Source: Sphingomonas sp. A2-49
Lineage (GTDB): Bacteria; Pseudomonadota; Alphaproteobacteria; Sphingomonadales; Sphingomonadaceae
Direction: 5' to 3'
Assembly (NCBI RefSeq): GCF_025548555.1
Contig: NZ_JAJLPA010000001.1
Span: 496,001 to 560,000, forward strand
DNA: 64,000 bases
The translations under genes were made by a program, and so were the position numbers. Below the pieces are notes generated by a model. The model made no database searches. It saw only the letters and a program-made list of their open reading frames with translations, and was not told where the DNA came from. This document shows positions 1-64,000 of this stretch, piece after piece; positions within the stretch are counted from its first letter, which is position 1, and each line of letters starts with the position of its first letter.

Positions 1-1
1 G

Positions 2-91
2 AAGGCCGAAGAGGTCGCGCCCGCGGGTTTTGTCGTCGACGTCAGCCGCGTCCACGGCAAGGCGCGCGTGACGCTGCTGCGCCCGGCCTGA
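2..91 (+). CDS. C-terminal end of an unidentified protein (5' truncated)
   Basis: The window opens inside a reading frame that closes with TGA at 89-91, leaving only the last 29 residues (ending TLLRPA). The tail contains a Val-rich stretch, GFVVDVSRVHGKARVTLL, that looks like beta strands. That is too little to assign a family. About 80 nt separate it from the next gene, which runs in the same direction. Confidence 0.5.
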   Translation, partial: KAEEVAPAGFVVDVSRVHGKARVTLLRPA

Positions 92-174
92 CGCAAGCCG
101 CTTTCCACGCCGGCTTTTCTTCGTCGCCGCGGTGGGGCACGATCGCGGTGACCAGCGGAAGGACGGCGATCGAG

Positions 175-471
175 ATGGCACGCGACGACGACGGGGCTTC
201 GGCCGAACCGCGCCCCGAGGCTCGCAACCGTGCCGGCGCGGTGATCGGCTGGGTCCACCACCCCCTGCCCCACGGCATCGCGCTGGAGGTGCAGACCGCG
301 GCCTCGGCGGCGGCGCTCGACGACGGGCGGGTGGATACGACGCGGCTGGTGCTGACCCGCAACCAGGCGTTGCTGCTGGCCAGCTTCCTGCTGCGCGTCA
401 CCGGCCATACCGCCGACGACGTGCCCGACGCCCGCCGCCCGGCGTGGCGGCGCTGGTTCAGTCGGCGCTAG
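175..471 (+). CDS. Hypothetical small protein
   Basis: A 98-residue protein starting MARDDDGASAEP. A GTG at 148 would add nine residues; I prefer the ATG at 175. The body has a strand-like segment (GWVHHPLPHGIALEVQTA), then a helical segment with LTRNQALLLASFLLRVTG near residues 60-80, and a basic tail ending WRRWFSRR. There is no signal peptide, membrane span or catalytic motif. It lies tail to tail with the MFS gene, overlapping its 3' end by 14 nt. I do not recognise the family; it could be a lineage-specific cytoplasmic protein. Confidence 0.5.
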   Translation: MARDDDGASAEPRPEARNRAGAVIGWVHHPLPHGIALEVQTAASAAALDDGRVDTTRLVLTRNQALLLASFLLRVTGHTADDVPDARRPAWRRWFSRR

Positions 472-1726
472 CCCCGCGCAGCACCGCCAGCCCGACGAGG
501 CTCAGGATGCCGGCCCCGACCAGATACAGCCCGACCCACGCCAGCCCGCGCGGCGCAAGCGCCTCCGCCGCCATCGGCGCGAGTGCGCCGCCGACGATCC
601 CGCCGAGATTGAACGTCATCGACACGCCGGTGTAGCGTACCCCCGCCGGGAACAGGCCGGGCAGCCAGCCGCCGAGCGGGCCATAGGCAAAGCCCATGAC
701 GAACAGCGCGAAGGCGAGCCACAGGAATATGACCAGCAGCGATCCGGCGCCGAGCATCGGCCCCATCAGCGCGCCCGCGACGATGCAGCCGGTGAAACCG
801 ATCACCAGCATCCGCCCCGCGCCGGTGCGGTCCGCGACGACGCTGGCGACGATCACCCCCGCGGCGAGGAACAGGATCGCGGCGAGCTCGACGCCCAGCA
901 TCGCCTGCCGGCCGTAGCCCAGCGTCTTGGTGCCGTAGCCGAGCGTGAAGGCGGTCGCGAGATAGAAGAGCGCGAAACACGCGACGACCGCGCCGGTCCC
1001 CGCGATCAGCGCGCGGCCATGGTGCCGGACCAATGTCGCGATCGGCACCTTCGGCAATGCCTCTGCCTCCGCCGCCTCGAGGAACGCCGGGGTCTCGGTC
1101 AGCTTCAGCCGCACCCACAGCCCGAGCGCGACGAGCACCGCGCTGACGAGGAACGGCAACCGCCAGCCCCAGTCGCGGAACTGCGCGTCGTCGAGCGCGA
1201 GGCCGAGGATCAGGAACAACCCGTTGGCCATGATGAAGCCGACCGGTGCACCGAGCGGCGGGAACATGCCCCAGGTGTTGCGTCGGTGCGGCGGGGCGTT
1301 CTCCACCGCGAGCAATGCCGCGCCGCCCCATTCGCCGCCCAGCCCCAGCCCCTGCCCCAGCCGCATGACGCACAGGAGCAAGGGCGCTACCCAGCCGACC
1401 TGATCGTAGGTCGGCAGGAAGGCGATCGCAACGGTCGATCCCCCCATCAGCATCAGGCTGGCGACGAGCGTCGACTTGCGCCCGACACGGTCGCCGAAAT
1501 GACCGAAGACGATCGCGCCGACCGGCCGCGCGACGAAGGCGAGGCCGAAGCTCGCATAGCTCGCCAGCTGCTGCGCCGAACTGCTCTCCGCCGGAAAGAA
1601 CAGGGCGCCGAACACCAGCGCCGCAGCGGTCGCATAGATATAGAAATCGTAGAATTCGACCGCGGTGCCGACCAGGCTGGCGGTCAGGATGCGGCGCGGC
1701 GACGGTTTTGCGACGGATGGAGTCAT
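458..1726 (-). CDS. MFS transporter, metabolite:H+ symporter (MHS) type
   Basis: A 422-residue inner-membrane protein predicted to have 12 spans, which by family would import an organic solute with protons. The N-terminus carries the MHS hallmark GTAVEFYDFYIYATAA (about residues 20-35). The loop after TM2 holds the MFS signature GHFGDRVGRK (75-84), and GLGLGGEWGGA follows in TM4. Relatives include KgtP, ShiA and ProP, so the substrate could be a dicarboxylate, shikimate or an osmolyte; the sequence does not decide. The ATG at 1726 has AAGGG five nt upstream. It stands alone and diverges from the helicase gene. Confidence 0.9.
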   Translation of the reverse strand: MTPSVAKPSPRRILTASLVGTAVEFYDFYIYATAAALVFGALFFPAESSSAQQLASYASFGLAFVARPVGAIVFGHFGDRVGRKSTLVASLMLMGGSTVAIAFLPTYDQVGWVAPLLLCVMRLGQGLGLGGEWGGAALLAVENAPPHRRNTWGMFPPLGAPVGFIMANGLFLILGLALDDAQFRDWGWRLPFLVSAVLVALGLWVRLKLTETPAFLEAAEAEALPKVPIATLVRHHGRALIAGTGAVVACFALFYLATAFTLGYGTKTLGYGRQAMLGVELAAILFLAAGVIVASVVADRTGAGRMLVIGFTGCIVAGALMGPMLGAGSLLVIFLWLAFALFVMGFAYGPLGGWLPGLFPAGVRYTGVSMTFNLGGIVGGALAPMAAEALAPRGLAWVGLYLVGAGILSLVGLAVLRGASAD

Positions 1727-1971
1727 GATGGCCCTTTAAGCGCGAAATAATCGTGTCGGGCAATATGAGTGAAATGTGTCCGCAACAAACCGTGCCTAGA
1801 TGGGTCGTGTCGCTGCTCCTCTCCCCCCTGTGGGTAGCGACGTGCCGATCGCCTCCCCTGTCGATCGGCTCTCCCTGAACTACGGGGCGGTCGCATCGCG
1901 GCTGCCCCGATTTTTCATGGGGTCCGCCGCCGGAGCGCGCGTGCGCGTTCGGACTTGCCCGGATCGTCCCC

Positions 1972-1986
1972 GTTCCCTACCTGTTC
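1972..1986 (+). promoter_or_regulatory. Candidate LexA (SOS) operator upstream of the UvrD-type helicase
   Basis: GTTC-CCTACCT-GTTC matches the alphaproteobacterial LexA direct repeat GTTC-N7-GTTC exactly and ends 4 nt before the GTG start at 1991. A possible promoter shares the site: TTGCCC at 1955-1960, a 17-nt spacer, and TACCTG at 1978-1983 inside the box. That layout would start transcription near the GTG and give a leaderless message. The match and spacing are seen; LexA control is inferred from known SOS control of uvrD in other bacteria. Confidence 0.5.
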
Positions 1987-1990
1987 GCCG

Positions 1991-4270
1991 GTGACCGACA
2001 CCGCCTCCTCCCTGCAAGATCCGCCCTATCTCAAGGGCCTGAACCCGCCGCAGCGCGAAGCCGTGCTGACCACGGAAGGCCCCGTGCTGATGCTGGCGGG
2101 CGCGGGCACCGGCAAGACGGCGGCGCTTACCGCGCGGCTCGCGCACCTGCTGTGGACGCGGAAGGCGTGGCCGTCGGAGATCCTCAGCGTCACTTTCACC
2201 AACAAGGCCGCGCGCGAGATGCGCGAGCGCGTCGGCCGGCTGGTCGGCGACGCGGTGGAGGGGATGCCCTGGCTCGGCACGTTCCACGCGATCGGTGCCA
2301 AGATGCTGCGCCGCCATGCCGAGCTGGTCGGGCTGCAATCCAATTTCTCGATCCTCGACACCGACGACCAGCTGCGTCTGCTCAAGCAGCTGATTTCCGC
2401 CGCCGACCTCGACGAGAAACGCTTTCCCGCCCGCAGCCTCGCCGGGCTGATCGACGACTGGAAGAACCGCGGGCTGGTCCCCGCCGACATCGACGCCGGC
2501 GAGAGCGAGCGCTACGCCAACGGTCGCGGCGGCGAACTGTACGCTGCATACCAGGCACGGCTGAAGGCGCTGAACGCCTGCGACTTCGGCGACCTGCTGC
2601 TGCACATGCTGACGGTGCTGAAGACGCACCCGGACGTGCTGCGCATGTACCAGGATCGCTTCAAATACATCATGGTCGACGAATATCAGGACACCAACGT
2701 CGTCCAGTACCTCTGGCTGCGACTGCTCGCGCAGGCGCGCCGCAACATCGCCTGCGTCGGCGACGACGACCAGTCGATCTATTCCTGGCGCGGCGCGCAG
2801 GTGGAAAACATCCTGAAGTTCGAGAAGGACTTTCCGGGCGCGAAGGTCATCAAGCTCGAACAGAATTACCGCTCGACGCCGCATATCCTGGGCGCCGCGT
2901 CGGGCGTCATCGCCAACAACGGCGGGCGGCTCGGCAAGACGCTCTGGACCGAACTCGACGCGGGCGAGAAGGTCCGCGTGCTGGGCGTGTGGGACGGCCC
3001 CGAGGAAGCGCGCCGCGTCGGCGAGGAGATCGAGGCGGCACAGCGCAACGGCCGGAACCTCGACGATGTCGCGATCCTGGTACGCGCCCAGCACCAGACC
3101 CGCGAGTTCGAGGATCGCTTCATCGCGATCGGCATGCCCTATCGCATCGTCGGTGGCTTCCGCTTCTACGAGCGGGCCGAGATTCGCGACGCGCTCGCCT
3201 ATCTGCGGATCGTCAACCAGCCGTCCGACGACCTGGCATTCGAACGGATCGTCAACGTTCCCAAGCGCGGGCTGGGCGACAAGGCGCTGGCGAAGATCCA
3301 CCAGCTCGCGCGCAGCGAGGGCGTGCCGCTGACCATCGCCTCGGCACGGATCCTCGACACCGACGAGCTGACGCCGCAGGCGCGGCGCGCGCTCGGCAAT
3401 CTGGTCGGCGACATCGCGCGCTGGCGCGACATGGCGCGCGATCTGCCGCATGCGGAACTCGCCCGCCAGCTGCTCGACGAGAGCGGCTATACCGCGATGT
3501 GGCAGTCCGAAAAGTCGGTCGAGGCCGCCGGTCGGCTGGAAAATCTGTCCGAGCTGGTCCGCGCGATGGAGGAATATGAATCGCTCGGCGCGTTCCTCGA
3601 ACATGTCAGCCTGGTGATGGACCGTGACGGCGGCGCGCAGGACCCGCAGGTCACGATCATGACGATCCACGCCGCCAAGGGGCTGGAATATGACACCGTC
3701 TTCCTCGTCGGCTGGGAAGAGGGCCTGTTCCCGTCGCAGCGCGCGCTCGACGAGGGCGGCACGCGCAGCCTCGAGGAGGAGCGCCGGCTCGCCTATGTCG
3801 CGATCACGCGGGCGCGGCGGCGCGCGGTCATCCTGCATGCCGCCAATCGCCGCATCTACGGTCAATGGACGTCGAGCATCCCCAGCCGCTTCGTCGGCGA
3901 ACTGCCGACCGAGCATACCGATGCCGAAACGACGATGTCGGGCGGCGAAAGCCTGTGGCGCGCGAACTGGAGCGAGCGCGCCGACCCGTTCGCCGACGTC
4001 GGCCGCGGCACCGGCCGTGGCCCCGGCTGGCAGCGCGCGGCGGGATCGGGATCGGGCTTCACCACCGCGCCGACGCGGCTGGTCGAAAGCCGGTCGAGCG
4101 CGGTCAGCATCGGCAACAAGGGGCGCAGCGACCTGTCGGTGGGTCAGCGCGTGTTCCACCAGAAGTTCGGCTATGGCGCGATCGCCGAGATCGAGGGCAA
4201 CAAGCTGGAGATCGACTTCGAGGCGGCGGGCCGCAAGCGCGTGATGGACACGTTCGTCACCTTCGGCTGA
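1991..4270 (+). CDS. uvrD: ATP-dependent 3'-5' DNA helicase, UvrD/PcrA family
   Basis: A 759-residue superfamily 1A helicase that unwinds DNA during excision and mismatch repair and clears stalled complexes. Visible motifs include the Q motif (LNPPQREAV), Walker A (AGAGTGKT, about residues 36-43), motif II (DEYQDTN), motif III (GDDDQSIYSWRGA), motif IV (LEQNYRST), motif V (TIHAAKGLEYD) and motif VI (VAITRARR). The C-terminus ends in a PcrA-like Tudor module (QRVFHQKFGYGAI) that binds RNA polymerase in relatives. I start it at GTG 1991 because VTDTASSLQDPPYLKGLN fits the family N-terminus; a TTG at 1955 would add 12 unlikely residues. A candidate SOS box lies directly upstream. Confidence 0.93.
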   Translation: MTDTASSLQDPPYLKGLNPPQREAVLTTEGPVLMLAGAGTGKTAALTARLAHLLWTRKAWPSEILSVTFTNKAAREMRERVGRLVGDAVEGMPWLGTFHAIGAKMLRRHAELVGLQSNFSILDTDDQLRLLKQLISAADLDEKRFPARSLAGLIDDWKNRGLVPADIDAGESERYANGRGGELYAAYQARLKALNACDFGDLLLHMLTVLKTHPDVLRMYQDRFKYIMVDEYQDTNVVQYLWLRLLAQARRNIACVGDDDQSIYSWRGAQVENILKFEKDFPGAKVIKLEQNYRSTPHILGAASGVIANNGGRLGKTLWTELDAGEKVRVLGVWDGPEEARRVGEEIEAAQRNGRNLDDVAILVRAQHQTREFEDRFIAIGMPYRIVGGFRFYERAEIRDALAYLRIVNQPSDDLAFERIVNVPKRGLGDKALAKIHQLARSEGVPLTIASARILDTDELTPQARRALGNLVGDIARWRDMARDLPHAELARQLLDESGYTAMWQSEKSVEAAGRLENLSELVRAMEEYESLGAFLEHVSLVMDRDGGAQDPQVTIMTIHAAKGLEYDTVFLVGWEEGLFPSQRALDEGGTRSLEEERRLAYVAITRARRRAVILHAANRRIYGQWTSSIPSRFVGELPTEHTDAETTMSGGESLWRANWSERADPFADVGRGTGRGPGWQRAAGSGSGFTTAPTRLVESRSSAVSIGNKGRSDLSVGQRVFHQKFGYGAIAEIEGNKLEIDFEAAGRKRVMDTFVTFG

Positions 4271-4372
4271 CGGATCGTCCGCGCACGGTCGCCCCGTTCA
4301 GGAACCGCCAGGGCGGTTGCGGAGTACAACCGTTGCGGTCCCGGTTCGTCGGGCCATGACGAGGAATTTGCG

Positions 4373-4930
4373 ATGTTCAAATCCATGATGTCCGCCGCCG
4401 CGCTGGGCGGCATGCTGCTCGCGGCGGTCCCCGCGGTGGCACAGTCCGCCGCGGACGAGGCGCGCTTCACCGCCGCGCAGCAGCGCTTCGACGCCGAACT
4501 GGCGCGCTATCGCGCCGAATTCGACCGCTATCGCGCGATGCGCGGCAACGGCGGTCCCGGTGGCTATCGCCAGGCACCGGTGCCCAACGGCTACGACCCG
4601 CGTGGCGGCGATCCGCGCTACGACGACCGCGGCGACGATCGCTACGAGAACGGGTACGACGCCGCACGCGACTATCGCACCGGATCCAATTATCGCGAGC
4701 GCGTGCTGTCGCCCGACGAGCGAGTCTATGCGGGCAACGACGGGCGCTATTATTGCAAGCGCGGCGACGGCACCACCGGCCTGATCGTCGGCGGCGCGGC
4801 CGGCGGCATTCTGGGCAACGTGATCGACGGGGGCCATAGCCGCATCGTCGGTACCCTGCTGGGCGGTGCGGTCGGCGCGATCGCGGGCCGGTCGGTCGAT
4901 CAGAGCCAGTCGCAGGTGCGCTGCCGCTAG
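4373..4930 (+). CDS. Glycine-zipper 2TM domain protein, 17-kDa surface antigen type
   Basis: A 185-residue exported protein. Residues 1-24 form a signal peptide ending AVPAVAQ, followed by a helical segment rich in Ala, Arg and Phe (27-57). Residues 60-110 are low complexity, rich in Gly, Tyr, Arg and Asp. Residues 136-173 form a glycine zipper, two hydrophobic helices with Gly every fourth position (GGAAGGILGNVI, GTLLGGAVGAIAG). The two cysteines, in YYCKR and VRCR, bracket the zipper as in Rick_17kDa_Anti proteins. It is probably attached to the cell envelope; no enzymatic role is visible. It sits 102 nt after the helicase, probably with its own promoter. Confidence 0.75.
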   Translation: MFKSMMSAAALGGMLLAAVPAVAQSAADEARFTAAQQRFDAELARYRAEFDRYRAMRGNGGPGGYRQAPVPNGYDPRGGDPRYDDRGDDRYENGYDAARDYRTGSNYRERVLSPDERVYAGNDGRYYCKRGDGTTGLIVGGAAGGILGNVIDGGHSRIVGTLLGGAVGAIAGRSVDQSQSQVRCR

Positions 4931-4952
4931 GCGCGGGGACGCGGTCGGGCGA

Positions 4953-5291
4953 TCAGGCGCGCTCGACCGCCATCAGCGTCACGCCCTCGTATTTCTCGGC
5001 GGCGGGTTCGAACAGGGCGCTGGGGACGAAGCGTCGGTCGGTGATCGCGGGATTGCCGAGGCCGTCGAGCTTGAAGGTCCCGACCTTTTCCTCGCGCGGC
5101 GGCTTGCCGTCCCGCTCGAGCGTCGTGGCGTCGACGTAGATCTCGTCGTGACGCGTGTAGAGGACGTGCGGCGCAAGCAACACCGTGCCCTTGTTGTAGG
5201 TGGCGGTCACGGCCAGCTGGCGGACGATGGCTTCGAACATCGTCGGGACCGGCCCGGACGGTGCGGCCGTCGCGGCTTGGGATTGGGTCAT
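4953..5291 (-). CDS. Conserved hypothetical protein
   Basis: A 112-residue soluble protein starting MTQSQAATAAPSG at the ATG at 5291; an upstream in-frame ATG would add 15 Cys- and Ala-rich residues and looks wrong. The body alternates strands and turns: LAPHVLYTRHDEIYVDATTL, then KVGTFKLDGLGN, then TDRRFVPSALF. The strand order and the xFKLDGL element faintly resemble a WYL module without its DNA-binding part; I hold this loosely. It converges on the glycine-zipper gene and is not obviously in an operon. Confidence 0.55.
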   Translation of the reverse strand: MTQSQAATAAPSGPVPTMFEAIVRQLAVTATYNKGTVLLAPHVLYTRHDEIYVDATTLERDGKPPREEKVGTFKLDGLGNPAITDRRFVPSALFEPAAEKYEGVTLMAVERA

Positions 5292-5361
5292 CGCGCATAG
5301 CATAGCCCGGCATGCTGCATCGCAGCAACCGTGCATTCGTATGCGGGATGTGCCGAAATCG

Positions 5362-5670
5362 TCAGCGGTTCAGTTCGACCAGACGTTCGAACACCGCCAT
5401 GTCCAACGGCTGGCGAAACTGGCACCCGGCGGCGAAGTCGTCCGCCCAGCGCACACGCGCGGCGACCGAGCCCGCGTGGGGCAATGTCAACCAGATCATG
5501 CTGTTCCGGGTCAGCGCCGAATAGGTCTGGAGCCGTGCGCCATGGATCGAGATATCGACCACGCGGCAAAGCGTACGGATGCCCTTGCCGATCTGCGCGT
5601 CCAGCGACACCGGCGCGCGCGGGGCGCGCCGGTCATCGGGATCTGCTGGTTCGAACTCCGCGGCGAACAT
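5362..5670 (-). CDS. Single-domain PilZ protein (cyclic-di-GMP binding)
   Basis: A 102-residue protein that is essentially one PilZ domain. It has the two ligand motifs of the family: RRAPR at 14-18 (RxxxR) and DISIHGAR at 39-46 (DxSxxG), followed by the expected beta-barrel strands (SMIWLTLP, AARVRWADDF, GCQF). By family it binds cyclic-di-GMP and passes the signal to a partner; no partner gene lies nearby. It runs in the same direction as the hypothetical gene at 4953-5291, 70 nt upstream of it. Confidence 0.85.
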   Translation of the reverse strand: MFAAEFEPADPDDRRAPRAPVSLDAQIGKGIRTLCRVVDISIHGARLQTYSALTRNSMIWLTLPHAGSVAARVRWADDFAAGCQFRQPLDMAVFERLVELNR

Positions 5671-5724
5671 CCTCCAACGCCTAAACGGCGATGGTAAAGG
5701 CCGGGTATACGAACCCGCCGGGGA

Positions 5725-5958
5725 TCAGCCCTTGCGGAGGGTGAGACCGCCGCCGAACCGCTTGTTGAAGCGCGCAACCTGGCCACCGGCGTCGAGCATC
5801 GTGCCGCGACCGCCGGTCCACGCCGGATGCGCCAGCGGATCGATGTCGAGCGTCATCGTGTCGCCTTCCTTGCCCCAGGTGGAGCGGGTTTCGAACACGG
5901 TGCCGTCGGTCATCTGGACCTTGATCGTGTGATAGTCGGGGTGGGTATCTTTCTTCAC
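5725..5958 (-). CDS. rpmE: 50S ribosomal protein L31, cysteine-free type
   Basis: A 77-residue ribosomal protein with the alphaproteobacterial L31 pattern: [18 protein letters not shown], then [10 protein letters not shown] and [11 protein letters not shown]. It has no cysteine, so it is the zinc-independent form. The start is a GTG at 5958, which gives the standard family N-terminus; going further upstream adds non-homologous residues. A perfect 7-bp hairpin lies in the leader (see 5977-5994). It follows fabZ on the same strand, with a terminator-like hairpin between. Confidence 0.93.
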
Positions 5959-5976
5959 GCTATGCGCTCCTGATGC

Positions 5977-5994
5977 GGCTGGTTCCGACCAGCC
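5977..5994 (-). promoter_or_regulatory. Leader hairpin of rpmE
   Basis: GGCTGGT and ACCAGCC form a perfect 7-bp stem with a four-base loop, 19-36 nt before the rpmE start codon. Ribosomal protein leaders often bind their own product, but that is inference here. No run of U follows, so it is not a typical terminator. Confidence 0.35.
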
Positions 5995-6004
5995 TGGACG
6001 GGAA

Positions 6005-6028
6005 GCGGCGCCCGTAGAGGAGCGCCGC
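6005..6028 (-). terminator. Terminator-like hairpin after fabZ
   Basis: GCGGCGC and GCGCCGC pair perfectly across a 10-base loop, starting 30 nt downstream of the fabZ stop on the minus strand. The following bases (TTCCCG) give only a weak U tract. It may separate the envelope operon from rpmE. Confidence 0.35.
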
Positions 6029-6057
6029 GGGAAAGTCAAAGTACGCGAACGGCCGGG

Positions 6058-6537
6058 TCAGGACGCGGGCTTCGGCGGATCGGCGATCATTGCGGTGAAG
6101 TTCGCCTCCGCCACGACCTGTCCGTCGATCTTCGCGACGCCGGCGAACTTGCATACCGAACTGCGCTTCTGGACGAACGTCGCCTCCAGCCGCAGCAGCA
6201 CGCCCGGTTCCACCGGCTTGCGGAACTTGGCGCCGTCGATCGCCATGAAATAGACGAGCTTGCCCGATCCGGCGAGGCCCAGGCTCTCCACCGCGAGGAT
6301 GCCGGCGGCCTGCGCCAGCGCCTCGACGATCAGCACGCCTGGCATGATCGGCCGACCGGGAAAATGCCCCTGGAAGAAGCCTTCGTTGATCGTCACCGCC
6401 TTGATCGCCGCGATCGACCGGTCGAGGATCAGTTCCTCGACACGGTCGACCAGCAGCATCGGGTAGCGATGCGGCAACGCCGCCATGACCCGCCCGATAT
6501 CGAGCGGTCCCATGGTCTTCGGTGCGTCCTCGGTCAC
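6058..6537 (-). CDS. fabZ: 3-hydroxyacyl-[acyl-carrier-protein] dehydratase FabZ
   Basis: A 159-residue hot-dog fold enzyme that dehydrates 3-hydroxyacyl-ACP in fatty acid elongation. It shows [13 protein letters not shown] near residues 21-33 and the active-site block [20 protein letters not shown] with catalytic His and Glu. Length and start are normal. It is the last gene of the rseP-bamA-ompH run. In many Gram-negatives lpxD and lpxA flank fabZ; neither is present here, so lipid A genes must lie elsewhere or be replaced. Confidence 0.95.
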
Positions 6538-6549
6538 CCGATCGGCGCC

Positions 6550-7281
6550 TTAGCGGCCCTGCGGCGTGGTGCGCGGCGCCGTCGCGGGTGCGGCGGGCGT
6601 GCCGGCGGCCGGAGCCGGACCGGCCTGCGCGCGGCGCTGCGCATTCGCATACACGAGCTGGCGATACTGCTGGAGCAGCTCGACCGTCTGCTGCTGCGGC
6701 TGCCAGTTCGCGGGCGGGGTGATCGTCACGGTCGGGGCGGTGCGATCGAGCTCGGCGATGATGTCGCGCGTGATGTCGGTCGCGGGCGGTGCATACTGGA
6801 TCGCGTTGGGCGCGAGCACGATGCTGATCTTCTTCGCGGCGACGACGGCGCGCAGCGCGGGATCGTACTTCTGCACGATCTGCTCCAGCGCATAGGCCTG
6901 CGCCTTGATCGCGGGGCCCTGCTGCGCCTCGATGTTCGGCTGGGCCTTCTGCTGCGCTGCACGGACCTGGCTGCCGATCGCGCTGTTGGGCGCCTCGGCG
7001 GCCTGCGCCTCGGCCTGGCTGACCTGGCCGTCCTTGTTGGTGTCGAGCAAGGTGCGCAGCTGCGTGTTGAGCGCGGTCTGCGCCGCAGCGGCGGCGTCGA
7101 GCTGCGTCTTGTAGGTCGTCGAGATCTGCTGGTTGGCGGCGTCGAACGCCTTGGCGCTGAAGATCGCCGCATCGGCCTGTGCGGTGGCGATGCCGGCGGT
7201 CTGGGCCGAAGCCGCACCGGCGAGCAGCGCGACGGAGGCGCCGGCGATCGCCGCGGCGCAAGTCTTGGTCATGGTCTTCAT
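6550..7281 (-). CDS. OmpH/Skp-like periplasmic chaperone with an EF-hand-like loop
   Basis: A 243-residue exported protein. Residues 1-27 form a signal peptide ending AGAASAQ; residues 28-200 are a long Ala/Gln-rich helical region typical of Skp; the tail is Pro/Ala-rich and ends TTPQGR. Skp holds unfolded outer-membrane proteins on the way to BamA, and the gene follows bamA with a one-base overlap (TAATG), so the two should be cotranslated. Residues 80-91 (DTNKDGQVSQAE) fit the 12-residue calcium-binding EF-hand loop at every ligand position, which classical Skp lacks. The function beyond Skp is inferred from position and composition. Confidence 0.8.
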   Translation of the reverse strand: MKTMTKTCAAAIAGASVALLAGAASAQTAGIATAQADAAIFSAKAFDAANQQISTTYKTQLDAAAAAQTALNTQLRTLLDTNKDGQVSQAEAQAAEAPNSAIGSQVRAAQQKAQPNIEAQQGPAIKAQAYALEQIVQKYDPALRAVVAAKKISIVLAPNAIQYAPPATDITRDIIAELDRTAPTVTITPPANWQPQQQTVELLQQYRQLVYANAQRRAQAGPAPAAGTPAAPATAPRTTPQGR

Positions 7282-10100
7282 TAGAACTGCGTCCCTACGT
7301 TGAAGGTAATGAGCTTGGGGTCGTCGCCCTTCTGCTTGACCAGCGCCTTGGCGAGGTCGATCCGCAGCGGGCCGAACGGCGAATTCCAGTTGACGCCGAC
7401 GCCGATGCTGACGCGCGGGGTGGCGGAGCTGCCGTAATAGGTTTCCTTGAACGGCGATACCGGGTTGTCGTATCCGATCGTGTTCGTCGTGGCGCCCGAG
7501 CACGCGCCGCCAGCGGTTGCGGCATAGCCGATCGCGCACGTCGTATATGCGCCGGCGTTCGCGGCCGCATCGCTGGGTACGATATACAGCTGCCGCCCTG
7601 CCGAATCGGTCAGCAGCCGCTGGATCGGCAGCACCGTGACGTTGCCCGCCGCATCGGTGATCGTCGGGAAGGTCGCGGTCGGCAGCGGCTTGGTCAGCCC
7701 GAACAGGCTGCCCGCCTGCACATAGACCGACGGTCGCAGACCCAGCTCGCGCGCACCGGCACCCAGCGGGATCTCCAGCTCGGCGCGAACCAGATAATAG
7801 GCGCGACCGCCGAGCGCATCGTCGACCAGCTGGTCGCGATTGGTGACCAGCACCTGCTTGCCCGTCGTCGGGTCCGGCTGGTAGAACTGGCGCTGCACGC
7901 GCGGGCCGATACCGCGGATGTCGAAGCCGCGGAACTGCGGCTCGCCGAGGTAGAAGCGGTCGGTGATGCGGATCCGGTCGACGCCCGGCCCGCGGCTGCC
8001 CTCCAGCGACTTGATGTAGCCGGCCTCGCCGACCAGCGAGGCGATGAAGCCCGAACCGATGTTCTTGAACTTCGACCCTTCCAGCCGGGTCCGGATGTAT
8101 TTCACGTCGCCGCCCAGCCCGGCGAAGTCCTGGCTGAAGCTCAGGCGCGAGCCGGCGGTCGGGCGCAGGCGGCTGTTGAGGCTGTCGTAGATCAGCGAAT
8201 AGCCGACCGTCGACGTCCAGCGATTGCCGATCGCCTCGCACAGGTAGCGACCCGCCTTGAGCGGATCGCAGACGCCGTTGGTGAAATAGGTGCCCTGGTC
8301 GAGCCCGACCTCGTCGTACGACAGGCCGTAGCGGCCGGCGAGCGACCAATATTCCGTCAGCGGCACGCCGGTGCGGACCTGGAAGCCGGTCGACACCTGC
8401 GAATAGGTCGTCTGGCGCTGCGTGCCGATATAGTTGAACGAGTTATAGTCGCGACGGAACACGTCGACGCCGATCGCGACGTTCTTGTCGAACAGATACG
8501 GCTCGGTGAAGCCCAGTTCGACCGACTTCGAATAGGTCGAATAGTTCACGCCGGCGCGCAGCACCTGGCCCTTGCCGCGGAAATTGTTCTGCGTGATGTT
8601 CGCCTGCACGATGAAGCGTTCGAGGCTGGAATACCCGACCGACAGCTGGAGCTCGCCGGTGCTCTTTTCCTCGAGCGTGGTTTCGAGGACGATGCGATCG
8701 GGCGCGGAACCGGGGTTCTGCTTGATCTCCATCTTGTCCTGGAAGAAGCCGAGCGAATTGATGCGATCCTGCGACCGCTTGACCTGGAAGCTGTTGAACG
8801 CGTCGCCTTCGGCGAGGCGGATCTCGCGACGGACGACCTTGTCCTGCGTCTGGGTGTTGCCGTTGATGTCGATCCGCTCGACATAGGTGCGCTGCGCCTG
8901 CGCGATGTGGAAGTTCATCCCCATCGTCAGCGTCTCGGCATCGCGCGCGTAATCGGGCTGGACGTCGGTGAAGGCATAGCCGAACAGGCCGGCGGCCTCG
9001 CTCAACTGGTCGATCGAACTCTCGACCAGCTTGGCGTTGTACCAGTCGCCCTTCTTGATCGGCAGCGACGATGCCAGCCGCTTGTTGTCGAAGTCGCGGA
9101 TCTCGCTGTCGACGGTGATGTCGCCGAACTTGTAGCGCTTACCTTCCTCGACGACATAGGTGATGATGAAGTCGCGCTTGTCGGGCGTCAGCTCGGCGAC
9201 CGCGCTGGTGACGCGGAAATCGGCATAGCCTTCGGTCAGGTAGAACTGGCGCAGCTTCTGCTGGTCGTAGTTCAGCCGATCCTGGTCGTACGACGTGTTC
9301 GACGACAGCAGGCGGAACCAGCGCGATTCCTTGGTGACCATCTCGCTGCGCAGCTTGCCGTCGTTGAACACCTCGTTGCCGAGGATGTTGATCTGGCGCA
9401 CCTTGGATTTCGGCCCCTCGGTGATCTCGAAGACCACGTCGACGCGGTTCTGGTCGAGGCTGACCATCTTGGGGTTGATGACCGCGGCGAAGCGGCCCTG
9501 CCGGCGGTAGAGCTCGATGATCCGCGACACGTCCTGGCGGACCGCGGTGCGCGTGAAGATCTGCCGCGGCGCGAGCTTGATCTCCTTGGTGATCTTGTCG
9601 CTTTTGAGTGCCTTGTTGCCCTCGAGGATCACGCGGTTGATGATCGGGTTCTCGCGGATGCGCAGGACGATGTCGCCGGTCTGCACGCCATCGATCTGAT
9701 ATTGCACGAACAGGTCGGACGCCTGCAGGTCCTTCAGCGCCTGGTCGAGCGTCTCGGGCGTGTAGGGAATGCCGACGCGCAGCTTGGTGTAGGACAGCAC
9801 CGTCTCCGGCTCGATCCGCTGCGATCCCTCGACGCGCAGCGTCTTGATCGTGCGCACCTCCGCCGGCGCGGGCGTCGCGGCGGGCGCACCCGATTGCGCC
9901 GCGGGGGCGGGACGCGCGGGCGTCGCACCGCGCGGCGCGGGGGTCGCGCTGCGGGGGGCGGCGGGCGCGGGCGCAGGCGCCGCCTGTCCGGGCGCAGCCT
10001 GAGCCGGGGTCGGCGCGGTCTGGGCCATGGCGGGCACGCCCGACAGGATGGTGCCGGCCAGCAGCGCGGCGCCCATCGGCACGTATCTGGAACTCTTCAT
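7281..10100 (-). CDS. bamA: Outer-membrane protein assembly factor BamA
   Basis: A 939-residue Omp85 protein that folds beta-barrels into the outer membrane. Order: signal peptide (1-26, ending VPAMA), an unusual Ala/Pro/Gly-rich stretch (about 27-80), five POTRA repeats from TIKTLRVEGS to about 430, and a 16-strand barrel to the terminal Phe (TFNVGTQF). The L6 motif appears as QFRGFDIRGIGPR. The ATG at 10100 gives the signal peptide; an upstream GTG adds three residues. It sits downstream of rseP and overlaps ompH by one base, the usual envelope order. The Ala/Pro linker is the only oddity. Confidence 0.95.
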   Translation of the reverse strand: MKSSRYVPMGAALLAGTILSGVPAMAQTAPTPAQAAPGQAAPAPAPAAPRSATPAPRGATPARPAPAAQSGAPAATPAPAEVRTIKTLRVEGSQRIEPETVLSYTKLRVGIPYTPETLDQALKDLQASDLFVQYQIDGVQTGDIVLRIRENPIINRVILEGNKALKSDKITKEIKLAPRQIFTRTAVRQDVSRIIELYRRQGRFAAVINPKMVSLDQNRVDVVFEITEGPKSKVRQINILGNEVFNDGKLRSEMVTKESRWFRLLSSNTSYDQDRLNYDQQKLRQFYLTEGYADFRVTSAVAELTPDKRDFIITYVVEEGKRYKFGDITVDSEIRDFDNKRLASSLPIKKGDWYNAKLVESSIDQLSEAAGLFGYAFTDVQPDYARDAETLTMGMNFHIAQAQRTYVERIDINGNTQTQDKVVRREIRLAEGDAFNSFQVKRSQDRINSLGFFQDKMEIKQNPGSAPDRIVLETTLEEKSTGELQLSVGYSSLERFIVQANITQNNFRGKGQVLRAGVNYSTYSKSVELGFTEPYLFDKNVAIGVDVFRRDYNSFNYIGTQRQTTYSQVSTGFQVRTGVPLTEYWSLAGRYGLSYDEVGLDQGTYFTNGVCDPLKAGRYLCEAIGNRWTSTVGYSLIYDSLNSRLRPTAGSRLSFSQDFAGLGGDVKYIRTRLEGSKFKNIGSGFIASLVGEAGYIKSLEGSRGPGVDRIRITDRFYLGEPQFRGFDIRGIGPRVQRQFYQPDPTTGKQVLVTNRDQLVDDALGGRAYYLVRAELEIPLGAGARELGLRPSVYVQAGSLFGLTKPLPTATFPTITDAAGNVTVLPIQRLLTDSAGRQLYIVPSDAAANAGAYTTCAIGYAATAGGACSGATTNTIGYDNPVSPFKETYYGSSATPRVSIGVGVNWNSPFGPLRIDLAKALVKQKGDDPKLITFNVGTQF

Positions 10101-10182
10101 CGCTGTCACTCAACCCACCCCAAATACGTCAGGATACTCACATGCACCGGGAGACGCAGAACGCTGCCCTGCCCCAACCCGG

Positions 10183-11313
10183 TCAGCCGATCAACCCGGC
10201 CAGCCGCTGCCACAGGCCGACGGCGCTCAAATCGTTGAAGGTCACGACCAGCATCAACGCCAGTACCGCGGCGAGTCCGCCGCGAAACGCCCATTCCTGC
10301 ACCCGGGGTTCGAGCGGGCGGCGGCGGATCGCCTCGATCGCGTAAAAGAACAGGTGGCCGCCATCCAGCATCGGTACTGGCAGCAGGTTGATGAACCCCA
10401 GATTGATCGACAGCATCGCCACCAGCCAGACGAAGGCGGACACGCCCAGCGCCATCTGCTCGCCGGAGATCTTGGCGATGCGGATCGGGCCGCCCAGTTC
10501 GTCGATCGAGCGGCGGCCGCTGATGATCTGGCCCAGCGTCTCGAGCGTGCCGCCGATGATCTCGCCGGTCATCCGCACGCCCGCGGCGGGTGCCGCGGCG
10601 AGGCCGACCGGTGCCAGCACCGGATCGCCGCTGCCGATGCCGATGCGACCGATGCGATAGTCGTTGCCGAAGCGGTCGCGCTGGCGGACGACGCCGATCG
10701 CGAGCGGCAGGTCGACGCCGCGCCCCGCGCGCTCGATCCGCACGACCGCCTGCTGGCCGGGCCGGATCAGCGCATAGCGGGCGACGTCGCTGAACGTCTC
10801 GATCGCATCGCCGTCGATCGCGACGATGCGGTCGCCGGCGCGCAGCCCCGCGTTCGCCGCGGGACCGCCGGCGACGACGGTGCCGATCACCGCGGGGGTG
10901 CGATCGACGCCATAGGTGTGCGCGAAGCCGGCGAGGATCAGCACGGCGAGGATCAGGTTCACCGCCGGCCCCGCGCCGACGATGATCGCGCGCTGCCACA
11001 ACGGCTTCGCCTGGAAGGTGCGGGCGCGCTCGTCGGCGGGCAGCGCGAGCCACGCCGCGTCGGGCTGGCTGGCGGGGTTCATGTCGCCGGCGAAGCGGAC
11101 GTAGCCGCCGAGCGGCAGCCAGCCGAATTTCCAGCGGGTGCCGCGCCGGTCGGTGAACCCCGCGATCTCGCGGCCGAAGCCGATCGAGAACGCCTCCGCC
11201 TTCACGCCGAACAGGCGGCCGGCCAGATAATGGCCCATTTCATGGATGAAGACGAGCGGGCCGATCGCGCACAGGAAGGCGAGGATGGCCATCGGAACGC
11301 CGGGGGACTGGAT
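10183..11313 (-). CDS. rseP: Site-2 metalloprotease RseP (zinc membrane protease)
   Basis: A 376-residue inner-membrane zinc protease that cuts anti-sigma factors and remnant signal peptides. It has HEMGH at residues 25-29, one PDZ domain (VIGTVVAGGPAANAGLRAGD, about 137-156), and LLPVPMLDGGH near the C-terminus supplying the third zinc ligand. I choose a TTG start at 11313: the family begins xIQSPG, and AAGGA lies 9 nt upstream. An ATG at 11337 is also in frame and overlaps dxr by 8 nt. It lies between dxr and bamA, the usual order. Confidence 0.9.
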   Translation of the reverse strand: MQSPGVPMAILAFLCAIGPLVFIHEMGHYLAGRLFGVKAEAFSIGFGREIAGFTDRRGTRWKFGWLPLGGYVRFAGDMNPASQPDAAWLALPADERARTFQAKPLWQRAIIVGAGPAVNLILAVLILAGFAHTYGVDRTPAVIGTVVAGGPAANAGLRAGDRIVAIDGDAIETFSDVARYALIRPGQQAVVRIERAGRGVDLPLAIGVVRQRDRFGNDYRIGRIGIGSGDPVLAPVGLAAAPAAGVRMTGEIIGGTLETLGQIISGRRSIDELGGPIRIAKISGEQMALGVSAFVWLVAMLSINLGFINLLPVPMLDGGHLFFYAIEAIRRRPLEPRVQEWAFRGGLAAVLALMLVVTFNDLSAVGLWQRLAGLIG

Positions 11314-11329
11314 CAAGCCTGGAAATCCT

Positions 11330-12505
11330 TCACGCATGCACCCCTGCACGCTTCTGAGCACGTCCCTGTACCTGTTCGTCCGCCATTCGTCGCGCCTCGC
11401 CATCGACGGCGAGGACCGCCTCCACGTCGCGGGGAGCCGGCGGATCGTACCGTGCCAGCGTATCGGCGACGATTGCGGCAATTTCGAGGAAGCCGATCCG
11501 GCGCGCGAGGAACGCGGCGACCGCGACCTCGTTGGCGGCGTTGAGGATCGCCGGGCGGGCGCCGCCCGCCTCCAGCGCCGACCGGGCCAGCGCCAGCGCC
11601 GGAAAGCGGACCGGATCGCACGCCTCGAAATCGAGCCGGCCGATGCCGACGAGGTCGAGCGGCGCCATCGGCGTCGCCATCCGCTCGGGCCACGCCAGCG
11701 TGTGCGCGATCGGCACGCGCATGTCGGACGGTCCCAGCTGCGCGAGCATCGATCCGTCGACGTAATCGACCATCGAATGGATCACCGACTGGCGGTGCAG
11801 CACGATCTCGATCCGCTCGTGCGGCACCGGGAACAGCCGCGCCGCCTCGATCAGTTCCAGCCCCTTGTTCATCATCGTCGCGCTGTCGACGCTGATCTTG
11901 GCGCCCATCGACCAATTGGGGTGCGCCACCGCCTGTTCGACGGTCACGTCGGCCATGCGGTCCAGCGACCAGTCGCGGAACGGCCCGCCGCTGGCGGTCA
12001 GCACGATACGGCGCACGCCCTCCGGTCGGGCGAAGTCGAAGCATTGGTAGACCGCATTGTGCTCGCTGTCCGCGGGCAGCAGCGTCGCGCCCGACCGCGC
12101 GGCGGCGGCGAGGATCACCTCGCCCGCCGAAACGAGCGGCTCCTTGTTGGCGATCACCACCGTGCCGCCATGCGCGATCGCGGCCATGACGGGCTCCAGC
12201 CCCGCGCAGCCGACGATCGCGCCCATCGTCCAGTCGGCACCCGCCGCCGCGTCGCAGATCGCGCGGCGCCCGCCGGTCGCGACCGTCCGCGTGCCCGCCA
12301 GCGCGTCGCGCAGTGCGGGAAGGCAGGTCTCGTCGGCGACGACCGCGATCTCCGCCCGCGTCCGGATCGCCGCGGCGGCGAGGCTGGCGACGTCGCAATT
12401 GGCGGTGAGCGCGCGGACGCGGAAGCGTTCGGGCTCGCGCTCGACGAGGTCGAGGGTGGAGGTGCCGACCGAACCGGTCGCGCCGAGGATCGTGACGCTT
12501 TTCAT
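11330..12505 (-). CDS. dxr: 1-deoxy-D-xylulose 5-phosphate reductoisomerase
   Basis: A 391-residue enzyme of the MEP pathway that rearranges and reduces DXP to MEP with NADPH. Seen: nucleotide-binding GATGSVGTSTLDLV at the start, metal and substrate block PADSEHNAVYQC, and NWSMGAKISVDSATMMNKGLE in the catalytic domain. The ATG at 12505 begins MKSVTILGATGS; earlier in-frame codons lie inside cdsA. It is one base from cdsA and sits in an isoprenoid and phospholipid run with uppS. Confidence 0.95.
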   Translation of the reverse strand: MKSVTILGATGSVGTSTLDLVEREPERFRVRALTANCDVASLAAAAIRTRAEIAVVADETCLPALRDALAGTRTVATGGRRAICDAAAGADWTMGAIVGCAGLEPVMAAIAHGGTVVIANKEPLVSAGEVILAAAARSGATLLPADSEHNAVYQCFDFARPEGVRRIVLTASGGPFRDWSLDRMADVTVEQAVAHPNWSMGAKISVDSATMMNKGLELIEAARLFPVPHERIEIVLHRQSVIHSMVDYVDGSMLAQLGPSDMRVPIAHTLAWPERMATPMAPLDLVGIGRLDFEACDPVRFPALALARSALEAGGARPAILNAANEVAVAAFLARRIGFLEIAAIVADTLARYDPPAPRDVEAVLAVDGEARRMADEQVQGRAQKRAGVHA

Positions 12506-12506
12506 G

Positions 12507-13298
12507 TCAGAAGGCGAGCGGCACGACGACGAGCAGCGCGGCGAGCGGCAGCACCGGCACGACCCCGTCGAGCCGGTCGAGGACGCCGCCATGGCCGGGG
12601 ATCACCGATCCTGAATCCTTGACGCCGGCGCGGCGCTTCAGGTGGCTTTCATACAGGTCCCCGCCCTGCGCGAGGATCGCGAGCAACGGGCTCGCGACAA
12701 CATAGGAGAGCGGCAGCAGGTAGAAGACGTGCATCAGCACCGCGACGATCGTCGCGAGGACGATGCCACCGATCAGGCCCGCCCAGGTCTTGTTGGGGCT
12801 GATCCGCGGGGCGAGCTTGGGGCCGCCGATGCCGCGGCCGGCGAAATAGGCGCCGATGTCGGTCGCCCAGACGAGGCTCAGCGCCCAGAGCGCGTTGCGG
12901 ATGCCGTCGGGCTCGTGCCGGATCAGCAGCAGCGCATAGACCGGCAGGCCGCAATAGAGCACGCCCAGCCCGAGCTGCGGGCGGCGGGTGACGATCGTCA
13001 GGAAGAAGAACGCCCCGACCAGCAGGCCCAGCGCGAAGAAATTGGGACCGGCGGCGAGCGGGCACATGATCGCGAGCGGCACCGACAGGACGTACTGGCC
13101 GAACCGCTTGGTCTTGGCTTCGGCGGCGTGCAGGTCGCTCCATTCCGCCATCATGAAGACGCCGGCGACGACCGCGAGCAGCCACAAGGCGAACCCGCCG
13201 AGCGCCAGCGCGACGAGCGCGACGGCGATCATGCCAAGGCCCGCCAGCGTGCGGACGGCGAGTTCCGGGGAACGCCCGGCCGGCGGCCCGCCGGTCAC
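12507..13298 (-). CDS. cdsA: Phosphatidate cytidylyltransferase (CDP-diglyceride synthase)
   Basis: A 263-residue multi-span membrane enzyme that makes CDP-diacylglycerol from phosphatidate and CTP, the precursor for PssA at 18-19 kb. The C-terminus carries the full family signature ESHLKRRAGVKDSGSVIPGH followed by GGVLDRLD. About seven hydrophobic segments are visible. I place the start at GTG 13298, 10 nt after the uppS stop; longer frames overlap uppS. The tail after the signature is short and hydrophobic. Confidence 0.92.
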   Translation of the reverse strand: MTGGPPAGRSPELAVRTLAGLGMIAVALVALALGGFALWLLAVVAGVFMMAEWSDLHAAEAKTKRFGQYVLSVPLAIMCPLAAGPNFFALGLLVGAFFFLTIVTRRPQLGLGVLYCGLPVYALLLIRHEPDGIRNALWALSLVWATDIGAYFAGRGIGGPKLAPRISPNKTWAGLIGGIVLATIVAVLMHVFYLLPLSYVVASPLLAILAQGGDLYESHLKRRAGVKDSGSVIPGHGGVLDRLDGVVPVLPLAALLVVVPLAF

Positions 13299-13308
13299 GA
13301 CGCGGCGC

Positions 13309-14046
13309 TCACAGGCCGCCGTAACGCCGTTGGCGCTGACCGAAGGCGGCGATCGCATCGGCCAGCGTGTCGCCGGTGAAATCGGGCCACAGCGTGTCGA
13401 CGAACAGCAGTTCGGCATAGGCGGCCTGCCACAGCAGGAAGTTCGACAGCCGCTGTTCGCCCGAGGAGCGGATGACGAGATCCAGCGGCGGCAGGTCGGC
13501 GGTATCGAGCTCCGCCTCGATATGGCCGGGGGTGATCGCGGCGGGATCGATCTCGCCCGCGGCGGCGCGCGCGGCGAGCCGCTGCGTCGCGGCGACCAGT
13601 TCGGCCTGCGAGCCGTAATTGAGCGCGATCACCAGGATCGGCCCGGTATTCGCGGCGGTCCGCGCCACCGCATCGTCGACCAGCGCAACGAGGTCGGGCG
13701 CGAACCGCCGATAATCGCCGATCACGCGCAGCCGGACGTTCTCCTCGACCAGTTCGGCAAGGTCGCTGCGGATGAACAGCCGCAGCAGCCCCATCAGCGC
13801 GCCGACCTCGTCCTCCGGCCGGCGCCAGTTTTCGCTGGAAAAGGCGTACAGGGTCAGCGCCTCGACGCCCATCGCGCGCGCGGCGCGGGTGACGCGGCGC
13901 ACCGCCTCCACCCCCGCCTTGTGCCCGGCGACGCGGGGCAGCATCCGCGCCTTCGCCCAGCGCCCGTTGCCGTCCATGATGATGGCGACGTGGCGCGGCA
14001 CCGGCCCGGTATCGGGAACCGCGGACAGGATCGGGGCCGTACTCAT
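13309..14046 (-). CDS. uppS: Undecaprenyl diphosphate synthase (cis-prenyltransferase)
   Basis: A 245-residue enzyme that extends farnesyl diphosphate to C55, the lipid carrier for peptidoglycan. Motifs: HVAIIMDGNGRWAK at about 19-32, AFSSENWRRP, and IRSSGEQRLSNFLLWQ followed by AYAELLF. Two ATGs, at 14052 and 14046, are in frame; AGG lies 7 nt before the second, which I prefer. It lies between frr and cdsA in the common bacterial order. Confidence 0.94.
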   Translation of the reverse strand: MSTAPILSAVPDTGPVPRHVAIIMDGNGRWAKARMLPRVAGHKAGVEAVRRVTRAARAMGVEALTLYAFSSENWRRPEDEVGALMGLLRLFIRSDLAELVEENVRLRVIGDYRRFAPDLVALVDDAVARTAANTGPILVIALNYGSQAELVAATQRLAARAAAGEIDPAAITPGHIEAELDTADLPPLDLVIRSSGEQRLSNFLLWQAAYAELLFVDTLWPDFTGDTLADAIAAFGQRQRRYGGL

Positions 14047-14119
14047 AGCCATACCTCACGAAGAGCGACGGATCGCCCGTGCGCCCGGCACGAGCCGGAC
14101 AGCATGCGCTGCCCGTCCG

Positions 14120-14677
14120 TCACTTGCCGAGGATTTCCTTTTCCTTGGCGGCGGCCGCCGCGTCGAGATCGGCGATCGTCGCGTCGGTCAGCTTCTGCAC
14201 CTCGGTTTCGTGGCGCTTGCGCTCGTCCTCGGCGATCACGCCCTTCTTTTCGTCGGTCTTGAGATTGTCCATGCCGTCGCGGCGGACGTTGCGGACCGCG
14301 ATGCGCGACGCCTCGGCATATTTGCCGGCGAGCTTGGCGAGTTCCTTGCGGCGCTCCTCGGTCAGGTCGGGGATCGGCAGGCGCAGCGTCTGGCCGTCGT
14401 TGATCGGGTTGAGGCCAAGGCCGGCGGAGCGGATCGCCTTTTCGACGGGGCCGACGTTCGACTTGTCCCAGACCTGCACCGACAGCATCCGCGGTTCGGG
14501 GACGGAGACGGTCGCGACCTGCGTCAGCGGCATGTGGCTGCCATAGACCTCGACCGTCACCGGATCGAGCAGCGCGGTCGACGCGCGCCCGGTGCGCAGG
14601 CCGTTGAGGTCGTGCTTCAGCGATTCGACGGCACCGGCCATCCGGCGTTCGAGATCGGCCTTGTCATAGGCTGCCAT
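14120..14677 (-). CDS. frr: Ribosome recycling factor
   Basis: A 185-residue factor that splits post-termination ribosomes with EF-G. It begins [20 protein letters not shown] and shows [26 protein letters not shown] and [12 protein letters not shown], all family blocks. Its length is standard. It ends the translation group tsf-pyrH-frr and is followed 73 nt later by uppS. Confidence 0.96.
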
Positions 14678-14680
14678 GGT

Positions 14681-15409
14681 CTACTCCTGTTCTTTCTGGA
14701 CGACCGTCGATACGCCCTCACCGCTCAGAACCGCGGCGAAATTGCCATGTTCGCGGATGTTGAAGACGACGATCGGGATATCGTTGTCGCGGCACAAGGC
14801 GATCGCGCTGGCGTCCATGACCTTCAGGTCGTCGGACAGCACGGTCGAATAGCTGACCGTGTCGTAGCGGGTCGCGGTCGGCACCTTCTTGGGATCGGCA
14901 TCGTAGACGCCGTCGACCGAGGTGCCCTTGAACAGCGCATCGCACTTCATCTCGGCGGCGCGCAGCGCGGCGCCGGAATCGGTGGTGAAGAAGGGGCTGC
15001 CGACGCCCGCGGCGAAGATCACGACGCGACCCTTTTCCAGATGACGTTCGGCGCGGCGGCGGATGAACGGCTCGCAGACCGACTGCATCGGGATCGCCGA
15101 CTGGACGCGCGTGTCGACGCCGATCTGCTCCAGCGCGTTCTGCACCGCGAGCGCGTTCATCACCGTCGCCAGCATGCCCATGTAATCGGCGGTCGCGCGC
15201 TCGATGCCCTTCGCCGCGGCGGACAGGCCGCGGAAGATGTTGCCCCCGCCGACGACGACGCACAGCTCATACCCCTGCGCCCGCACGCCCGCGATCTCCT
15301 CCGCGACGCGTGCGGTGATCGCGGGATCGATCGCGAGCCCGCCCTCTCCCATCAGCACTTCGCCGGAGAGTTTCAACAGGATACGTTTGAAGCGGGGGCC
15401 GGCGGTCAT
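14681..15409 (-). CDS. pyrH: Uridylate kinase
   Basis: A 242-residue amino-acid-kinase-fold enzyme that phosphorylates UMP to UDP. Blocks: [18 protein letters not shown] at the start, [25 protein letters not shown], and [14 protein letters not shown]. The ATG at 15409 gives the family N-terminus ([12 protein letters not shown]). It is three bases from frr, so they are cotranscribed. A 338-bp gap with inverted repeats separates it from tsf. Confidence 0.96.
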
Positions 15410-15747
15410 GGGGTCCTGACGGTCATGGGGAAGCGGCGCGGACCTTAGGGGGCGCGTGGCGGAGGGGCAACCTCGGCTGGACGCGTCCACGCGGACTGCA
15501 CGGGAATTTGTCGGTGGATGGACGTGACGTGGCAGCAGGCGCGCCGGGCCGACCCCCTACCCGACAAAGACATCCCCGCGAACGCGGGGGACCATGATCG
15601 CGACGGTCGACGAAAGGGCCGGGCGGTCAGCGAATATGCCCCCCCGGCTACGCGGGGATGATGGGGAGGCGCAGGTCGGGTGCACCCACCTCATGCCCGT
15701 TGGGAACGGCCCCTCGCCGGATCGCTCCGACAGAGGGGCCGGCAACC
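15410..15747. other. Intergenic region between tsf and pyrH
   Basis: This 338-bp stretch has no gene I can support. It holds an inverted pair of palindromic elements (15571-15660). The open frames crossing it are not preserved by any start or ribosome site. The pyrH promoter would be expected in the part nearest 15410, but I see no clear consensus. Confidence 0.5.
15571..15660. repeat. Inverted pair of extragenic palindromic (REP-like) elements
   Basis: CATCCCCGCGAACGCGGGGG at 15571-15590 and CCCCCGGCTACGCGGGGATG at 15641-15660 are inverted copies with 17 of 20 positions matching; mismatches fall in the loop. Each copy is itself a hairpin. The same core (CCCCGCG-CGCGGGG) recurs at 45047-45147, so this looks like a dispersed genomic repeat. 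Confidence 0.6.
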
Positions 15748-16680
15748 CTACTTCTGGGCGACGCCCGAGGCGGCCGCGACTTCCGCCGCGAAGTCCGACG
15801 CTTCCTTCTCGATGCCCTCGCCGAGCTGGAAGCGGACATAGTCCACCAGCTTGATCTCGGTGCCGGCATCCTTGGCCGCCTTGGCGACGACGTCGCTGAT
15901 CTTGGTCTTGCCGTCCATCACGAATAGCTGGCTGACCAGCGCATGCTCCTTGCGGTACTTGGCGATGCTGCCCTCGACCATCTTGGCGATGATGTCGGCG
16001 GGCTTGCCCGATTCGCCGGCCTTTTCGGTGGCGATCGCACGCTCGCGCTCGATCTCGCCCTCGTCGAGGTCGTTCTCGTTCAGCGCCTTGGGGAAGGCGG
16101 CGGCGATGTGCATCGCCAGCTGCTTGCCCAGACCCTGCAGCACGTCGTCCGCCGCATCCGATTCGAGCGCGACGAGCACGCCGATCTTGCCGAGGCCCGG
16201 CGAGGCCTGGTTGTGGACGTAGGACACGACCGCGCCCTTCGGCACTTCGAGCCGCTTGGCGCGACGCAGCGACTGGTTCTCGCCGATCGTGGCGATGTTG
16301 TTGGTCAGCACCTCGGCGACCGTCGTGCCCGACGGCATCGCCTCGGTCTTCAGCGCCTCGACGTCGCCACCGGTGGCGAGCGCGATCTGCGTGACTTCGC
16401 GGACGAACTGCTGGAACTGGTCGTTCTTGGCGACGAAGTCGGTTTCCGAATTGACCTCGACCGCGGCGCCCGTGGTGCCGGCGGTGGCGACGCCGACGAG
16501 GCCCTCGGCCGCGGTGCGGCTCGACTTCTTCTGTGCGGCCGCGAGGCCCTTGGTGCGCAGCCAGTCGAGCGCGGCGTCCATGTCGCCGGCGGTCTCGTTG
16601 AGCGCCTTCTTGCAGTCCATCATGCCTGCGCCGCTCTTCTCGCGCAGATCCTTGACCATCGCTGCGGTGATGTCCGCCAT
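15748..16680 (-). CDS. tsf: Elongation factor Ts
   Basis: A 310-residue nucleotide exchange factor for EF-Tu. It starts [20 protein letters not shown] and continues with MDCKKALNE and [13 protein letters not shown], the diagnostic blocks. Its length is normal for alphaproteobacteria. It follows rpsB on the same strand, 87 nt away, as one translation operon. Confidence 0.97.
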
Positions 16681-16767
16681 GTGCGTAATCCTTTTACTCG
16701 AATGTGATTGCGGGCGAGGCAGGGTACGACACCCTACCCCGCCCGCATGACGGTTCGACGACGTGCG

Positions 16768-17607
16768 TTACGCGTCGATCTGGCGCTCGGTTTCCGCGCC
16801 GGCACCCTCGACGTTGGTCGCCGCCTGCGCTTCCGGCTCGGCGGCCGGGGTCGGGACGGTCAGCGCTTCCTCGGCCGGCGCGACGTCCTGCGCACCCAGG
16901 TCGACGCCGCGGCGCGACTGCTGCTCCTGGTTGCCGCGGGTCGCGGCGATGGCGATCGCCTCGCAATACAGGCGGATGGCGCGGCTGGCGTCGTCGTTCG
17001 CGGGCACCGGGAAGGCGATGCCGTCCGGCGACACGTTCGAATCGAGGATCGCGACGACGGGGATGCCGAGCGTGTTGGCTTCCTTGATCGCCAGCTCTTC
17101 CTTGTTCGCGTCGATCACGAACATGACGTCGGGCACGCCGCCCATGTCGCGGATGCCGCCGAGGCTGAGTTCCAGCTTGTCCTTTTCACGGGTCAGCTGC
17201 AGCACTTCCTTCTTGGTCAGGCCGTGCGTGTCGCCCGACAGCTGCTCCTCGAGGCTCTTGAGGCGCTTGATCGAATTGCTGATCGTCTTCCAGTTGGTGA
17301 GCATGCCGCCCAGCCAGCGGTGGTTGACGAAATGCTGGCCCGAACGGCGCGCGGCATCGGCCACGGCGTCCTGCGCCTGGCGCTTGGTGCCGACGAACAG
17401 CACCTTGCCGCCGCCGGCGACCGACGACGAGACGAATTCGAGCGCGCGCGCGAACAGGGGAACGGTCTGCGACAGGTCCAGGATGTGAACGCCGTTGCGG
17501 TCGCCGAAGATGTAGGGCTTCATCTTCGGGTTCCAGCGATGCGTCTGGTGGCCGAAGTGCGCACCAGTCTCAATGAGCTGCTGCATGGTGACGACGGGAG
17601 CCGCCAT
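16768..17607 (-). CDS. rpsB: 30S ribosomal protein S2
   Basis: A 279-residue ribosomal protein with [30 protein letters not shown], and [14 protein letters not shown]. The C-terminus carries an extra tail rich in Ala, Glu and Pro from about residue 240. The ATG at 17607 has GGAAGGA 9 nt upstream; longer frames have no homology. A minus-strand promoter candidate lies at 17709-17737. Confidence 0.96.
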
Positions 17608-17708
17608 AGGATGAGTCCTTCCGGTTGAGCCTCTGGGAAGCGGATGACGTCGGCCATGCGGCCGGCGCACCGGGCTATGATGCTTCCCATGCGGGGTTGA
17701 GGGGCGCG

Positions 17709-17737
17709 CCATTAGACCCGGACGACGCGAAACGCAA
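17709..17737 (-). promoter_or_regulatory. Candidate promoter of rpsB-tsf
   Basis: On the minus strand, TTGCGT (17737-17732) and TAATGG (17714-17709) are separated by 17 bases. This would start transcription about 95 nt before the rpsB ATG. Supported only by consensus likeness. Confidence 0.4.
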
Positions 17738-17770
17738 GCCGTTCCGGCGGCAGGCCCGCCCCACCGACGG

Positions 17771-17785
17771 GAACGGACACGGAAC
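17771..17785 (+). promoter_or_regulatory. LexA-type operator 1
   Basis: GAAC-GGACACG-GAAC, the complement of GTTC-N7-GTTC, the alphaproteobacterial SOS box. It ends 5 nt upstream of the -35 element TTGACA. Confidence 0.65.
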
Positions 17786-17790
17786 ATCGC

Positions 17791-17819
17791 TTGACATCAG
17801 GAACATGGATGGAACATAC
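17791..17819 (+). promoter_or_regulatory. Candidate sigma-70 promoter between LexA boxes
   Basis: TTGACA at 17791-17796, a perfect -35 element, a 17-nt spacer, and ACATAC at 17814-17819 as -10. Operator 2 covers the spacer and touches the -10, the usual layout for LexA repression. Transcription would begin near 17826, about 147 nt before the ATG at 17973. Confidence 0.6.
17801..17815 (+). promoter_or_regulatory. LexA-type operator 2
   Basis: GAAC-ATGGATG-GAAC, an exact second copy of the SOS box, placed inside the promoter spacer and overlapping the first two bases of the -10 element. Confidence 0.7.
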
Positions 17820-17889
17820 GGCGTCCAGACAGTGGACGACGGTGTCGCCTTCCTCGCCAACGGCATTTCGGGCCGGAACGGGAAAAGTG

Positions 17890-17904
17890 GAACCTGTCGG
17901 GAAC
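17890..17904 (+). promoter_or_regulatory. LexA-type operator 3
   Basis: GAAC-CTGTCGG-GAAC, a third exact copy, about 70 nt downstream of the predicted transcription start. It may strengthen repression as a roadblock or serve a second promoter I cannot identify. Confidence 0.6.
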
Positions 17905-17931
17905 GCACTGACGGATCATTGGTTCAGCGAG

Positions 17932-17940
17932 TTATCCACA
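17932..17940 (+). promoter_or_regulatory. Perfect DnaA box
   Basis: TTATCCACA, the strict DnaA consensus, lies 32 nt before the start codon of the small membrane protein and just downstream of the third LexA box. Only one copy is seen, so this is not an origin; a regulatory role is inferred. Confidence 0.5.
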
Positions 17941-17972
17941 GGTTACTCGCGACCTGCGAGGGAGTTGGTTCG

Positions 17973-18221
17973 ATGATTGCAACGGTGGTTTCGGTGCTGG
18001 GTGTTGTGCTGTTCGGTGGAGCGTTCCTGTGTGCGGTCGGCGTGATCGCGGCGAGCATCGTCCCGCAATGGCAACGCATCGCCCGCCTCGCCTCGGGCCA
18101 GGTCGAAACCGCCTTCTCGCCGCTGTCGGAACTCGCCTCGGCCGAGCGCCGCATCGCCGTCAGGCGCTGGGCGTCGGCTCCGGTCCCCGCGGGCGTTCGC
18201 CGGTTGCGCGCAGTCGCTTGA
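17973..18221 (+). CDS. Small single-pass membrane protein under probable SOS control
   Basis: An 82-residue protein. Residues 5-29 form one strong membrane span (VVSVLGVVLFGGAFLCAVGV), followed by about 50 residues with many Arg ([16 protein letters not shown]). The start ATG has GAGGGAG 8 nt upstream. Its promoter region holds three LexA-type operators and a DnaA box. Its last 62 nt overlap the 3' end of pssA on the other strand. I do not recognise the family. Known SOS-induced small membrane proteins such as SidA, YneA and DivS block cell division, so a division checkpoint role is a reasonable guess, not a demonstrated one. Confidence 0.7.
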   Translation: MIATVVSVLGVVLFGGAFLCAVGVIAASIVPQWQRIARLASGQVETAFSPLSELASAERRIAVRRWASAPVPAGVRRLRAVA

Positions 18222-19014
18222 TCCGGGCGTAGCTCGCGACGCTGAACGGGATCGTGACTAGGTAACCGACGCAGATCGCGCTGAGCGTGTGCCAGGGCGC
18301 CGATACCAGTGCGGCGCCGAGGAAGACGACCAGAGCGATCGCCTCGAAGCGCACGGTCCGCCGCAGTTTTAGCGACGACCATGAGAAGGTGGCGACGCTC
18401 GATACCATCAGCAGCGCGATGAACGCGACCCATGGCGCGACCAGCCATGGCGAGGCGAAGACCGGCTGATCGGTCCAGAACCAGAAGTACATCGGCAGCA
18501 TGGCGAGTCCCGCACCGGCCGGGGCGGGCACGCCGGTCAGGAAGCCGGCGGATTTGTGCGGCTGATCGGTTTCGTCGATCTTCGCATTGAACCGGGCGAG
18601 GCGCAGGGCGCAGAAGACCGCGAGGATAAGGCTGCTGATCCAGCCGAGCCGCGGCAGCGCCGCCAGCGACCACAGATACAGGATCAATGCCGGCGCGACG
18701 CCGAACGAAATGGCGTCGGACAGCGAATCGAGCTCCGCGCCGAACCGGCTCTCGCCATGCAGCATCCGGGCGATGCGGCCGTCGAGGCCATCGAGAACAC
18801 CCGCGACCATAATCATCGCAACCGCGCTCTGCCAATCGCCGCCGATCGCGAAGCGCACGCCGCTGAGCCCCGAGCACAAAGCGAGCGCGGTGACCGCGTT
18901 CGGCGCGACCGCACGCAACGGCAGGCCGCGGGGCCGGCGTGGCAACCGGCGCCGGACGGGCTCGTCGCCGTCGAGCGAATCGTCGGTGGCGTCGCCGATG
19001 ATGCCGGGGATCAT
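18160..19014 (-). CDS. pssA: CDP-diacylglycerol-serine O-phosphatidyltransferase
   Basis: A 284-residue membrane enzyme that joins CDP-diacylglycerol and serine to phosphatidylserine. The CDP-alcohol phosphotransferase motif is complete: DGLDGRIAR, then GAELDSLSD about nine residues on. Around seven hydrophobic segments follow. The N-terminal 30 residues are Arg-rich. It overlaps psd by 4 nt (ATGA), so the two are translationally coupled and make phosphatidylethanolamine together. Its C-terminus overlaps the small membrane gene on the other strand. Confidence 0.95.
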
Positions 19015-19742
19015 TGTGCGATCCCGCTCACGGGGGTGCCGCCGACGCGGCCGATGATCGTCTCTCCGGCGATGCTCCGCTGGCCGAGCACGACCTGCGG
19101 CACGATGTCGTCGGGCAGGAACACGTCGACGCGGCTGCCGAAGCGGATCAGGCCGACGCGCTGGCCGGTCGCGACCATGTCGCCCGGCTTGACGAAGGGC
19201 ACGATGCGCCGCGCGACGAGGCCCGCGATCTGGGTGAAGCCGATGCGGCGCCCGTCGCGGCCCTCCACGACGATATGCTGGCGCTCGTTCTCGTCGGACG
19301 CCTTGTCGAGGTCGGCGTTGAGGAACTTGCCGCTGATATAGACGACCTGGCGGATCGTGCCCGCGATCGGCGTGCGGTTGATGTGGACGTCGAACACCGA
19401 CATGAAGATCGACACCCGGGTCAACGGCGCCTCGCCGAGGTCGCCGACCAGTTCACGCGGCACCGCGACCTTCTGGATCATCGTCACCAGCCCGTCGGCG
19501 GGCGCGACGATCAGCCCGTCGCCGACCGGGGTGGTCCGCACCGGATCGCGAAAGAAGGTCAGCACCCAGACGACGACACCGATCAGCGGCCAGAACAGCA
19601 CCTTGGTGACGATCGTAGCGATCAGCGTGATGCCCAGCGCGATGGCGGCGTATTTGTGACCTTCGGGATGGACGGACGGGAAGCGCCACTTGACCGTCGT
19701 CGTCGGCAGCGGTGTGTGGGGAGGCTTTTCGAGCGATGGCAT
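19011..19742 (-). CDS. psd: Phosphatidylserine decarboxylase, short pyruvoyl type
   Basis: A 243-residue proenzyme that decarboxylates phosphatidylserine to phosphatidylethanolamine. It has one or two membrane spans near residues 30-70 ([20 protein letters not shown]). Cleavage is expected at Gly-Ser in [10 protein letters not shown], giving the pyruvoyl Ser. [14 protein letters not shown] is the other family block. I use the ATG at 19742; a GTG six nt upstream is possible. It is first in the psd-pssA pair. Confidence 0.93.
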
Positions 19743-19859
19743 AACCACGCGGTGTACCCGTGCCTTTCGTGCAACACAATCTTCGCGGACCGCGACGGTT
19801 GATCCCCTGCCCGCTTGTGCCTAGACGCAGGCGCAAATTCCCTCCCGCAGGAAGAGCGC

Positions 19860-21080
19860 ATGGCCAAGATTCAGGTGAAGAACCCGATCGTCGAGATCGA
19901 CGGCGACGAGATGACGCGGATCATCTGGGAATGGATCCGCGAACGCCTCATCAAGCCCTATCTCGACATCGAGCTCGACTATTACGACCTCGGCATCGAG
20001 CATCGCGACGCGACCGAGGACCGCGTGACGGTGGATGCGGCCAGGGCGACGCAGAAGCACGGCGTCGCGGTCAAGTGCGCGACGATCACCCCCGACGAAC
20101 AGCGCGTCGAGGAATTCGGCCTCAAGAAGATGTGGAAGTCGCCCAACGGCACGATCCGCAACATCCTGGGCGGCGTGGTCTTCCGCGAGCCGATCGTCAT
20201 CAAGAACGTGCCCCGCCTGATCCCCGGCTGGACGCACCCGATCGTCGTCGGCCGTCATGCGTTCGGCGACCAGTACAAGGCGACCGATTTCCGCGTGCCC
20301 GGCCCCGGCAAGCTGCGCCTCGTCTTCGAAGGCGACGACGGCACGCTGATCGACGAGGAGGTGTTCCAGTTCCCTTCGTCGGGCGTCGCGATGGGCATGT
20401 ACAACCTCGACGATTCGATCCGCGACTTCGCGCGGGCGTCGATGCACTACGGCCTCAACCTCAAGTGGCCGGTCTACCTCAGCACCAAGAACACGATCCT
20501 CAAGGCCTATGACGGCCGCTTCAAGGACCTGTTCGCCGAGGTGTTCGAGGCCGAATTCAAGGACAAGTTCAAGGAAGCGGGCATCGTCTACGAACATCGC
20601 CTGATCGACGACATGGTCGCATCGGCGCTGAAGTGGAACGGCGAGTTCGTGTGGGCGTGCAAGAACTACGACGGCGACGTCCAGTCCGATCAGGTCGCAC
20701 AGGGCTTCGGCAGCCTCGGCCTGATGACCTCGGTCCTGCTGACCCCGGACGGCAAGACCGTGGAGGCCGAGGCCGCGCACGGCACGGTCACGCGCCACTT
20801 CCGCCAGCATGAACAGGGCAAGGCGACGTCGACCAATCCGATCGCGTCGATCTTCGCCTGGACCGGCGGCCTGAAGTATCGCGGCAAGTTCGACGAGACG
20901 CCCGACGTGGTGAGGTTCGCCGAGACGCTGGAACGGTGCTGCATCGAATGCGTCGAGAACGGCCAGATGACCAAGGACCTCGCGATCCTGATCGGCCCGG
21001 AACAGCCGTGGATGACCACCGAGCAATTCTTCGAGGCGGTCCGCGCCAACCTCGAAGGCAAGATGGCGAACTGGGGCTAA
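19860..21080 (+). CDS. icd: NADP-dependent isocitrate dehydrogenase, eukaryotic-like dimer type
   Basis: A 406-residue TCA-cycle enzyme that oxidatively decarboxylates isocitrate to 2-oxoglutarate. It begins [20 protein letters not shown] and shows [12 protein letters not shown] for substrate binding, [11 protein letters not shown] with the metal-binding Asp, and [14 protein letters not shown] for NADP. This is the subfamily II sequence common in alphaproteobacteria, not the E. coli type. The ATG at 19860 is preceded by GCAGGAAG. A strong terminator follows at 21102. Confidence 0.96.
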
Positions 21081-21101
21081 GCCTTTCGGTTCAGATGGTT
21101 T

Positions 21102-21140
21102 CGGGGCCTGGAAACGCCGTTTCCGGGCCCCGTCTCTTTT
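21102..21140 (+). terminator. Rho-independent terminator after icd
   Basis: CGGGGCCTGGAAAC and GTTTCCGGGCCCCG pair across a three-base loop with one mismatched position, followed by TCTCTTTT. It starts 22 nt after the icd stop. Confidence 0.8.
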
Positions 21141-21180
21141 CGCGCTTGCACACGAGCATCGGTTCGGGCCAGCTTGCGCG

Positions 21181-21912
<732 letters not shown>

Positions 21913-21916
21913 CAGG

Positions 21917-22300
21917 ATGCCGTTCGACGCGATCAACCCGCCCGAATTCCCCACCCCGATCGCACCCTATTCGGCGGGCGCGAGGGCCGGCAACACCGTC
22001 TATGTCTCGGGCGTGCTGGCATTGGGCGAAGGCGGCGTCGTCCTCCACCCCGGCGATGTCGCGGCACAGACACGCGCCGTGCTCGACACCATCGCGACGA
22101 CGCTCGCCGCCGCCGGCGCGACCCTCGCAGACGTCGCGATGAACCACATCTTCCTCAAGGATTTCGCCGATTATGCCGCCTTCAACGCGGTCTATGCCGA
22201 CTATTTTCCTGGGGCGAAGCCCGCCCGCTACTGCATCCGCGCGGACCTCGTGAAGCCCGACTGCCTGGTCGAGATCGCCAGCGTGGCGCACCTGGCCTGA
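21917..22300 (+). CDS. rutC: RutC, Rid-family deaminase for aminoacrylate
   Basis: A 127-residue YjgF/YER057c/UK114 protein. It shows [20 protein letters not shown] at the N-terminus, and the conserved Arg near the end in [18 protein letters not shown]. By family it converts 3-aminoacrylate to malonic semialdehyde. It lies 4 nt after rutB and overlaps rutD by one base (TGATG). Confidence 0.92.
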
Positions 22301-23085
22301 TGCCCGACGCGGGCGGCCTCCATTACGAGGTGCACGGCCCGCACGACGCGCCGGTGCTGTTGCTGTCGTCGGGGCTCGGCGGTCTGGCACACTATTGGAC
22401 GCCCAATCTCGCGGCGCTGGCGCGGCGCTATCGCGTCGTGACCTACGATCATCGCGGCACCGGGCGGTCCGACCGCACGGTGCCGGGCGACCTGACGCTG
22501 GAGGCGGTCGGGCGCGACATGGTGCTGCTGCTCGATACGCTCGGCATCGCGCGCGCGACGCTGATCGGCCACGCGATCGGCGGCATGGCCGGCCTCGCGG
22601 TCGCGCTGGCGCAGCCCGAACGGCTCGAACGGCTGGTCGTCATCAACGGCTGGTCGCGGCTCGATCCACACACCGCCCGTTGCCTCGACACGCGGCTGGC
22701 GCTGCTGCGCGACAGCGGGCCGCGCGCGTTCCTGCATGCGCAACCCCTGTTCCTGTATCCCGCGCAATGGATCTCCGACCATCACGACGCCTTGCAGGCG
22801 GAGGAAGAGGCGATGCTGGCGCATTTCCCGGGGGCGGAGATGGTGCAGCGGCGGATCGCGGCGGCGCGGCGCTTCGACGTCGACGGGAGGCTTGGCGCGG
22901 TGCGCGTGCCCACGCTGGTCGTCGTGAGCGAGGACGACATGCTGGTGCCGCCGGCGCGGTCGGAACGGCTGGCGGCCGGCATTTCCGAGGCGCAGCTCGC
23001 GCGGATGGCGACGGGGGGCCATGCCTGCAACGTCACCCGCGCGGATCATTTCAACATGTGGCTGCTCGACTGGCTCGACGGCTGA
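22300..23085 (+). CDS. rutD: RutD, alpha/beta-hydrolase of the Rut pathway
   Basis: A 261-residue alpha/beta-hydrolase fold protein. It has the oxyanion region [23 protein letters not shown], the nucleophile elbow GHAIGG, and acid/His regions [11 protein letters not shown] and GGHACNVT. The elbow has Ala where a hydrolase has Ser; as I recall the E. coli protein shares this (GHALG), so it is a family trait. The proposed step is aminoacrylate breakdown. It lies between rutC and rutA with tight spacing. Confidence 0.88.
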
Positions 23086-23102
23086 AACGGGGGAAGCAGG
23101 GC

Positions 23103-24161
23103 ATGCAGGTCGGCGTTTTCGTACCCATCAACAACAATGGCTGGCTCATCAGCGAGAACGCGCCGCAGTACAAGCCGAGCTTCGACCTCAACAAGGCGAT
23201 CGCATTGAAGGCGGAAGAGCACGGGCTCGATTTCCTGCTGTCGATGATAAAACTGCGCGGGTTCGGCGGCAAGACCGAATTCTGGGAATACGGGCTGGAA
23301 AGCTTTACGCTGATGGCCGGGCTTGCCGCGGTCACCGAACGGATCAAGATCTATGCGACCTGCCCCACGCTGGTGATTCCGCCGGCGTTCGCCGCGCGCA
23401 TGTGCAACACCATCGATTCGATCAGCCACGGGCGGTTCGGCCTGAACCTCATCACCGGATGGCAGCCGCCCGAATATACGCAGATGGGCATGTGGCCCGG
23501 CGATGAGCATTTTCGCAACCGGTACAAGATGCTGGACGAATATGCTCACATCCTGCGCGAATTTTGGGCGGACGGCGTCTCCGACTTCAAGGGCGACTAT
23601 TATACGATGGAGGATTGCCGGGTCCGGCCCCAGCCGACCGGGGACATGACGATCATCTGCGCCGGCTCGTCGGACGAGGGCCTGGCATTCTCGGCCAAAT
23701 GGGCTGACTATGCCTTTTGCCTGGGCAAGGGCGTCAACACCCCCACCGCGTTCGCGTCGAACAATGATCGGCTGGCGCAGGCGACCGCGAAGACGGGGCG
23801 CGACGTGTCGGTGTTCGTGCTGGTGATGATTATCGCGGCCGAGACGGACGAGGACGCGATGGCCAAATGGCGGCATTACAACGCCGGCGTCGACATGGAA
23901 GCCATCGCTTGGCTCGCCGACCAAGGGGCAAAGGACACGGTCAACGCATCGACCAACGTGCGCCAGCTCGCCGCGCCGGAGGGCGCCGTCAACATCAACA
24001 TGGGCACGCTGGTGGGCAGCTATGCGAGCGTGGCCCGCATGCTCGACGAGATGGCGGCGGTGCCCAACACCGGCGGCGTGCTGCTGACCTTCGACGATTT
24101 CCTGCAGGGCGTGGAGGATTTCGGAACGCGTATCCAGCCGCTGATGACCAGCCGGCAATAG
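23103..24161 (+). CDS. rutA: Pyrimidine monooxygenase RutA
   Basis: A 352-residue flavin monooxygenase of the luciferase-like family that opens the uracil ring between N3 and C4. It starts [17 protein letters not shown] and contains [20 protein letters not shown] and [18 protein letters not shown], strongly RutA-like. GGGGGAAG lies upstream of the ATG. It is the last gene here, whereas E. coli has rutA first. The partner flavin reductase RutF is not in this window. A hairpin follows at 24175. Confidence 0.94.
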
Positions 24162-24174
24162 GACGGAACGCAAA

Positions 24175-24197
24175 ACGGGAGCCGCGCGGGCTCCCGT
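24175..24197. terminator. Hairpin between convergent rutA and a hydrophilic-protein gene
   Basis: ACGGGAGCC and GGCTCCCGT form a perfect 9-bp stem with a five-base loop. AAAA precedes it on the plus strand, so it serves the minus-strand gene best (stem followed by UUUU on that strand), but it could act both ways. Confidence 0.65.
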
Positions 24198-24219
24198 CTC
24201 GTCGTCGGATCGCGGTCGG

Positions 24220-24465
24220 TCAGCGGTTCATGTCGCCCTGCCCGCCACGGTCCGATCCCGCCGCATCGTCACGGCCGGCATCGCCATGGTTGCCATAGCC
24301 CGCGCCTGATCCCTGCCCGCCATCCGTGCGGTTGGGGTTCTGGCCGGCGCCCTGGTCGCGGTTCTGCTGGTTCTGCTGGCGATCCATGCCCTGGTCGCGA
24401 TCCTGATCCTGACGATCGGTATCGTTGCCCTGGCCCATGCCGCCTTGCGTGTTCTGCTCTGCCAT
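24220..24465 (-). CDS. Small hydrophilic low-complexity protein rich in Gly, Gln, Asp and Asn
   Basis: An 81-residue protein made almost wholly of Gly, Gln, Asp, Asn and Arg (for example DRQDQDRDQGMDRQQNQQN), with no hydrophobic core, signal peptide or Cys. It is probably unstructured. AGGAG lies 6 nt before the third of three consecutive ATGs, which I choose (MAEQNTQGG). The composition fits hydrophilins, small stress proteins with high Gly and hydrophilicity, but similarity is by composition only. Confidence 0.6.
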   Translation of the reverse strand: MAEQNTQGGMGQGNDTDRQDQDRDQGMDRQQNQQNRDQGAGQNPNRTDGGQGSGAGYGNHGDAGRDDAAGSDRGGQGDMNR

Positions 24466-24572
24466 CATCATCTCCTGCGTTTTCATCGACCCCGTCTTCG
24501 CGGGGCAGGATCACAACGGGAGGGTCGGTCCGAATATCCTCGACTGGTCGCAGCGCTGATCTGCATCAGTCG

Positions 24573-25961
24573 TTATCTGTCGGTCCGCCCGTAGACGGTG
24601 ACGCCCAGATCACGCGCGATGGGGCGATAGTGAGCAGCGATCGCCCGGTCGACGAGCGCCGGCGTACGGCCGTTGTCGTCCACCGGGGTACGGCCGGTGA
24701 CGATCACCGGCGGCGCGGCGCGCAGGATCCGGGCGACCTCGCGCGCCGGATCGACACCGATCGCGCGATATTCGCTCGCCTGGATCAGGTGCGGCGGAAA
24801 CGGATAGCGCGTCGGCAGGCAGGCCCGCGTCGCGGTGTAGAGTGCGGGCGGCGCCTGGAAGACGAAGGGGCATCCCCCGGCGCGCGCGCGATCGATCACC
24901 GCGGCCAGCGCGGCGAGCTTGCGGCGATCCTGCACGGTCTCGCCGGAATGCGGATAGCCGCTGAGCAGCAGCAGGCCGGCGCCGGTGACGGCGGCCAACA
25001 GGCGCATCGGCCGGCGCCCCAGCGCCAGCCCCGCCGCAACGGCGATCGGCACCAGCAGCGGCAGCGCGTAATGATTGAAATAGGGCGGGACGAGCAGCCA
25101 GCCGATCGTCGCGACGATCAGCCACCCCCCGAGGAACCGGCGTGCATCGCCGGTCGCGGCGGCGAGGCCGCCTGCCGCGATCGCGACCGGCACGAACAGC
25201 ACGATCGCGCTCCCGAACAGATGGCCGGCGATCGGGTCGCGCGGCGTCGTCCGGCGCAGGAAGATCGATTCGACGTTCGCGAACCACCAGGCATCGCCAT
25301 GCCCCATGCCCGCATAGACGCCGCAGGCGACGAGCGTCGGCAGGCAGGCGACGCTGGCGTAGAGCAAGGCGTCACCGAACAGCCGGGCCGCGGCCGGGCG
25401 CCGGCGCCATGACGCCACCAGCAGCGCGATGCCGAAGACTGCGCCTTCGAACACCACCGTCGGCTTGATCTGCAACGCGAGCCCGACCAGCAGCATCGCG
25501 GCGAGCCCGGAACGGCGATCGCCGTCGCGCCCGCGCCACGTCAGCCATGCGGCGGCGGCGACCAGCGCATTGTAGAACACCGGCGACTGGCCGCCCCGCC
25601 CGCCGCACAGTTCGAGCCAGACGAGGTAGAGCAGCGCGGCGGGCAGCGCACCCGCGGGCCGGCCCAGGCGCCGGACGCATGCCGCGATCGACCCGGCGGT
25701 GGCGACCGCGGCAGCCGTGGCGGCCAGCTGATAGGCGACGATCGCATCGATCGGCAGCGCCTGCGTCGCGGCATAGATCAGGAACAGCCCGATCGGCTTG
25801 CGATCCCAGATGTCGACATAGGGGATCGCCCCCTGCCACATCCGCTGGCCGACGAGCAGGTACATCTGTTCGTCGAGGTCGACGAGCGGGTTGCCGATGT
25901 CCGGCAGGCGCAGCGCCACCGCCGCAAGGATCAGGACCAGCCAGGTAGCGCGCATGCTCAT
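24573..25961 (-). CDS. GT-C fold glycosyltransferase-like membrane protein (ArnT/PMT type)
   Basis: A 462-residue protein with about ten hydrophobic segments. The N-terminus is typical of dolichyl-phosphate-mannose-dependent transferases: PLVDLDEQMYLLVGQRM with the catalytic acidic residue in the first periplasmic loop, then GAIPYVDIWDRKPIG. The C-terminal 100 residues are soluble. By family it would move a sugar from a polyprenyl phosphate to a lipid or protein outside the membrane; donor and acceptor are unknown. Two ATGs (25961, 25955) are possible. It stands alone. Confidence 0.75.
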   Translation of the reverse strand: MSMRATWLVLILAAVALRLPDIGNPLVDLDEQMYLLVGQRMWQGAIPYVDIWDRKPIGLFLIYAATQALPIDAIVAYQLAATAAAVATAGSIAACVRRLGRPAGALPAALLYLVWLELCGGRGGQSPVFYNALVAAAAWLTWRGRDGDRRSGLAAMLLVGLALQIKPTVVFEGAVFGIALLVASWRRRPAAARLFGDALLYASVACLPTLVACGVYAGMGHGDAWWFANVESIFLRRTTPRDPIAGHLFGSAIVLFVPVAIAAGGLAAATGDARRFLGGWLIVATIGWLLVPPYFNHYALPLLVPIAVAAGLALGRRPMRLLAAVTGAGLLLLSGYPHSGETVQDRRKLAALAAVIDRARAGGCPFVFQAPPALYTATRACLPTRYPFPPHLIQASEYRAIGVDPAREVARILRAAPPVIVTGRTPVDDNGRTPALVDRAIAAHYRPIARDLGVTVYGRTDR

Positions 25962-26022
25962 GCCGCCGCCCTTGTGCCGCAAGATGGTTAGCGAGGCGAT
26001 AAGGCGGGGTGACCGCCCCCGA

Positions 26023-27102
26023 TCAGAACAATTCGCCCTGCGGCCCCGCCGGCGGCCGGAACAGGTCGCAGCGCAGCGGCGTGCTGCGGCTGGCAAGCCC
26101 GTGCTTGCGGATCGCGATGCGGAACCGCGTCCGCAGCAGCTCCGCCCAGGGCCCGGACCCGCGCATCCGGGTGAAGAAGTCGGGATCGTTGTCCCGATCC
26201 CCGCGCAGCGACCGGATCGTCGCCATCACCTTGGCGGCGCGATCGGGGAAATGCGTGTCGAGCCACGCGCGGAACAGCGGTGCGACCTCGTGCGGCAAAC
26301 GGATCGGGATGAAGAAACACCCCCGCGCCCCCGCCTCCGCCGCCCGTTCGACCAGATGTTCGAGCTCATGGTCGGTGATCCCCGGGATGACGGGCGCGAT
26401 CGAGACGTAGACGGGGACGCCGGCATCGGCGAGCGCCCGCACCGCCTTCAGCCGCCGTTCGGGATGCGGCGCGCGCGGCTCGACCGTCGCGGCGATCCGC
26501 GCGTCGAGCGAGGTGATCGACAGCGCCACCCCGGCGAGCCCCTCGGCCGCCATCGGTACGAGCAGGTCGAGGTCGCGCAGCACGCGATCCGACTTGGTGG
26601 TGATGGTCAGCGGGTGGCGGGTCTCGGCGAGCACCGCCACGATGTCGCGCGTGATTCGCCAGTCGCTTTCGATCGGCTGATAGGGGTCGGTGTTGGTGCC
26701 GAGCGCGATCGGCGCGACCGCATAGCCGCGCTTGCCCAGTTCGGCGCGAAGCAGCGCCGCCGCATCGGGCTTGGCGAACAGCCGCGATTCGAAATCGAGG
26801 CCGGGCGACAGGTCGTGAAAGGCATGCGTCGGTCGCGCGAAACAATAGATGCAGCCATGTTCGCAGCCGCGATACGGATTGATCGAGCGATCGAAACCGA
26901 TGTCGGGCGAGGCGTTGCGGCTGATGATCGTCCGCGGATGCTCGCGCGTGACGCTGGTGCGCAGCGGCGGCGGCGCACCGTCGATCGCGCCCCGCGCATC
27001 CAGCCAGTCGCCATCCGCCTCCGTCTGCGGCAGGTTGAAGCGCCGGCTTTCGGCGTTGACGGTGGCTCCGCGGACGGGGCGTCTGGCATGCTGCGGGGCC
27101 AT
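26023..27102 (-). CDS. Radical SAM protein, PA0069/SplB-like
   Basis: A 359-residue protein with the radical-SAM cluster motif CEHGCIYCFARPTH at about residues 80-93 (C-x3-C-x2-C). It also has the family blocks IISRNASPDIGFDRSINPYRG, ALGTNTDPYQP and SITSLDARIAATVEPRAP. This is the PA0069 family, related to spore photoproduct lyase but of unknown reaction. The start MAPQHARRPVRG is the first good ATG. It diverges from the VOC gene with 55 nt between them. Confidence 0.88.
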   Translation of the reverse strand: MAPQHARRPVRGATVNAESRRFNLPQTEADGDWLDARGAIDGAPPPLRTSVTREHPRTIISRNASPDIGFDRSINPYRGCEHGCIYCFARPTHAFHDLSPGLDFESRLFAKPDAAALLRAELGKRGYAVAPIALGTNTDPYQPIESDWRITRDIVAVLAETRHPLTITTKSDRVLRDLDLLVPMAAEGLAGVALSITSLDARIAATVEPRAPHPERRLKAVRALADAGVPVYVSIAPVIPGITDHELEHLVERAAEAGARGCFFIPIRLPHEVAPLFRAWLDTHFPDRAAKVMATIRSLRGDRDNDPDFFTRMRGSGPWAELLRTRFRIAIRKHGLASRSTPLRCDLFRPPAGPQGELF

Positions 27103-27157
27103 TGTGCGACGTTAGGGCGCGACGTAGAACATAGCAAGAACCTTGGAGGGCGAATCG

Positions 27158-27496
27158 ATGGCGGCGCGACTGAACTATCTGGAACTGCCGGTGACCGACA
27201 CGGCCCGGGCGAAGGCGTTCTACGGCGCGGCGTTCGGATGGGCGTTCAGCGATTTCGGTCCGACCTACGCCGCGACGACGACCGGCGACACCGATGTCGG
27301 GTTCCAAGCGGACGATTCGGAAAAATCCGCGGCGGCGCTGCCGGTGATCGGGGTCGACGATCTCGACGCCGCGCTGGCGGCAATCGAGGCGGCCGGGGGC
27401 CGCATCACCATGGCCCCGTTCGCCTTCCCCGGCGGCCGCCGCTTCCATTTCGCCGATCCCGACGATCACGAACTGGCGGTGATGCAGCCGGGATAG
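27158..27496 (+). CDS. VOC (glyoxalase/bleomycin-resistance) superfamily protein
   Basis: A 112-residue protein with two beta-alpha-beta-beta-beta units. It has LNYLELPVTDTARAKAFYGA at the start, VIGVDDLDAALAAIEAAGG in the middle, and FHFADPDDHELAVMQPG at the end with a metal-ligand Glu. GGAGG lies 8 nt before the ATG at 27158. The substrate cannot be read from sequence; glyoxalase-like, dioxygenase or binding roles are all possible. Confidence 0.85.
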   Translation: MAARLNYLELPVTDTARAKAFYGAAFGWAFSDFGPTYAATTTGDTDVGFQADDSEKSAAALPVIGVDDLDAALAAIEAAGGRITMAPFAFPGGRRFHFADPDDHELAVMQPG

Positions 27497-27505
27497 CCCC
27501 CGCGC

Positions 27506-28033
27506 TCACCGTTCCAGCAGGCGGGGCATCAGCTCGACGAAATTGCAGGGCCGGTGGCGACTGTCGAGCTGGTCCTTCAGGATACCGTCCCAGCCGTCCT
27601 TCACCGCGCCGGTCGAGCCGGGCAGCGCGAAGATGTAGGTGCCGCGGGCGACGCAGGCGCAGGCGCGTGACTGGATGGTGGAGGTGCCGATCTTGGCATA
27701 GCTCAGCCAGCGGAACAGCTCGCCGAAGCCGGGGATCATCTTGCTCGCGACGCGTTCGACCGCTTCGGGCGTGACGTCGCGGCCGGTGACGCCGGTGCCG
27801 CCGGTGGTGACGATGCAGTCGACGTCCGGATCGTCGATCCAGCGGTGCAGCTGCGCGACGATCGCATCGGTGTCGTCGCGCAGGATGACGCGGTCGGCGA
27901 GGACGTGGCCCGCCGCCGCGATCCGCGCGACCAGCGTGTCGCCCGACCGGTCCTCGGCAAGTCCGCGGGTATCGGACACGGTCAGGACGGCGATGTTGAC
28001 GGGGCGGAAGGCGAGGCTGGCGTCGATCGGCAT
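27506..28033 (-). CDS. moaB: Molybdenum cofactor biosynthesis protein MoaB/Mog type
   Basis: A 175-residue protein of the MoaB/MogA family that by homology adenylates molybdopterin. It shows [38 protein letters not shown], and [18 protein letters not shown]. The ATG at 28033 lies 4 nt after the dnaE stop, so it probably rides on the dnaE message. No other molybdopterin gene is in the window. Confidence 0.92.
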
Positions 28034-28037
28034 CGCC

Positions 28038-31000
28038 TTACCCCACCGACCGCAATTGCGAGGCGACGCGGTCGAGCGCGACGTCGCTGATGCCGGGGAT
28101 CGCCTGGATCGTCTCGACCAGTTCCATGTCGAGCAGGAAGTCGCGACCGAGCAGCAGCGTCGCCTCGCCGTCCGCGGCGGGGACGCGCACGCGGACCTCG
28201 CCACGCGCGCCGCGATGATGTGCGAGCAGCCGCGACAGCGCGTCGAAGGCGGCGGGATGCGCCACCTTCGCCTCGATGGTGAAGCGTGCGATCGACGCCA
28301 GCGTCTCGAACGGCTGGATGCGCTTGATCGAGACGCGCGGCGTCTCTTCACCCGGCCGCCGGTCGAGTTCGACGGTGACGAGGCCGCAGCCGCCGCAGCG
28401 CGCCGCCTCCTCCAGCTCCGCCGCGACCGAATCGTCGAAGCAGGTCGCGACGAACTGGCCGCTGGCGTCGGACACGGTGGCCATCATGTAGCGCTTGCCC
28501 CGCGCCGAGGTGCGCCAGCGCGCATCCTCGACCAGCACCGCCATCGTCGCGCCGGCGCGCGTGCCGTCTTCCGGGATGCGCAATTCGGTGAGCGCGACAT
28601 ATTGGCGCGCGCCGTGCATCTTGGCGAGGTGCGCGTGGCGGTCGACCGGGTGCGCCGAGAAATAAAAGCCGAACGCCTCCTTTTCCTGCTCCATCGCCTC
28701 CGCCATGGTCCAGCGCGCGGTGGCGGGCAGCTTGATCCGGTCGCCCGCCACGTCCTCGGCGCCGAACAGGCCGTGCTGCCCGCTGGTCTTGCCCTCGTGC
28801 GTGCGCGCGGCCACCGCCAGGATCGTCTCGGCGACGGCATGGATGCCCGCGCGGTTGGTGTCGAAGCTGTCGAAGGTCCCGCTCGCGGCGAGCGTCTCCA
28901 GCTGGCGCTTGTTGATGAGGCGCGGGTCGACGCGGGTCGCCAGATCGTCGATGTCGCGGAACGGGCCGTTGGCGCTGCGTTCGACGACCAGCCGCTCCAT
29001 CGCGCCCTCGCCGACCGACTTCAGCGCGGCGAGCGCGTAGCGCACGGCCAGCCCGTCGGCGGTTTCCTCGACGTCGAATTCGGCGTCGCTGCGGTTGACG
29101 TCGGGGCCGAGGATGTCGACGCCCAGCCGCCGCATGTCGTCGACGAAGATGCACAGCTTGTCGGTCTGCGCCATGTCGTAGCACATCGAGGCGGCGTAGA
29201 ATTCGTGCGGGTGATGCGCCTTCAGCCATGCGGTCTGATAGGCGAGCAGCGCATAGGCCGCGGCATGGCTCTTGTTGAAGCCATAGCCGGCGAACTTGTC
29301 GATCAGGTCGAACAACGCATTCGCCTCGGCCGCCTTGATGCCGTTGACCGTCAGGCACCCCTCGACGAAGCCGGCGCGCTGGGCGTCCATCTCCGCCTTG
29401 ATCTTCTTGCCCATCGCGCGGCGGAGCATGTCGGCGCCGCCCAGGCTGTAGCCGGCCAGCACCTGCGCCGCCTGCATCACCTGTTCCTGGTAGACGAAGA
29501 TGCCGTAGGTTTCGGCGAGGATCGGTTCGAGCAGCCGATGCGGATAGACGATCGGCTCGGTGCCCTGCTTGCGGCGCCCGAAGCTCGGGATATTGTCCAT
29601 CGGACCCGGTCTATAGAGCGACACGAGCGCGATGATGTCGCCGAAATTGGTCGGACGCACCGCCGACAGCGTACGGCGCATGCCCTCCGATTCGAGCTGG
29701 AACACGCCGACGGTGTCGCCCTTCTGGAGCAGTCTGTAGACCGCCTCGTCGTCCCACAGCAGCGCGTCGAGGTCGATCGAAATGCCCCGCTTCGCAAGGA
29801 GTTGCACCGCCTTCTTCAGAACCGACAGCGTCTTGAGGCCGAGGAAGTCGAACTTCACGAGGCCGGCGCCCTCGACATATTTCATGTCGAACTGGGTGAC
29901 CGGCATGTCCGATCGCGGGTCGCGGTACAGCGGCACCAGCTGCGCGAGCGGCCGGTCGCCGATCACCACGCCGGCGGCGTGGGTGGACGAATGGCGCGGC
30001 AGCCCCTCCAGCTTGGTGGCGAGGTCGAGCAGCCGGCGGACCTGGTTGTCGTTCGCATATTCCTTGGCCAGCTCCGGCACGCCGTTGAGCGCGCGCTTGA
30101 GGTCCCAGGGATCGGTCGGATGGTTCGGCACCAGCTTGGCGAGGCGATCGACCTGACCGTAGCTCATCTGGAGAACGCGGCCGGTGTCCTTCAGCACGGC
30201 GCGTGCCTTCAGCTTACCGAAGGTGATGATCTGCGCGACCTGATCGCGGCCGTATTTTTCCTGGACGTAGCGGATGACCTCGCCACGCCGGGTTTCGCAG
30301 AAGTCAATGTCGAAATCGGGCATCGACACGCGTTCCGGGTTGAGGAAGCGTTCGAACAGCAGGCCGAGCTTGATCGGGTCGAGATCGGTGATGGTCAGCG
30401 CCCAGGCGACGACCGAGCCCGCGCCCGATCCGCGCCCCGGCCCGACCGGAATGTCATGGTCCTTCGCCCATTTGATGAAGTCGGCGACGATCAGGAAATA
30501 GCCGGGGAAGCCCATCTGGACGATCACGTCGACCTCGAACGCGAGGCGCTGGCGATAGGCGTCGCGCCAGGCGGGATCGTCCGCGGGCTGCGTGCCGAGC
30601 TGTTCGATCCGGTCGAGCCGCGCCTCCAGCCCCGCCGCGGCGTCGTCGCGCAGCATCTGCGCCTCGCCGGCCAGATCGCCGGCGAGCGTCGGCAGGATCG
30701 GCTTGCGATAGGGCGCCATCACCGCGCAGCGCTGCGCGACGACCATCGTGTTGGCGATCGCCTCGGGCAGGTCGGCGAACAGCTGGATCATCGTGTCCGC
30801 CGGCTTCAGCCACGCATCGGGGCAGCTGCGGATCCGGTCGACGCTCTCGACATAGGTCGAATTGGCGATGCACAACATGGCATCGTGCGCATCGAGGAAG
30901 GCGCTGTCGGAAAAGCAGCAGGGGTTGGTCGCGACCAGCGGCAGGCCGCGGTCGTAGGCGAGGTCGACCAGCGCCTGTTCCGCCGCCTCCTCCACCGGAT

Positions 31001-31535
31001 CGCTGCGGCGTGCGAGCTCGACGTACAGCCGGTCGGGGAACAGCGCCTGCAACCGGTCGGCATAGGCCAGCGCGCGCGCCGGCTGATCCTCGTGGAACAG
31101 GCGCGCGAGCGCCCCCTCGCCGCCCGCGGTCAATGCGATCAGCCCGTCGGTCCGGCCTTCGAGCGCGGCGAAATCGACATGCGCAGGCAATTCGATCGGC
31201 CGGTCGAGATGCGCGAGGCTGACGAGCGCGCACAGATTGTCGTAGCCGCGCATGTCCTGCGCGTAGAGCGCGATCCAGTCGAGTGGCGCGGCCACGCCGT
31301 CGGGCATGCCCGGCCGCGCGACGCACAGCATCGTCCCGATCACCGGCTGAACGCCTTCTTTCTTGGCGGCGTCCGAAAAGGCCATGGCGGCGTACAGCCC
31401 GTTGCGATCGGTCAGGCCAGCCGCGGGGAAGCGCATCGCCTTCGCCCGGGTGGCGATCGCCTTGGGCTCGATCGCCCCGTCGAGCATCGTGTAGGACGAG
31501 AATATGCGGAGCGGCACGAAACCGGAATGAACCAT
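28038..31535 (-). CDS. dnaE: DNA polymerase III alpha subunit, replicative type
   Basis: A 1165-residue replicative polymerase. Order: PHP domain (about 1-270), palm and fingers with the catalytic SMPDFDIDF near residue 395, [15 protein letters not shown], the beta-binding and OB region around 950-1060, and a C-terminal tau-interacting part. The PHP entry reads [13 protein letters not shown], lacking the paired His of active PHP domains, and TDRNGLYA lacks another ligand, so PHP is degenerate and proofreading must come from DnaQ. It is the housekeeping DnaE, not DnaE2, by length and the full PHP domain. moaB follows directly. Confidence 0.96.
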
Positions 31536-31632
31536 CCGAAGGCGTTAGCCCAAGGCGCGCGATTCGAACAGGCGAAGGGTGGAACCGGCGGTGGATAACT
31601 CCGTTACCGCGGCTCGACGAAGGAGCCCGGAC

Positions 31633-32214
31633 ATGACCGACAGCCGCATGTATGCCGCCCCATCCGCGACCCCGGCCACCGGCGCCGGATGGGCGTGGAT
31701 GCTCGCCTATGGCCTGCTGTCGGTCGGGCTCAGCGTGCTCGCCTTCCTCGATCCGTTCGCGGCCACCTATGCCGCGACGATGGTGGTCGGTGCGCTGTTC
31801 ATCGCCGCAGGGCTGGTGTCGCTCGTGGCCGGCTGGGCGGGACGAGGGCATGAGGGGCGCGGCTACGCGATCGGCTTCGGCGTCCTGTCGCTCGTCGTCG
31901 GATTGCTGATGGCGTTCAACCCGGTGTCGGGCGCGGTGTCGCTGACGGTGATGGTCGCGGTCTGGCTCGGGGTGCGCGGGGCGCTGGAGATCGGCCTCGG
32001 CGCGCGCTTCCGGCGGGGCCGCGGGCTGATGATCGCACTCGGCGTCGTCAACCTGCTGCTGGCGGTGTACGTGTTCGCCACCCTTCCCTGGTCCGCCGCG
32101 ACGCTGCCCGGCTATATCCTGGGGATCAGCTTCGTGTTCGGCGGCGTCGCATCGGTGGCGTCGGCGCTGAACCATCGCAAGGGCGCGCCGGCGTTCGCCG
32201 TGCCGGAATCGTAA
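31633..32214 (+). CDS. HdeD/DUF308-family membrane protein
   Basis: A 193-residue protein with six hydrophobic spans, paired in three helical hairpins (AWMLAYGLLSVGLSVLAFLD, AATMVVGALFIAAGLVSLVA, and so on). This pattern is that of HdeD, linked to acid resistance in E. coli; the molecular role is unknown. AGGAG lies 7 nt before the ATG. It sits alone between divergent dnaE and the gpx gene. Confidence 0.8.
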   Translation: MTDSRMYAAPSATPATGAGWAWMLAYGLLSVGLSVLAFLDPFAATYAATMVVGALFIAAGLVSLVAGWAGRGHEGRGYAIGFGVLSLVVGLLMAFNPVSGAVSLTVMVAVWLGVRGALEIGLGARFRRGRGLMIALGVVNLLLAVYVFATLPWSAATLPGYILGISFVFGGVASVASALNHRKGAPAFAVPES

Positions 32215-32227
32215 GGCAGGCCGCGTC

Positions 32228-32707
32228 CTACAACAGCGCCGCGATATCCGCGGCGAGCTGTTCGGGCTTGGTGGTCGGCGCGTAGCGGTGCACGACCTCG
32301 CCGGCGCGGTTGACGAGGAACTTGGTGAAGTTCCACTTGATCGCCTTCGACCCCAGCAGGCCGGGCGCGCCGGACTTGAGCCGGTCGAACAGCGGCTCCG
32401 CACCGGCGCCGTTGACGTCGACCTTCGCGAAGACGGGAAAGGTGACGTCGTAGGTGAGCGAGCAGAAATTCGCGATCTCCGCCGCGTCGCCCGGTTCCTG
32501 CGCCCCGAACTGGTTGCAGGGAAAGCCGAGCACCGCGAAGCCGCGGTCGGCATAGCGGCGGTGCAGCGCCTCCAGCCCTTCATATTGCGGTGTGAAGCCG
32601 CATTTCGACGCGGTGTTGACGATCAGCAGCACCTGCCCCGCCCAGCGATCCAGCGCCACGGTCGCGCCATCGGCACCCTGTACGGCCAGATCGGTGATCG
32701 CGCTCAT
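32228..32707 (-). CDS. Glutathione peroxidase-family (thiol) peroxidase
   Basis: A 159-residue thioredoxin-fold peroxidase that reduces hydroperoxides. The catalytic Cys is in NTASKCGFTPQYEGLE (about residue 36), the Gln in FPCNQFGAQEPG, and the Trp in IKWNFTKFLV. A second Cys in the FPCNQ block and another in FCSLTYD suggest the thioredoxin-dependent type found in bacteria. It overlaps the GNAT gene by 4 nt (ATGA) and is last in lolC-lolD-GNAT-gpx. Confidence 0.92.
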   Translation of the reverse strand: MSAITDLAVQGADGATVALDRWAGQVLLIVNTASKCGFTPQYEGLEALHRRYADRGFAVLGFPCNQFGAQEPGDAAEIANFCSLTYDVTFPVFAKVDVNGAGAEPLFDRLKSGAPGLLGSKAIKWNFTKFLVNRAGEVVHRYAPTTKPEQLAADIAALL

Positions 32708-33297
32708 GCGTGTCGCTCCAACAGATAGCGCAGATTGGCCTTCACTCCCGGCCATTCGCGGTCGAGGATCGAATAGACGACGCTGTCGCGCAGCCGCCCG
32801 TCGGCCATCTGCTGATGCCCGCGCAGGACGCCGTCCTTCTTCGCGCCGAGCCGCTCGATCGCCGCCTGGCTGCGCGCGTTCAGCGCATCGGTGCGGATCT
32901 GCACGCACTGGACGTCCATCGTCTCGAACGCATGGGTCAGCAGCATCAGCTTGGCTTCGGTATTCACGCCGGTCCGCTGCACCGCCTTTGCATAGAAGGT
33001 CCCCCCGATCTCCAGCCGGCGATGCGCGGACGCCATCCGCATGTAGCGGGTCGTGCCGACGACCCGGCCGTCCGGCGTCTCGACCGCGAACGGCCGCGCC
33101 CGGCCGAACGCCTGCTCGCGCGACGCCGCCGCCCACCAGCGTTCGGGCGTGCGCATCATCGATACGTTGGCGTAGAAGATATTCCACAGGTCGCCGATCC
33201 GCGCCGCCTCGACGAGTGCCGGCAGGTCGCCCTCGACCAGCGGTCGCAAGGTGACGTGACGGCCGACGAGCGTCGGCGTCGCGTCCCATCCGGTCAC
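32704..33297 (-). CDS. GNAT-family N-acetyltransferase, RimJ/RimL-like
   Basis: A 197-residue acetyltransferase. It starts (GTG) [20 protein letters not shown] and shows [20 protein letters not shown] at the acetyl-CoA site and [20 protein letters not shown] near the end. The pattern is like RimJ/RimL enzymes that acetylate protein N-termini or small amines; the target is not known. It overlaps lolD and gpx by 4 nt each, so translation is coupled. Confidence 0.88.
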
Positions 33298-34028
33298 GAC
33301 AGCACGCCCTCGTGCAGGCGGACGACGCGGTCCATCTTCTGCGCCAGCCGCTCGTTATGCGTCGCGATCAGCGCGGCCGACCCTTCGCCGCGGACCAGCC
33401 GCAGGAATTCGGCGAGGACGATGTCGGCAGTGTGTTCGTCGAGGTTGCCGGTCGGCTCGTCCGCCAGCACCAGCGCCGGGCGGTTGGCGAGCGCGCGCGC
33501 GACGGCGACGCGCTGCTGCTCGCCGCCCGACAGCTGGCTCGGGCGGTGCGTCAGCCGATGCGCCAGCCCCAGCGCGCTGAGCAGCCCGGTGGCCCGGGCA
33601 TCCGCCGCCTTGCGCTCGGCACCATGGACCAGTTGCGGCAGCACGACATTCTCGGTTGCGTTGAAATCGGGCAGCAGGTGATGAAACTGGTAGACGAAGC
33701 CCAGATAGTCGCGGCGCATCACCGTGCGTCCGTGCGCATCGAGCTGCGCCGCCTCCGTGCCGGCGATGCGGATCGAGCCCTGGAAGCCCCCTTCGAGCAG
33801 GCCGACTGCCTGGAGCAACGTCGACTTCCCCGACCCCGACGGGCCGACCAGCGCGACGATCTCTCCGGGCGCCACCGACAGGTCGATGCCGCGCAGGACG
33901 TGGATCGTCTCGCCACCCTGCGTGAAGCTGCGGGTCAGGCCCGTGGTGCGCAGCACCGCGACATCGTCCGCCGGTACCGGCCCGCGCCGCAGGACACCGC
34001 CGCCACCGGTCGCGTCGGGACTATTCAT
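33294..34028 (-). CDS. lolD: Lipoprotein-releasing ABC transporter ATPase LolD
   Basis: A 244-residue ATPase that drives release of outer-membrane lipoproteins from the inner membrane. It shows Walker [27 protein letters not shown] (the family's Q-loop), the signature [15 protein letters not shown], and Walker [16 protein letters not shown]. The first 25 residues are an extra Gly/Pro-rich leader. It overlaps the permease gene by 8 nt. Confidence 0.94.
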
Positions 34029-35265
34029 AGCGCAGCACCTGTACCGGATCGGTGCTCGCCGCCTTCCACGCCGGATAGAGCGTGGCGAGGAAGCTGAACA
34101 CCAGCGCCATCAGCGCGATAATGACGATCTCCACGGGGTCGGTCTTCGACGGCAGCTCGGTCAGGTAGCGGATCGAGGGGTCCCACAGATTCTGTCCCGT
34201 GACGAGCTGGACGAGGTTCACCACCGCCTGGCGATAGAAGAGGAAGATGAAGCCGAGCACCAGTCCGGCGAGCGTTCCCAGCGCGCCGATCGTCGTGCCG
34301 ACCACCATGAAGATCCGCATCAGCCCGCCGCGCGTCGCCCCCATCGTCCGCAGGATCGCGATGTCGCGCGTCTTGGCGCGGACCAGCATGATGAGCGAGG
34401 ACAGGATGTTGAACACCGCCACCAGGATGATGATCGACAGGACGGTGAACATCGCGACGCGCTCCACCTCCAGCGCCTGGAACAGCTGTGCGTTCATGCT
34501 GCGCCAGTCCGCGATCACCGCATTGCCGCCCAGCCTGTCGGCGAGCGGGGCTAGGATCGGGCCGACCTTGTCCGCGTCCACCGTCTGCAATTCGACCATC
34601 CCGACGTTGTCGCCGAGCAGCAGCAGCGTCTGCGCGTCCTCGATCGGCATGATGACATAGGATTTGTCGTAGTCGTACAGCCCGATCTCGAAGATCGCGC
34701 CGACCTTGTAGCTGACGATGCGCGGGACGGTGCCGAACGGCGTCGTCTGCCCCTGCGGGCTGAACAGCGACACGTCGCTGCCGACCTGCGCGCCGAGCGC
34801 CTCCGCCAGCCGCGATCCGATCGCGATGCGGCCGCTGCCCGGATTGATCCCCGCGAGGGTGCCCATGACGAGCTTGCCCGCGATCATCCGGCGCAGGTCC
34901 GGCGTCGCGAGGCCGCGGACCAGCACCGCCTCGGCGCGGCCGTTGTAGGTCGCGGCGAGCGGTTGCTCGACCATCGGCACCGCGGAGGTGACCCCGGGCG
35001 TGCGCCGCGCCTCCGCCACGATCTCGCGCCAGTCCGGCAGGCGCCCCCCCGCCCCCTGTACGACGGCATGGCCGTTCAACCCCACGATCTTGTCGAACAG
35101 TTCGGCGCGGAAGCCGTTCATCACGCTCATCACGATGACGAGCGCGGCGACGCCCAGCATCACCGCGACGAGGCTGATCGAGGCGACGAGGAAGATGAAC
35201 GCCTCTCCCTTGCCCGGGAGCAGGTAGCGCCGGGCGATCATCCGTTCGTAGGCTGAGAGAAGCAT
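34021..35265 (-). CDS. lolC: Lipoprotein-releasing ABC transporter permease, LolC/LolE type
   Basis: A 414-residue permease with one N-terminal span ([20 protein letters not shown]), a large periplasmic MacB-like domain (about 50-260), and three C-terminal spans ([20 protein letters not shown] onwards). The start [20 protein letters not shown] is typical. Only one permease gene is next to lolD, so it probably works as a homodimer (LolF type) as in other alphaproteobacteria. It heads the lolC-lolD-GNAT-gpx run. Confidence 0.92.
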
Positions 35266-35511
35266 GGCCCGAGGCTCTAGGAGAGGCTTCGGCTACAAGC
35301 AACAAATGTTGCGGATTCGACACAGGGTGGCATCAATCGATGCCCGCCCCCCACATTCGCGGTGACAAAGTCCGTGCGACTGCCTAGCCAATACTCATCT
35401 GGGACACAGGCAACGGCCGTGGTTCGGGGAATAGCCGATTGGTAGCGCAGCGAAATACGCGCGCACCGGGAGGCGACCTAAGGGGGCTGACGGGTTTTCT
35501 CGTCACGCAGG

Positions 35512-35537
35512 CGCCCGGATCGGCAACGGTCCGGGCG
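35512..35537 (+). terminator. GC-rich hairpin in the lolC-receptor gap
   Basis: CGCCCGGA and TCCGGGCG form a perfect 8-bp stem with a 10-base loop, followed by TTTGCCGTTT on the plus strand. It looks like a terminator, but no upstream plus-strand gene is known, which raises the chance of a non-coding transcript. Confidence 0.4.
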
Positions 35538-35691
35538 TTTGCCGTTTCCGACCCGGCGGCGAAGCGCCGGGCAGAGGGAGGGAGCTTCCAATTCGCGCCC
35601 CCTGTCCGGCAGTCCCGGTTATTCCAGATCAATCCTGAACGCCGCGATAACGCGCGCCGCGAAATCGTCGGCGGCCCCGCGAAGGTTCAGG

Positions 35692-35714
35692 CCATCGTCG
35701 CGATGCGACGATGG
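35692..35714 (-). terminator. Hairpin downstream of the TonB-dependent receptor gene
   Basis: CCATCGTCGC and GCGACGATGG form a perfect 10-bp stem with a three-base loop, 12 nt past the receptor stop codon. There is no U tract. Confidence 0.4.
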
Positions 35715-35725
35715 TCCCGATCCGG

Positions 35726-38254
35726 TCAGAAGCTTTTCGACAGCGTCAGGCCATAGGTGCGCGGGTCGCCGGGCTGGCCGACGATCAGCCCGGTGCTGCC
35801 CGACTGGGTCGCCAGCACCTCGTAATAATCGGTATCGAAAGCGTTGCGCAGCCAGCCGAAGACGTTCCACGCCCCTTCCCTGCGATAACCGAGGCGGAAG
35901 TTGGTCAGCGCATAGCCGTCGATGTCCGTATAGGCCGAGCGCGACGGATTGGACGAGAAGCGCGAGCGGTAACTGCCGTCGACGCCGGCGTAGAATTGCC
36001 CGTCCACCCCGAATATCCGCGCCGGCAGATTGTATTCGGCGCCGTAGGAGAAGGCCCATTTCGAGACGCCCGGCAGCGCCTGTCCGGAGATGTCGCAATA
36101 GGGCGGCGAATTGCCCGGCGTACCCGCCGCCGCCGGCGTGCCCACGATCTGGCCGTTGACCACGGGCAAGGCGGTGCCGCCGGACAGTTCGGGCGGGCAT
36201 GGCGCATTGGCGAAGCGGACGTATTTCGCGTCCGTGTAGGCGGCGTTGCCATAGATGTTGAGGCGGGCGGTCGGACGAAAGGCGGTGTCGAGTTCGAACC
36301 CGCGGGTTCGGACCTTGGGCGCATTGGCGAGATAGCCGCGCAGCACGTTGACCTGGAGGTTGTTGACCGTGGTCTGGTAATCCTCGATCTCGGTCCAGAA
36401 GGCGGCGAGGTTCACCGTCGCGCGCCGGTCGGCGAACTGCGTCTTCAGCCCCAGTTCGAAATGGTTGACCTTTTCCGGTCGCACCGTCGCGGTCGCGAGG
36501 ATCGGCGCATTGTTCGCATCGAGCGGCAGGCCCGACAGGTTGATCCCGCCCGATTTGTAGCTGCGCGCATAGGTCGCGTAATAATGCACCGTATCGCTGA
36601 CATCATAGGCGACGGTGAGGTCGCCCGACAGGTTCCAGTTGTCGAAATCGGGGCGATAGCTCTGCGGGGCGAGCACGCCGCAACGATCGCGCGCGACGCC
36701 GCTCGCCGCCTGCGCCGCCGCCGAACAGTCCAGCGTCGCGCCACTGCCCGTCGTCACCAACGAGACGTAGCTGCCTTCCTTCTTGTCGTAGTTGAGGCGC
36801 AGGCCCGGCGAGATCGACAGCCGCTCGTCGGCATGCCAGGTCAGCTTGCCGAACAGCGCCGCCGACGTATTCTTGAACCCGATCGTGTTGCGCGAGGCGA
36901 GCCCGTTCAGCACCGCCGGGTTGCAGGCGTTGGCGGTCAGCGTCGAACAGCCGTTGGCGAGGAACGGCGGATTGCCCGGATTGAGCAGGAAGCGGCTCGC
37001 CGCGGGCCCCTGCACCTGCAAGCCCTGCGTATCGATCGTCTGATAGAAATAGAAGGCGCCGGCGACATAGTCGAGCGTGCGGGTGCCGTTGGAGGCGATG
37101 CGGATTTCCTGGCTCGCCTGGCTCTGCTGCGACGGGTTGGCAGACACCGGCGTCACCGCGAGGCCGATGAAATCGCGGTCGTTCGACGGGTTCCAGTGCC
37201 AGAAGCGCCACGCCGATACCGACGTCAGCGTCGCGCCGCCGAGGTCGAGGTTGCCGACCAGCGACAACCCGCCCAGTTCCTGTTTCGCGCGCAGGTCGGT
37301 ATCGACGTCGGTCACCCGGTCGAACGCGTCGGTGGACGGCACCGCATACCCCTGCGCCGCGGCGAGCGCGGCATATTGCCGGCTCAGCGGCCGCTGCGTC
37401 GCGCCGACCCGCGCGTAATATTGCACGCAACAGTTCGGATCCTGCCGGTTATAGTCGCCATAAAGCGTCCAATCGAGCGCCTCGCTCGCCTTCCAGTAGA
37501 TCTGCGCGCGCAGCGACTGGTTGTCCTGGCTGTTCTGCCATTCGTCCTGGCGGACGTTGCGGATCGTGCCGCGTCGGGTGGTGATCGACGTCGACAGGCG
37601 GATGGCGACCTTGTCCTCGACGAGGGGTCCGGACACCGATGCCTTGCCCTGGAAGAAATCGAGATTGCCGCCGGTCAGTTCCACCCGCGCCTCGGGCGTG
37701 AAGCTCGGCTTGCGCGTCGTGACGTTGATCGCGCCGGCGGTCGTGTTCTTGCCGTACAGCGTCCCCTGCGGCCCGCGCAGCACCTCGATCCGCTCGGTAT
37801 CGGTGAAGTCGAACGTCGCGGAGGCGATGCGGCTGTAATAGATCTGGTCGACATAGATGCCGACGCCCTGTTCGATGCCGTCGTTGGTCAGCCCGAACGG
37901 CGCGCCGAGGCCGCGGATATTGGCGGCGGAATTGCGCGGATTGGTCGAATAGAATTGCAGCGAGGGTTGCAGCTGGGTCAGCCGGTTGACGTTGTACGTC
38001 CCCGTCTCGGCGAGCGCGGTGCCGCCGATCACCGACATCGCGATCGGCACGCGCTGGACCGATTCGGCACGGCGGCGCGCGGTGACCAGGATGTCGCCAC
38101 CGGCGTTGCTCGCGGCGGGTCCGGTCCGGCCGGTCGTCGCCTGGTCGTCCTGCCCCGCGGGCGCGGCCTCCTGCGGCGCGGTCGCCGGGCCCGTCGCGGG
38201 CACGGGCGGAACGGCGGCCTGGCCGGCGAGAAGAAAGGCTAGCGTCCACGACAT
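35726..38254 (-). CDS. TonB-dependent outer-membrane receptor
   Basis: An 842-residue protein. The N-terminus starts MSWTLAFLLAGQAAVPPVP (signal peptide, then an Ala/Pro/Gln-rich linker), a TonB box-like DILVTARRR near residue 64, a plug domain with SVQRVPIAMSVI and IEVLRGPQGTLYGKN, and a 22-strand barrel ending YGLTLSKSF. AGGGAG lies 6 nt before the ATG. This type in sphingomonads takes up siderophores, sugars or other large ligands; no neighbouring enzyme or regulator points to a substrate. Confidence 0.92.
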   Translation of the reverse strand: MSWTLAFLLAGQAAVPPVPATGPATAPQEAAPAGQDDQATTGRTGPAASNAGGDILVTARRRAESVQRVPIAMSVIGGTALAETGTYNVNRLTQLQPSLQFYSTNPRNSAANIRGLGAPFGLTNDGIEQGVGIYVDQIYYSRIASATFDFTDTERIEVLRGPQGTLYGKNTTAGAINVTTRKPSFTPEARVELTGGNLDFFQGKASVSGPLVEDKVAIRLSTSITTRRGTIRNVRQDEWQNSQDNQSLRAQIYWKASEALDWTLYGDYNRQDPNCCVQYYARVGATQRPLSRQYAALAAAQGYAVPSTDAFDRVTDVDTDLRAKQELGGLSLVGNLDLGGATLTSVSAWRFWHWNPSNDRDFIGLAVTPVSANPSQQSQASQEIRIASNGTRTLDYVAGAFYFYQTIDTQGLQVQGPAASRFLLNPGNPPFLANGCSTLTANACNPAVLNGLASRNTIGFKNTSAALFGKLTWHADERLSISPGLRLNYDKKEGSYVSLVTTGSGATLDCSAAAQAASGVARDRCGVLAPQSYRPDFDNWNLSGDLTVAYDVSDTVHYYATYARSYKSGGINLSGLPLDANNAPILATATVRPEKVNHFELGLKTQFADRRATVNLAAFWTEIEDYQTTVNNLQVNVLRGYLANAPKVRTRGFELDTAFRPTARLNIYGNAAYTDAKYVRFANAPCPPELSGGTALPVVNGQIVGTPAAAGTPGNSPPYCDISGQALPGVSKWAFSYGAEYNLPARIFGVDGQFYAGVDGSYRSRFSSNPSRSAYTDIDGYALTNFRLGYRREGAWNVFGWLRNAFDTDYYEVLATQSGSTGLIVGQPGDPRTYGLTLSKSF

Positions 38255-38386
38255 GATGAGCTCCCTGTGGTCTTTTGCCGGCAAACTCTACTGTCGCAGT
38301 GGATATTCAAAGATGGAGAAGCTTGGGGCGCGCAAAGCCGCGCTTCGGAGCCGGGATCGGACCGACATTTTTCCCGAGGACACCGT

Positions 38387-38414
38387 CTTGAACCCGTTCG
38401 GGCGCGAACCAGAT
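38387..38414 (+). promoter_or_regulatory. Possible heat-shock (sigma-32-like) promoter of hsp20
   Basis: CTTGAA at 38387-38392 matches the sigma-32 -35 box. CCAGAT 16 nt later is only a weak -10. The spacer contains the palindrome GTTCGGGCGCGAAC. Low certainty. Confidence 0.25.
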
Positions 38415-38483
38415 TGGCGTCGCACGGTGCCGATGACGGGCCGTGCACCGGCATCGCACCCCGCGTGGATGCCGTCGTTCAAC

Positions 38484-38506
38484 TCGCTTCTATCGGAGGA
38501 TTTGAC
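38484..38506 (+). promoter_or_regulatory. ROSE-like RNA thermometer at the hsp20 ribosome site
   Basis: TCGCT at 38484-38488 fits the ROSE signature U-Y-G-C-U and can pair with AGGA at 38497-38500, part of the Shine-Dalgarno GGAGGA, leaving the G unpaired, as in ROSE elements. This would hide the ribosome site at low temperature. Sequence signature seen; thermometer function inferred from known control of small heat-shock genes in alphaproteobacteria. Confidence 0.55.
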
Positions 38507-38974
38507 ATGCGACTCGACCTTACCCCCTATCGCCGCTCGACCATCGGTTTCGACCGCCTGTTCGACATGCTGGAAAGCAACGCCCGGGCGCCGACGGCGG
38601 AAAACTATCCCCCCTTCAATCTCGAGCGGCTTGCCGAGGACCGCTATCGCATCACGCTGGCCGTTGCCGGCTTCGCGCGCGACGAGATCGAGATCACCGC
38701 ACAGCAGAACCTGCTGCTGGTCGCGGGAAAGAAGGACGACCGCGCCGCCGGCGCGAGCTTCCTGCACGTCGGCATCGCGAACCGCAGCTTCGAGCGGCGC
38801 TTCGAACTCGCCGATTTCGTCTTCGTCGAGGATGCGCGCCTCAACGACGGCCTGCTGGTGATCGACCTGGTCCGCGAGGTGCCCGAGGCGATGAAGCCCA
38901 AGAGCATCGCGATCAAGACCGGCGCCCCGCTCGCCGCGGTCGAACCCAAGACCGACGTGGCCGAAGCCGCCTAA
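38507..38974 (+). CDS. Small heat-shock protein, Hsp20/IbpA type
   Basis: A 155-residue ATP-independent chaperone that binds unfolding proteins. It starts MRLDLTPYRRSTIGFDRLFD, as in class A bacterial Hsp20s, followed by NYPPFNLERLAEDRYRITLA and the alpha-crystallin domain with LLLVAGKKD, and closes with an FELADFV strand and a tail. GGAGGA sits 6 nt before the ATG at 38507. A ROSE-like hairpin covers this ribosome site. It is followed by a strong terminator. Confidence 0.94.
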   Translation: MRLDLTPYRRSTIGFDRLFDMLESNARAPTAENYPPFNLERLAEDRYRITLAVAGFARDEIEITAQQNLLLVAGKKDDRAAGASFLHVGIANRSFERRFELADFVFVEDARLNDGLLVIDLVREVPEAMKPKSIAIKTGAPLAAVEPKTDVAEAA

Positions 38975-38984
38975 GACACCGATG

Positions 38985-39014
38985 GGGCGCCCGGCATCCG
39001 GCCGGGCGCCCTTC
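38985..39014. terminator. Terminator between convergent hsp20 and the DUF6883-like gene
   Basis: GGGCGCCCGGC and GCCGGGCGCCC form a perfect 11-bp stem with a five-base loop, followed by TTCT on the plus strand. It may serve hsp20, with the opposite gene ending 3 nt away. Confidence 0.65.
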
Positions 39015-39017
39015 TGC

Positions 39018-39353
39018 TCAGACCTTCGCGGGAGAGGCCGAGATGAGCCGTACGCTCGTCTCGCCGGCAGCCTGAAGCCAGATCGTAATGATGCACGGTT
39101 GGCGCCCATCGGGCGCGATCAGAGTGCAGCGCACCTCGTGCTTGATGCCGAAATCGTTGGTACGGATGCCAACGACCGGGCGGGTGGCGCCGTGCTGATC
39201 GATCGCCGCCGCCAGACCGACCGCATCCGTCAGGGTGAAACCGAAACTCCGGAAGAATGCCGCCTTGGCTCTTCCGGTGGGGTGCGAGTCACTGAGCAGG
39301 TAATCCCGGATCTTCGCCATCTCGACGATGCGCGGTCCCGGCAGGTCCGTCAT
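39018..39353 (-). CDS. DUF6883-like protein (partner of a DUF4926-like gene)
   Basis: A 111-residue soluble protein. It shows KIRDYLLSDSHPTGRAKAAF, then FFRSFGF, a helical middle, KHEVRCTLIAPDGR and IITIWLQAAGETSVRLISA. These blocks match what I recall of DUF6883 (YLLxxxHPxGxxKAxFFxxxGF and PDGRxxxxxTxW). The ATG at 39353 overlaps the upstream gene by 4 nt (ATGA). Such pairs have been seen repeatedly in bacterial genomes, but the function is unknown; toxin-antitoxin or immunity is only a guess. Confidence 0.65.
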   Translation of the reverse strand: MTDLPGPRIVEMAKIRDYLLSDSHPTGRAKAAFFRSFGFTLTDAVGLAAAIDQHGATRPVVGIRTNDFGIKHEVRCTLIAPDGRQPCIITIWLQAAGETSVRLISASPAKV

Positions 39354-39583
39354 TCGGCCGGCGATACGTCTTCGGCATGCAGCGTGATAACCTGCGCGAC
39401 TGGATCGGTGAATTCCACCTCGTAACTGTTGCCGTCGGCATGCCGGTACACGATCGTACCGATCGCATTCGGCAACAGGATGCCAGCGTCGGTGCCGACC
39501 AGCGACCGAAGTCGAACGACGGCGTGGTCGTCCGGCACCGGCCGTGCCATGGCATTGGGTAGGGGTGTCGCCATAACGGACAT
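39350..39583 (-). CDS. DUF4926-like small protein
   Basis: A 77-residue protein with VVRLRSLVGTDAGILLPNAI followed by GTIVYRHADGNSYEVEFTDP and VITLHAEDVSP. This is the beta-barrel-like pattern of DUF4926 (vxLxxxVGtxGxxVxxxGxxYEVEFxD). It is upstream of and overlaps the DUF6883-like gene. No ribosome site is clear before the ATG at 39583; other ATGs at 39574 and 39550 are possible. Confidence 0.65.
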   Translation of the reverse strand: MSVMATPLPNAMARPVPDDHAVVRLRSLVGTDAGILLPNAIGTIVYRHADGNSYEVEFTDPVAQVITLHAEDVSPAE

Positions 39584-39648
39584 GATAGCGCGCGACCGAC
39601 GCGCCGCACAAGACCCGCCAGCCGCTAGCAGCGCAACCGCCGATGACG

Positions 39649-41283
39649 TCAGACCAGCCGGCTCTTCGTCAACGCCGCCTGGATGAAGCTCGCGAACAGC
39701 GGATGCGGGTCGAACGGCTTGCTCTTGAGCTCGGGATGGAACTGGACGCCGACGAACCAGGGGTGGTCAGGCCGCTCGACGATCTCGGGCAGCGTGCCGT
39801 CGGGCGACATGCCGCTGAAGACCAGCCCGCCCTTTTCCAGCGCGTCCTTGTAGCCGGTATTGACCTCGTAGCGGTGACGATGGCGCTCGTGGATCGTCGT
39901 GCCGCCGTAGATCGAGGCGACGACGCTGTTGCCGTCGAGCGCCGCCTCATAGGCGCCGAGCCGCATCGTGCCGCCCAGGTCACCCTGCTCCTCGCGCTTC
40001 TCGAGGCCGTCGCGCCCCATCCATTCGGTGATGAGGCCGACGACCGGTTCGTCGGTCGGGCCGAATTCGGTCGACGACGCCTGCGCGATGCCGGCGGTGT
40101 CGCGCGCGCCCTCGACGCACGCCATCTGCATGCCAAAGCAAATGCCGAAATAGGGGATCTCGCGCTCGCGCGCGAACCTGACCGCCTTGATCTTGCCCTC
40201 CGCGCCGCGTTCGCCGAACGCGCCGGGAACGAGGATCGCGTCGCACGGTTCCAGCTGGCTGACGATCTCGCCGCCGTCGTTCTCGAAAATCTCGGCATCG
40301 ATCCAGCGGACGTTGACCTTGACCCGGTTGGCGATGCCGCCATGCACCAGCGCCTCGTTCAGCGACTTGTACGCGTCCTGCAGGCCGACATATTTGCCGA
40401 CGACGCCGACCGTCACCTCGCCCTCCGGGTTGGTCAGACGGTCCATGATGTCGGTCCAGCGCGACAGGTCGGGCGCGGACGACGGCGTGATGCCGAACGC
40501 GCGCAGCACTTCCGAATCGAGGCCCTCGCCGTGATATTGCAGCGGCACGGCATAGATGCTCTTGGCGTCGAGCGCCGGGATCACCGCGGTTTCGGGGACG
40601 TTGCAGAACAGCGCGATCTTGGCGCGATCCGACGGCGGCAGCGGATGTTCACAGCGGCACACCAGCACGTCGGGCTGCACGCCCAGCGCGGCGAGTTCGC
40701 GCACCGAATGCTGCGTCGGCTTGGTCTTCAGCTCGCCCGCGGCGGCGATATAGGGGACCAGCGTCACGTGGATGCTGATCGCGTTGCCGCGGCCGACCTC
40801 GTTCTTCAGTTGGCGGATCGCCTCGATGAACGGCAGCGATTCGATGTCGCCGACGGTGCCGCCGATCTCGCACAGCACGAAGTCGAGATCGTCCGTCTCG
40901 GCGCGCGCGAACGCCTTGATCGCGTCGGTGACGTGCGGGATCACCTGCACCGTCGCGCCGAGATAGTCGCCGCGCCGTTCGCGCTCGATGATCGTCTTGT
41001 AGATCCGGCCCGACGTCACGTTGTCCGACTGGCGACTCGCCACCCCGGTGAAGCGTTCGTAATGGCCGAGGTCGAGGTCCGTCTCCGCGCCGTCGTCGGT
41101 CACATAGACCTCGCCGTGCTGATACGGGCTCATGGTGCCGGGATCGACGTTCAGATAGGGATCGAACTTGCGGATGCGGACGCGATAGCCGCGCGCCTGC
41201 AACAGGGCCGCGAGGGAGGCCGCCATGAGGCCCTTGCCGAGCGACGAGACCACGCCGCCGGTGATGAAGATGTACCGCGCCAT
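39649..41283 (-). CDS. pyrG: CTP synthase
   Basis: A 544-residue enzyme that aminates UTP to CTP using glutamine. The N-terminal synthetase begins [20 protein letters not shown] with the P-loop, then [19 protein letters not shown]. The C-terminal glutaminase has the nucleophile Cys in [13 protein letters not shown] (about residue 380) and FHPELKSKP near the end. It is downstream of secG with a hairpin between. Confidence 0.97.
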
Positions 41284-41324
41284 GGGAGAAATCGCCTAGC
41301 GTGTTAAGGGGTCGAACGACAAGA

Positions 41325-41348
41325 GCGCGCGGGGGCCACCCGCGCGCG
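41325..41348 (-). terminator. Hairpin between secG and pyrG
   Basis: GCGCGCGGG and CCCGCGCGC pair with a short loop; on the minus strand CTCTTGTCG follows. It starts 25 nt after the secG stop, so it may limit readthrough into pyrG. Confidence 0.5.
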
Positions 41349-41372
41349 ATTTACGATAAACGGTGTAGCGGC

Positions 41373-41717
41373 TTAGCGCTGAAGCGGGACCGAGCCGTTG
41401 TCGGCGGGCGCGTTCGGCACCGCATCCTGCGCCGGCGCGAGCGGCGCCGCGGCCGGGGGCGTGCGGGCGAGCGAGGTGTCGATCGTCTGCGACTGACGGT
41501 GCGCCGCGATGAACGCGAGGGCGATCGACATGCAGACGAACACCGTCGCCAGGACCGACGTCGCCCGCGTCAGGAAGTCCGCCGCGCCGCGCGCCGACAT
41601 CAGGCCCGACGGGCTGCCGCCCATGCCGAGGCCACCACCCTCCGACTTCTGCATCAGGATCACCGTCACGAGCGCCGCGGCGATGATGGCATGAACGACG
41701 AGGAGGAAGGTGAACAT
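41373..41717 (-). CDS. secG: Preprotein translocase subunit SecG
   Basis: A 114-residue membrane protein. It starts MFTFLLVVHAIIAAALVTVI (span 1), then the conserved loop LMQKSEGGGLGMGGSPSGLM, RGAADFLTRAT and span 2 (SVLATVFVCMSIALAFI), with a Pro/Ala tail. It is a subunit of the SecYEG channel. It heads the secG-pyrG pair; the start at 41717 is the standard one. Confidence 0.94.
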   Translation of the reverse strand: MFTFLLVVHAIIAAALVTVILMQKSEGGGLGMGGSPSGLMSARGAADFLTRATSVLATVFVCMSIALAFIAAHRQSQTIDTSLARTPPAAAPLAPAQDAVPNAPADNGSVPLQR

Positions 41718-41832
41718 CGATGGCCTTGGGTTTCGGATGAAGGCGCGCACATAGGCGAGCGGGGTCCGGCGATCAACCGTCCGCGGTCCGACGCGGCGTT
41801 CAGGGTGCAGCGCAGCGGAATCGGACCGTTTA

Positions 41833-41842
41833 TGAATATTCA
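41833..41842. promoter_or_regulatory. Perfect 10-bp palindrome upstream of the MarR-family gene
   Basis: TGAATATTCA is a perfect palindrome in an AT-rich island between divergent secG and the MarR gene, 77 nt before the latter's start. It could be an autoregulatory operator. Confidence 0.3.
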
Positions 41843-41918
41843 CGAAACTCGCGTCGCGCGGGGGCGTTATGACCGCGAAACAAAGCCCCGAAATCGGTGC
41901 AGAAACGGAAATTTGATC

Positions 41919-42272
41919 GTGGGTACAGCCGCGCAATCGCTTGCTACCTGGATGAGCGCCCTCGTCGACTATGTGCGGTCGGGGGAGCCCGACCTGACCA
42001 ATCGTCAGATGGCGCTGCTCCTCCTCGTCTACCTCAATCCCGGCCCCCATACGGTGCGCGGGCTGGCGCGGGCGCTCAACGTGTCGAAGCCCGTCGTCAC
42101 GCGCGCCTTGAACAGGCTGGGTGCGCTCGGCTATCTGCGCCGGCAACGCGACGACAGCGACAAGCGCAACATCTTCGTCGCGCGTACTTCCGAAGGGGCA
42201 GAGTTTCTTGAAGAGTTCGGGCAATTCCTCGGCGAAGGCGACGCTGGACAGCGCCAGCCAGCCCTCGCGTAG
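41919..42272 (+). CDS. MarR-family transcription regulator
   Basis: A 117-residue winged-helix protein. The N-terminal helix is ATWMSALVDYVRSG; helix-turn-helix LARALNVSKPVVTRALNRL (about 51-69); wing GYLRRQRDDSDKRNIFV. I start it at GTG 41919 (MGTAAQSLATWM); a TTG at 41913 or ATG at 41952 are other options. MarR proteins usually repress a neighbour on sensing a ligand; the next genes are SH3 and argC. A palindrome lies upstream. Confidence 0.85.
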   Translation: MGTAAQSLATWMSALVDYVRSGEPDLTNRQMALLLLVYLNPGPHTVRGLARALNVSKPVVTRALNRLGALGYLRRQRDDSDKRNIFVARTSEGAEFLEEFGQFLGEGDAGQRQPALA

Positions 42273-42615
42273 GGCGTTCGCGCTCACCGGCCCCTCGATC
42301 ACGCTCGACCCGCGGATGGACGCCGTGCGCGGCGATCTCGCCGACGTGCGCCTCGCCGATCGCGTCTTCGCGCCGCATTATGCGGCGCCGATGCCCGCGG
42401 TAGCGATCAGGGCGGTGTCCGTCTTCGCCGATCGCAACCTGGCCGATCCGATCGCGGACCTTGCCGAGGGTGCATCGTTCGATGTGCTGGAGCTGGCGGG
42501 CAACCATGCCTGGGGCATGGTGACGGGATCGGGTCCGGTCGGCTATGTCGACCGCACCGCGCTCGACAAGGCGGCACCGCTGCCCGACGCGCCACCAGCG
42601 GCGGACGCGGCATGA
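42208..42615 (+). CDS. SH3-domain protein, like the N-terminal part of NlpC/P60 peptidases
   Basis: About 135 residues. The core GDLADVRLADRVFAPHYAAP resembles the N-terminal part of sphingomonad NlpC/P60 peptidases, followed by an SH3 fold (VFADRNLADPIADLAEGASF, AWGMVTGSGPVGYVDRTAL). The peptidase domain is missing: the gene ends and argC begins with a 4-nt overlap. The start is uncertain. A TTG at 42208 lies within marR; an ATG at 42316 would give a 99-residue protein. I see no signal peptide. Confidence 0.6.
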   Translation: MKSSGNSSAKATLDSASQPSRRAFALTGPSITLDPRMDAVRGDLADVRLADRVFAPHYAAPMPAVAIRAVSVFADRNLADPIADLAEGASFDVLELAGNHAWGMVTGSGPVGYVDRTALDKAAPLPDAPPAADAA

Positions 42616-43541
42616 GCGTCTTGGTCTTCATCGACGGCGCCGTCGGCACCACCGGTATCGACATCCGGGAGCGGCTGGGCGGACGCGGCGACATCGCGCT
42701 GATCGCGCTCGACGAGGCACGCCGCAAGGATCCGGCGGCACGCGCCGAGGCGCTCAACGACGCCGACATCGCGATCCTCTGCCTTCCCGACGACGCCGCG
42801 CGCGAGGCGGCGGCGCTGGTCGCCGGCGGCACGACGCGGATCATCGACGCCTCGTCCGCGCACCGCGTCGCCGCGGGCTGGACCTACGGTTTTCCCGAAC
42901 TCGGCGCGGGCCAGGCGGAGCGGATCGCCACCGCCCGGCTGGTGTCGAACCCCGGCTGCTATCCCACCGCCTTCCTCGCGCTCGTCGCGCCGCTCGTCCG
43001 CGCCGGGCTGGTGCCGGCGGACTGGCCGCTGACGTACAATGCCACCTCGGGCTATTCGGGCGGCGGCAAGGCGATGATCGCCGAATTCGAGGGAGGCGGC
43101 ACCGACACGGCGTTTCGCGCCTACGCGCTCGGGCTTGCCCACAAGCATTTGCCGGAGATGCAGGCGCATGCGGGGCTCGCGCATCCGCCCGTCTTCGCGC
43201 CCGCGGTCGCGCGGCTCAATCGGGGCATGCTCGGCGAGGTGCCGCTGGCCCTCCGGCAGCTGCCGGGCCGGCCGGAGATCGCGCGGATCGAGGACACGCT
43301 CGCCGCCGCTTATGCCGACAGCGCGCTCGTCTCGGTCGCGCCCGGCGATGCCGCCACGATCGCGATCGAGGAGAATGCCGGCACCGACCGCATGACGCTG
43401 CGCGTGTGCGGCAATGCCGACAGCGGTCACGTCCGGCTGGTCGCGACGCTCGACAACCTCGGCAAGGGTGCCGGCGGCGCCGCCGTGCAGAATCTCAACA
43501 TCATGGCCGGGCTCGATCCGCTCGCCGGCCTCGTCCTCTAA
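42612..43541 (+). CDS. argC: N-acetyl-gamma-glutamyl-phosphate reductase, type 2
   Basis: A 309-residue NADPH-dependent reductase in arginine biosynthesis. It has the dinucleotide site VFIDGAVGTTGIDIRERL, the active-site Cys in LVSNPGCYPTAFLAL (about residue 117), and TSGYSGGGKAMIAEF. It is the short type 2 form. It overlaps the SH3 gene by 4 nt (ATGA) and is 15 nt before zwf. Confidence 0.94.
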   Translation: MSVLVFIDGAVGTTGIDIRERLGGRGDIALIALDEARRKDPAARAEALNDADIAILCLPDDAAREAAALVAGGTTRIIDASSAHRVAAGWTYGFPELGAGQAERIATARLVSNPGCYPTAFLALVAPLVRAGLVPADWPLTYNATSGYSGGGKAMIAEFEGGGTDTAFRAYALGLAHKHLPEMQAHAGLAHPPVFAPAVARLNRGMLGEVPLALRQLPGRPEIARIEDTLAAAYADSALVSVAPGDAATIAIEENAGTDRMTLRVCGNADSGHVRLVATLDNLGKGAGGAAVQNLNIMAGLDPLAGLVL

Positions 43542-43556
43542 GATCGAAGGATCGTC

Positions 43557-45020
43557 ATGCAGCGCAATCCCGTCGGCAAACTGCTCCTGTTCGGAGCGAC
43601 CGGTGACCTCGCCAAGCGCATGTTGCTGCCCTCGCTGTACGGCCTGCACGCCGACGGCCTGTTGCCGGACGGGCTGACCATCACCGGCTCGGCGCGCGGC
43701 GACATGGACGACGACGGCTATCGCGACGTCGTCAAGAAGGCGCTCGAGGAATTCCTGCCCGACGACCGCAAGGACGAAGGTGCGCTCGGCACCTTCATGC
43801 AGCGCATCCAGTTCCAGCCCGCGGACCTGTCCGATCCCGACAGCTTCCGGCCGCTGGCCGAAAAGATCGGCGACATCGCCGGCGGCCTCGCCATCTATCT
43901 GTCGACCGCGCCGTCGCTGTTCGAATCGGCGGTGCAGGGCCTCGAAAAGGTCGGCCTGACCGGCCCGTCGGTGCGGATCGCGCTCGAAAAGCCGCTCGGC
44001 TACGACCTCGCTTCCTCGAAGGAGATCAACGACACCGTCGCCGCCGCCTTCCCGGAGGATCGCACGTTCCGGATCGACCATTATCTGGGCAAGGAGACGG
44101 TACAGAACATCCTGGCGCTGCGCTTCGGCAATTCCATGTTCGAGCCGATCTGGAACGCGCAGGGGATCGACAACATCCAGATCACGATCGCCGAGACGGT
44201 CGGGCTGGAGGATCGCGCCGGCTATTACGAGGGCGCGGGCGCGCTGCGCGACATGGTCGCCAATCATATGCTCCAGCTCGTCGCGCTGATCGCGATGGAG
44301 CCGCCGGCGCTGTACGACGGCACCGCGATCCGCGACGAAAAGGCCAAGGTGTTCCGCTCGCTGCGCAAGATCACGCCGGAACAATCGCCGCAATGCACCG
44401 TCACCGGCCAGTATGAAGAGGGCGCGGTCGGCGGCAAGGTCGTCAAGGGCTATGACGACGAACTGGGCTATGACAGCAACGTCGAAACCTTCGTCGCGAT
44501 CAAGGCGCACATCGACAATTGGCGCTGGCAGGGCGTGCCCTTCTACCTGCGCACCGGCAAGCGGATGGCGAAGCGGCGCAGCGAGATCGCGATCCAGTTC
44601 AAGCCCGTACCGCATTCGATGTTCTCGGGGCGCGGCGGCCTGCTCCAGCCCAATACGCTCGTCATCCGCCTGCAACCGGAAGAATATGTCCAGCTGCTGG
44701 TGATGACCAAGGAGCCCGGGCTCGACCGCGAGGGCGTCCGCCTGCGCGAGGTGCCGCTGAACCTCAGCATGGACGCCGAATTCGCCGGATCGCGCCGCCG
44801 CATCGCCTATGAGCGGTTGCTGCTCGACCTGATCGAGGGCGACCAGACGCTGTTCGTGCGCCGCGACGAGGTGGAGGCGCAGTGGACCTGGATCGACGCG
44901 ATCCGCGCCGGCTGGGACGCGAACCAGACCAAACCCAAGCATTACACCGCCGGCACCTGGGGCCCGGCAGGGGCGATCGGGCTGACCGAGCGCGACGGGG
45001 TGACCTGGCAGGACGATTGA
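43557..45020 (+). CDS. zwf: Glucose-6-phosphate 1-dehydrogenase
   Basis: A 487-residue enzyme that oxidises glucose-6-phosphate to 6-phosphogluconolactone with NADP. It has LLLFGATGDLAKRMLLPSLY at the N-terminus and the substrate signature RIDHYLGKETVQN near residue 170. It starts the Entner-Doudoroff cluster zwf-pgl-edd-glk-eda; all genes run in the same direction. A 248-nt gap with an inverted repeat separates it from pgl. Confidence 0.97.
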   Translation: MQRNPVGKLLLFGATGDLAKRMLLPSLYGLHADGLLPDGLTITGSARGDMDDDGYRDVVKKALEEFLPDDRKDEGALGTFMQRIQFQPADLSDPDSFRPLAEKIGDIAGGLAIYLSTAPSLFESAVQGLEKVGLTGPSVRIALEKPLGYDLASSKEINDTVAAAFPEDRTFRIDHYLGKETVQNILALRFGNSMFEPIWNAQGIDNIQITIAETVGLEDRAGYYEGAGALRDMVANHMLQLVALIAMEPPALYDGTAIRDEKAKVFRSLRKITPEQSPQCTVTGQYEEGAVGGKVVKGYDDELGYDSNVETFVAIKAHIDNWRWQGVPFYLRTGKRMAKRRSEIAIQFKPVPHSMFSGRGGLLQPNTLVIRLQPEEYVQLLVMTKEPGLDREGVRLREVPLNLSMDAEFAGSRRRIAYERLLLDLIEGDQTLFVRRDEVEAQWTWIDAIRAGWDANQTKPKHYTAGTWGPAGAIGLTERDGVTWQDD

Positions 45021-45046
45021 TGTTCGAGCGCCCTAAATTTTTCGCA

Positions 45047-45147
45047 CGCCGTCATTCCCGCGAGGGCGGGAATCCATACCGGGCGACCCTGCGGCTCCAG
45101 CGTTAGGTCATGGGTTATGGATCCCCGCCTTCGCGGGGATGACGGCG
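45047..45147. repeat. Inverted pair of REP-like palindromes between zwf and pgl
   Basis: The arms 45047-45077 and 45117-45147 are inverted copies over 31 bases with three mismatches (CGCCGTCATYCCCGCGA core), and each arm folds as its own hairpin. It could stabilise the zwf message or attenuate transcription into pgl. The core matches the repeat at 15571-15660. Confidence 0.7.
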
Positions 45148-45268
45148 TGGTTGGATGACAATATCGCGCCTGACGCACTATTCTGTCCCCCATACGTATG
45201 CGGGGACACTTACCTTGCGCGTGTCGCTCCGCTAAGCGGGCCCGCGCCGATATGAAGAGGCTTGACCC

Positions 45269-45973
45269 ATGACCGAGATCGAATGGTGGGAATATGACGA
45301 CGCGGGCGAGCTCGCGGACGCCATCGCCGGCGACATCCAGTTCGTCATCGAAAGCGCGATCGACGCGCGCGGTTCGGCCGTGGTGGCGCTGGCCGGCGGC
45401 AAGACCCCCTTCCCCGCCTATCAGAAGCTCGCCGCCGCCAAGCTCGACTGGAAGCGGGTGACGATCGTCCCCGGCGACGAGCGGATCGTGCCGCTGGGCG
45501 ACCCGCTGTCGAACGTGACGCAGCTCGGTAAGCTGTTCATCCCCAAGGGCGCGCGGGTGATCCCGGTCGTGCCGCAGGCGAACGCCGACTATAAGAGCGC
45601 GGGCCGGTCGGCGGACGCACTGATGCAGGACCTCCACTGGCCGCTCGACCTGTGCCTGCTCGGCATGGGTGGCGACGGGCACACGGCCTCGATCTTCCCC
45701 GGCCCCGACTTCGACGAGGCGCTGAACGGCCCGAAGGAGCGCCGCATGCTGGGCGTGATGCCCGATCCGCTGCCGCCCGAGGCGCCGGTCGCGCGCGTCA
45801 CGCTGTCGCGGCAGGGCATCGTTACCGCACGGGCGCTGATGATCGCGCTGACCGGGGCGGACAAGCGCAAGGTGCTCGAACAGGCGATTTCGGAGGGGCC
45901 GTCGTCGCCCTATCCGATCGGCCGCGTGCTCGCCGACGCGGAACTGCCCGTCGACATCCACTGGGCGCCCTGA
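45269..45973 (+). CDS. pgl: 6-phosphogluconolactonase
   Basis: A 234-residue sugar isomerase-fold hydrolase that opens 6-phosphogluconolactone to 6-phosphogluconate. Blocks: VVALAGGKTPFPAYQKL, VTIVPGDERIVPLGD, and LDLCLLGMGGDGHTASIFPG. The ATG at 45269 follows GAAGAGG. The next gene, edd, lies 40 nt on. Confidence 0.95.
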   Translation: MTEIEWWEYDDAGELADAIAGDIQFVIESAIDARGSAVVALAGGKTPFPAYQKLAAAKLDWKRVTIVPGDERIVPLGDPLSNVTQLGKLFIPKGARVIPVVPQANADYKSAGRSADALMQDLHWPLDLCLLGMGGDGHTASIFPGPDFDEALNGPKERRMLGVMPDPLPPEAPVARVTLSRQGIVTARALMIALTGADKRKVLEQAISEGPSSPYPIGRVLADAELPVDIHWAP

Positions 45974-46013
45974 CGCCGCCGGCCCCAACGCTCCCTCCCC
46001 AGGACCCCGCGCC

Positions 46014-47825
46014 ATGCATCCCGAAGTCTCCGCCGTCACCGACCGCATCGTCTCGCGATCGAAGGACAGTCGCGACGCCTATCTGGCGCTGATCGCGCGC
46101 GAGCGCGACACCGGCGCGCGGCGGCCGCAGCTCGGCTGTGCCAACCTCGCCCATGCCTATGCCGGGACCGAGGAGGATCGCGACACGATGCGCGCCGGAC
46201 AGGCGATGAACATCGGTATCGTCACCGCCTATAACGACATGCTGAGCGCGCATGCGGTCTATTACCGCTATCCCGAACTGATGAAGGTCTGGGCGCGCGA
46301 AGCCGGCGCCACCGCGCAGGTGGCGGGCGGCGTGCCGGCGATGTGCGACGGGGTGACGCAGGGCTATCCCGGCATGGAACTGTCGCTGTTCAGCCGCGAC
46401 ACGATCGCGCTCAGCACCGCGATCGCGCTCAGCCACGGCACGTTCGAGGGCGCGGCGCTGCTCGGCATCTGCGACAAGATCGTGCCGGGGCTGCTGATGG
46501 GCGCGCTGCGCTTCGGCCATCTGCCGATGGTGCTGATTCCCGGCGGGCCGATGCCGTCGGGCCTCGCCAACAAGGCGAAGGCGGCGGTGCGCGAGGCCTA
46601 TGCCGAGGGCAAGGCGGGCCGCGAGGAACTGCTCGACGCGGAAATCCAGGCCTATCACGGCAAGGGCACCTGCACCTTCTACGGCACCGCCAACACCAAC
46701 CAGATGATGATGGAGGTGATGGGCCTGCACATGCCCGGCGCCGCCTTCGTCAATCCGGGGACCAAGCTGCGTCAGGAACTGACCCGCGCCGCGGTCCACC
46801 GGCTCGCTGAAATCGGGTGGCGCGGGCAGGATTACCGACCACTCGGGCTGTGCGTCGACGAACGGGCGATCGTCAACGCCGCGGTCGGGCTGCTGGCGAC
46901 CGGTGGGTCGACCAATCATTTGCTTCACGTGCCCGCGATCGCGCGCGCGGCGGGCATCGTCATCGACTGGGAGGATTTCGATCGCCTCAGCCGCGCGGTG
47001 CCGCTGATCGCGCGCGTCTATCCCAACGGTTCGGCCGACGTGAACGCGTTCGAGGCGGCGGGCGGCATGCCCTTCGTGATCCGGGAATTGCTGTCCGCCG
47101 GCCTGCTGCACGGCGACATCACCACGGTCAGCGGCGACAGCCTCGCCGCCTATGCGCGCAAGCCCGCGATCGTCGACGACACGCTCGACTGGGAACCGGT
47201 CGGCGACAGCGGCGATACCACGATCCTGCGCCCCGTCGCCGAGGCCTTCTCGCCCGACGGCGGCATGCGCATCCTGGCGGGCAATATCGGCCGGTCGTGC
47301 ATCAAGGTGTCCGCCGTCGATCGCGATCGCTGGGTGATCGAGGCACCGGCGCTGGTCTTCCACGACCAGCTCGACGTGATCGAGGCGTTCAAGCGCGGCG
47401 AGCTGGACCGCGACGTCGTCGTCGTCGTCCGCTTCCAAGGGCCGCGTGCGAACGGCATGCCCGAACTGCACAAGCTGACCCCGCCGCTCGGCGTGCTCCA
47501 GAACCGCGGCTTCAAGGTGGCGCTGGTCACCGACGGCCGGATGTCGGGGGCGAGCGGCAAGGTGCCCTGTGCGATCCATTGCTCGCCCGAGGCGCTGGGC
47601 AACGGCGCGATCGGCAAGATCCGCGACGGCGACGTCATCCGGGTCGATGCGGTCAACGGCAGGCTCGACGCGCTGGTCGATGCCGCCGAATGGCTCGAGC
47701 GGCCGCTGTGCGACGCGCCGGGCGCGGCGACGGGCATGGGCCGCGAACTGTTCGGCATGTTCCGCGGTCTGGCGGACGAGGCGGAAAAGGGTGCATCGGG
47801 GATGCTGGCGGCGGCGGGATTATAA
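46014..47825 (+). CDS. edd: 6-phosphogluconate dehydratase
   Basis: A 603-residue [4Fe-4S] dehydratase (IlvD/Edd family) that makes 2-keto-3-deoxy-6-phosphogluconate. It has MNIGIVTAYNDMLSAHAVYY, cluster Cys residues in ALLGICDKIVPG and GRSCIKVSAV, and KGTCTFYGTANTNQMMMEV. It lies between pgl and glk in the ED cluster. Confidence 0.96.
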   Translation: MHPEVSAVTDRIVSRSKDSRDAYLALIARERDTGARRPQLGCANLAHAYAGTEEDRDTMRAGQAMNIGIVTAYNDMLSAHAVYYRYPELMKVWAREAGATAQVAGGVPAMCDGVTQGYPGMELSLFSRDTIALSTAIALSHGTFEGAALLGICDKIVPGLLMGALRFGHLPMVLIPGGPMPSGLANKAKAAVREAYAEGKAGREELLDAEIQAYHGKGTCTFYGTANTNQMMMEVMGLHMPGAAFVNPGTKLRQELTRAAVHRLAEIGWRGQDYRPLGLCVDERAIVNAAVGLLATGGSTNHLLHVPAIARAAGIVIDWEDFDRLSRAVPLIARVYPNGSADVNAFEAAGGMPFVIRELLSAGLLHGDITTVSGDSLAAYARKPAIVDDTLDWEPVGDSGDTTILRPVAEAFSPDGGMRILAGNIGRSCIKVSAVDRDRWVIEAPALVFHDQLDVIEAFKRGELDRDVVVVVRFQGPRANGMPELHKLTPPLGVLQNRGFKVALVTDGRMSGASGKVPCAIHCSPEALGNGAIGKIRDGDVIRVDAVNGRLDALVDAAEWLERPLCDAPGAATGMGRELFGMFRGLADEAEKGASGMLAAAGL

Positions 47826-47835
47826 GGGCGCCGCA

Positions 47836-47919
47836 CCCTCACCCTTCCGGCGCTGCGCGCCTCCCTCCCTCTCCCACCGGGAGAGGGAAGAGACGGCGAA
47901 GCCGGCGACAGGGTGAGGG
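47836..47919. repeat. Intergenic inverted repeat between edd and glk
   Basis: CCCTCACCCT at 47836-47845 and AGGGTGAGGG at 47910-47919 are perfect inverted arms; inside, CCCTCTCCC and GGGAGAGGG form a second stem. This is a common kind of dispersed extragenic repeat in proteobacteria and could stabilise mRNA. Confidence 0.6.
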
Positions 47920-47948
47920 CGGGCGCGAAACGACGAGAGGGGAATAGC

Positions 47949-48914
47949 ATGCAATTGGTCAGCGTAGACATCGGCGGCACCCACGCCCGCTTCGCCATCG
48001 CCGAGGTCGAGGGCGGCCGTGTCGTCTCGCTCGGCGAGCCGGTGACGCTGAAGACCGCCGAACATGCCAGCCTCCAGACCGCGTGGCAGCATTTCGCGAC
48101 GATCCACGCCGCCCCCCTGCCGAAGGCGGCGGCGATCTCGGTCGCGTCGCCGATCACCGGCGACATCATCCGGCTGACCAACAATCCCTGGGTGATCCGC
48201 CCGTCGCTGATCCCCGAGCGGCTGGGTGCCGACGTCTACACCGTCATCAACGATTTCGGCGCGGTGGGCCATGCCGTCGCGCAGCTGCCGGCGGAGGATT
48301 TCGAACACCTCTGCGGCCCCGACACGCCGCTGCCGACGCAGGGGGTCACCACCGTCTGCGGCCCCGGTACGGGGCTAGGCGTCGCGCAGGTGTTCAAGAC
48401 CGGCGGCGGCTATCACGTGCTGCCGACCGAGGGCGGGCATGTCGATTACGCGCCGCTCGACGGAATCGAGGATGCCTTCGTCAAGCGGCTGCGCCGGTCG
48501 TTCACGCGCGTGTCGTCGGAGCGGATCTGCTCCGGGCCCGGCATCGTCGCGATCTACGAGACGCTCGCCGAGATGGAGGGCCGCGCGGTGCCCAGCCGCG
48601 ACGACAAGACCATCTGGACCGAGGCGATCGAGGGCACCGATTCGATCGCGCTCGCCGCGCTCGACCGCTTCTGCCTGGCGCTGGGCGCGGTCGCCGGCGA
48701 CCTTGCGCTCGCGCACGGCGCCAAGGCGGTGGTGATCGCTGGCGGCCTCGGCCTCAGGATCAAGGACAAGCTGATCCGATCGGGGTTCGACCAGCGCTTC
48801 GTCGCCAAGGGGCGCTTCCAGACGCTGATGGCCGGTATCCCGGTCAAGCTCATCACCCATCCGCAGCCCGGCCTGTTCGGCGCCGCGGCCGCCTTCGCCC
48901 AAGAACACGCATAA
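47949..48914 (+). CDS. glk: Glucokinase
   Basis: A 321-residue hexokinase-fold kinase that phosphorylates glucose for the ED pathway. It has LVSVDIGGTHARFAIAEV at the phosphate-binding loop, VINDFGAVGHAV with the catalytic Asp, VCGPGTGLGVAQV, and LPTEGGHVDY. GAGAGG lies upstream of the ATG at 47949. It lies between edd and eda. Confidence 0.95.
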   Translation: MQLVSVDIGGTHARFAIAEVEGGRVVSLGEPVTLKTAEHASLQTAWQHFATIHAAPLPKAAAISVASPITGDIIRLTNNPWVIRPSLIPERLGADVYTVINDFGAVGHAVAQLPAEDFEHLCGPDTPLPTQGVTTVCGPGTGLGVAQVFKTGGGYHVLPTEGGHVDYAPLDGIEDAFVKRLRRSFTRVSSERICSGPGIVAIYETLAEMEGRAVPSRDDKTIWTEAIEGTDSIALAALDRFCLALGAVAGDLALAHGAKAVVIAGGLGLRIKDKLIRSGFDQRFVAKGRFQTLMAGIPVKLITHPQPGLFGAAAAFAQEHA

Positions 48915-48927
48915 GGTAGAATAGCGC

Positions 48928-49533
48928 ATGACAGACATCGCCACCATCATGCAGACCAGCGCCGTCATCCCGGTGCTGGTGATCGACGACGCCGCCACCG
49001 CGCGCCCGCTCGCCGAGGCGCTGGTCGCCGGCGGCCTGCGCGTGCTGGAGGTGACGCTGCGCACCCCTGCCGCGATGGAGGCGATCGCCGAGATGAAGCG
49101 CGTGCCCGGCGCGATCGTCGGCGCCGGGACCGTCGTCAACGAGGCGCAGGCGAAGGCGGTGATCGACGCCGGCGTCGAATTCATCGTCTCGCCGGGCCTC
49201 ACCGAACGGCTCGCGCGCCCCATCCTCGACGCGGGCGTCGCCTACCTGCCCGGCACCGCGACCGCGGGCGACATCATGCGCGGCCTCGACCTCGGGCTGA
49301 CGCACTTCAAGTTCTTCCCCGCCGAGACGTCGGGCGGGCTGAAGGCGCTGAAGGCGCTCGCCGCCCCCTTCTACCAGTGCCGCTTCTGTCCGACCGGCGG
49401 GATCACCGAAGCGTCCGCCCCCGCCTGGCTGGCGTTCGACCCGGTCCTGTGCGTCGGCGGCAGCTGGGTGACCGGCGGCACGATGGCGGAGGTGGAGGCA
49501 AAGGCGCGCGCCGCGGCGGCATTGCGCGGCTGA
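48928..49533 (+). CDS. eda: 2-dehydro-3-deoxyphosphogluconate (KDPG) aldolase
   Basis: A 201-residue class I aldolase that splits KDPG into pyruvate and glyceraldehyde-3-phosphate. It has the catalytic Glu in RVLEVTLRTP (residue 41), the Schiff-base Lys in LTHFKFFPAETSGG, and CPTGGITEASAPAWLA. It closes the ED cluster. Confidence 0.96.
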   Translation: MTDIATIMQTSAVIPVLVIDDAATARPLAEALVAGGLRVLEVTLRTPAAMEAIAEMKRVPGAIVGAGTVVNEAQAKAVIDAGVEFIVSPGLTERLARPILDAGVAYLPGTATAGDIMRGLDLGLTHFKFFPAETSGGLKALKALAAPFYQCRFCPTGGITEASAPAWLAFDPVLCVGGSWVTGGTMAEVEAKARAAAALRG

Positions 49534-49604
49534 TACCCGCACATCGGCACGATCGGTCCGTTCACGACATTGTCGCTTAACCGTTTCCGCCTAGATGGCC
49601 GGGA

Positions 49605-50021
49605 ATGAGAGCAAGCAACAGCTATGGATGGATGCGGACGGACGACACGCACGCGTCGCCGTCGCCCGCACCCTATACGGTCAGCGTGACGGACGATGGC
49701 ATCCTGTCCCTGCGGATCGACGGCGTCCTCGATGCCGCGGACGTCGAGGGTTTCTTTGCGGCGCTGACGCCCGTCCATGCACGGATACGCCGGACGACGG
49801 GCACCGTGCGGGCGCTGCTCGAAACGACGCGGGTCCAGTCGCCGGTCGTCGCGATGCAGATCCGCAGCCGGACGATGGCGCTCGCCGACCCTGCGGATCG
49901 GGTCGGCATCGTGTTCGCCACCATTCTGGCGAAATTCCAGATCCAGCGGCTGATCGGGGGCGAGATGTTCGCGATCTTCACCGATCGCAACGCGGCACTC
50001 GCCTGGCTCAGACGCGGCTGA
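49605..50021 (+). CDS. STAS-like hypothetical protein (paralogue of 57259-57726)
   Basis: A 138-residue soluble protein. Pattern: YTVSVTDDGILSLRIDGVLD (strands), then ADVEGFFAAL helix, VRALLETTRVQSPVV, RVGIVFATILAKFQ and a final DRNAALAWLRRG. The alternating strand/helix order resembles STAS or SpoIIAA-like domains. The gene at 57259 shows the same order and several shared positions, including a final AWL. Function unknown. It converges on mltG with three bases between. Confidence 0.6.
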   Translation: MRASNSYGWMRTDDTHASPSPAPYTVSVTDDGILSLRIDGVLDAADVEGFFAALTPVHARIRRTTGTVRALLETTRVQSPVVAMQIRSRTMALADPADRVGIVFATILAKFQIQRLIGGEMFAIFTDRNAALAWLRRG

Positions 50022-50024
50022 CGA

Positions 50025-50993
50025 TCACATCTCGCCGCGCTGGCGGCGGATGGCGTACCATTTGCGCACGTTGGCGTTATGCTCGGCCAGCGTGTCGGCG
50101 AAAACGTGCCCGCCGGTGCCGTCCGCAACGAAATACAGCGCCTTCGATGACGCGGGGTCGAGCACGGCGTCGATCGACGCGCGCCCCGGGTTGGCGATCG
50201 GCCCGATGGGCAGGCCCGCCTCAGCATAGGTGTTGTAGCCGTTCCTGGCCTGCAATTCGGAGCGCAGGATGCGGCGGCCGAGCGGGCGCCCCCTGGTGAT
50301 CGGGTAGATCACGGTCGGATCCGCCTGCAACGGCATGCCGTTGCGCAGCCGGTTGCCATAGACCGCCGCGACGGTGCGTCGTTCGGACGGCTTGCCGGTT
50401 TCCTTCTCGACGATCGAGGCGAGGACGATCGCCTGTTCGGGCGTCGTCACCGCGATCCCCGGCTTGCGCGCCTTCCATGCCTTGGCGAGATACGTCCGCA
50501 TCGCCGCCTGCATCCGCGCGACGATCGCCGCACGCGTATCGCCGCGCTGGAACGCATAACTGTCGGGCAGCACCGATCCCTCGGCCGGCACGGGCGCCGT
50601 CCCGGTCAGCCCGTCCGCCTTGGCCAGCGCATCGTGGACCATGACCGACGGATAGCCCTCCGGCACCACGACCAGCCGTTGCAGCACCTTGCCGCCCTGG
50701 AGCATCTTCAGGATGTCGGCGGGGCTGGCGTGCGGCGGGATGCGATATTCGCCCGCCTTGATCGCCTCGCCCGAGCCGAACACGCGCGCCAGCATGCGGA
50801 ACCGGTTGGCGGACCGGATCGCCCCCGCCTGTTCCAGCGCGCGGGCGGCGGCGGCAAGGCTGCTGCCCTCCGCCACCTGCACGGTCAGCGCGCGCGGTGC
50901 CGGGCCGCTGCCGCCCCAGCCCTGAAAGACGAGGAACGCCGCGACCAGCGCGACGAGGCCGATCGCCGCGCCGATGCAACCGACCCTGCGCAC
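50025..50993 (-). CDS. mltG: Endolytic peptidoglycan transglycosylase MltG
   Basis: A 322-residue protein with one N-terminal span (GAAIGLVALVAAFLVFQGW), a LysM-like subdomain, and the YceG catalytic domain with the active-site Glu in LASIVEKETGK (about residue 195). It also has PLQADPTVIYP and YNTYAEAGLPIGPIANPG. It cuts nascent glycan strands and so sets their length. It is last in fabD-(GxxExxY)-fabG-acpP-fabF-mltG. Confidence 0.94.
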   Translation of the reverse strand: MRRVGCIGAAIGLVALVAAFLVFQGWGGSGPAPRALTVQVAEGSSLAAAARALEQAGAIRSANRFRMLARVFGSGEAIKAGEYRIPPHASPADILKMLQGGKVLQRLVVVPEGYPSVMVHDALAKADGLTGTAPVPAEGSVLPDSYAFQRGDTRAAIVARMQAAMRTYLAKAWKARKPGIAVTTPEQAIVLASIVEKETGKPSERRTVAAVYGNRLRNGMPLQADPTVIYPITRGRPLGRRILRSELQARNGYNTYAEAGLPIGPIANPGRASIDAVLDPASSKALYFVADGTGGHVFADTLAEHNANVRKWYAIRRQRGEM

Positions 50994-50997
50994 CGGC

Positions 50998-52257
50998 TCA
51001 GACCGCCTTCATCACCAGCGACGCATTGGTCCCGCCGAAGCCGAACGAATTGTTCAGCACGGCCTTTACCGACCGCTTCTTGGCGACATGCGGCACCAGG
51101 TCGACGCCGACGCAATTGTCGCTCGGATTGTCGAGGTTGAGCGTCGGCGGCACGATCCCGTCGCGCATCGCGAGGATGCAGAAGATCGATTCGACCGCGC
51201 CGGCACCGCCGAGCAGATGCCCGATCGCCGATTTGGTCGACGACATCGACACGCCCTCCAGCGCGCTGCCGAACAGCCGCCGCACCGCGCCCAGTTCCAG
51301 CTCGTCGCCGAGCGGCGTCGAGGTGCCGTGCGCGTTGACATAGTCGATGTCTTCCAGCGCCAGCCCCGACTTGCGCAGCGCCATCTCCATCGACCGGAAC
51401 GCCCCCGACCCTTCGGGATGCGGCGCGGTGACGTGATAGGCGTCGCCCGACAGGCCGTAGCCGATCACCTCGGCATAGATGGTGGCGCCGCGCGCCTTGG
51501 CCCGCTCATATTCCTCGAGGCAGACGACGCCCGCGCCCTCGCCCATCACGAAGCCGTCGCGGTCCTTGTCCCACGGCCGGCTCGCGCGCCACGGCTCGTC
51601 GCGGAAACCGGTCGACAATGCGCGGGCCTGGCCGAAGCCGGCGATGCCGATCGGGCAGACCGTGCTCTCGGCGCCGCCCGCGAGCATGACGTCGGCATCG
51701 TCCATCGCGATCATCCGCGCGGCATCGCCGATCGAATGCGCGCCGGTCGAACAGGCGGTGACGACCGCATGGTTGGGCCCCATCAGGCCGTATTTGATCG
51801 AAACCTGTCCCGAGATCAGGTTGATGAGGCGGCCGTGGACGAAGTGCGGGCTGACGCGCTTGGGGCCCTTGGCGGCGAGCACGAGCGATTCGCTCTCGAT
51901 CCCCGGCAGGCCGCCGATGCCCGAACCGATCGAGCAGCCGGCGCGGAACCGCTCCGCCTCGCTCATGTCGGTCAGGCCCGCATCCTCGAGCGCCTGTCCG
52001 GCGGCGTCGATGCCGTAGACGATGAACGGATCGACCTGGCGCTGGATCTTGTGGTCGACGCGCCGCGACGCGTCGAAGCCATATTCGTGACCCGCCGGCT
52101 TCACTTCGCAGGCATAGTTCGAATGGAAATCGGTCGCGTCGAAACGGGTTATCGTGCCCGCCCCCGACTTGCTCGCGATGATATTGGCCCAGGCCGTCTC
52201 GACGTCCGCACCGAGCGGCGTCACGAGGCCCAATCCGGTTACGACAACGCGCCGCAT
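50998..52257 (-). CDS. fabF: Beta-ketoacyl-ACP synthase II
   Basis: A 419-residue condensing enzyme in fatty acid elongation. It starts MRRVVVTGLGLVTPLG. The catalytic Cys is in VVTACSTGAHSIG, and the His residues are in VNAHGTSTPLGD and STKSAIGHLLGGAG. It ends NNSFGFGGTNASLVMK. It follows acpP, with a terminator-like hairpin between. Confidence 0.96.
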   Translation of the reverse strand: MRRVVVTGLGLVTPLGADVETAWANIIASKSGAGTITRFDATDFHSNYACEVKPAGHEYGFDASRRVDHKIQRQVDPFIVYGIDAAGQALEDAGLTDMSEAERFRAGCSIGSGIGGLPGIESESLVLAAKGPKRVSPHFVHGRLINLISGQVSIKYGLMGPNHAVVTACSTGAHSIGDAARMIAMDDADVMLAGGAESTVCPIGIAGFGQARALSTGFRDEPWRASRPWDKDRDGFVMGEGAGVVCLEEYERAKARGATIYAEVIGYGLSGDAYHVTAPHPEGSGAFRSMEMALRKSGLALEDIDYVNAHGTSTPLGDELELGAVRRLFGSALEGVSMSSTKSAIGHLLGGAGAVESIFCILAMRDGIVPPTLNLDNPSDNCVGVDLVPHVAKKRSVKAVLNNSFGFGGTNASLVMKAV

Positions 52258-52318
52258 ACCCTTCACTCCATCCAGTCCAAACACGCCGCCACCCGCCGAT
52301 GCCGGGGGTGGCCTTTAC

Positions 52319-52362
52319 GAAAAACGGCCCCCCGCCCTCTTAGCCCGGGGACGGGGAGCCGT
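52319..52362 (-). terminator. Terminator or attenuator between acpP and fabF
   Basis: On the minus strand ACGGCTCCCCG and CGGGGGGCCGT pair with one mismatch across a loop and are followed by TTTTCG. It sits 52 nt after the acpP stop and 62 nt before the fabF start. Partial termination would give more acpP than fabF message, as is common for this carrier protein. Confidence 0.65.
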
Positions 52363-52413
52363 TCGAATCCGGCCCTGACGGGCACGGGCAAGGCGCGAGC
52401 CAAGCCCCAGGAT

Positions 52414-52650
52414 TTAGGCCTTGTGCTCGTCGATATAGGTGATCGCGTCCTTCACGGTCGTGATCTTCTCGGCGGCATCGTCGGGGATCTCGACCCCGAA
52501 TTCTTCCTCGAACGCCATGACGAGCTCGACGATGTCGAGGCTGTCGGCGCCCAGGTCGTCGATGAAGCTCGCGTCCTCGGTCACCTTGTCGGCTTCGACG
52601 CCGAGATGCTCGACGACGATCTTCTTCACGCGGTCGGCGGTCTCGCTCAT
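52414..52650 (-). CDS. acpP: Acyl carrier protein
   Basis: A 78-residue carrier with the phosphopantetheine Ser in [20 protein letters not shown]. The start [17 protein letters not shown] is standard. It lies between fabG and fabF. A hairpin follows. Confidence 0.97.
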
Positions 52651-52765
52651 GGTATAGTCCCTCTTCACGTTGGGGGGTGTTTGTTGTTCCCGACCGCCCG
52701 TAGAACGGGCGGGTTCGGGTGGCAAGCGTCTGTTAAGGGTCGGCACGGCGGCCGTCCCGAACGCC

Positions 52766-53506
52766 CTAGATCATGGCCATGCCGCCGTTGACGTGCAAGG
52801 TCTGTCCGGTGACATACCCCGCTTCCCGGCTGGCCAGATAGACGACGGCGGCGGCGATGTCCTCCCCCGTGCCCAGGTCGCCCGCGGGAATCCGGCCGAG
52901 CAGCGCGGCTTTCTGCGCCTCCGGCAGGCCGCCGGTCATCGCCGAGCGGATGAAGCCGGGGGCGACGCAATTGACCGTGATGTTGCGGCTGGCGAGCTCC
53001 TGCGCCAGCGCCTTGGACATACCGACCAGCCCCGCCTTCGACGCGGCATAGTTCGCCTGGCCGGGGTTGCCCGTCTGCCCGACGACCGAGGTGATCGAGA
53101 CGACGCGGCCGAAGCGCTGCTTCATCATCGGCTTGGCGGCGGCGCGGACCAGCCGGAACGCGGCCTCCAGGTTGACGCGGATCACCTGGTCCCATTCGTC
53201 GTCCTTCATCCGCATCGCGAGATTGTCGCGGGTGACGCCGGCGTTGTTGACGAGGATGTCGATCCGCCCGCCCAGCGCCGCCACCGCCTGCGGTACCAGC
53301 GCGTCCACCGCGGCCGCATCCGACAGGTCGCACGGCACCGCGACATGATCGCCGCCCAGCCCGGCCCGGAACGCCTCGAGCTTCCCCGCATTGCTCCCCG
53401 ACACCGCGAGCCGCGCCCCCTGCCCCGCCAGCGCGGTCGCGATCGCGGACCCGATACCGCCCGAAGCACCCGTCACGAGCGCGGTCATGCCTGTAAGATC
53501 GAACAT
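52766..53506 (-). CDS. fabG: 3-oxoacyl-ACP reductase
   Basis: A 246-residue short-chain dehydrogenase. It has the NADPH site [24 protein letters not shown], and the catalytic YAASKAGL with Ser in [15 protein letters not shown] lies 8 nt before the ATG at 53506. It is 15 nt downstream of the GxxExxY gene, which separates it from fabD. Confidence 0.95.
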
Positions 53507-53521
53507 CGTTAACTCTCCCAT

Positions 53522-53944
53522 TCAGCTAGATTGTTCGCGCAGAGGCGCAGAGGACGCAGAGGGGCGGTAGTTGTTGACCAGCCGTCGGACGCCTTCCTTG
53601 AGTGTTTCACCGCCAAAGTTGATGAGCAGCCCCACGGGCTGCGCCGTCAATCGCAGATAGGTGAGCAACTGTTTGGCATGGACCGGCAGCAAGCGCTCGA
53701 CCGACTTGATCTCCACGATCAATCGCGAATCGACGATGAGATCGATCCTGAACGCGCCAGCGATACGGACGCCCTCGAATTCGATATCGACGGGTTGCTG
53801 CCGTGCCACGGAATAGCCCATCTGGCCCAACCGCTTCGCCAGGACGGCTTCATAGACGCTTTCAAGAAGGCCCGGCCCTAGGTCGCGATGCAGGCGAAGA
53901 GCGACATCAAGGACATCGCCGCTGATCGCATCGATATCCCGCAC
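53522..53944 (-). CDS. GxxExxY protein (PD-(D/E)XK nuclease-like)
   Basis: A 140-residue protein named for the motif GLLESVY (about residues 25-31). It carries a nuclease-like core: RIDLIVDSRLIVEIKSV, with Asp and then Glu-x-Lys, as in the PD-(D/E)XK fold. The function of the family is unknown. It is inserted between fabD and fabG, genes normally adjacent, and framed by imperfect 27-bp inverted repeats at 53536-53562 and 53953-53979; the first repeat is part of the coding end. This looks like a mobile cassette, but no transposase is present. Confidence 0.85.
   Translation of the reverse strand: MRDIDAISGDVLDVALRLHRDLGPGLLESVYEAVLAKRLGQMGYSVARQQPVDIEFEGVRIAGAFRIDLIVDSRLIVEIKSVERLLPVHAKQLLTYLRLTAQPVGLLINFGGETLKEGVRRLVNNYRPSASSAPLREQSS
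53536..53562 (+). repeat. Inverted repeat arm at the 3' end of the GxxExxY gene
   Basis: It matches the complement of 53953-53979 at 24 of 27 positions. Both arms contain short internal repeats of GCAGAGG, so some of the likeness could reflect low complexity. Confidence 0.65.
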
Positions 53945-53952
53945 GCTGCCTT

Positions 53953-53979
53953 CCTCTGCGCTCTCTGCGCCTCCGCGCG
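53953..53979 (-). repeat. Inverted repeat arm upstream of the GxxExxY gene
   Basis: It lies 8 nt before the ATG of the GxxExxY gene, as the mate of 53536-53562. The gene and its arms fill almost all the space between fabG and fabD. Confidence 0.65.
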
Positions 53980-54011
53980 CTAAAATACTTCCGCCCGCCC
54001 TCGCGTGACCA

Positions 54012-54971
54012 TCACACCCTCTTAAGCAAATCCTCGATGTCGTCCATCGTCACGACGCTCGTGGCGGCGACGTCGGGGGCGATGCGCTTGACCATGGGGG
54101 CGAGGACCTTGCCGCCGAACTCGACGAACTCGGTCACGCCCGCGTCGACCATCGCCAGCACCGATTCGCGCCAGCGGACCATGCCGGTGACCTGCTGCAC
54201 CAGCGCGACGCGGATCGCGCCGGGGTCGGCGATGGCGACGGCATCGACGTTGGCGAATACCGGCACGAGCGGCGCGGCGATGCGGGCCTCGGCCAGTGCC
54301 GCGTCCATCGCGTCGGCGGCGGGCTGCATCAGCGGGCAGTGGAACGGCGCCGACACCGGCAGCAGGACCGCCCGCTTCGCGCCGAGCTCCTTCGCCAGCG
54401 CCACCGCGCGCTCGATCGCGAGGCGGTGGCCGGAGATCACCACCTGAGACGGATCGTTGTCGTTGGCGACGGTGCACACCAGCTGCTCGCCGCCCTCCGC
54501 CAGGATCGAATCGACCGCGGCGCCGGCGATCGTCCGCGCCCTGTCGAGGTCCGCGCCCAGCAGCGCCGCCATCGCACCCTCGCCGACCGGCACCGCCGCC
54601 TGCATCGCCTGCCCGCGCAGCCGCAGCAGCCGCGCGGTGGTGGCGAGGTCGAACGCCCCCGCCGCGCACAGCGCGCTATATTCGCCCAGGCTGTGGCCGG
54701 CGACATAGTCCGCCTTGTCCGCCAGCCGCACGCCGCCCTCTCGCTCCAGCACGCGCAGCGTCGCGATCGCATTGGCCATGATCGCGGGCTGCGCATTCTC
54801 GGTCAGTAACAGGTCGTCGGCGGGCCCATCGGCCATCAGCCGGAACAGATGCTGCCCCAGCGCCTCGTCGACCTCGCCGAACACCTCGCGCGCGACCGGG
54901 CTCGCCGCGGCCAGCGCCTTGCCCATGCCGACCGCCTGGCTTCCCTGGCCCGGAAAGATGAATGCCCGCAT
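54012..54971 (-). CDS. fabD: Malonyl-CoA:ACP transacylase
   Basis: A 319-residue enzyme that loads malonyl groups onto ACP. It starts MRAFIFPGQGSQAVGMGKAL; the nucleophile Ser is in VAGHSLGEYSALCAAGAF (residue 94), and there are further blocks LPVSAPFHCPLM and VEFGGKVLAPM. It heads the fab run on the minus strand and diverges from the RcnB-like gene with 194 nt between them. Confidence 0.96.
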   Translation of the reverse strand: MRAFIFPGQGSQAVGMGKALAAASPVAREVFGEVDEALGQHLFRLMADGPADDLLLTENAQPAIMANAIATLRVLEREGGVRLADKADYVAGHSLGEYSALCAAGAFDLATTARLLRLRGQAMQAAVPVGEGAMAALLGADLDRARTIAGAAVDSILAEGGEQLVCTVANDNDPSQVVISGHRLAIERAVALAKELGAKRAVLLPVSAPFHCPLMQPAADAMDAALAEARIAAPLVPVFANVDAVAIADPGAIRVALVQQVTGMVRWRESVLAMVDAGVTEFVEFGGKVLAPMVKRIAPDVAATSVVTMDDIEDLLKRV

Positions 54972-55165
54972 CCCGCGTCTCCTCTCATATCAGGAGCGCG
55001 CCCCTAGGACCGCTGCGGCCCTCACGCAACCTGAACGGACCTTGCGGGGTTGCGACACCTTGCGACCGTTTACCGGTATCGATGAAAGAGGTGTGCGACA
55101 TGTCGCTCCTATCTCTGTTCTCGACGCCGCACGAACGGCGCCCGTAACCGAATGGGAGTTCGAAC

Positions 55166-55528
55166 ATGAAGAAGCCGATCCTGAGCGCGATCGCCGCCAC
55201 GCTGGTCGCCGGCCCGATGGCGGTCGCCGCCGCCGATGCCGCACCGGTCCAGCGCGAGCGCACCGTGACCACCGTCAAGGAGCGCCCGAACGGCCGCACC
55301 GTCGTGACGCAGCGGACCACCGTCAACCGCAACGGTCCGCGCGCATGGCGCACCGGCCAGCGCTTCGACCGCCGCTATGCCACCAACTATCGCGTCGTCC
55401 GCGACTATCGCACCTATCGCCTCGCCGCACCGGGCCGTGGCCAGTATTGGGCGCGTTCGGGCAACGATGCGATCCTGGTCCGCGACAACGGCACGGTCGT
55501 CCGGGTGATCCAGCGCTCGTTCCGCTGA
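55166..55528 (+). CDS. RcnB-like exported protein
   Basis: A 120-residue protein with a signal peptide (about 1-25, KKPILSAIAATLVAGPMAVA). The mature part is rich in Arg and Tyr, with NYRVVRDYRTYRLAAPGRGQ then YWARSGNDAILV. It resembles RcnB, a periplasmic protein in nickel/cobalt homeostasis in E. coli, but these short sphingomonad forms have no known metal role. Followed by a strong hairpin. Confidence 0.7.
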   Translation: MKKPILSAIAATLVAGPMAVAAADAAPVQRERTVTTVKERPNGRTVVTQRTTVNRNGPRAWRTGQRFDRRYATNYRVVRDYRTYRLAAPGRGQYWARSGNDAILVRDNGTVVRVIQRSFR

Positions 55529-55574
55529 CGCCTGCGAGGCTTGCATTTTCGGGGTGACCCGATAAGGAGCCGGC

Positions 55575-55609
55575 AACCGGGGTGGAGAGCCAGTCTCTCC
55601 GCCCCGGTT
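55575..55609 (+). terminator. Long hairpin between the RcnB-like gene and rpsF
   Basis: AACCGGGGTGGAGAG and CTCTCCGCCCCGGTT pair over 14 bp around one mismatch. It could end the RcnB-like transcript, though only a weak U tract (GTTATT) follows, or it could be part of the rpsF leader where S6:S18 is known to bind in other bacteria. Confidence 0.5.
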
Positions 55610-55683
55610 CGTTATTGCTGAGAAGACAGCCGGAGGGGCGTCGCATGGGGCGGCGTCAGCGATCGGCCAACGAAGGACAAGGC

Positions 55684-56124
55684 ATGGCTCTGTACGAGCA
55701 CACGTTCCTTGCGCGCCAGGACCTGGCACAGGCGCAGGTGGACGCGCTGGCGGAAAACGCCACCAAGATCATCGAAGACAATGGCGGCAAGGTCGTCAAG
55801 ACCGAGAGCTGGGGCCTGCGCAGCCTCGCCTATCGCATCGCCAAGAACCGCAAGGCGCATTACGTCATGCTCGAGATCGACGGTCCCGGCACCGTCATCG
55901 CCGAGCTGGAGCGCCAGACCCAGATCAACGAGGACGTGATCCGCTACATGACCGTCAAGGTCGATGAGCTGGAAGAGGGTCCGACCGTGATGATGCGCAA
56001 GCAGGAGCGCGATCGCGAGCGTCGTGGCGATCGCGAGGGCGGCCGTGACGGCGGACCGCGCGGCGACCGTGGCGATCGTCCGGACCGTGGCCCCCGTCGT
56101 GACCGTGAAGAGGAGGCCGCATAA
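55684..56124 (+). CDS. rpsF: 30S ribosomal protein S6
   Basis: A 146-residue ribosomal protein. It starts [20 protein letters not shown]; it has [20 protein letters not shown], then [18 protein letters not shown], followed by a long, charged Arg/Asp/Gly tail ([16 protein letters not shown]). AAGGA lies 8 nt upstream of the ATG. One base overlaps rpsR. Confidence 0.96.
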
Positions 56125-56348
56125 TGGCTCGCCCGTTTTTCCGCCGCCGCAAGTCCTGCCCGTTCAGCGCCAAGGATGCGCCCCGGATCGACTATAAGGA
56201 CGTGCGCCTGCTGCAGGGCTTCGTGTCCGAGCGTGGCAAGATCGTGCCGTCGCGCATCACCTCGGTGAGCGCCAAGAAGCAGCGCGAGCTGGCCCAGGCC
56301 ATCAAGCGCGCCCGTCATCTGGGCCTGCTGCCCTACGTCGTTAAGTAA
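56124..56348 (+). CDS. rpsR: 30S ribosomal protein S18
   Basis: A 74-residue ribosomal protein. It starts [20 protein letters not shown] and ends [11 protein letters not shown]18 pairs with S6 in the subunit, and the genes overlap by one base (TAATG). Confidence 0.97.
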
Positions 56349-56359
56349 GGAACGGACAC

Positions 56360-56953
56360 ATGGACGTTATTCTGCTGGAACGCGTCGAGAAGCTCGGCGC
56401 CATCGGCGACGTGGTGAAGGTGAAGGACGGGTTCGCCCGCAACTTCCTGCTGCCGAACAAGAAGGCGCTGCGCGCCAACGAGGCCAACCGCAAGGTGTTC
56501 GAGGCGAACCGCGCCCGCATCGAATCGGACAACGCCAACCGTCGCGGCGAAGCCGAGAAGGAAGCGGGTTCGTTCAAGGACGCGTCGGTCACGCTGATCC
56601 GCCAGGCGTCGAACACCGGCCAGCTGTACGGCTCGGTCGCGGTGCGCGATCTGGTCGAGGCGCTGGTCGCCGACGGTCACAAGGTCGCCAAGAACCAGGT
56701 CGTCCTCGACAAGCCGATCAAGTCGATCGGCGTCTACGACGTCCGCGTCGCGCTGCATCCGGAAGTCGCGGTGACCGTCAAGGTCAACGTCGCCCGCTCG
56801 CCCGAGGAGGCCGAGATGCAGGCGTCGGGCGTGGACGTCATGGCGTCGATGTTCGAGCGTGACGAGGCCGGCTTCATCGAGGATTACGATCCCAACGCCG
56901 AGCCGGGCGCGACCGCCGAAGTGCAGTCGGACGAGGAGCCGGCGCAGGGCTGA
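56360..56953 (+). CDS. rplI: 50S ribosomal protein L9
   Basis: A 197-residue ribosomal protein. It starts MDVILLERVEKLGAIGDVVK with VKDGFARNFLLPNKKAL, the L9 signature. The C-terminal extension after about residue 150 is acidic (VQSDEEPAQG). It ends the rpsF-rpsR-rplI operon; a strong terminator follows. Confidence 0.97.
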   Translation: MDVILLERVEKLGAIGDVVKVKDGFARNFLLPNKKALRANEANRKVFEANRARIESDNANRRGEAEKEAGSFKDASVTLIRQASNTGQLYGSVAVRDLVEALVADGHKVAKNQVVLDKPIKSIGVYDVRVALHPEVAVTVKVNVARSPEEAEMQASGVDVMASMFERDEAGFIEDYDPNAEPGATAEVQSDEEPAQG

Positions 56954-56980
56954 TCCCCCGCGCCGCTTCGGCCCGACACG

Positions 56981-57017
56981 AAAAAGGCCGCCCGGATCGT
57001 CTCCGGGCGGCCTTTTT
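56981..57017. terminator. Rho-independent terminator after rplI
   Basis: GGCCGCCCGGA and TCCGGGCGGCC form a perfect stem with AAAAA before and TTTTT after, so it works in both directions. It ends rplI on the plus strand and can serve the tiny gene at 57042 on the minus strand. Confidence 0.9.
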
Positions 57018-57041
57018 GCGTCTGGCGACCGGGCTTTGCCG

Positions 57042-57119
57042 TCAGGGGCAGGCGACGCAGGCGCCGACGACCGCGGCGAGCGGAATGAGGGCGAGGACGA
57101 TCGGGAAAATCTGTTTCAT
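57042..57119 (-). CDS. Tiny putative lipoprotein or membrane peptide
   Basis: A 25-residue frame: a start KQIFPIVLALIPLAAVVG, then ACVACP and a stop. It has a hydrophobic span and Cys at positions that could act as a lipobox (VVGAC), like an entericidin-sized lipoprotein. No good ribosome site is visible. It points towards the bidirectional terminator. It is real only if conserved. Confidence 0.35.
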   Translation of the reverse strand: MKQIFPIVLALIPLAAVVGACVACP

Positions 57120-57634
57120 GGCACCGGCGATCCTGTGGCTGTCGAGGTTTCAATGCGCGGCCGGGACGAAGGTTTCCGTACGCTGAACGGATCGGTGCGG
57201 CGACGCCCGGCCGGGCCGCTTAACAAACACGTAACATCTTGTCCGTATTGAACCTTTCATGTCAGCATATTATGACGTTCGCGCCGATCCGGACCGGGAT
57301 CTGATCCGGATCACGGCCTCCGGATTCTTCACGGCCAGCGACGTGGTCGCGCTCGAACGGGCGGTGCGACAGGCACAATCGCAGTTGCGCTGCGGGCGGA
57401 ACCGGCACGTGACGTTGTGCGACGCGAGCGGGATGCGCATCCAAAGCCAGCAGGTCGTCGCCGACTTCGCCCGCATCGCGCGCGATCGATCCTTGCGCTC
57501 GCGCAGCATCGCGTTCGTGCTCGGCTCATCGCTTGCGCGGACGCAAACGCGCCGGATCTCGGATCCGGAACGCGTCAGCGTCGGCTATTTCGAGGAGGTG
57601 GAAGCCGCCGAGGCCTGGCTATGCGGCGGCGCGG

Positions 57635-60603
<2,969 letters not shown>

Positions 60604-60641
60604 TGACGGCGCAGCTTCTCTAGAGACGGAGGGACCGGCGC

Positions 60642-61520
60642 ATGGCGCCTGCCCGCGACCGTCGCACGGGCTTTTCGCGGCGACGGCAATATTCGGCGTT
60701 TATCGGCTACGTGCTCGCGGTGGCGGGCGCGGTGGTGGGCGTGGTGCTGATCGTCGTGTCGACGTTCAATCCCCCCGCGTTCAGCGCGCTGCGCATGGGC
60801 GTCGCCAGCGTCACCGCCCCGGTCGCGACCGGACTGGACGCGATCGCCGGCGTGGCGCGGTCCGTGCCCGACGCGATCGGCGGCTGGTTCCGCGTCCATG
60901 GCGAGAATGCCGATCTGCGCGCCGAGGTGAAGCGCAATCGCGCGCTGCTGACCCGGGCCCGCATCATCGCGTACGACAATCGCCGGCTGCGCGGGCTGCT
61001 CGCGGTGCGCGAGCGCACGCCCGAAGCGGTGGTGAGCGCGCGGCTCGTCGGATCGACCGCATCGAGCGGCCGCCGCTTCGCGCTGCTCAACGCCGGCCGG
61101 CTCCAGGGCGTCCGGCCGGGCATGCCGGTGCGCGGGCCCGACGGGCTCGTCGGCCGGGTGCTGGAAACCGGCCCGATCGCGGCGCGCGTACTGTTGGTCA
61201 CCGATCCCGAAAGCCTGGTGCCGGTCCGCCGCACCCGCGACGGACTGCCCGCCATCGTCGCGGGACGCGGCGACGGCCGCGTCGACGTTCGTTCGGTCAA
61301 CGCCACCAACGTCCGCTTCGCCGCGGGTGACATGTTCGTGACGTCGGGCACGGGCGGGCTCTATGCGCCGGGGGTGCCGGTGGCGAAGGTCGAGCACAAC
61401 GGTTCCGACAGCGTCGTCGCGATCCCGCTCGCGGCACCCGATTCGCTCGATTTCGCGCTTGTCGAGCGGCCGTTCATGCCGCTGCCGGCGCCGCCCCCGC
61501 CCCGTCCCGCCGCGCCCTGA
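60642..61520 (+). CDS. mreC: Rod-shape-determining protein MreC
   Basis: A 292-residue periplasmic scaffold. It has one span (VLAVAGAVVGVVLIVVSTF), a coiled-coil-like helix (about 85-120), and two beta barrels with RFALLNAGRLQGVRPGMPV and TGGLYAPGVPVAKVEH. It lies 38 nt after mreB, so it belongs to the same operon. The tail is Pro-rich. Confidence 0.94.
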   Translation: MAPARDRRTGFSRRRQYSAFIGYVLAVAGAVVGVVLIVVSTFNPPAFSALRMGVASVTAPVATGLDAIAGVARSVPDAIGGWFRVHGENADLRAEVKRNRALLTRARIIAYDNRRLRGLLAVRERTPEAVVSARLVGSTASSGRRFALLNAGRLQGVRPGMPVRGPDGLVGRVLETGPIAARVLLVTDPESLVPVRRTRDGLPAIVAGRGDGRVDVRSVNATNVRFAAGDMFVTSGTGGLYAPGVPVAKVEHNGSDSVVAIPLAAPDSLDFALVERPFMPLPAPPPPRPAAP

Positions 61521-61524
61521 TCCG

Positions 61525-62049
61525 GTGGACCGGAGCACGATCGACTATCGGCCGTTCGAGCCGTCGCTGCCGCCGGGGCGCGCCCGCGCGTTGCCCTGGG
61601 TCACCGTGCTCGGCGGATCGGCGCTGACCGCGGCGATCCCGGTGGTGGCCAGCCTGCCGCTGATGCCACCGTTCGGGCTGATCCTGCTGCTCACCTGGCG
61701 GCTGCTCGCCCGGTTCGCGCTGCGCCCCTGGGCGGCGGCGCCGCTCGGCCTGTTCGACGATCTGGTCAGCGGCCAGCCGCTGGGGTCGGCGGTGCTGCTG
61801 TGGTCGGTGTGCTTCATCGTCATCGACCTGATCGAGCAACGGCTGGTCTTCCGCGATTTCTGGCAGGACTGGCTGATCGCCAGCGGCGCCATCGCCTTCT
61901 GCCTCGCGGTCGGTCGCTGGCTCGCACTGCCGATCGGCGCGCACGTCGATACCGTGCTATTGGCGCAGATCATGATCGCGGTGATGCTCTTTCCCCTGTC
62001 GGCGCGGCTCGTCGCGTGGATCGACCGCAAGCGCGGTCCGGCGGCATGA
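61525..62049 (+). CDS. mreD: Rod-shape-determining protein MreD
   Basis: A 174-residue membrane protein with about five spans. GTG start at 61525 gives MDRSTIDYRPFEPSLPPGRA; MreC stops 4 nt earlier. It has APLGLFDDLVSGQPLGSAVL, a block conserved in alphaproteobacterial MreD. It overlaps mrdA by 4 nt. Confidence 0.85.
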   Translation: MDRSTIDYRPFEPSLPPGRARALPWVTVLGGSALTAAIPVVASLPLMPPFGLILLLTWRLLARFALRPWAAAPLGLFDDLVSGQPLGSAVLLWSVCFIVIDLIEQRLVFRDFWQDWLIASGAIAFCLAVGRWLALPIGAHVDTVLLAQIMIAVMLFPLSARLVAWIDRKRGPAA

Positions 62050-64000
62050 TGCGGCGATCGCCCCGGATCGTGACCGAAGCGATGCAGACGTACAGCTTCT
62101 CGCGCCGTGCCTGGCTGCTGGGGACGGCGCAGGCGGCGGTCGGCGTGATGCTCGCCGGCCGCATGGGCTGGCTGGCGATCGCGCAGAACGAGAAATACAA
62201 CCTTCTCGCCGAGAGCAATCGCGTCAACCTGACGATGATCCCGCCACGGCGCGGCTGGATCGTCGATCGCCACGGCGCGCCGATCGCGAACAATCGTACC
62301 GATTTCCGCGTCGACATCATCCCCGACCGGCTGGAAGGCGGCGACGCCGGTCGCGACCATGTGCTGGCCCTGCTCGCCGCCCTGCTCGCGCTGCCGCCCG
62401 AGGAGGTCGAGCGGATCAAGATCGACCTGAAGGGCGCCGCCGGCTTCCAGCCGGTGCAGGTCGCGGAAAATATCAGCTGGGACCGGTTCGCCGCGGTCAG
62501 TCTGCGCCAGCCCGAACTGCCCGGCGTCGCTCCGACCCGCGGCTTCGCGCGCCATTATCCCGCGGGCGCTGCGGTCGCGCACCTGACCGGCTACGTCGGC
62601 GCGGCCAATGCCGAACAATATAAGAAGACGCACGACCCGCTGCTCGTCACCCCCGGCTTCAAGATGGGCAAGGACGGACTGGAAAAGCAGCTCGAGACGG
62701 CGCTCCGCGGCACCCCCGGCGCCAAGCGGGTCGAGGTGACCGCGCGCGGTAAGGTGGTGGCCGAACTGCCCACCCGCGCCGACGTGCCGGGCCGGACGCA
62801 GCGGCTGACGATCGACGCAGGCCTGCAGGATTACGCCGCGCGACGGATCGGCACCAATTCGGGCTCCGCGGTGGTCATGGACTGCCGCACCGGCGAGATG
62901 CTGGCGATGGTGTCGATGCCCGCCTACGACCCCAACAGCTTCTCCGACGGGATCAGCCATCTCGAATGGGCGATGTTGTCGCAGGACGATCACGTGCCGC
63001 TGATGAACAAGGTCACGCAGGGGCTGTATCCGCCCGGATCGACCGTCAAGCCGATGAACGGCCTCGCGCTGCTCACCGCCGGCGTCGGCGCGCACGACCG
63101 CGTCGTCTGTTCGGGCGCGATGCGCGTCGGCACCGGTGTCTTCCACTGCCACAAGCGCGGCGGCCACGGTCCGCTCGATCTCAAGGGCGCGATCGAGCAG
63201 AGCTGCGATATCTACTTCTACGAGATGAGCCGGCGCCTTGGCTACGATCGCTTCGCCCCCATCGCGCGCATGCTCGGACTGGGCGAGAAATTCGACCTGC
63301 CGCTCGCGACGCAGCGCTACGGCACGGTGCCCGATTCGGCCTGGAAGCTCAGGAAATACAAGACCAAGTGGACCATCGCCGATGGTCTCAACGCCTCGAT
63401 CGGCCAGGGCTATGTGCTGGCCAACCCGTTGCAGCTCGCCGTGATGGCGGCGCGGCTCGCGTCCGGTCGCGCGCTCCAGCCGAGCCTTCTCGCCGACCGC
63501 GTCCGGCTCGACGCGCCCGCGTTGCCGGTCGCGTCCGAACATCTCGCGATCGTCCGCGACGCGATGTACGGCGTCGTCAATCAGGGTGGCACCGGCGGCG
63601 CGGCCCGGATGCTGGTGCCGGGCGTCAGCCTGGCGGCGAAGACCGGCACCGCGCAGGTCCGCCGCATCACCATGGCGGAACGACGCGGCGGCGTGCTCAA
63701 GAACGGCCAATTGCCCTTCAAGCTGCGCGACCATGCGCTGTTCGTGTGCTTCGCGCCGGCCGACAATCCGCGCTATGCCGCCGCGGTGGTGCTGGAACAC
63801 AACGGCCATACCGTCCGCAACCTCGACACGCCGATGATCGGCCGCGACATCATGACCTGGCTGTTCGATCGCGACCGCGCGCTGAAGAGCCTGGCGGAGG
63901 TGGAGCCGACCTGGGGCGGCGACATACCGACGCGCATGGCGGCCCAAGAGGCCGCCTATCGCGCCGCGCAGACGCCGCAACCGGCTGCGATCGCCACCAA
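62046..64000 (+). CDS. mrdA: Penicillin-binding protein 2 (3' end beyond window)
   Basis: At least 651 residues of a transpeptidase that crosslinks peptidoglycan during elongation. It has one N-terminal span (TAQAAVGVMLAGRMGWLAI), PBP dimer domain with MIPPRRGWIVDRHGAPIANN, catalytic Ser332 in PPGSTVK, SCD at 386-388 (the SxN position), and AAKTGTAQV with Lys532. Two ATGs (62046, 62049) overlap the mreD stop. The reading frame is open at the window end and appears to lie close to its C-terminus. Confidence 0.95.
   Translation, partial: MMRRSPRIVTEAMQTYSFSRRAWLLGTAQAAVGVMLAGRMGWLAIAQNEKYNLLAESNRVNLTMIPPRRGWIVDRHGAPIANNRTDFRVDIIPDRLEGGDAGRDHVLALLAALLALPPEEVERIKIDLKGAAGFQPVQVAENISWDRFAAVSLRQPELPGVAPTRGFARHYPAGAAVAHLTGYVGAANAEQYKKTHDPLLVTPGFKMGKDGLEKQLETALRGTPGAKRVEVTARGKVVAELPTRADVPGRTQRLTIDAGLQDYAARRIGTNSGSAVVMDCRTGEMLAMVSMPAYDPNSFSDGISHLEWAMLSQDDHVPLMNKVTQGLYPPGSTVKPMNGLALLTAGVGAHDRVVCSGAMRVGTGVFHCHKRGGHGPLDLKGAIEQSCDIYFYEMSRRLGYDRFAPIARMLGLGEKFDLPLATQRYGTVPDSAWKLRKYKTKWTIADGLNASIGQGYVLANPLQLAVMAARLASGRALQPSLLADRVRLDAPALPVASEHLAIVRDAMYGVVNQGGTGGAARMLVPGVSLAAKTGTAQVRRITMAERRGGVLKNGQLPFKLRDHALFVCFAPADNPRYAAAVVLEHNGHTVRNLDTPMIGRDIMTWLFDRDRALKSLAEVEPTWGGDIPTRMAAQEAAYRAAQTPQPAAIAT

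Follow-up and report, generated by a model that had tools for sequence, protein, structure and literature searches.

Clustered LexA-type operators beside rpsB in Sphingomonas precede a conserved, predicted small membrane-protein gene that may hold division after DNA damage

A 64,000-nucleotide stretch of the genome of Sphingomonas sp. A2-49 (hereafter the window; the genome comprises 3.93 Mb in 54 contigs) carries three LexA-type operators around one promoter, which is directed away from rpsB towards a small open reading frame (ORF) encoding a predicted single-helix membrane protein. The sequence itself establishes the motif, its identity with the LexA boxes of this genome and its conservation, together with the ORF and the architecture of its product, and it strongly supports LexA control of the ORF. 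The gene family behind these boxes appears to be unnamed. The features of the locus are the following, in window coordinates:

16768..17607, minus strand: rpsB, divergent neighbour (PF00318, E 9.8e-91)
17771..17785, plus strand: LexA-type operator, site 1 (GAACGGACACGGAAC), exact match 5' of the -35
17791..17796, plus strand: -35 hexamer TTGACA, from sequence
17801..17815, plus strand: core LexA-type operator, site 2 (GAACATGGATGGAAC), exact match between -35 and -10
17815..17820, plus strand: probable, weak -10 CATACG, 18-bp spacer
17890..17904, plus strand: LexA-type operator, site 3 (GAACCTGTCGGGAAC), exact match in the leader, least certain of the three
17960..17964, plus strand: probable ribosome-binding site GGGAG, from sequence, 8 nt before the ATG
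17973..18221, plus strand: small ORF, 82 aa, putative SOS target, ending in -RAVA
18160..19014, minus strand: CDP-alcohol phosphatidyltransferase gene (pssA-like), convergent (PF01066 and PF08009)

The original prediction had placed three GAAC-N7-GAAC repeats at 17771-17785, 17801-17815 and 17890-17904, and all matches lie exactly there. Its estimate of about one chance match per 64 kb was fair: shuffled sequences lead one to expect 1.5 matches, the window has 6, and a count of 6 was reached by 1 of 100 shuffles. The clustering had been called non-random, and the longer pattern GGAAC-N6-GGAAC agrees with this, since these three sites are its only matches in the window against 0.07 expected, and none of 100 shuffles reached three. 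Over the whole genome, GAACN7GAAC occurs 96 times compared to 22 for the reversed pattern, and GGAACN6GGAAC 14 times compared to 2. Positions 17771-17904 are the sole place in the genome where three GAACN7GAAC matches fall within 134 bp, and the sole other pair as close is found at lexA. An additional, unpaired GGAAC is present at 17875-17879. Elsewhere in the window, another exact match (GAACATAGCAAGAAC, 27127-27141) lies just 5' of an ORF that resembles, by eye, glyoxalase/VOC proteins.

In order to rank the sites, the inner seven bases of all 96 genome matches were scored with two weight matrices, one trained on lexA operators and the other on the relatives. Site 1 ranked 13 and 16, site 2 ranked 37 (lexA-trained) and 3 (relatives-trained), and site 3 ranked 60 and 70. 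A genome-wide comparison with the recA and lexA operators, proposed along with the original prediction, thus went in favour of sites 1 and 2, which fall within the range of known targets, and against site 3, which scores below it. The box of recA itself ranked 49 and 22, so that spacer scores part true from chance sites poorly.

The layout of the promoter could be followed through the genus. A search with rpsB gave 57 genomes with a match, from which 30 loci were compared: that of the window and 29 others, all of the same genus. The exact GAACN7GAAC pair located 4-6 nt behind TTGAC, with a small ORF further on, was found in 30 of 30, and the position of site 2 is therefore kept throughout. In all 30 loci the conserved TTGAC is directed away from rpsB. 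The placement of the -10 is inferred from the sequence and from a conserved ATA following the second GAAC, and in many relatives the hexamer is of the CATAAA or CATACA kind. The predicted arrangement, with TTGACA 5 nt past the end of site 1 and site 2 overlapping the likely -10, holds with this inferred placement. At least two exact sites are present in 12 of the 30 loci. In nine of these the extra site follows the core at a distance of 23-25 nt; in two (L012 and L030, hence 2 of the 29 other loci) it lies upstream of TTGAC, as site 1 does, and in one (L002) it is roughly at the place of site 3. Counterparts of sites 1 and 3 are thus few, and at the place of site 3 most relatives other than L002 have a single GGAAC or none. 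Just 5' of the small ORF, at 17927-17950, a perfect TTATCCACA, which we take to be DnaA-box-like, lies within an inverted repeat GCGAG...CTCGC, and L002, L004 and L006 also carry TTATCCACA at the corresponding position.

The same motif accompanies genes expected under LexA. Directly upstream of lexA in the genome of the window (PF01726, PF00717) we found GTTCN7GTTCN7GTTC, which amounts to two overlapping copies. GGAACAAGAGGGGAAC lies upstream of recA, GGAACGATTGGGGAAC at the start of a radA-like gene, and GAACATAAAGCGAAC and GAACATTACAAGAAC just upstream of two imuA-like genes at separate loci (L238, L239); the radA-like and imuA-like genes were named by eye, and the imuB neighbour of one imuA-like gene carries PF00817. 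The two boxed imuA-like loci are paralleled in Sphingopyxis granuli TFA, where anoxia is reported to induce lexA, recA, radA, dinG and two imuAB-dnaE2 operons jointly as an SOS block (PMC6472365). The lexA comparison was extended to 29 other genomes, one of which (L051) was left out as its start was not located: the motif is upstream of lexA in 26 of the remaining 28, among them every one of the 16 that belong to the same genus. Across 24 genomes from other families, TTGAC-N(3-7)-GAACN7GAAC gave 20 matches compared to 8 for the reversed control, so that about half of them may be due to chance; nine of the 20 precede ORFs resembling, by eye, uvrA (4), lexA (3) and ssb (2). The recurrence of one motif before all these genes indicates that it is the LexA box, and the reading of the repeats as LexA operators was borne out in this way. 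As a separate observation, a LexA-type box also stands, in the genome of the window, at the starts of two S24-peptidase (LexA/CI-like) genes (L038, L042) and of an ORF resembling them by eye (L245), which are possible second-tier regulators.

Taken together, these data make LexA binding and damage induction at this promoter very probable. The original prediction of an SOS-controlled transcript beside rpsB appears right on this evidence; it did not name the target, which would be the small ORF at 17973-18221. The number of operators suggests that control may be tight, as had been claimed. In Caulobacter, induction timing was not predicted by the properties of LexA boxes (PMC12700426).

The small ORF is conserved in the 30 genus loci and behaves as a real gene under purifying selection, as judged from dN below dS. 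In all 14 close pairs, dN stayed below dS across the first 58 columns of the alignment (0.19 compared to 1.5, 0.022 to 0.53 and 0 to 0.37 among others, the weakest case being 0.41 to 0.53); over the remaining, C-terminal columns this held for 12 of 14 pairs, with dN slightly above dS in the two others. All 24 aligned proteins share F14 and the final alanine. A hydrophobicity rule and AlphaFold2 both point to one N-terminal transmembrane helix, behind which lies an arginine-rich basic tail; the AlphaFold2 model has a long helix over residues 2-40 at pLDDT of at least 90 and weaker helices beyond (mean 81.9, pTM 0.44). The protein matched no Pfam family at E 0.001 and no NCBIfam family at its cut-off, and the best hit of a PDB sequence search (E 0.021) is not credible as a relative. 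A match of residues 62-80 to phage spanins (LysB/Rz; NCBIfam E 0.01, far under cut-off; PHROGs E 0.001) was set aside, as we read it as an effect of tail composition. Searches of Pfam, NCBIfam, PDB and PHROGs revealed no homology to known division inhibitors, and Rfam gave no family match at 17000-18400. The three named relatives that carry the small protein are Sphingomonas.

The arrangement extends well beyond the genus. We sampled 119 Sphingomonadaceae genomes and inspected the region upstream of rpsB: an exact site was found in 89, an ORF passing our rule in 95 and both in 87. The reversed pattern was found in 6, and one letter-shuffle per sequence yielded no ORF under the rule. The corresponding region was also inspected in 19 genomes outside the family, and there we found no site, no ORF and no combination of the two. 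The rule missed two of the 30 genus ORFs known to be present; among the 95 ORFs that passed, three (L225, L233, L234) seem not to resemble the others and lack a site, and among the 87 with site and ORF three are doubtful (L108, L156, L164). In one further genome (G010, locus L098) the site is present and the ORF was found by profile. Five family-like ORFs lack an exact site; in four of them a site with one mismatch closely follows a TTGAC. Leaving out the locus of the window, the exact site is linked to TTGAC in 76 of the 86 family loci having site and ORF. Neither site nor ORF was found at rpsB in 22 of the 119 genomes, one of these loci (L154) being cut by a contig end.

The promoter was then sought genome-wide in 24 genomes, namely 21 of those 22 plus G187, G088 and G232. 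The pattern occurred in 22 of the 24, at 30 places compared to 5 for the control, and in 19 of the 24 promoter and ORF were found together elsewhere than at rpsB: 17 with an ORF of the same build and two with a version of 38 or 35 aa. Under the looser rule applied here 18 relocated ORFs passed, of which one was dropped as unlike the others (L253) and one is doubtful (L256). Gene and operator could thus be located in 88 + 4 + 19, i.e. about 111, of the 119 family genomes. In the remaining eight we did not find it complete: G106 (ORF, no site), G094 (weak profile hit only), G203, G187, G088, G232, G192 (contig end) and G185 (searched at rpsB only). A protein profile search recovered the small protein in 16 of 147 genomes of the order, and comparison of the profile of the genus set with that of a hand-chosen set from other genera gave a match of 93% probability, which spans 42 columns in the helix region. 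The contrast between about 111 of 119 genomes by the promoter signature TTGAC-N(3-7)-GAAC-N7-GAAC with synteny and 16 of 147 by protein profile indicates that the protein changes fast while its control stays. Lengths in the family range from 35 to 111 aa, most members having 67-99 aa and a long tail. Five loci (L250, L254, L259, L267, L268) have very short versions of 35-58 aa behind the same promoter, which come near Caulobacter SidA (29 aa) in size.

Downstream, the 3' ends of the small ORF and of the pssA-like gene share 62 bp (18160-18221). A PssA-like end on the antisense strand was recognized, by pattern, in 46 of 87 family copies at rpsB and was missing in 41, so that this overlap is not a fixed feature. 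In three loci where the small gene lies away from rpsB (L256, L267, L268), the strand opposite the ORF end still reads, by eye, as pssA-like, suggesting that rpsB rather than the small ORF may have moved.

The composition of the protein gives an indication of its topology. None of 87 family proteins has a lysine or arginine before the helix core and 85 of 87 have a net positive tail, which places the tail in the cytoplasm by the positive-inside rule; membrane insertion in this orientation is likely. The chain ends in Ala-Ala in 76 of the 87 proteins, compared to about 4% expected with alanine at 20% of residues, and in 13 of 17 relocated copies; the protein of the window ends in -VA where its relatives usually have -AA. 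We rejected the idea that this ending is a by-product of the antisense pssA-like gene, since it is found in 39 of 46 copies with a PssA-like antisense end and in 37 of 41 without. The tmRNA tag of the strain is ANDNEALAIAA, with the ending -IAA. We propose from the resemblance of the -AA or -VA terminus to an ssrA-type degron that the protein is removed quickly, and rapid proteolysis seems to us somewhat favoured.

On this basis, we propose the following mechanism. LexA would occupy the promoter at about 17790-17820, probably aided by the two flanking sites, and keep the 82-aa ORF off. Upon DNA damage, activated RecA would trigger self-cleavage of LexA and an mRNA would start from about 17826. 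The single N-terminal helix would anchor the product in the inner membrane and leave the arginine-rich tail on the cytoplasmic side. The product would then block septation transiently, its helix most likely contacting a helix of a late divisome protein, for example FtsW. Once the damage is repaired, LexA would return and the protein would be quickly cleared. The arrest of division is put forward by analogy with known damage checkpoints, and for this step we consider the case evenly balanced. The whole chain, a LexA-repressed small membrane protein acting family-wide as a division inhibitor of the SidA, SosA and YneA kind with an ssrA-like degradation tail, is a tentative proposal to which we give a little less than even credence. 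A bolder version, less likely than not, is that it amounts to an undescribed, fast-evolving checkpoint of the whole family, in which a single-helix protein repressed by LexA inhibits the synthesis of the septal wall, with its tail inside and an ssrA-like degron at its C-terminus. If true, cytoplasmic AAA+ proteolysis would end the arrest, in place of the proteases outside the cell by which SosA and YneA are attacked.

Several other readings of the locus were weighed. Promoters recognized by the general-stress sigma factor EcfG have the consensus GGAAC-N16/17-CGTT, with GGAAC as the -35, and GGAAC is present in all three pairs. However, the full consensus fits 3 of the 30 genus promoters and is absent from that of the window, whereas the GAAC pair at its 11-bp phase combined with TTGAC occurs in 30 of 30 and the same pair is found at lexA and recA. 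We rejected EcfG on these counts, and repeats acting as its promoters without any role for LexA are scarcely tenable. It is also highly improbable that LexA mainly controls rpsB on the opposite strand, slowing ribosome synthesis during damage, with the small ORF as an incidental neighbour: the rpsB start is 164 nt from site 1, but the conserved TTGAC faces the other way and, in the 19 of 24 genomes mentioned above, promoter and small ORF stand together away from rpsB. Promoter direction and co-occurrence both follow the small ORF, and rpsB was discarded as the controlled gene.

The function of the product leaves more room for discussion. One hydrophobic helix with a cationic tail under LexA control would also suit an SOS-induced peptide that, like TisB and DinQ, is membrane-active. 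Such a peptide would perturb the inner membrane rather than the divisome, with slower growth or dormancy as the outcome, and some relatives measure only 35-58 aa. These toxins are however shorter and have antisense RNA antitoxins, while Rfam, which covers described families, gave no match around the gene, and most family members have the greater length and long tail noted above; we regard this possibility as improbable. A different damage-linked role for a LexA-controlled small membrane protein, either in phospholipid synthesis through the pssA-like gene or as a protease adaptor or substrate, is unlikely. The convergence and overlap of the two genes and the lack of any domain indicating division speak for it, but the PssA-like antisense end is missing in 41 of 87 copies. 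The division inhibitor remains our preferred reading. No title or abstract opening brought up by our searches of the open-access literature describes the gene, and the papers so found gave no description of a division hold in DNA-damaged sphingomonads. The gene is well delimited and lends itself to straightforward genetic testing.

The box itself is ordinary, being the direct repeat GTTC-N7-GTTC (GAAC-N7-GAAC) of alphaproteobacterial LexA, and comparison with known systems bears mainly on the protein. With a predicted single transmembrane helix under predicted LexA control, as judged from sequence and modelling, it would join the class of small SOS membrane proteins. In Caulobacter crescentus, SidA (29 aa) is a LexA-controlled small inner-membrane protein made after DNA damage, DidA (71 aa) is made after damage independently of SOS, and both act on FtsW/FtsN (PMC4211646). 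The likeness to SidA, drawn from its description, is that of a small, damage-linked, LexA-controlled inner-membrane protein in an alphaproteobacterium, as predicted here, whereas their lengths differ (29 aa compared to 82 aa, or 35-111 aa in the family). SosA of Staphylococcus aureus (77 aa) has one N-terminal transmembrane segment and a C-terminus linked to turnover, through which it is probably cleared by CtpA, and it keeps the same chromosomal place across staphylococci at 25-60% identity (PMC6851548). Size, a membrane segment (here predicted) and a fixed place across a genus are shared, as would be the tie between C-terminus and turnover, but sosA lies beside lexA and the C-terminal part of SosA is outside the cell, whereas here the tail is predicted inside and its end resembles an ssrA-type degron. 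As the predicted topology is reversed, the mode of action may differ from that of SosA. DinQ of Escherichia coli is an SOS-regulated toxic single-transmembrane peptide (PMC3567139), and DinQ and TisB resemble the small protein as SOS-regulated single-helix peptides. The helix of YneA from Bacillus subtilis binds TM7 of FtsW, and low-confidence models of SosA, ChiZ and SidA point to FtsW as well (PMC13396833). YneA is likewise an SOS-induced single-helix protein, SOS induction being deduced from sequence in our case, but YneA and ChiZ both carry an outside LysM domain, and in the small protein none was found (neither with Pfam at E 0.001 nor among weak hits at E 1). The small protein is thus distinct from SosA and YneA in its predicted topology and degron-like end, and from SidA in its length. 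It is a new example with which to examine whether small helices of unrelated sequence have converged on a single step of cell division.
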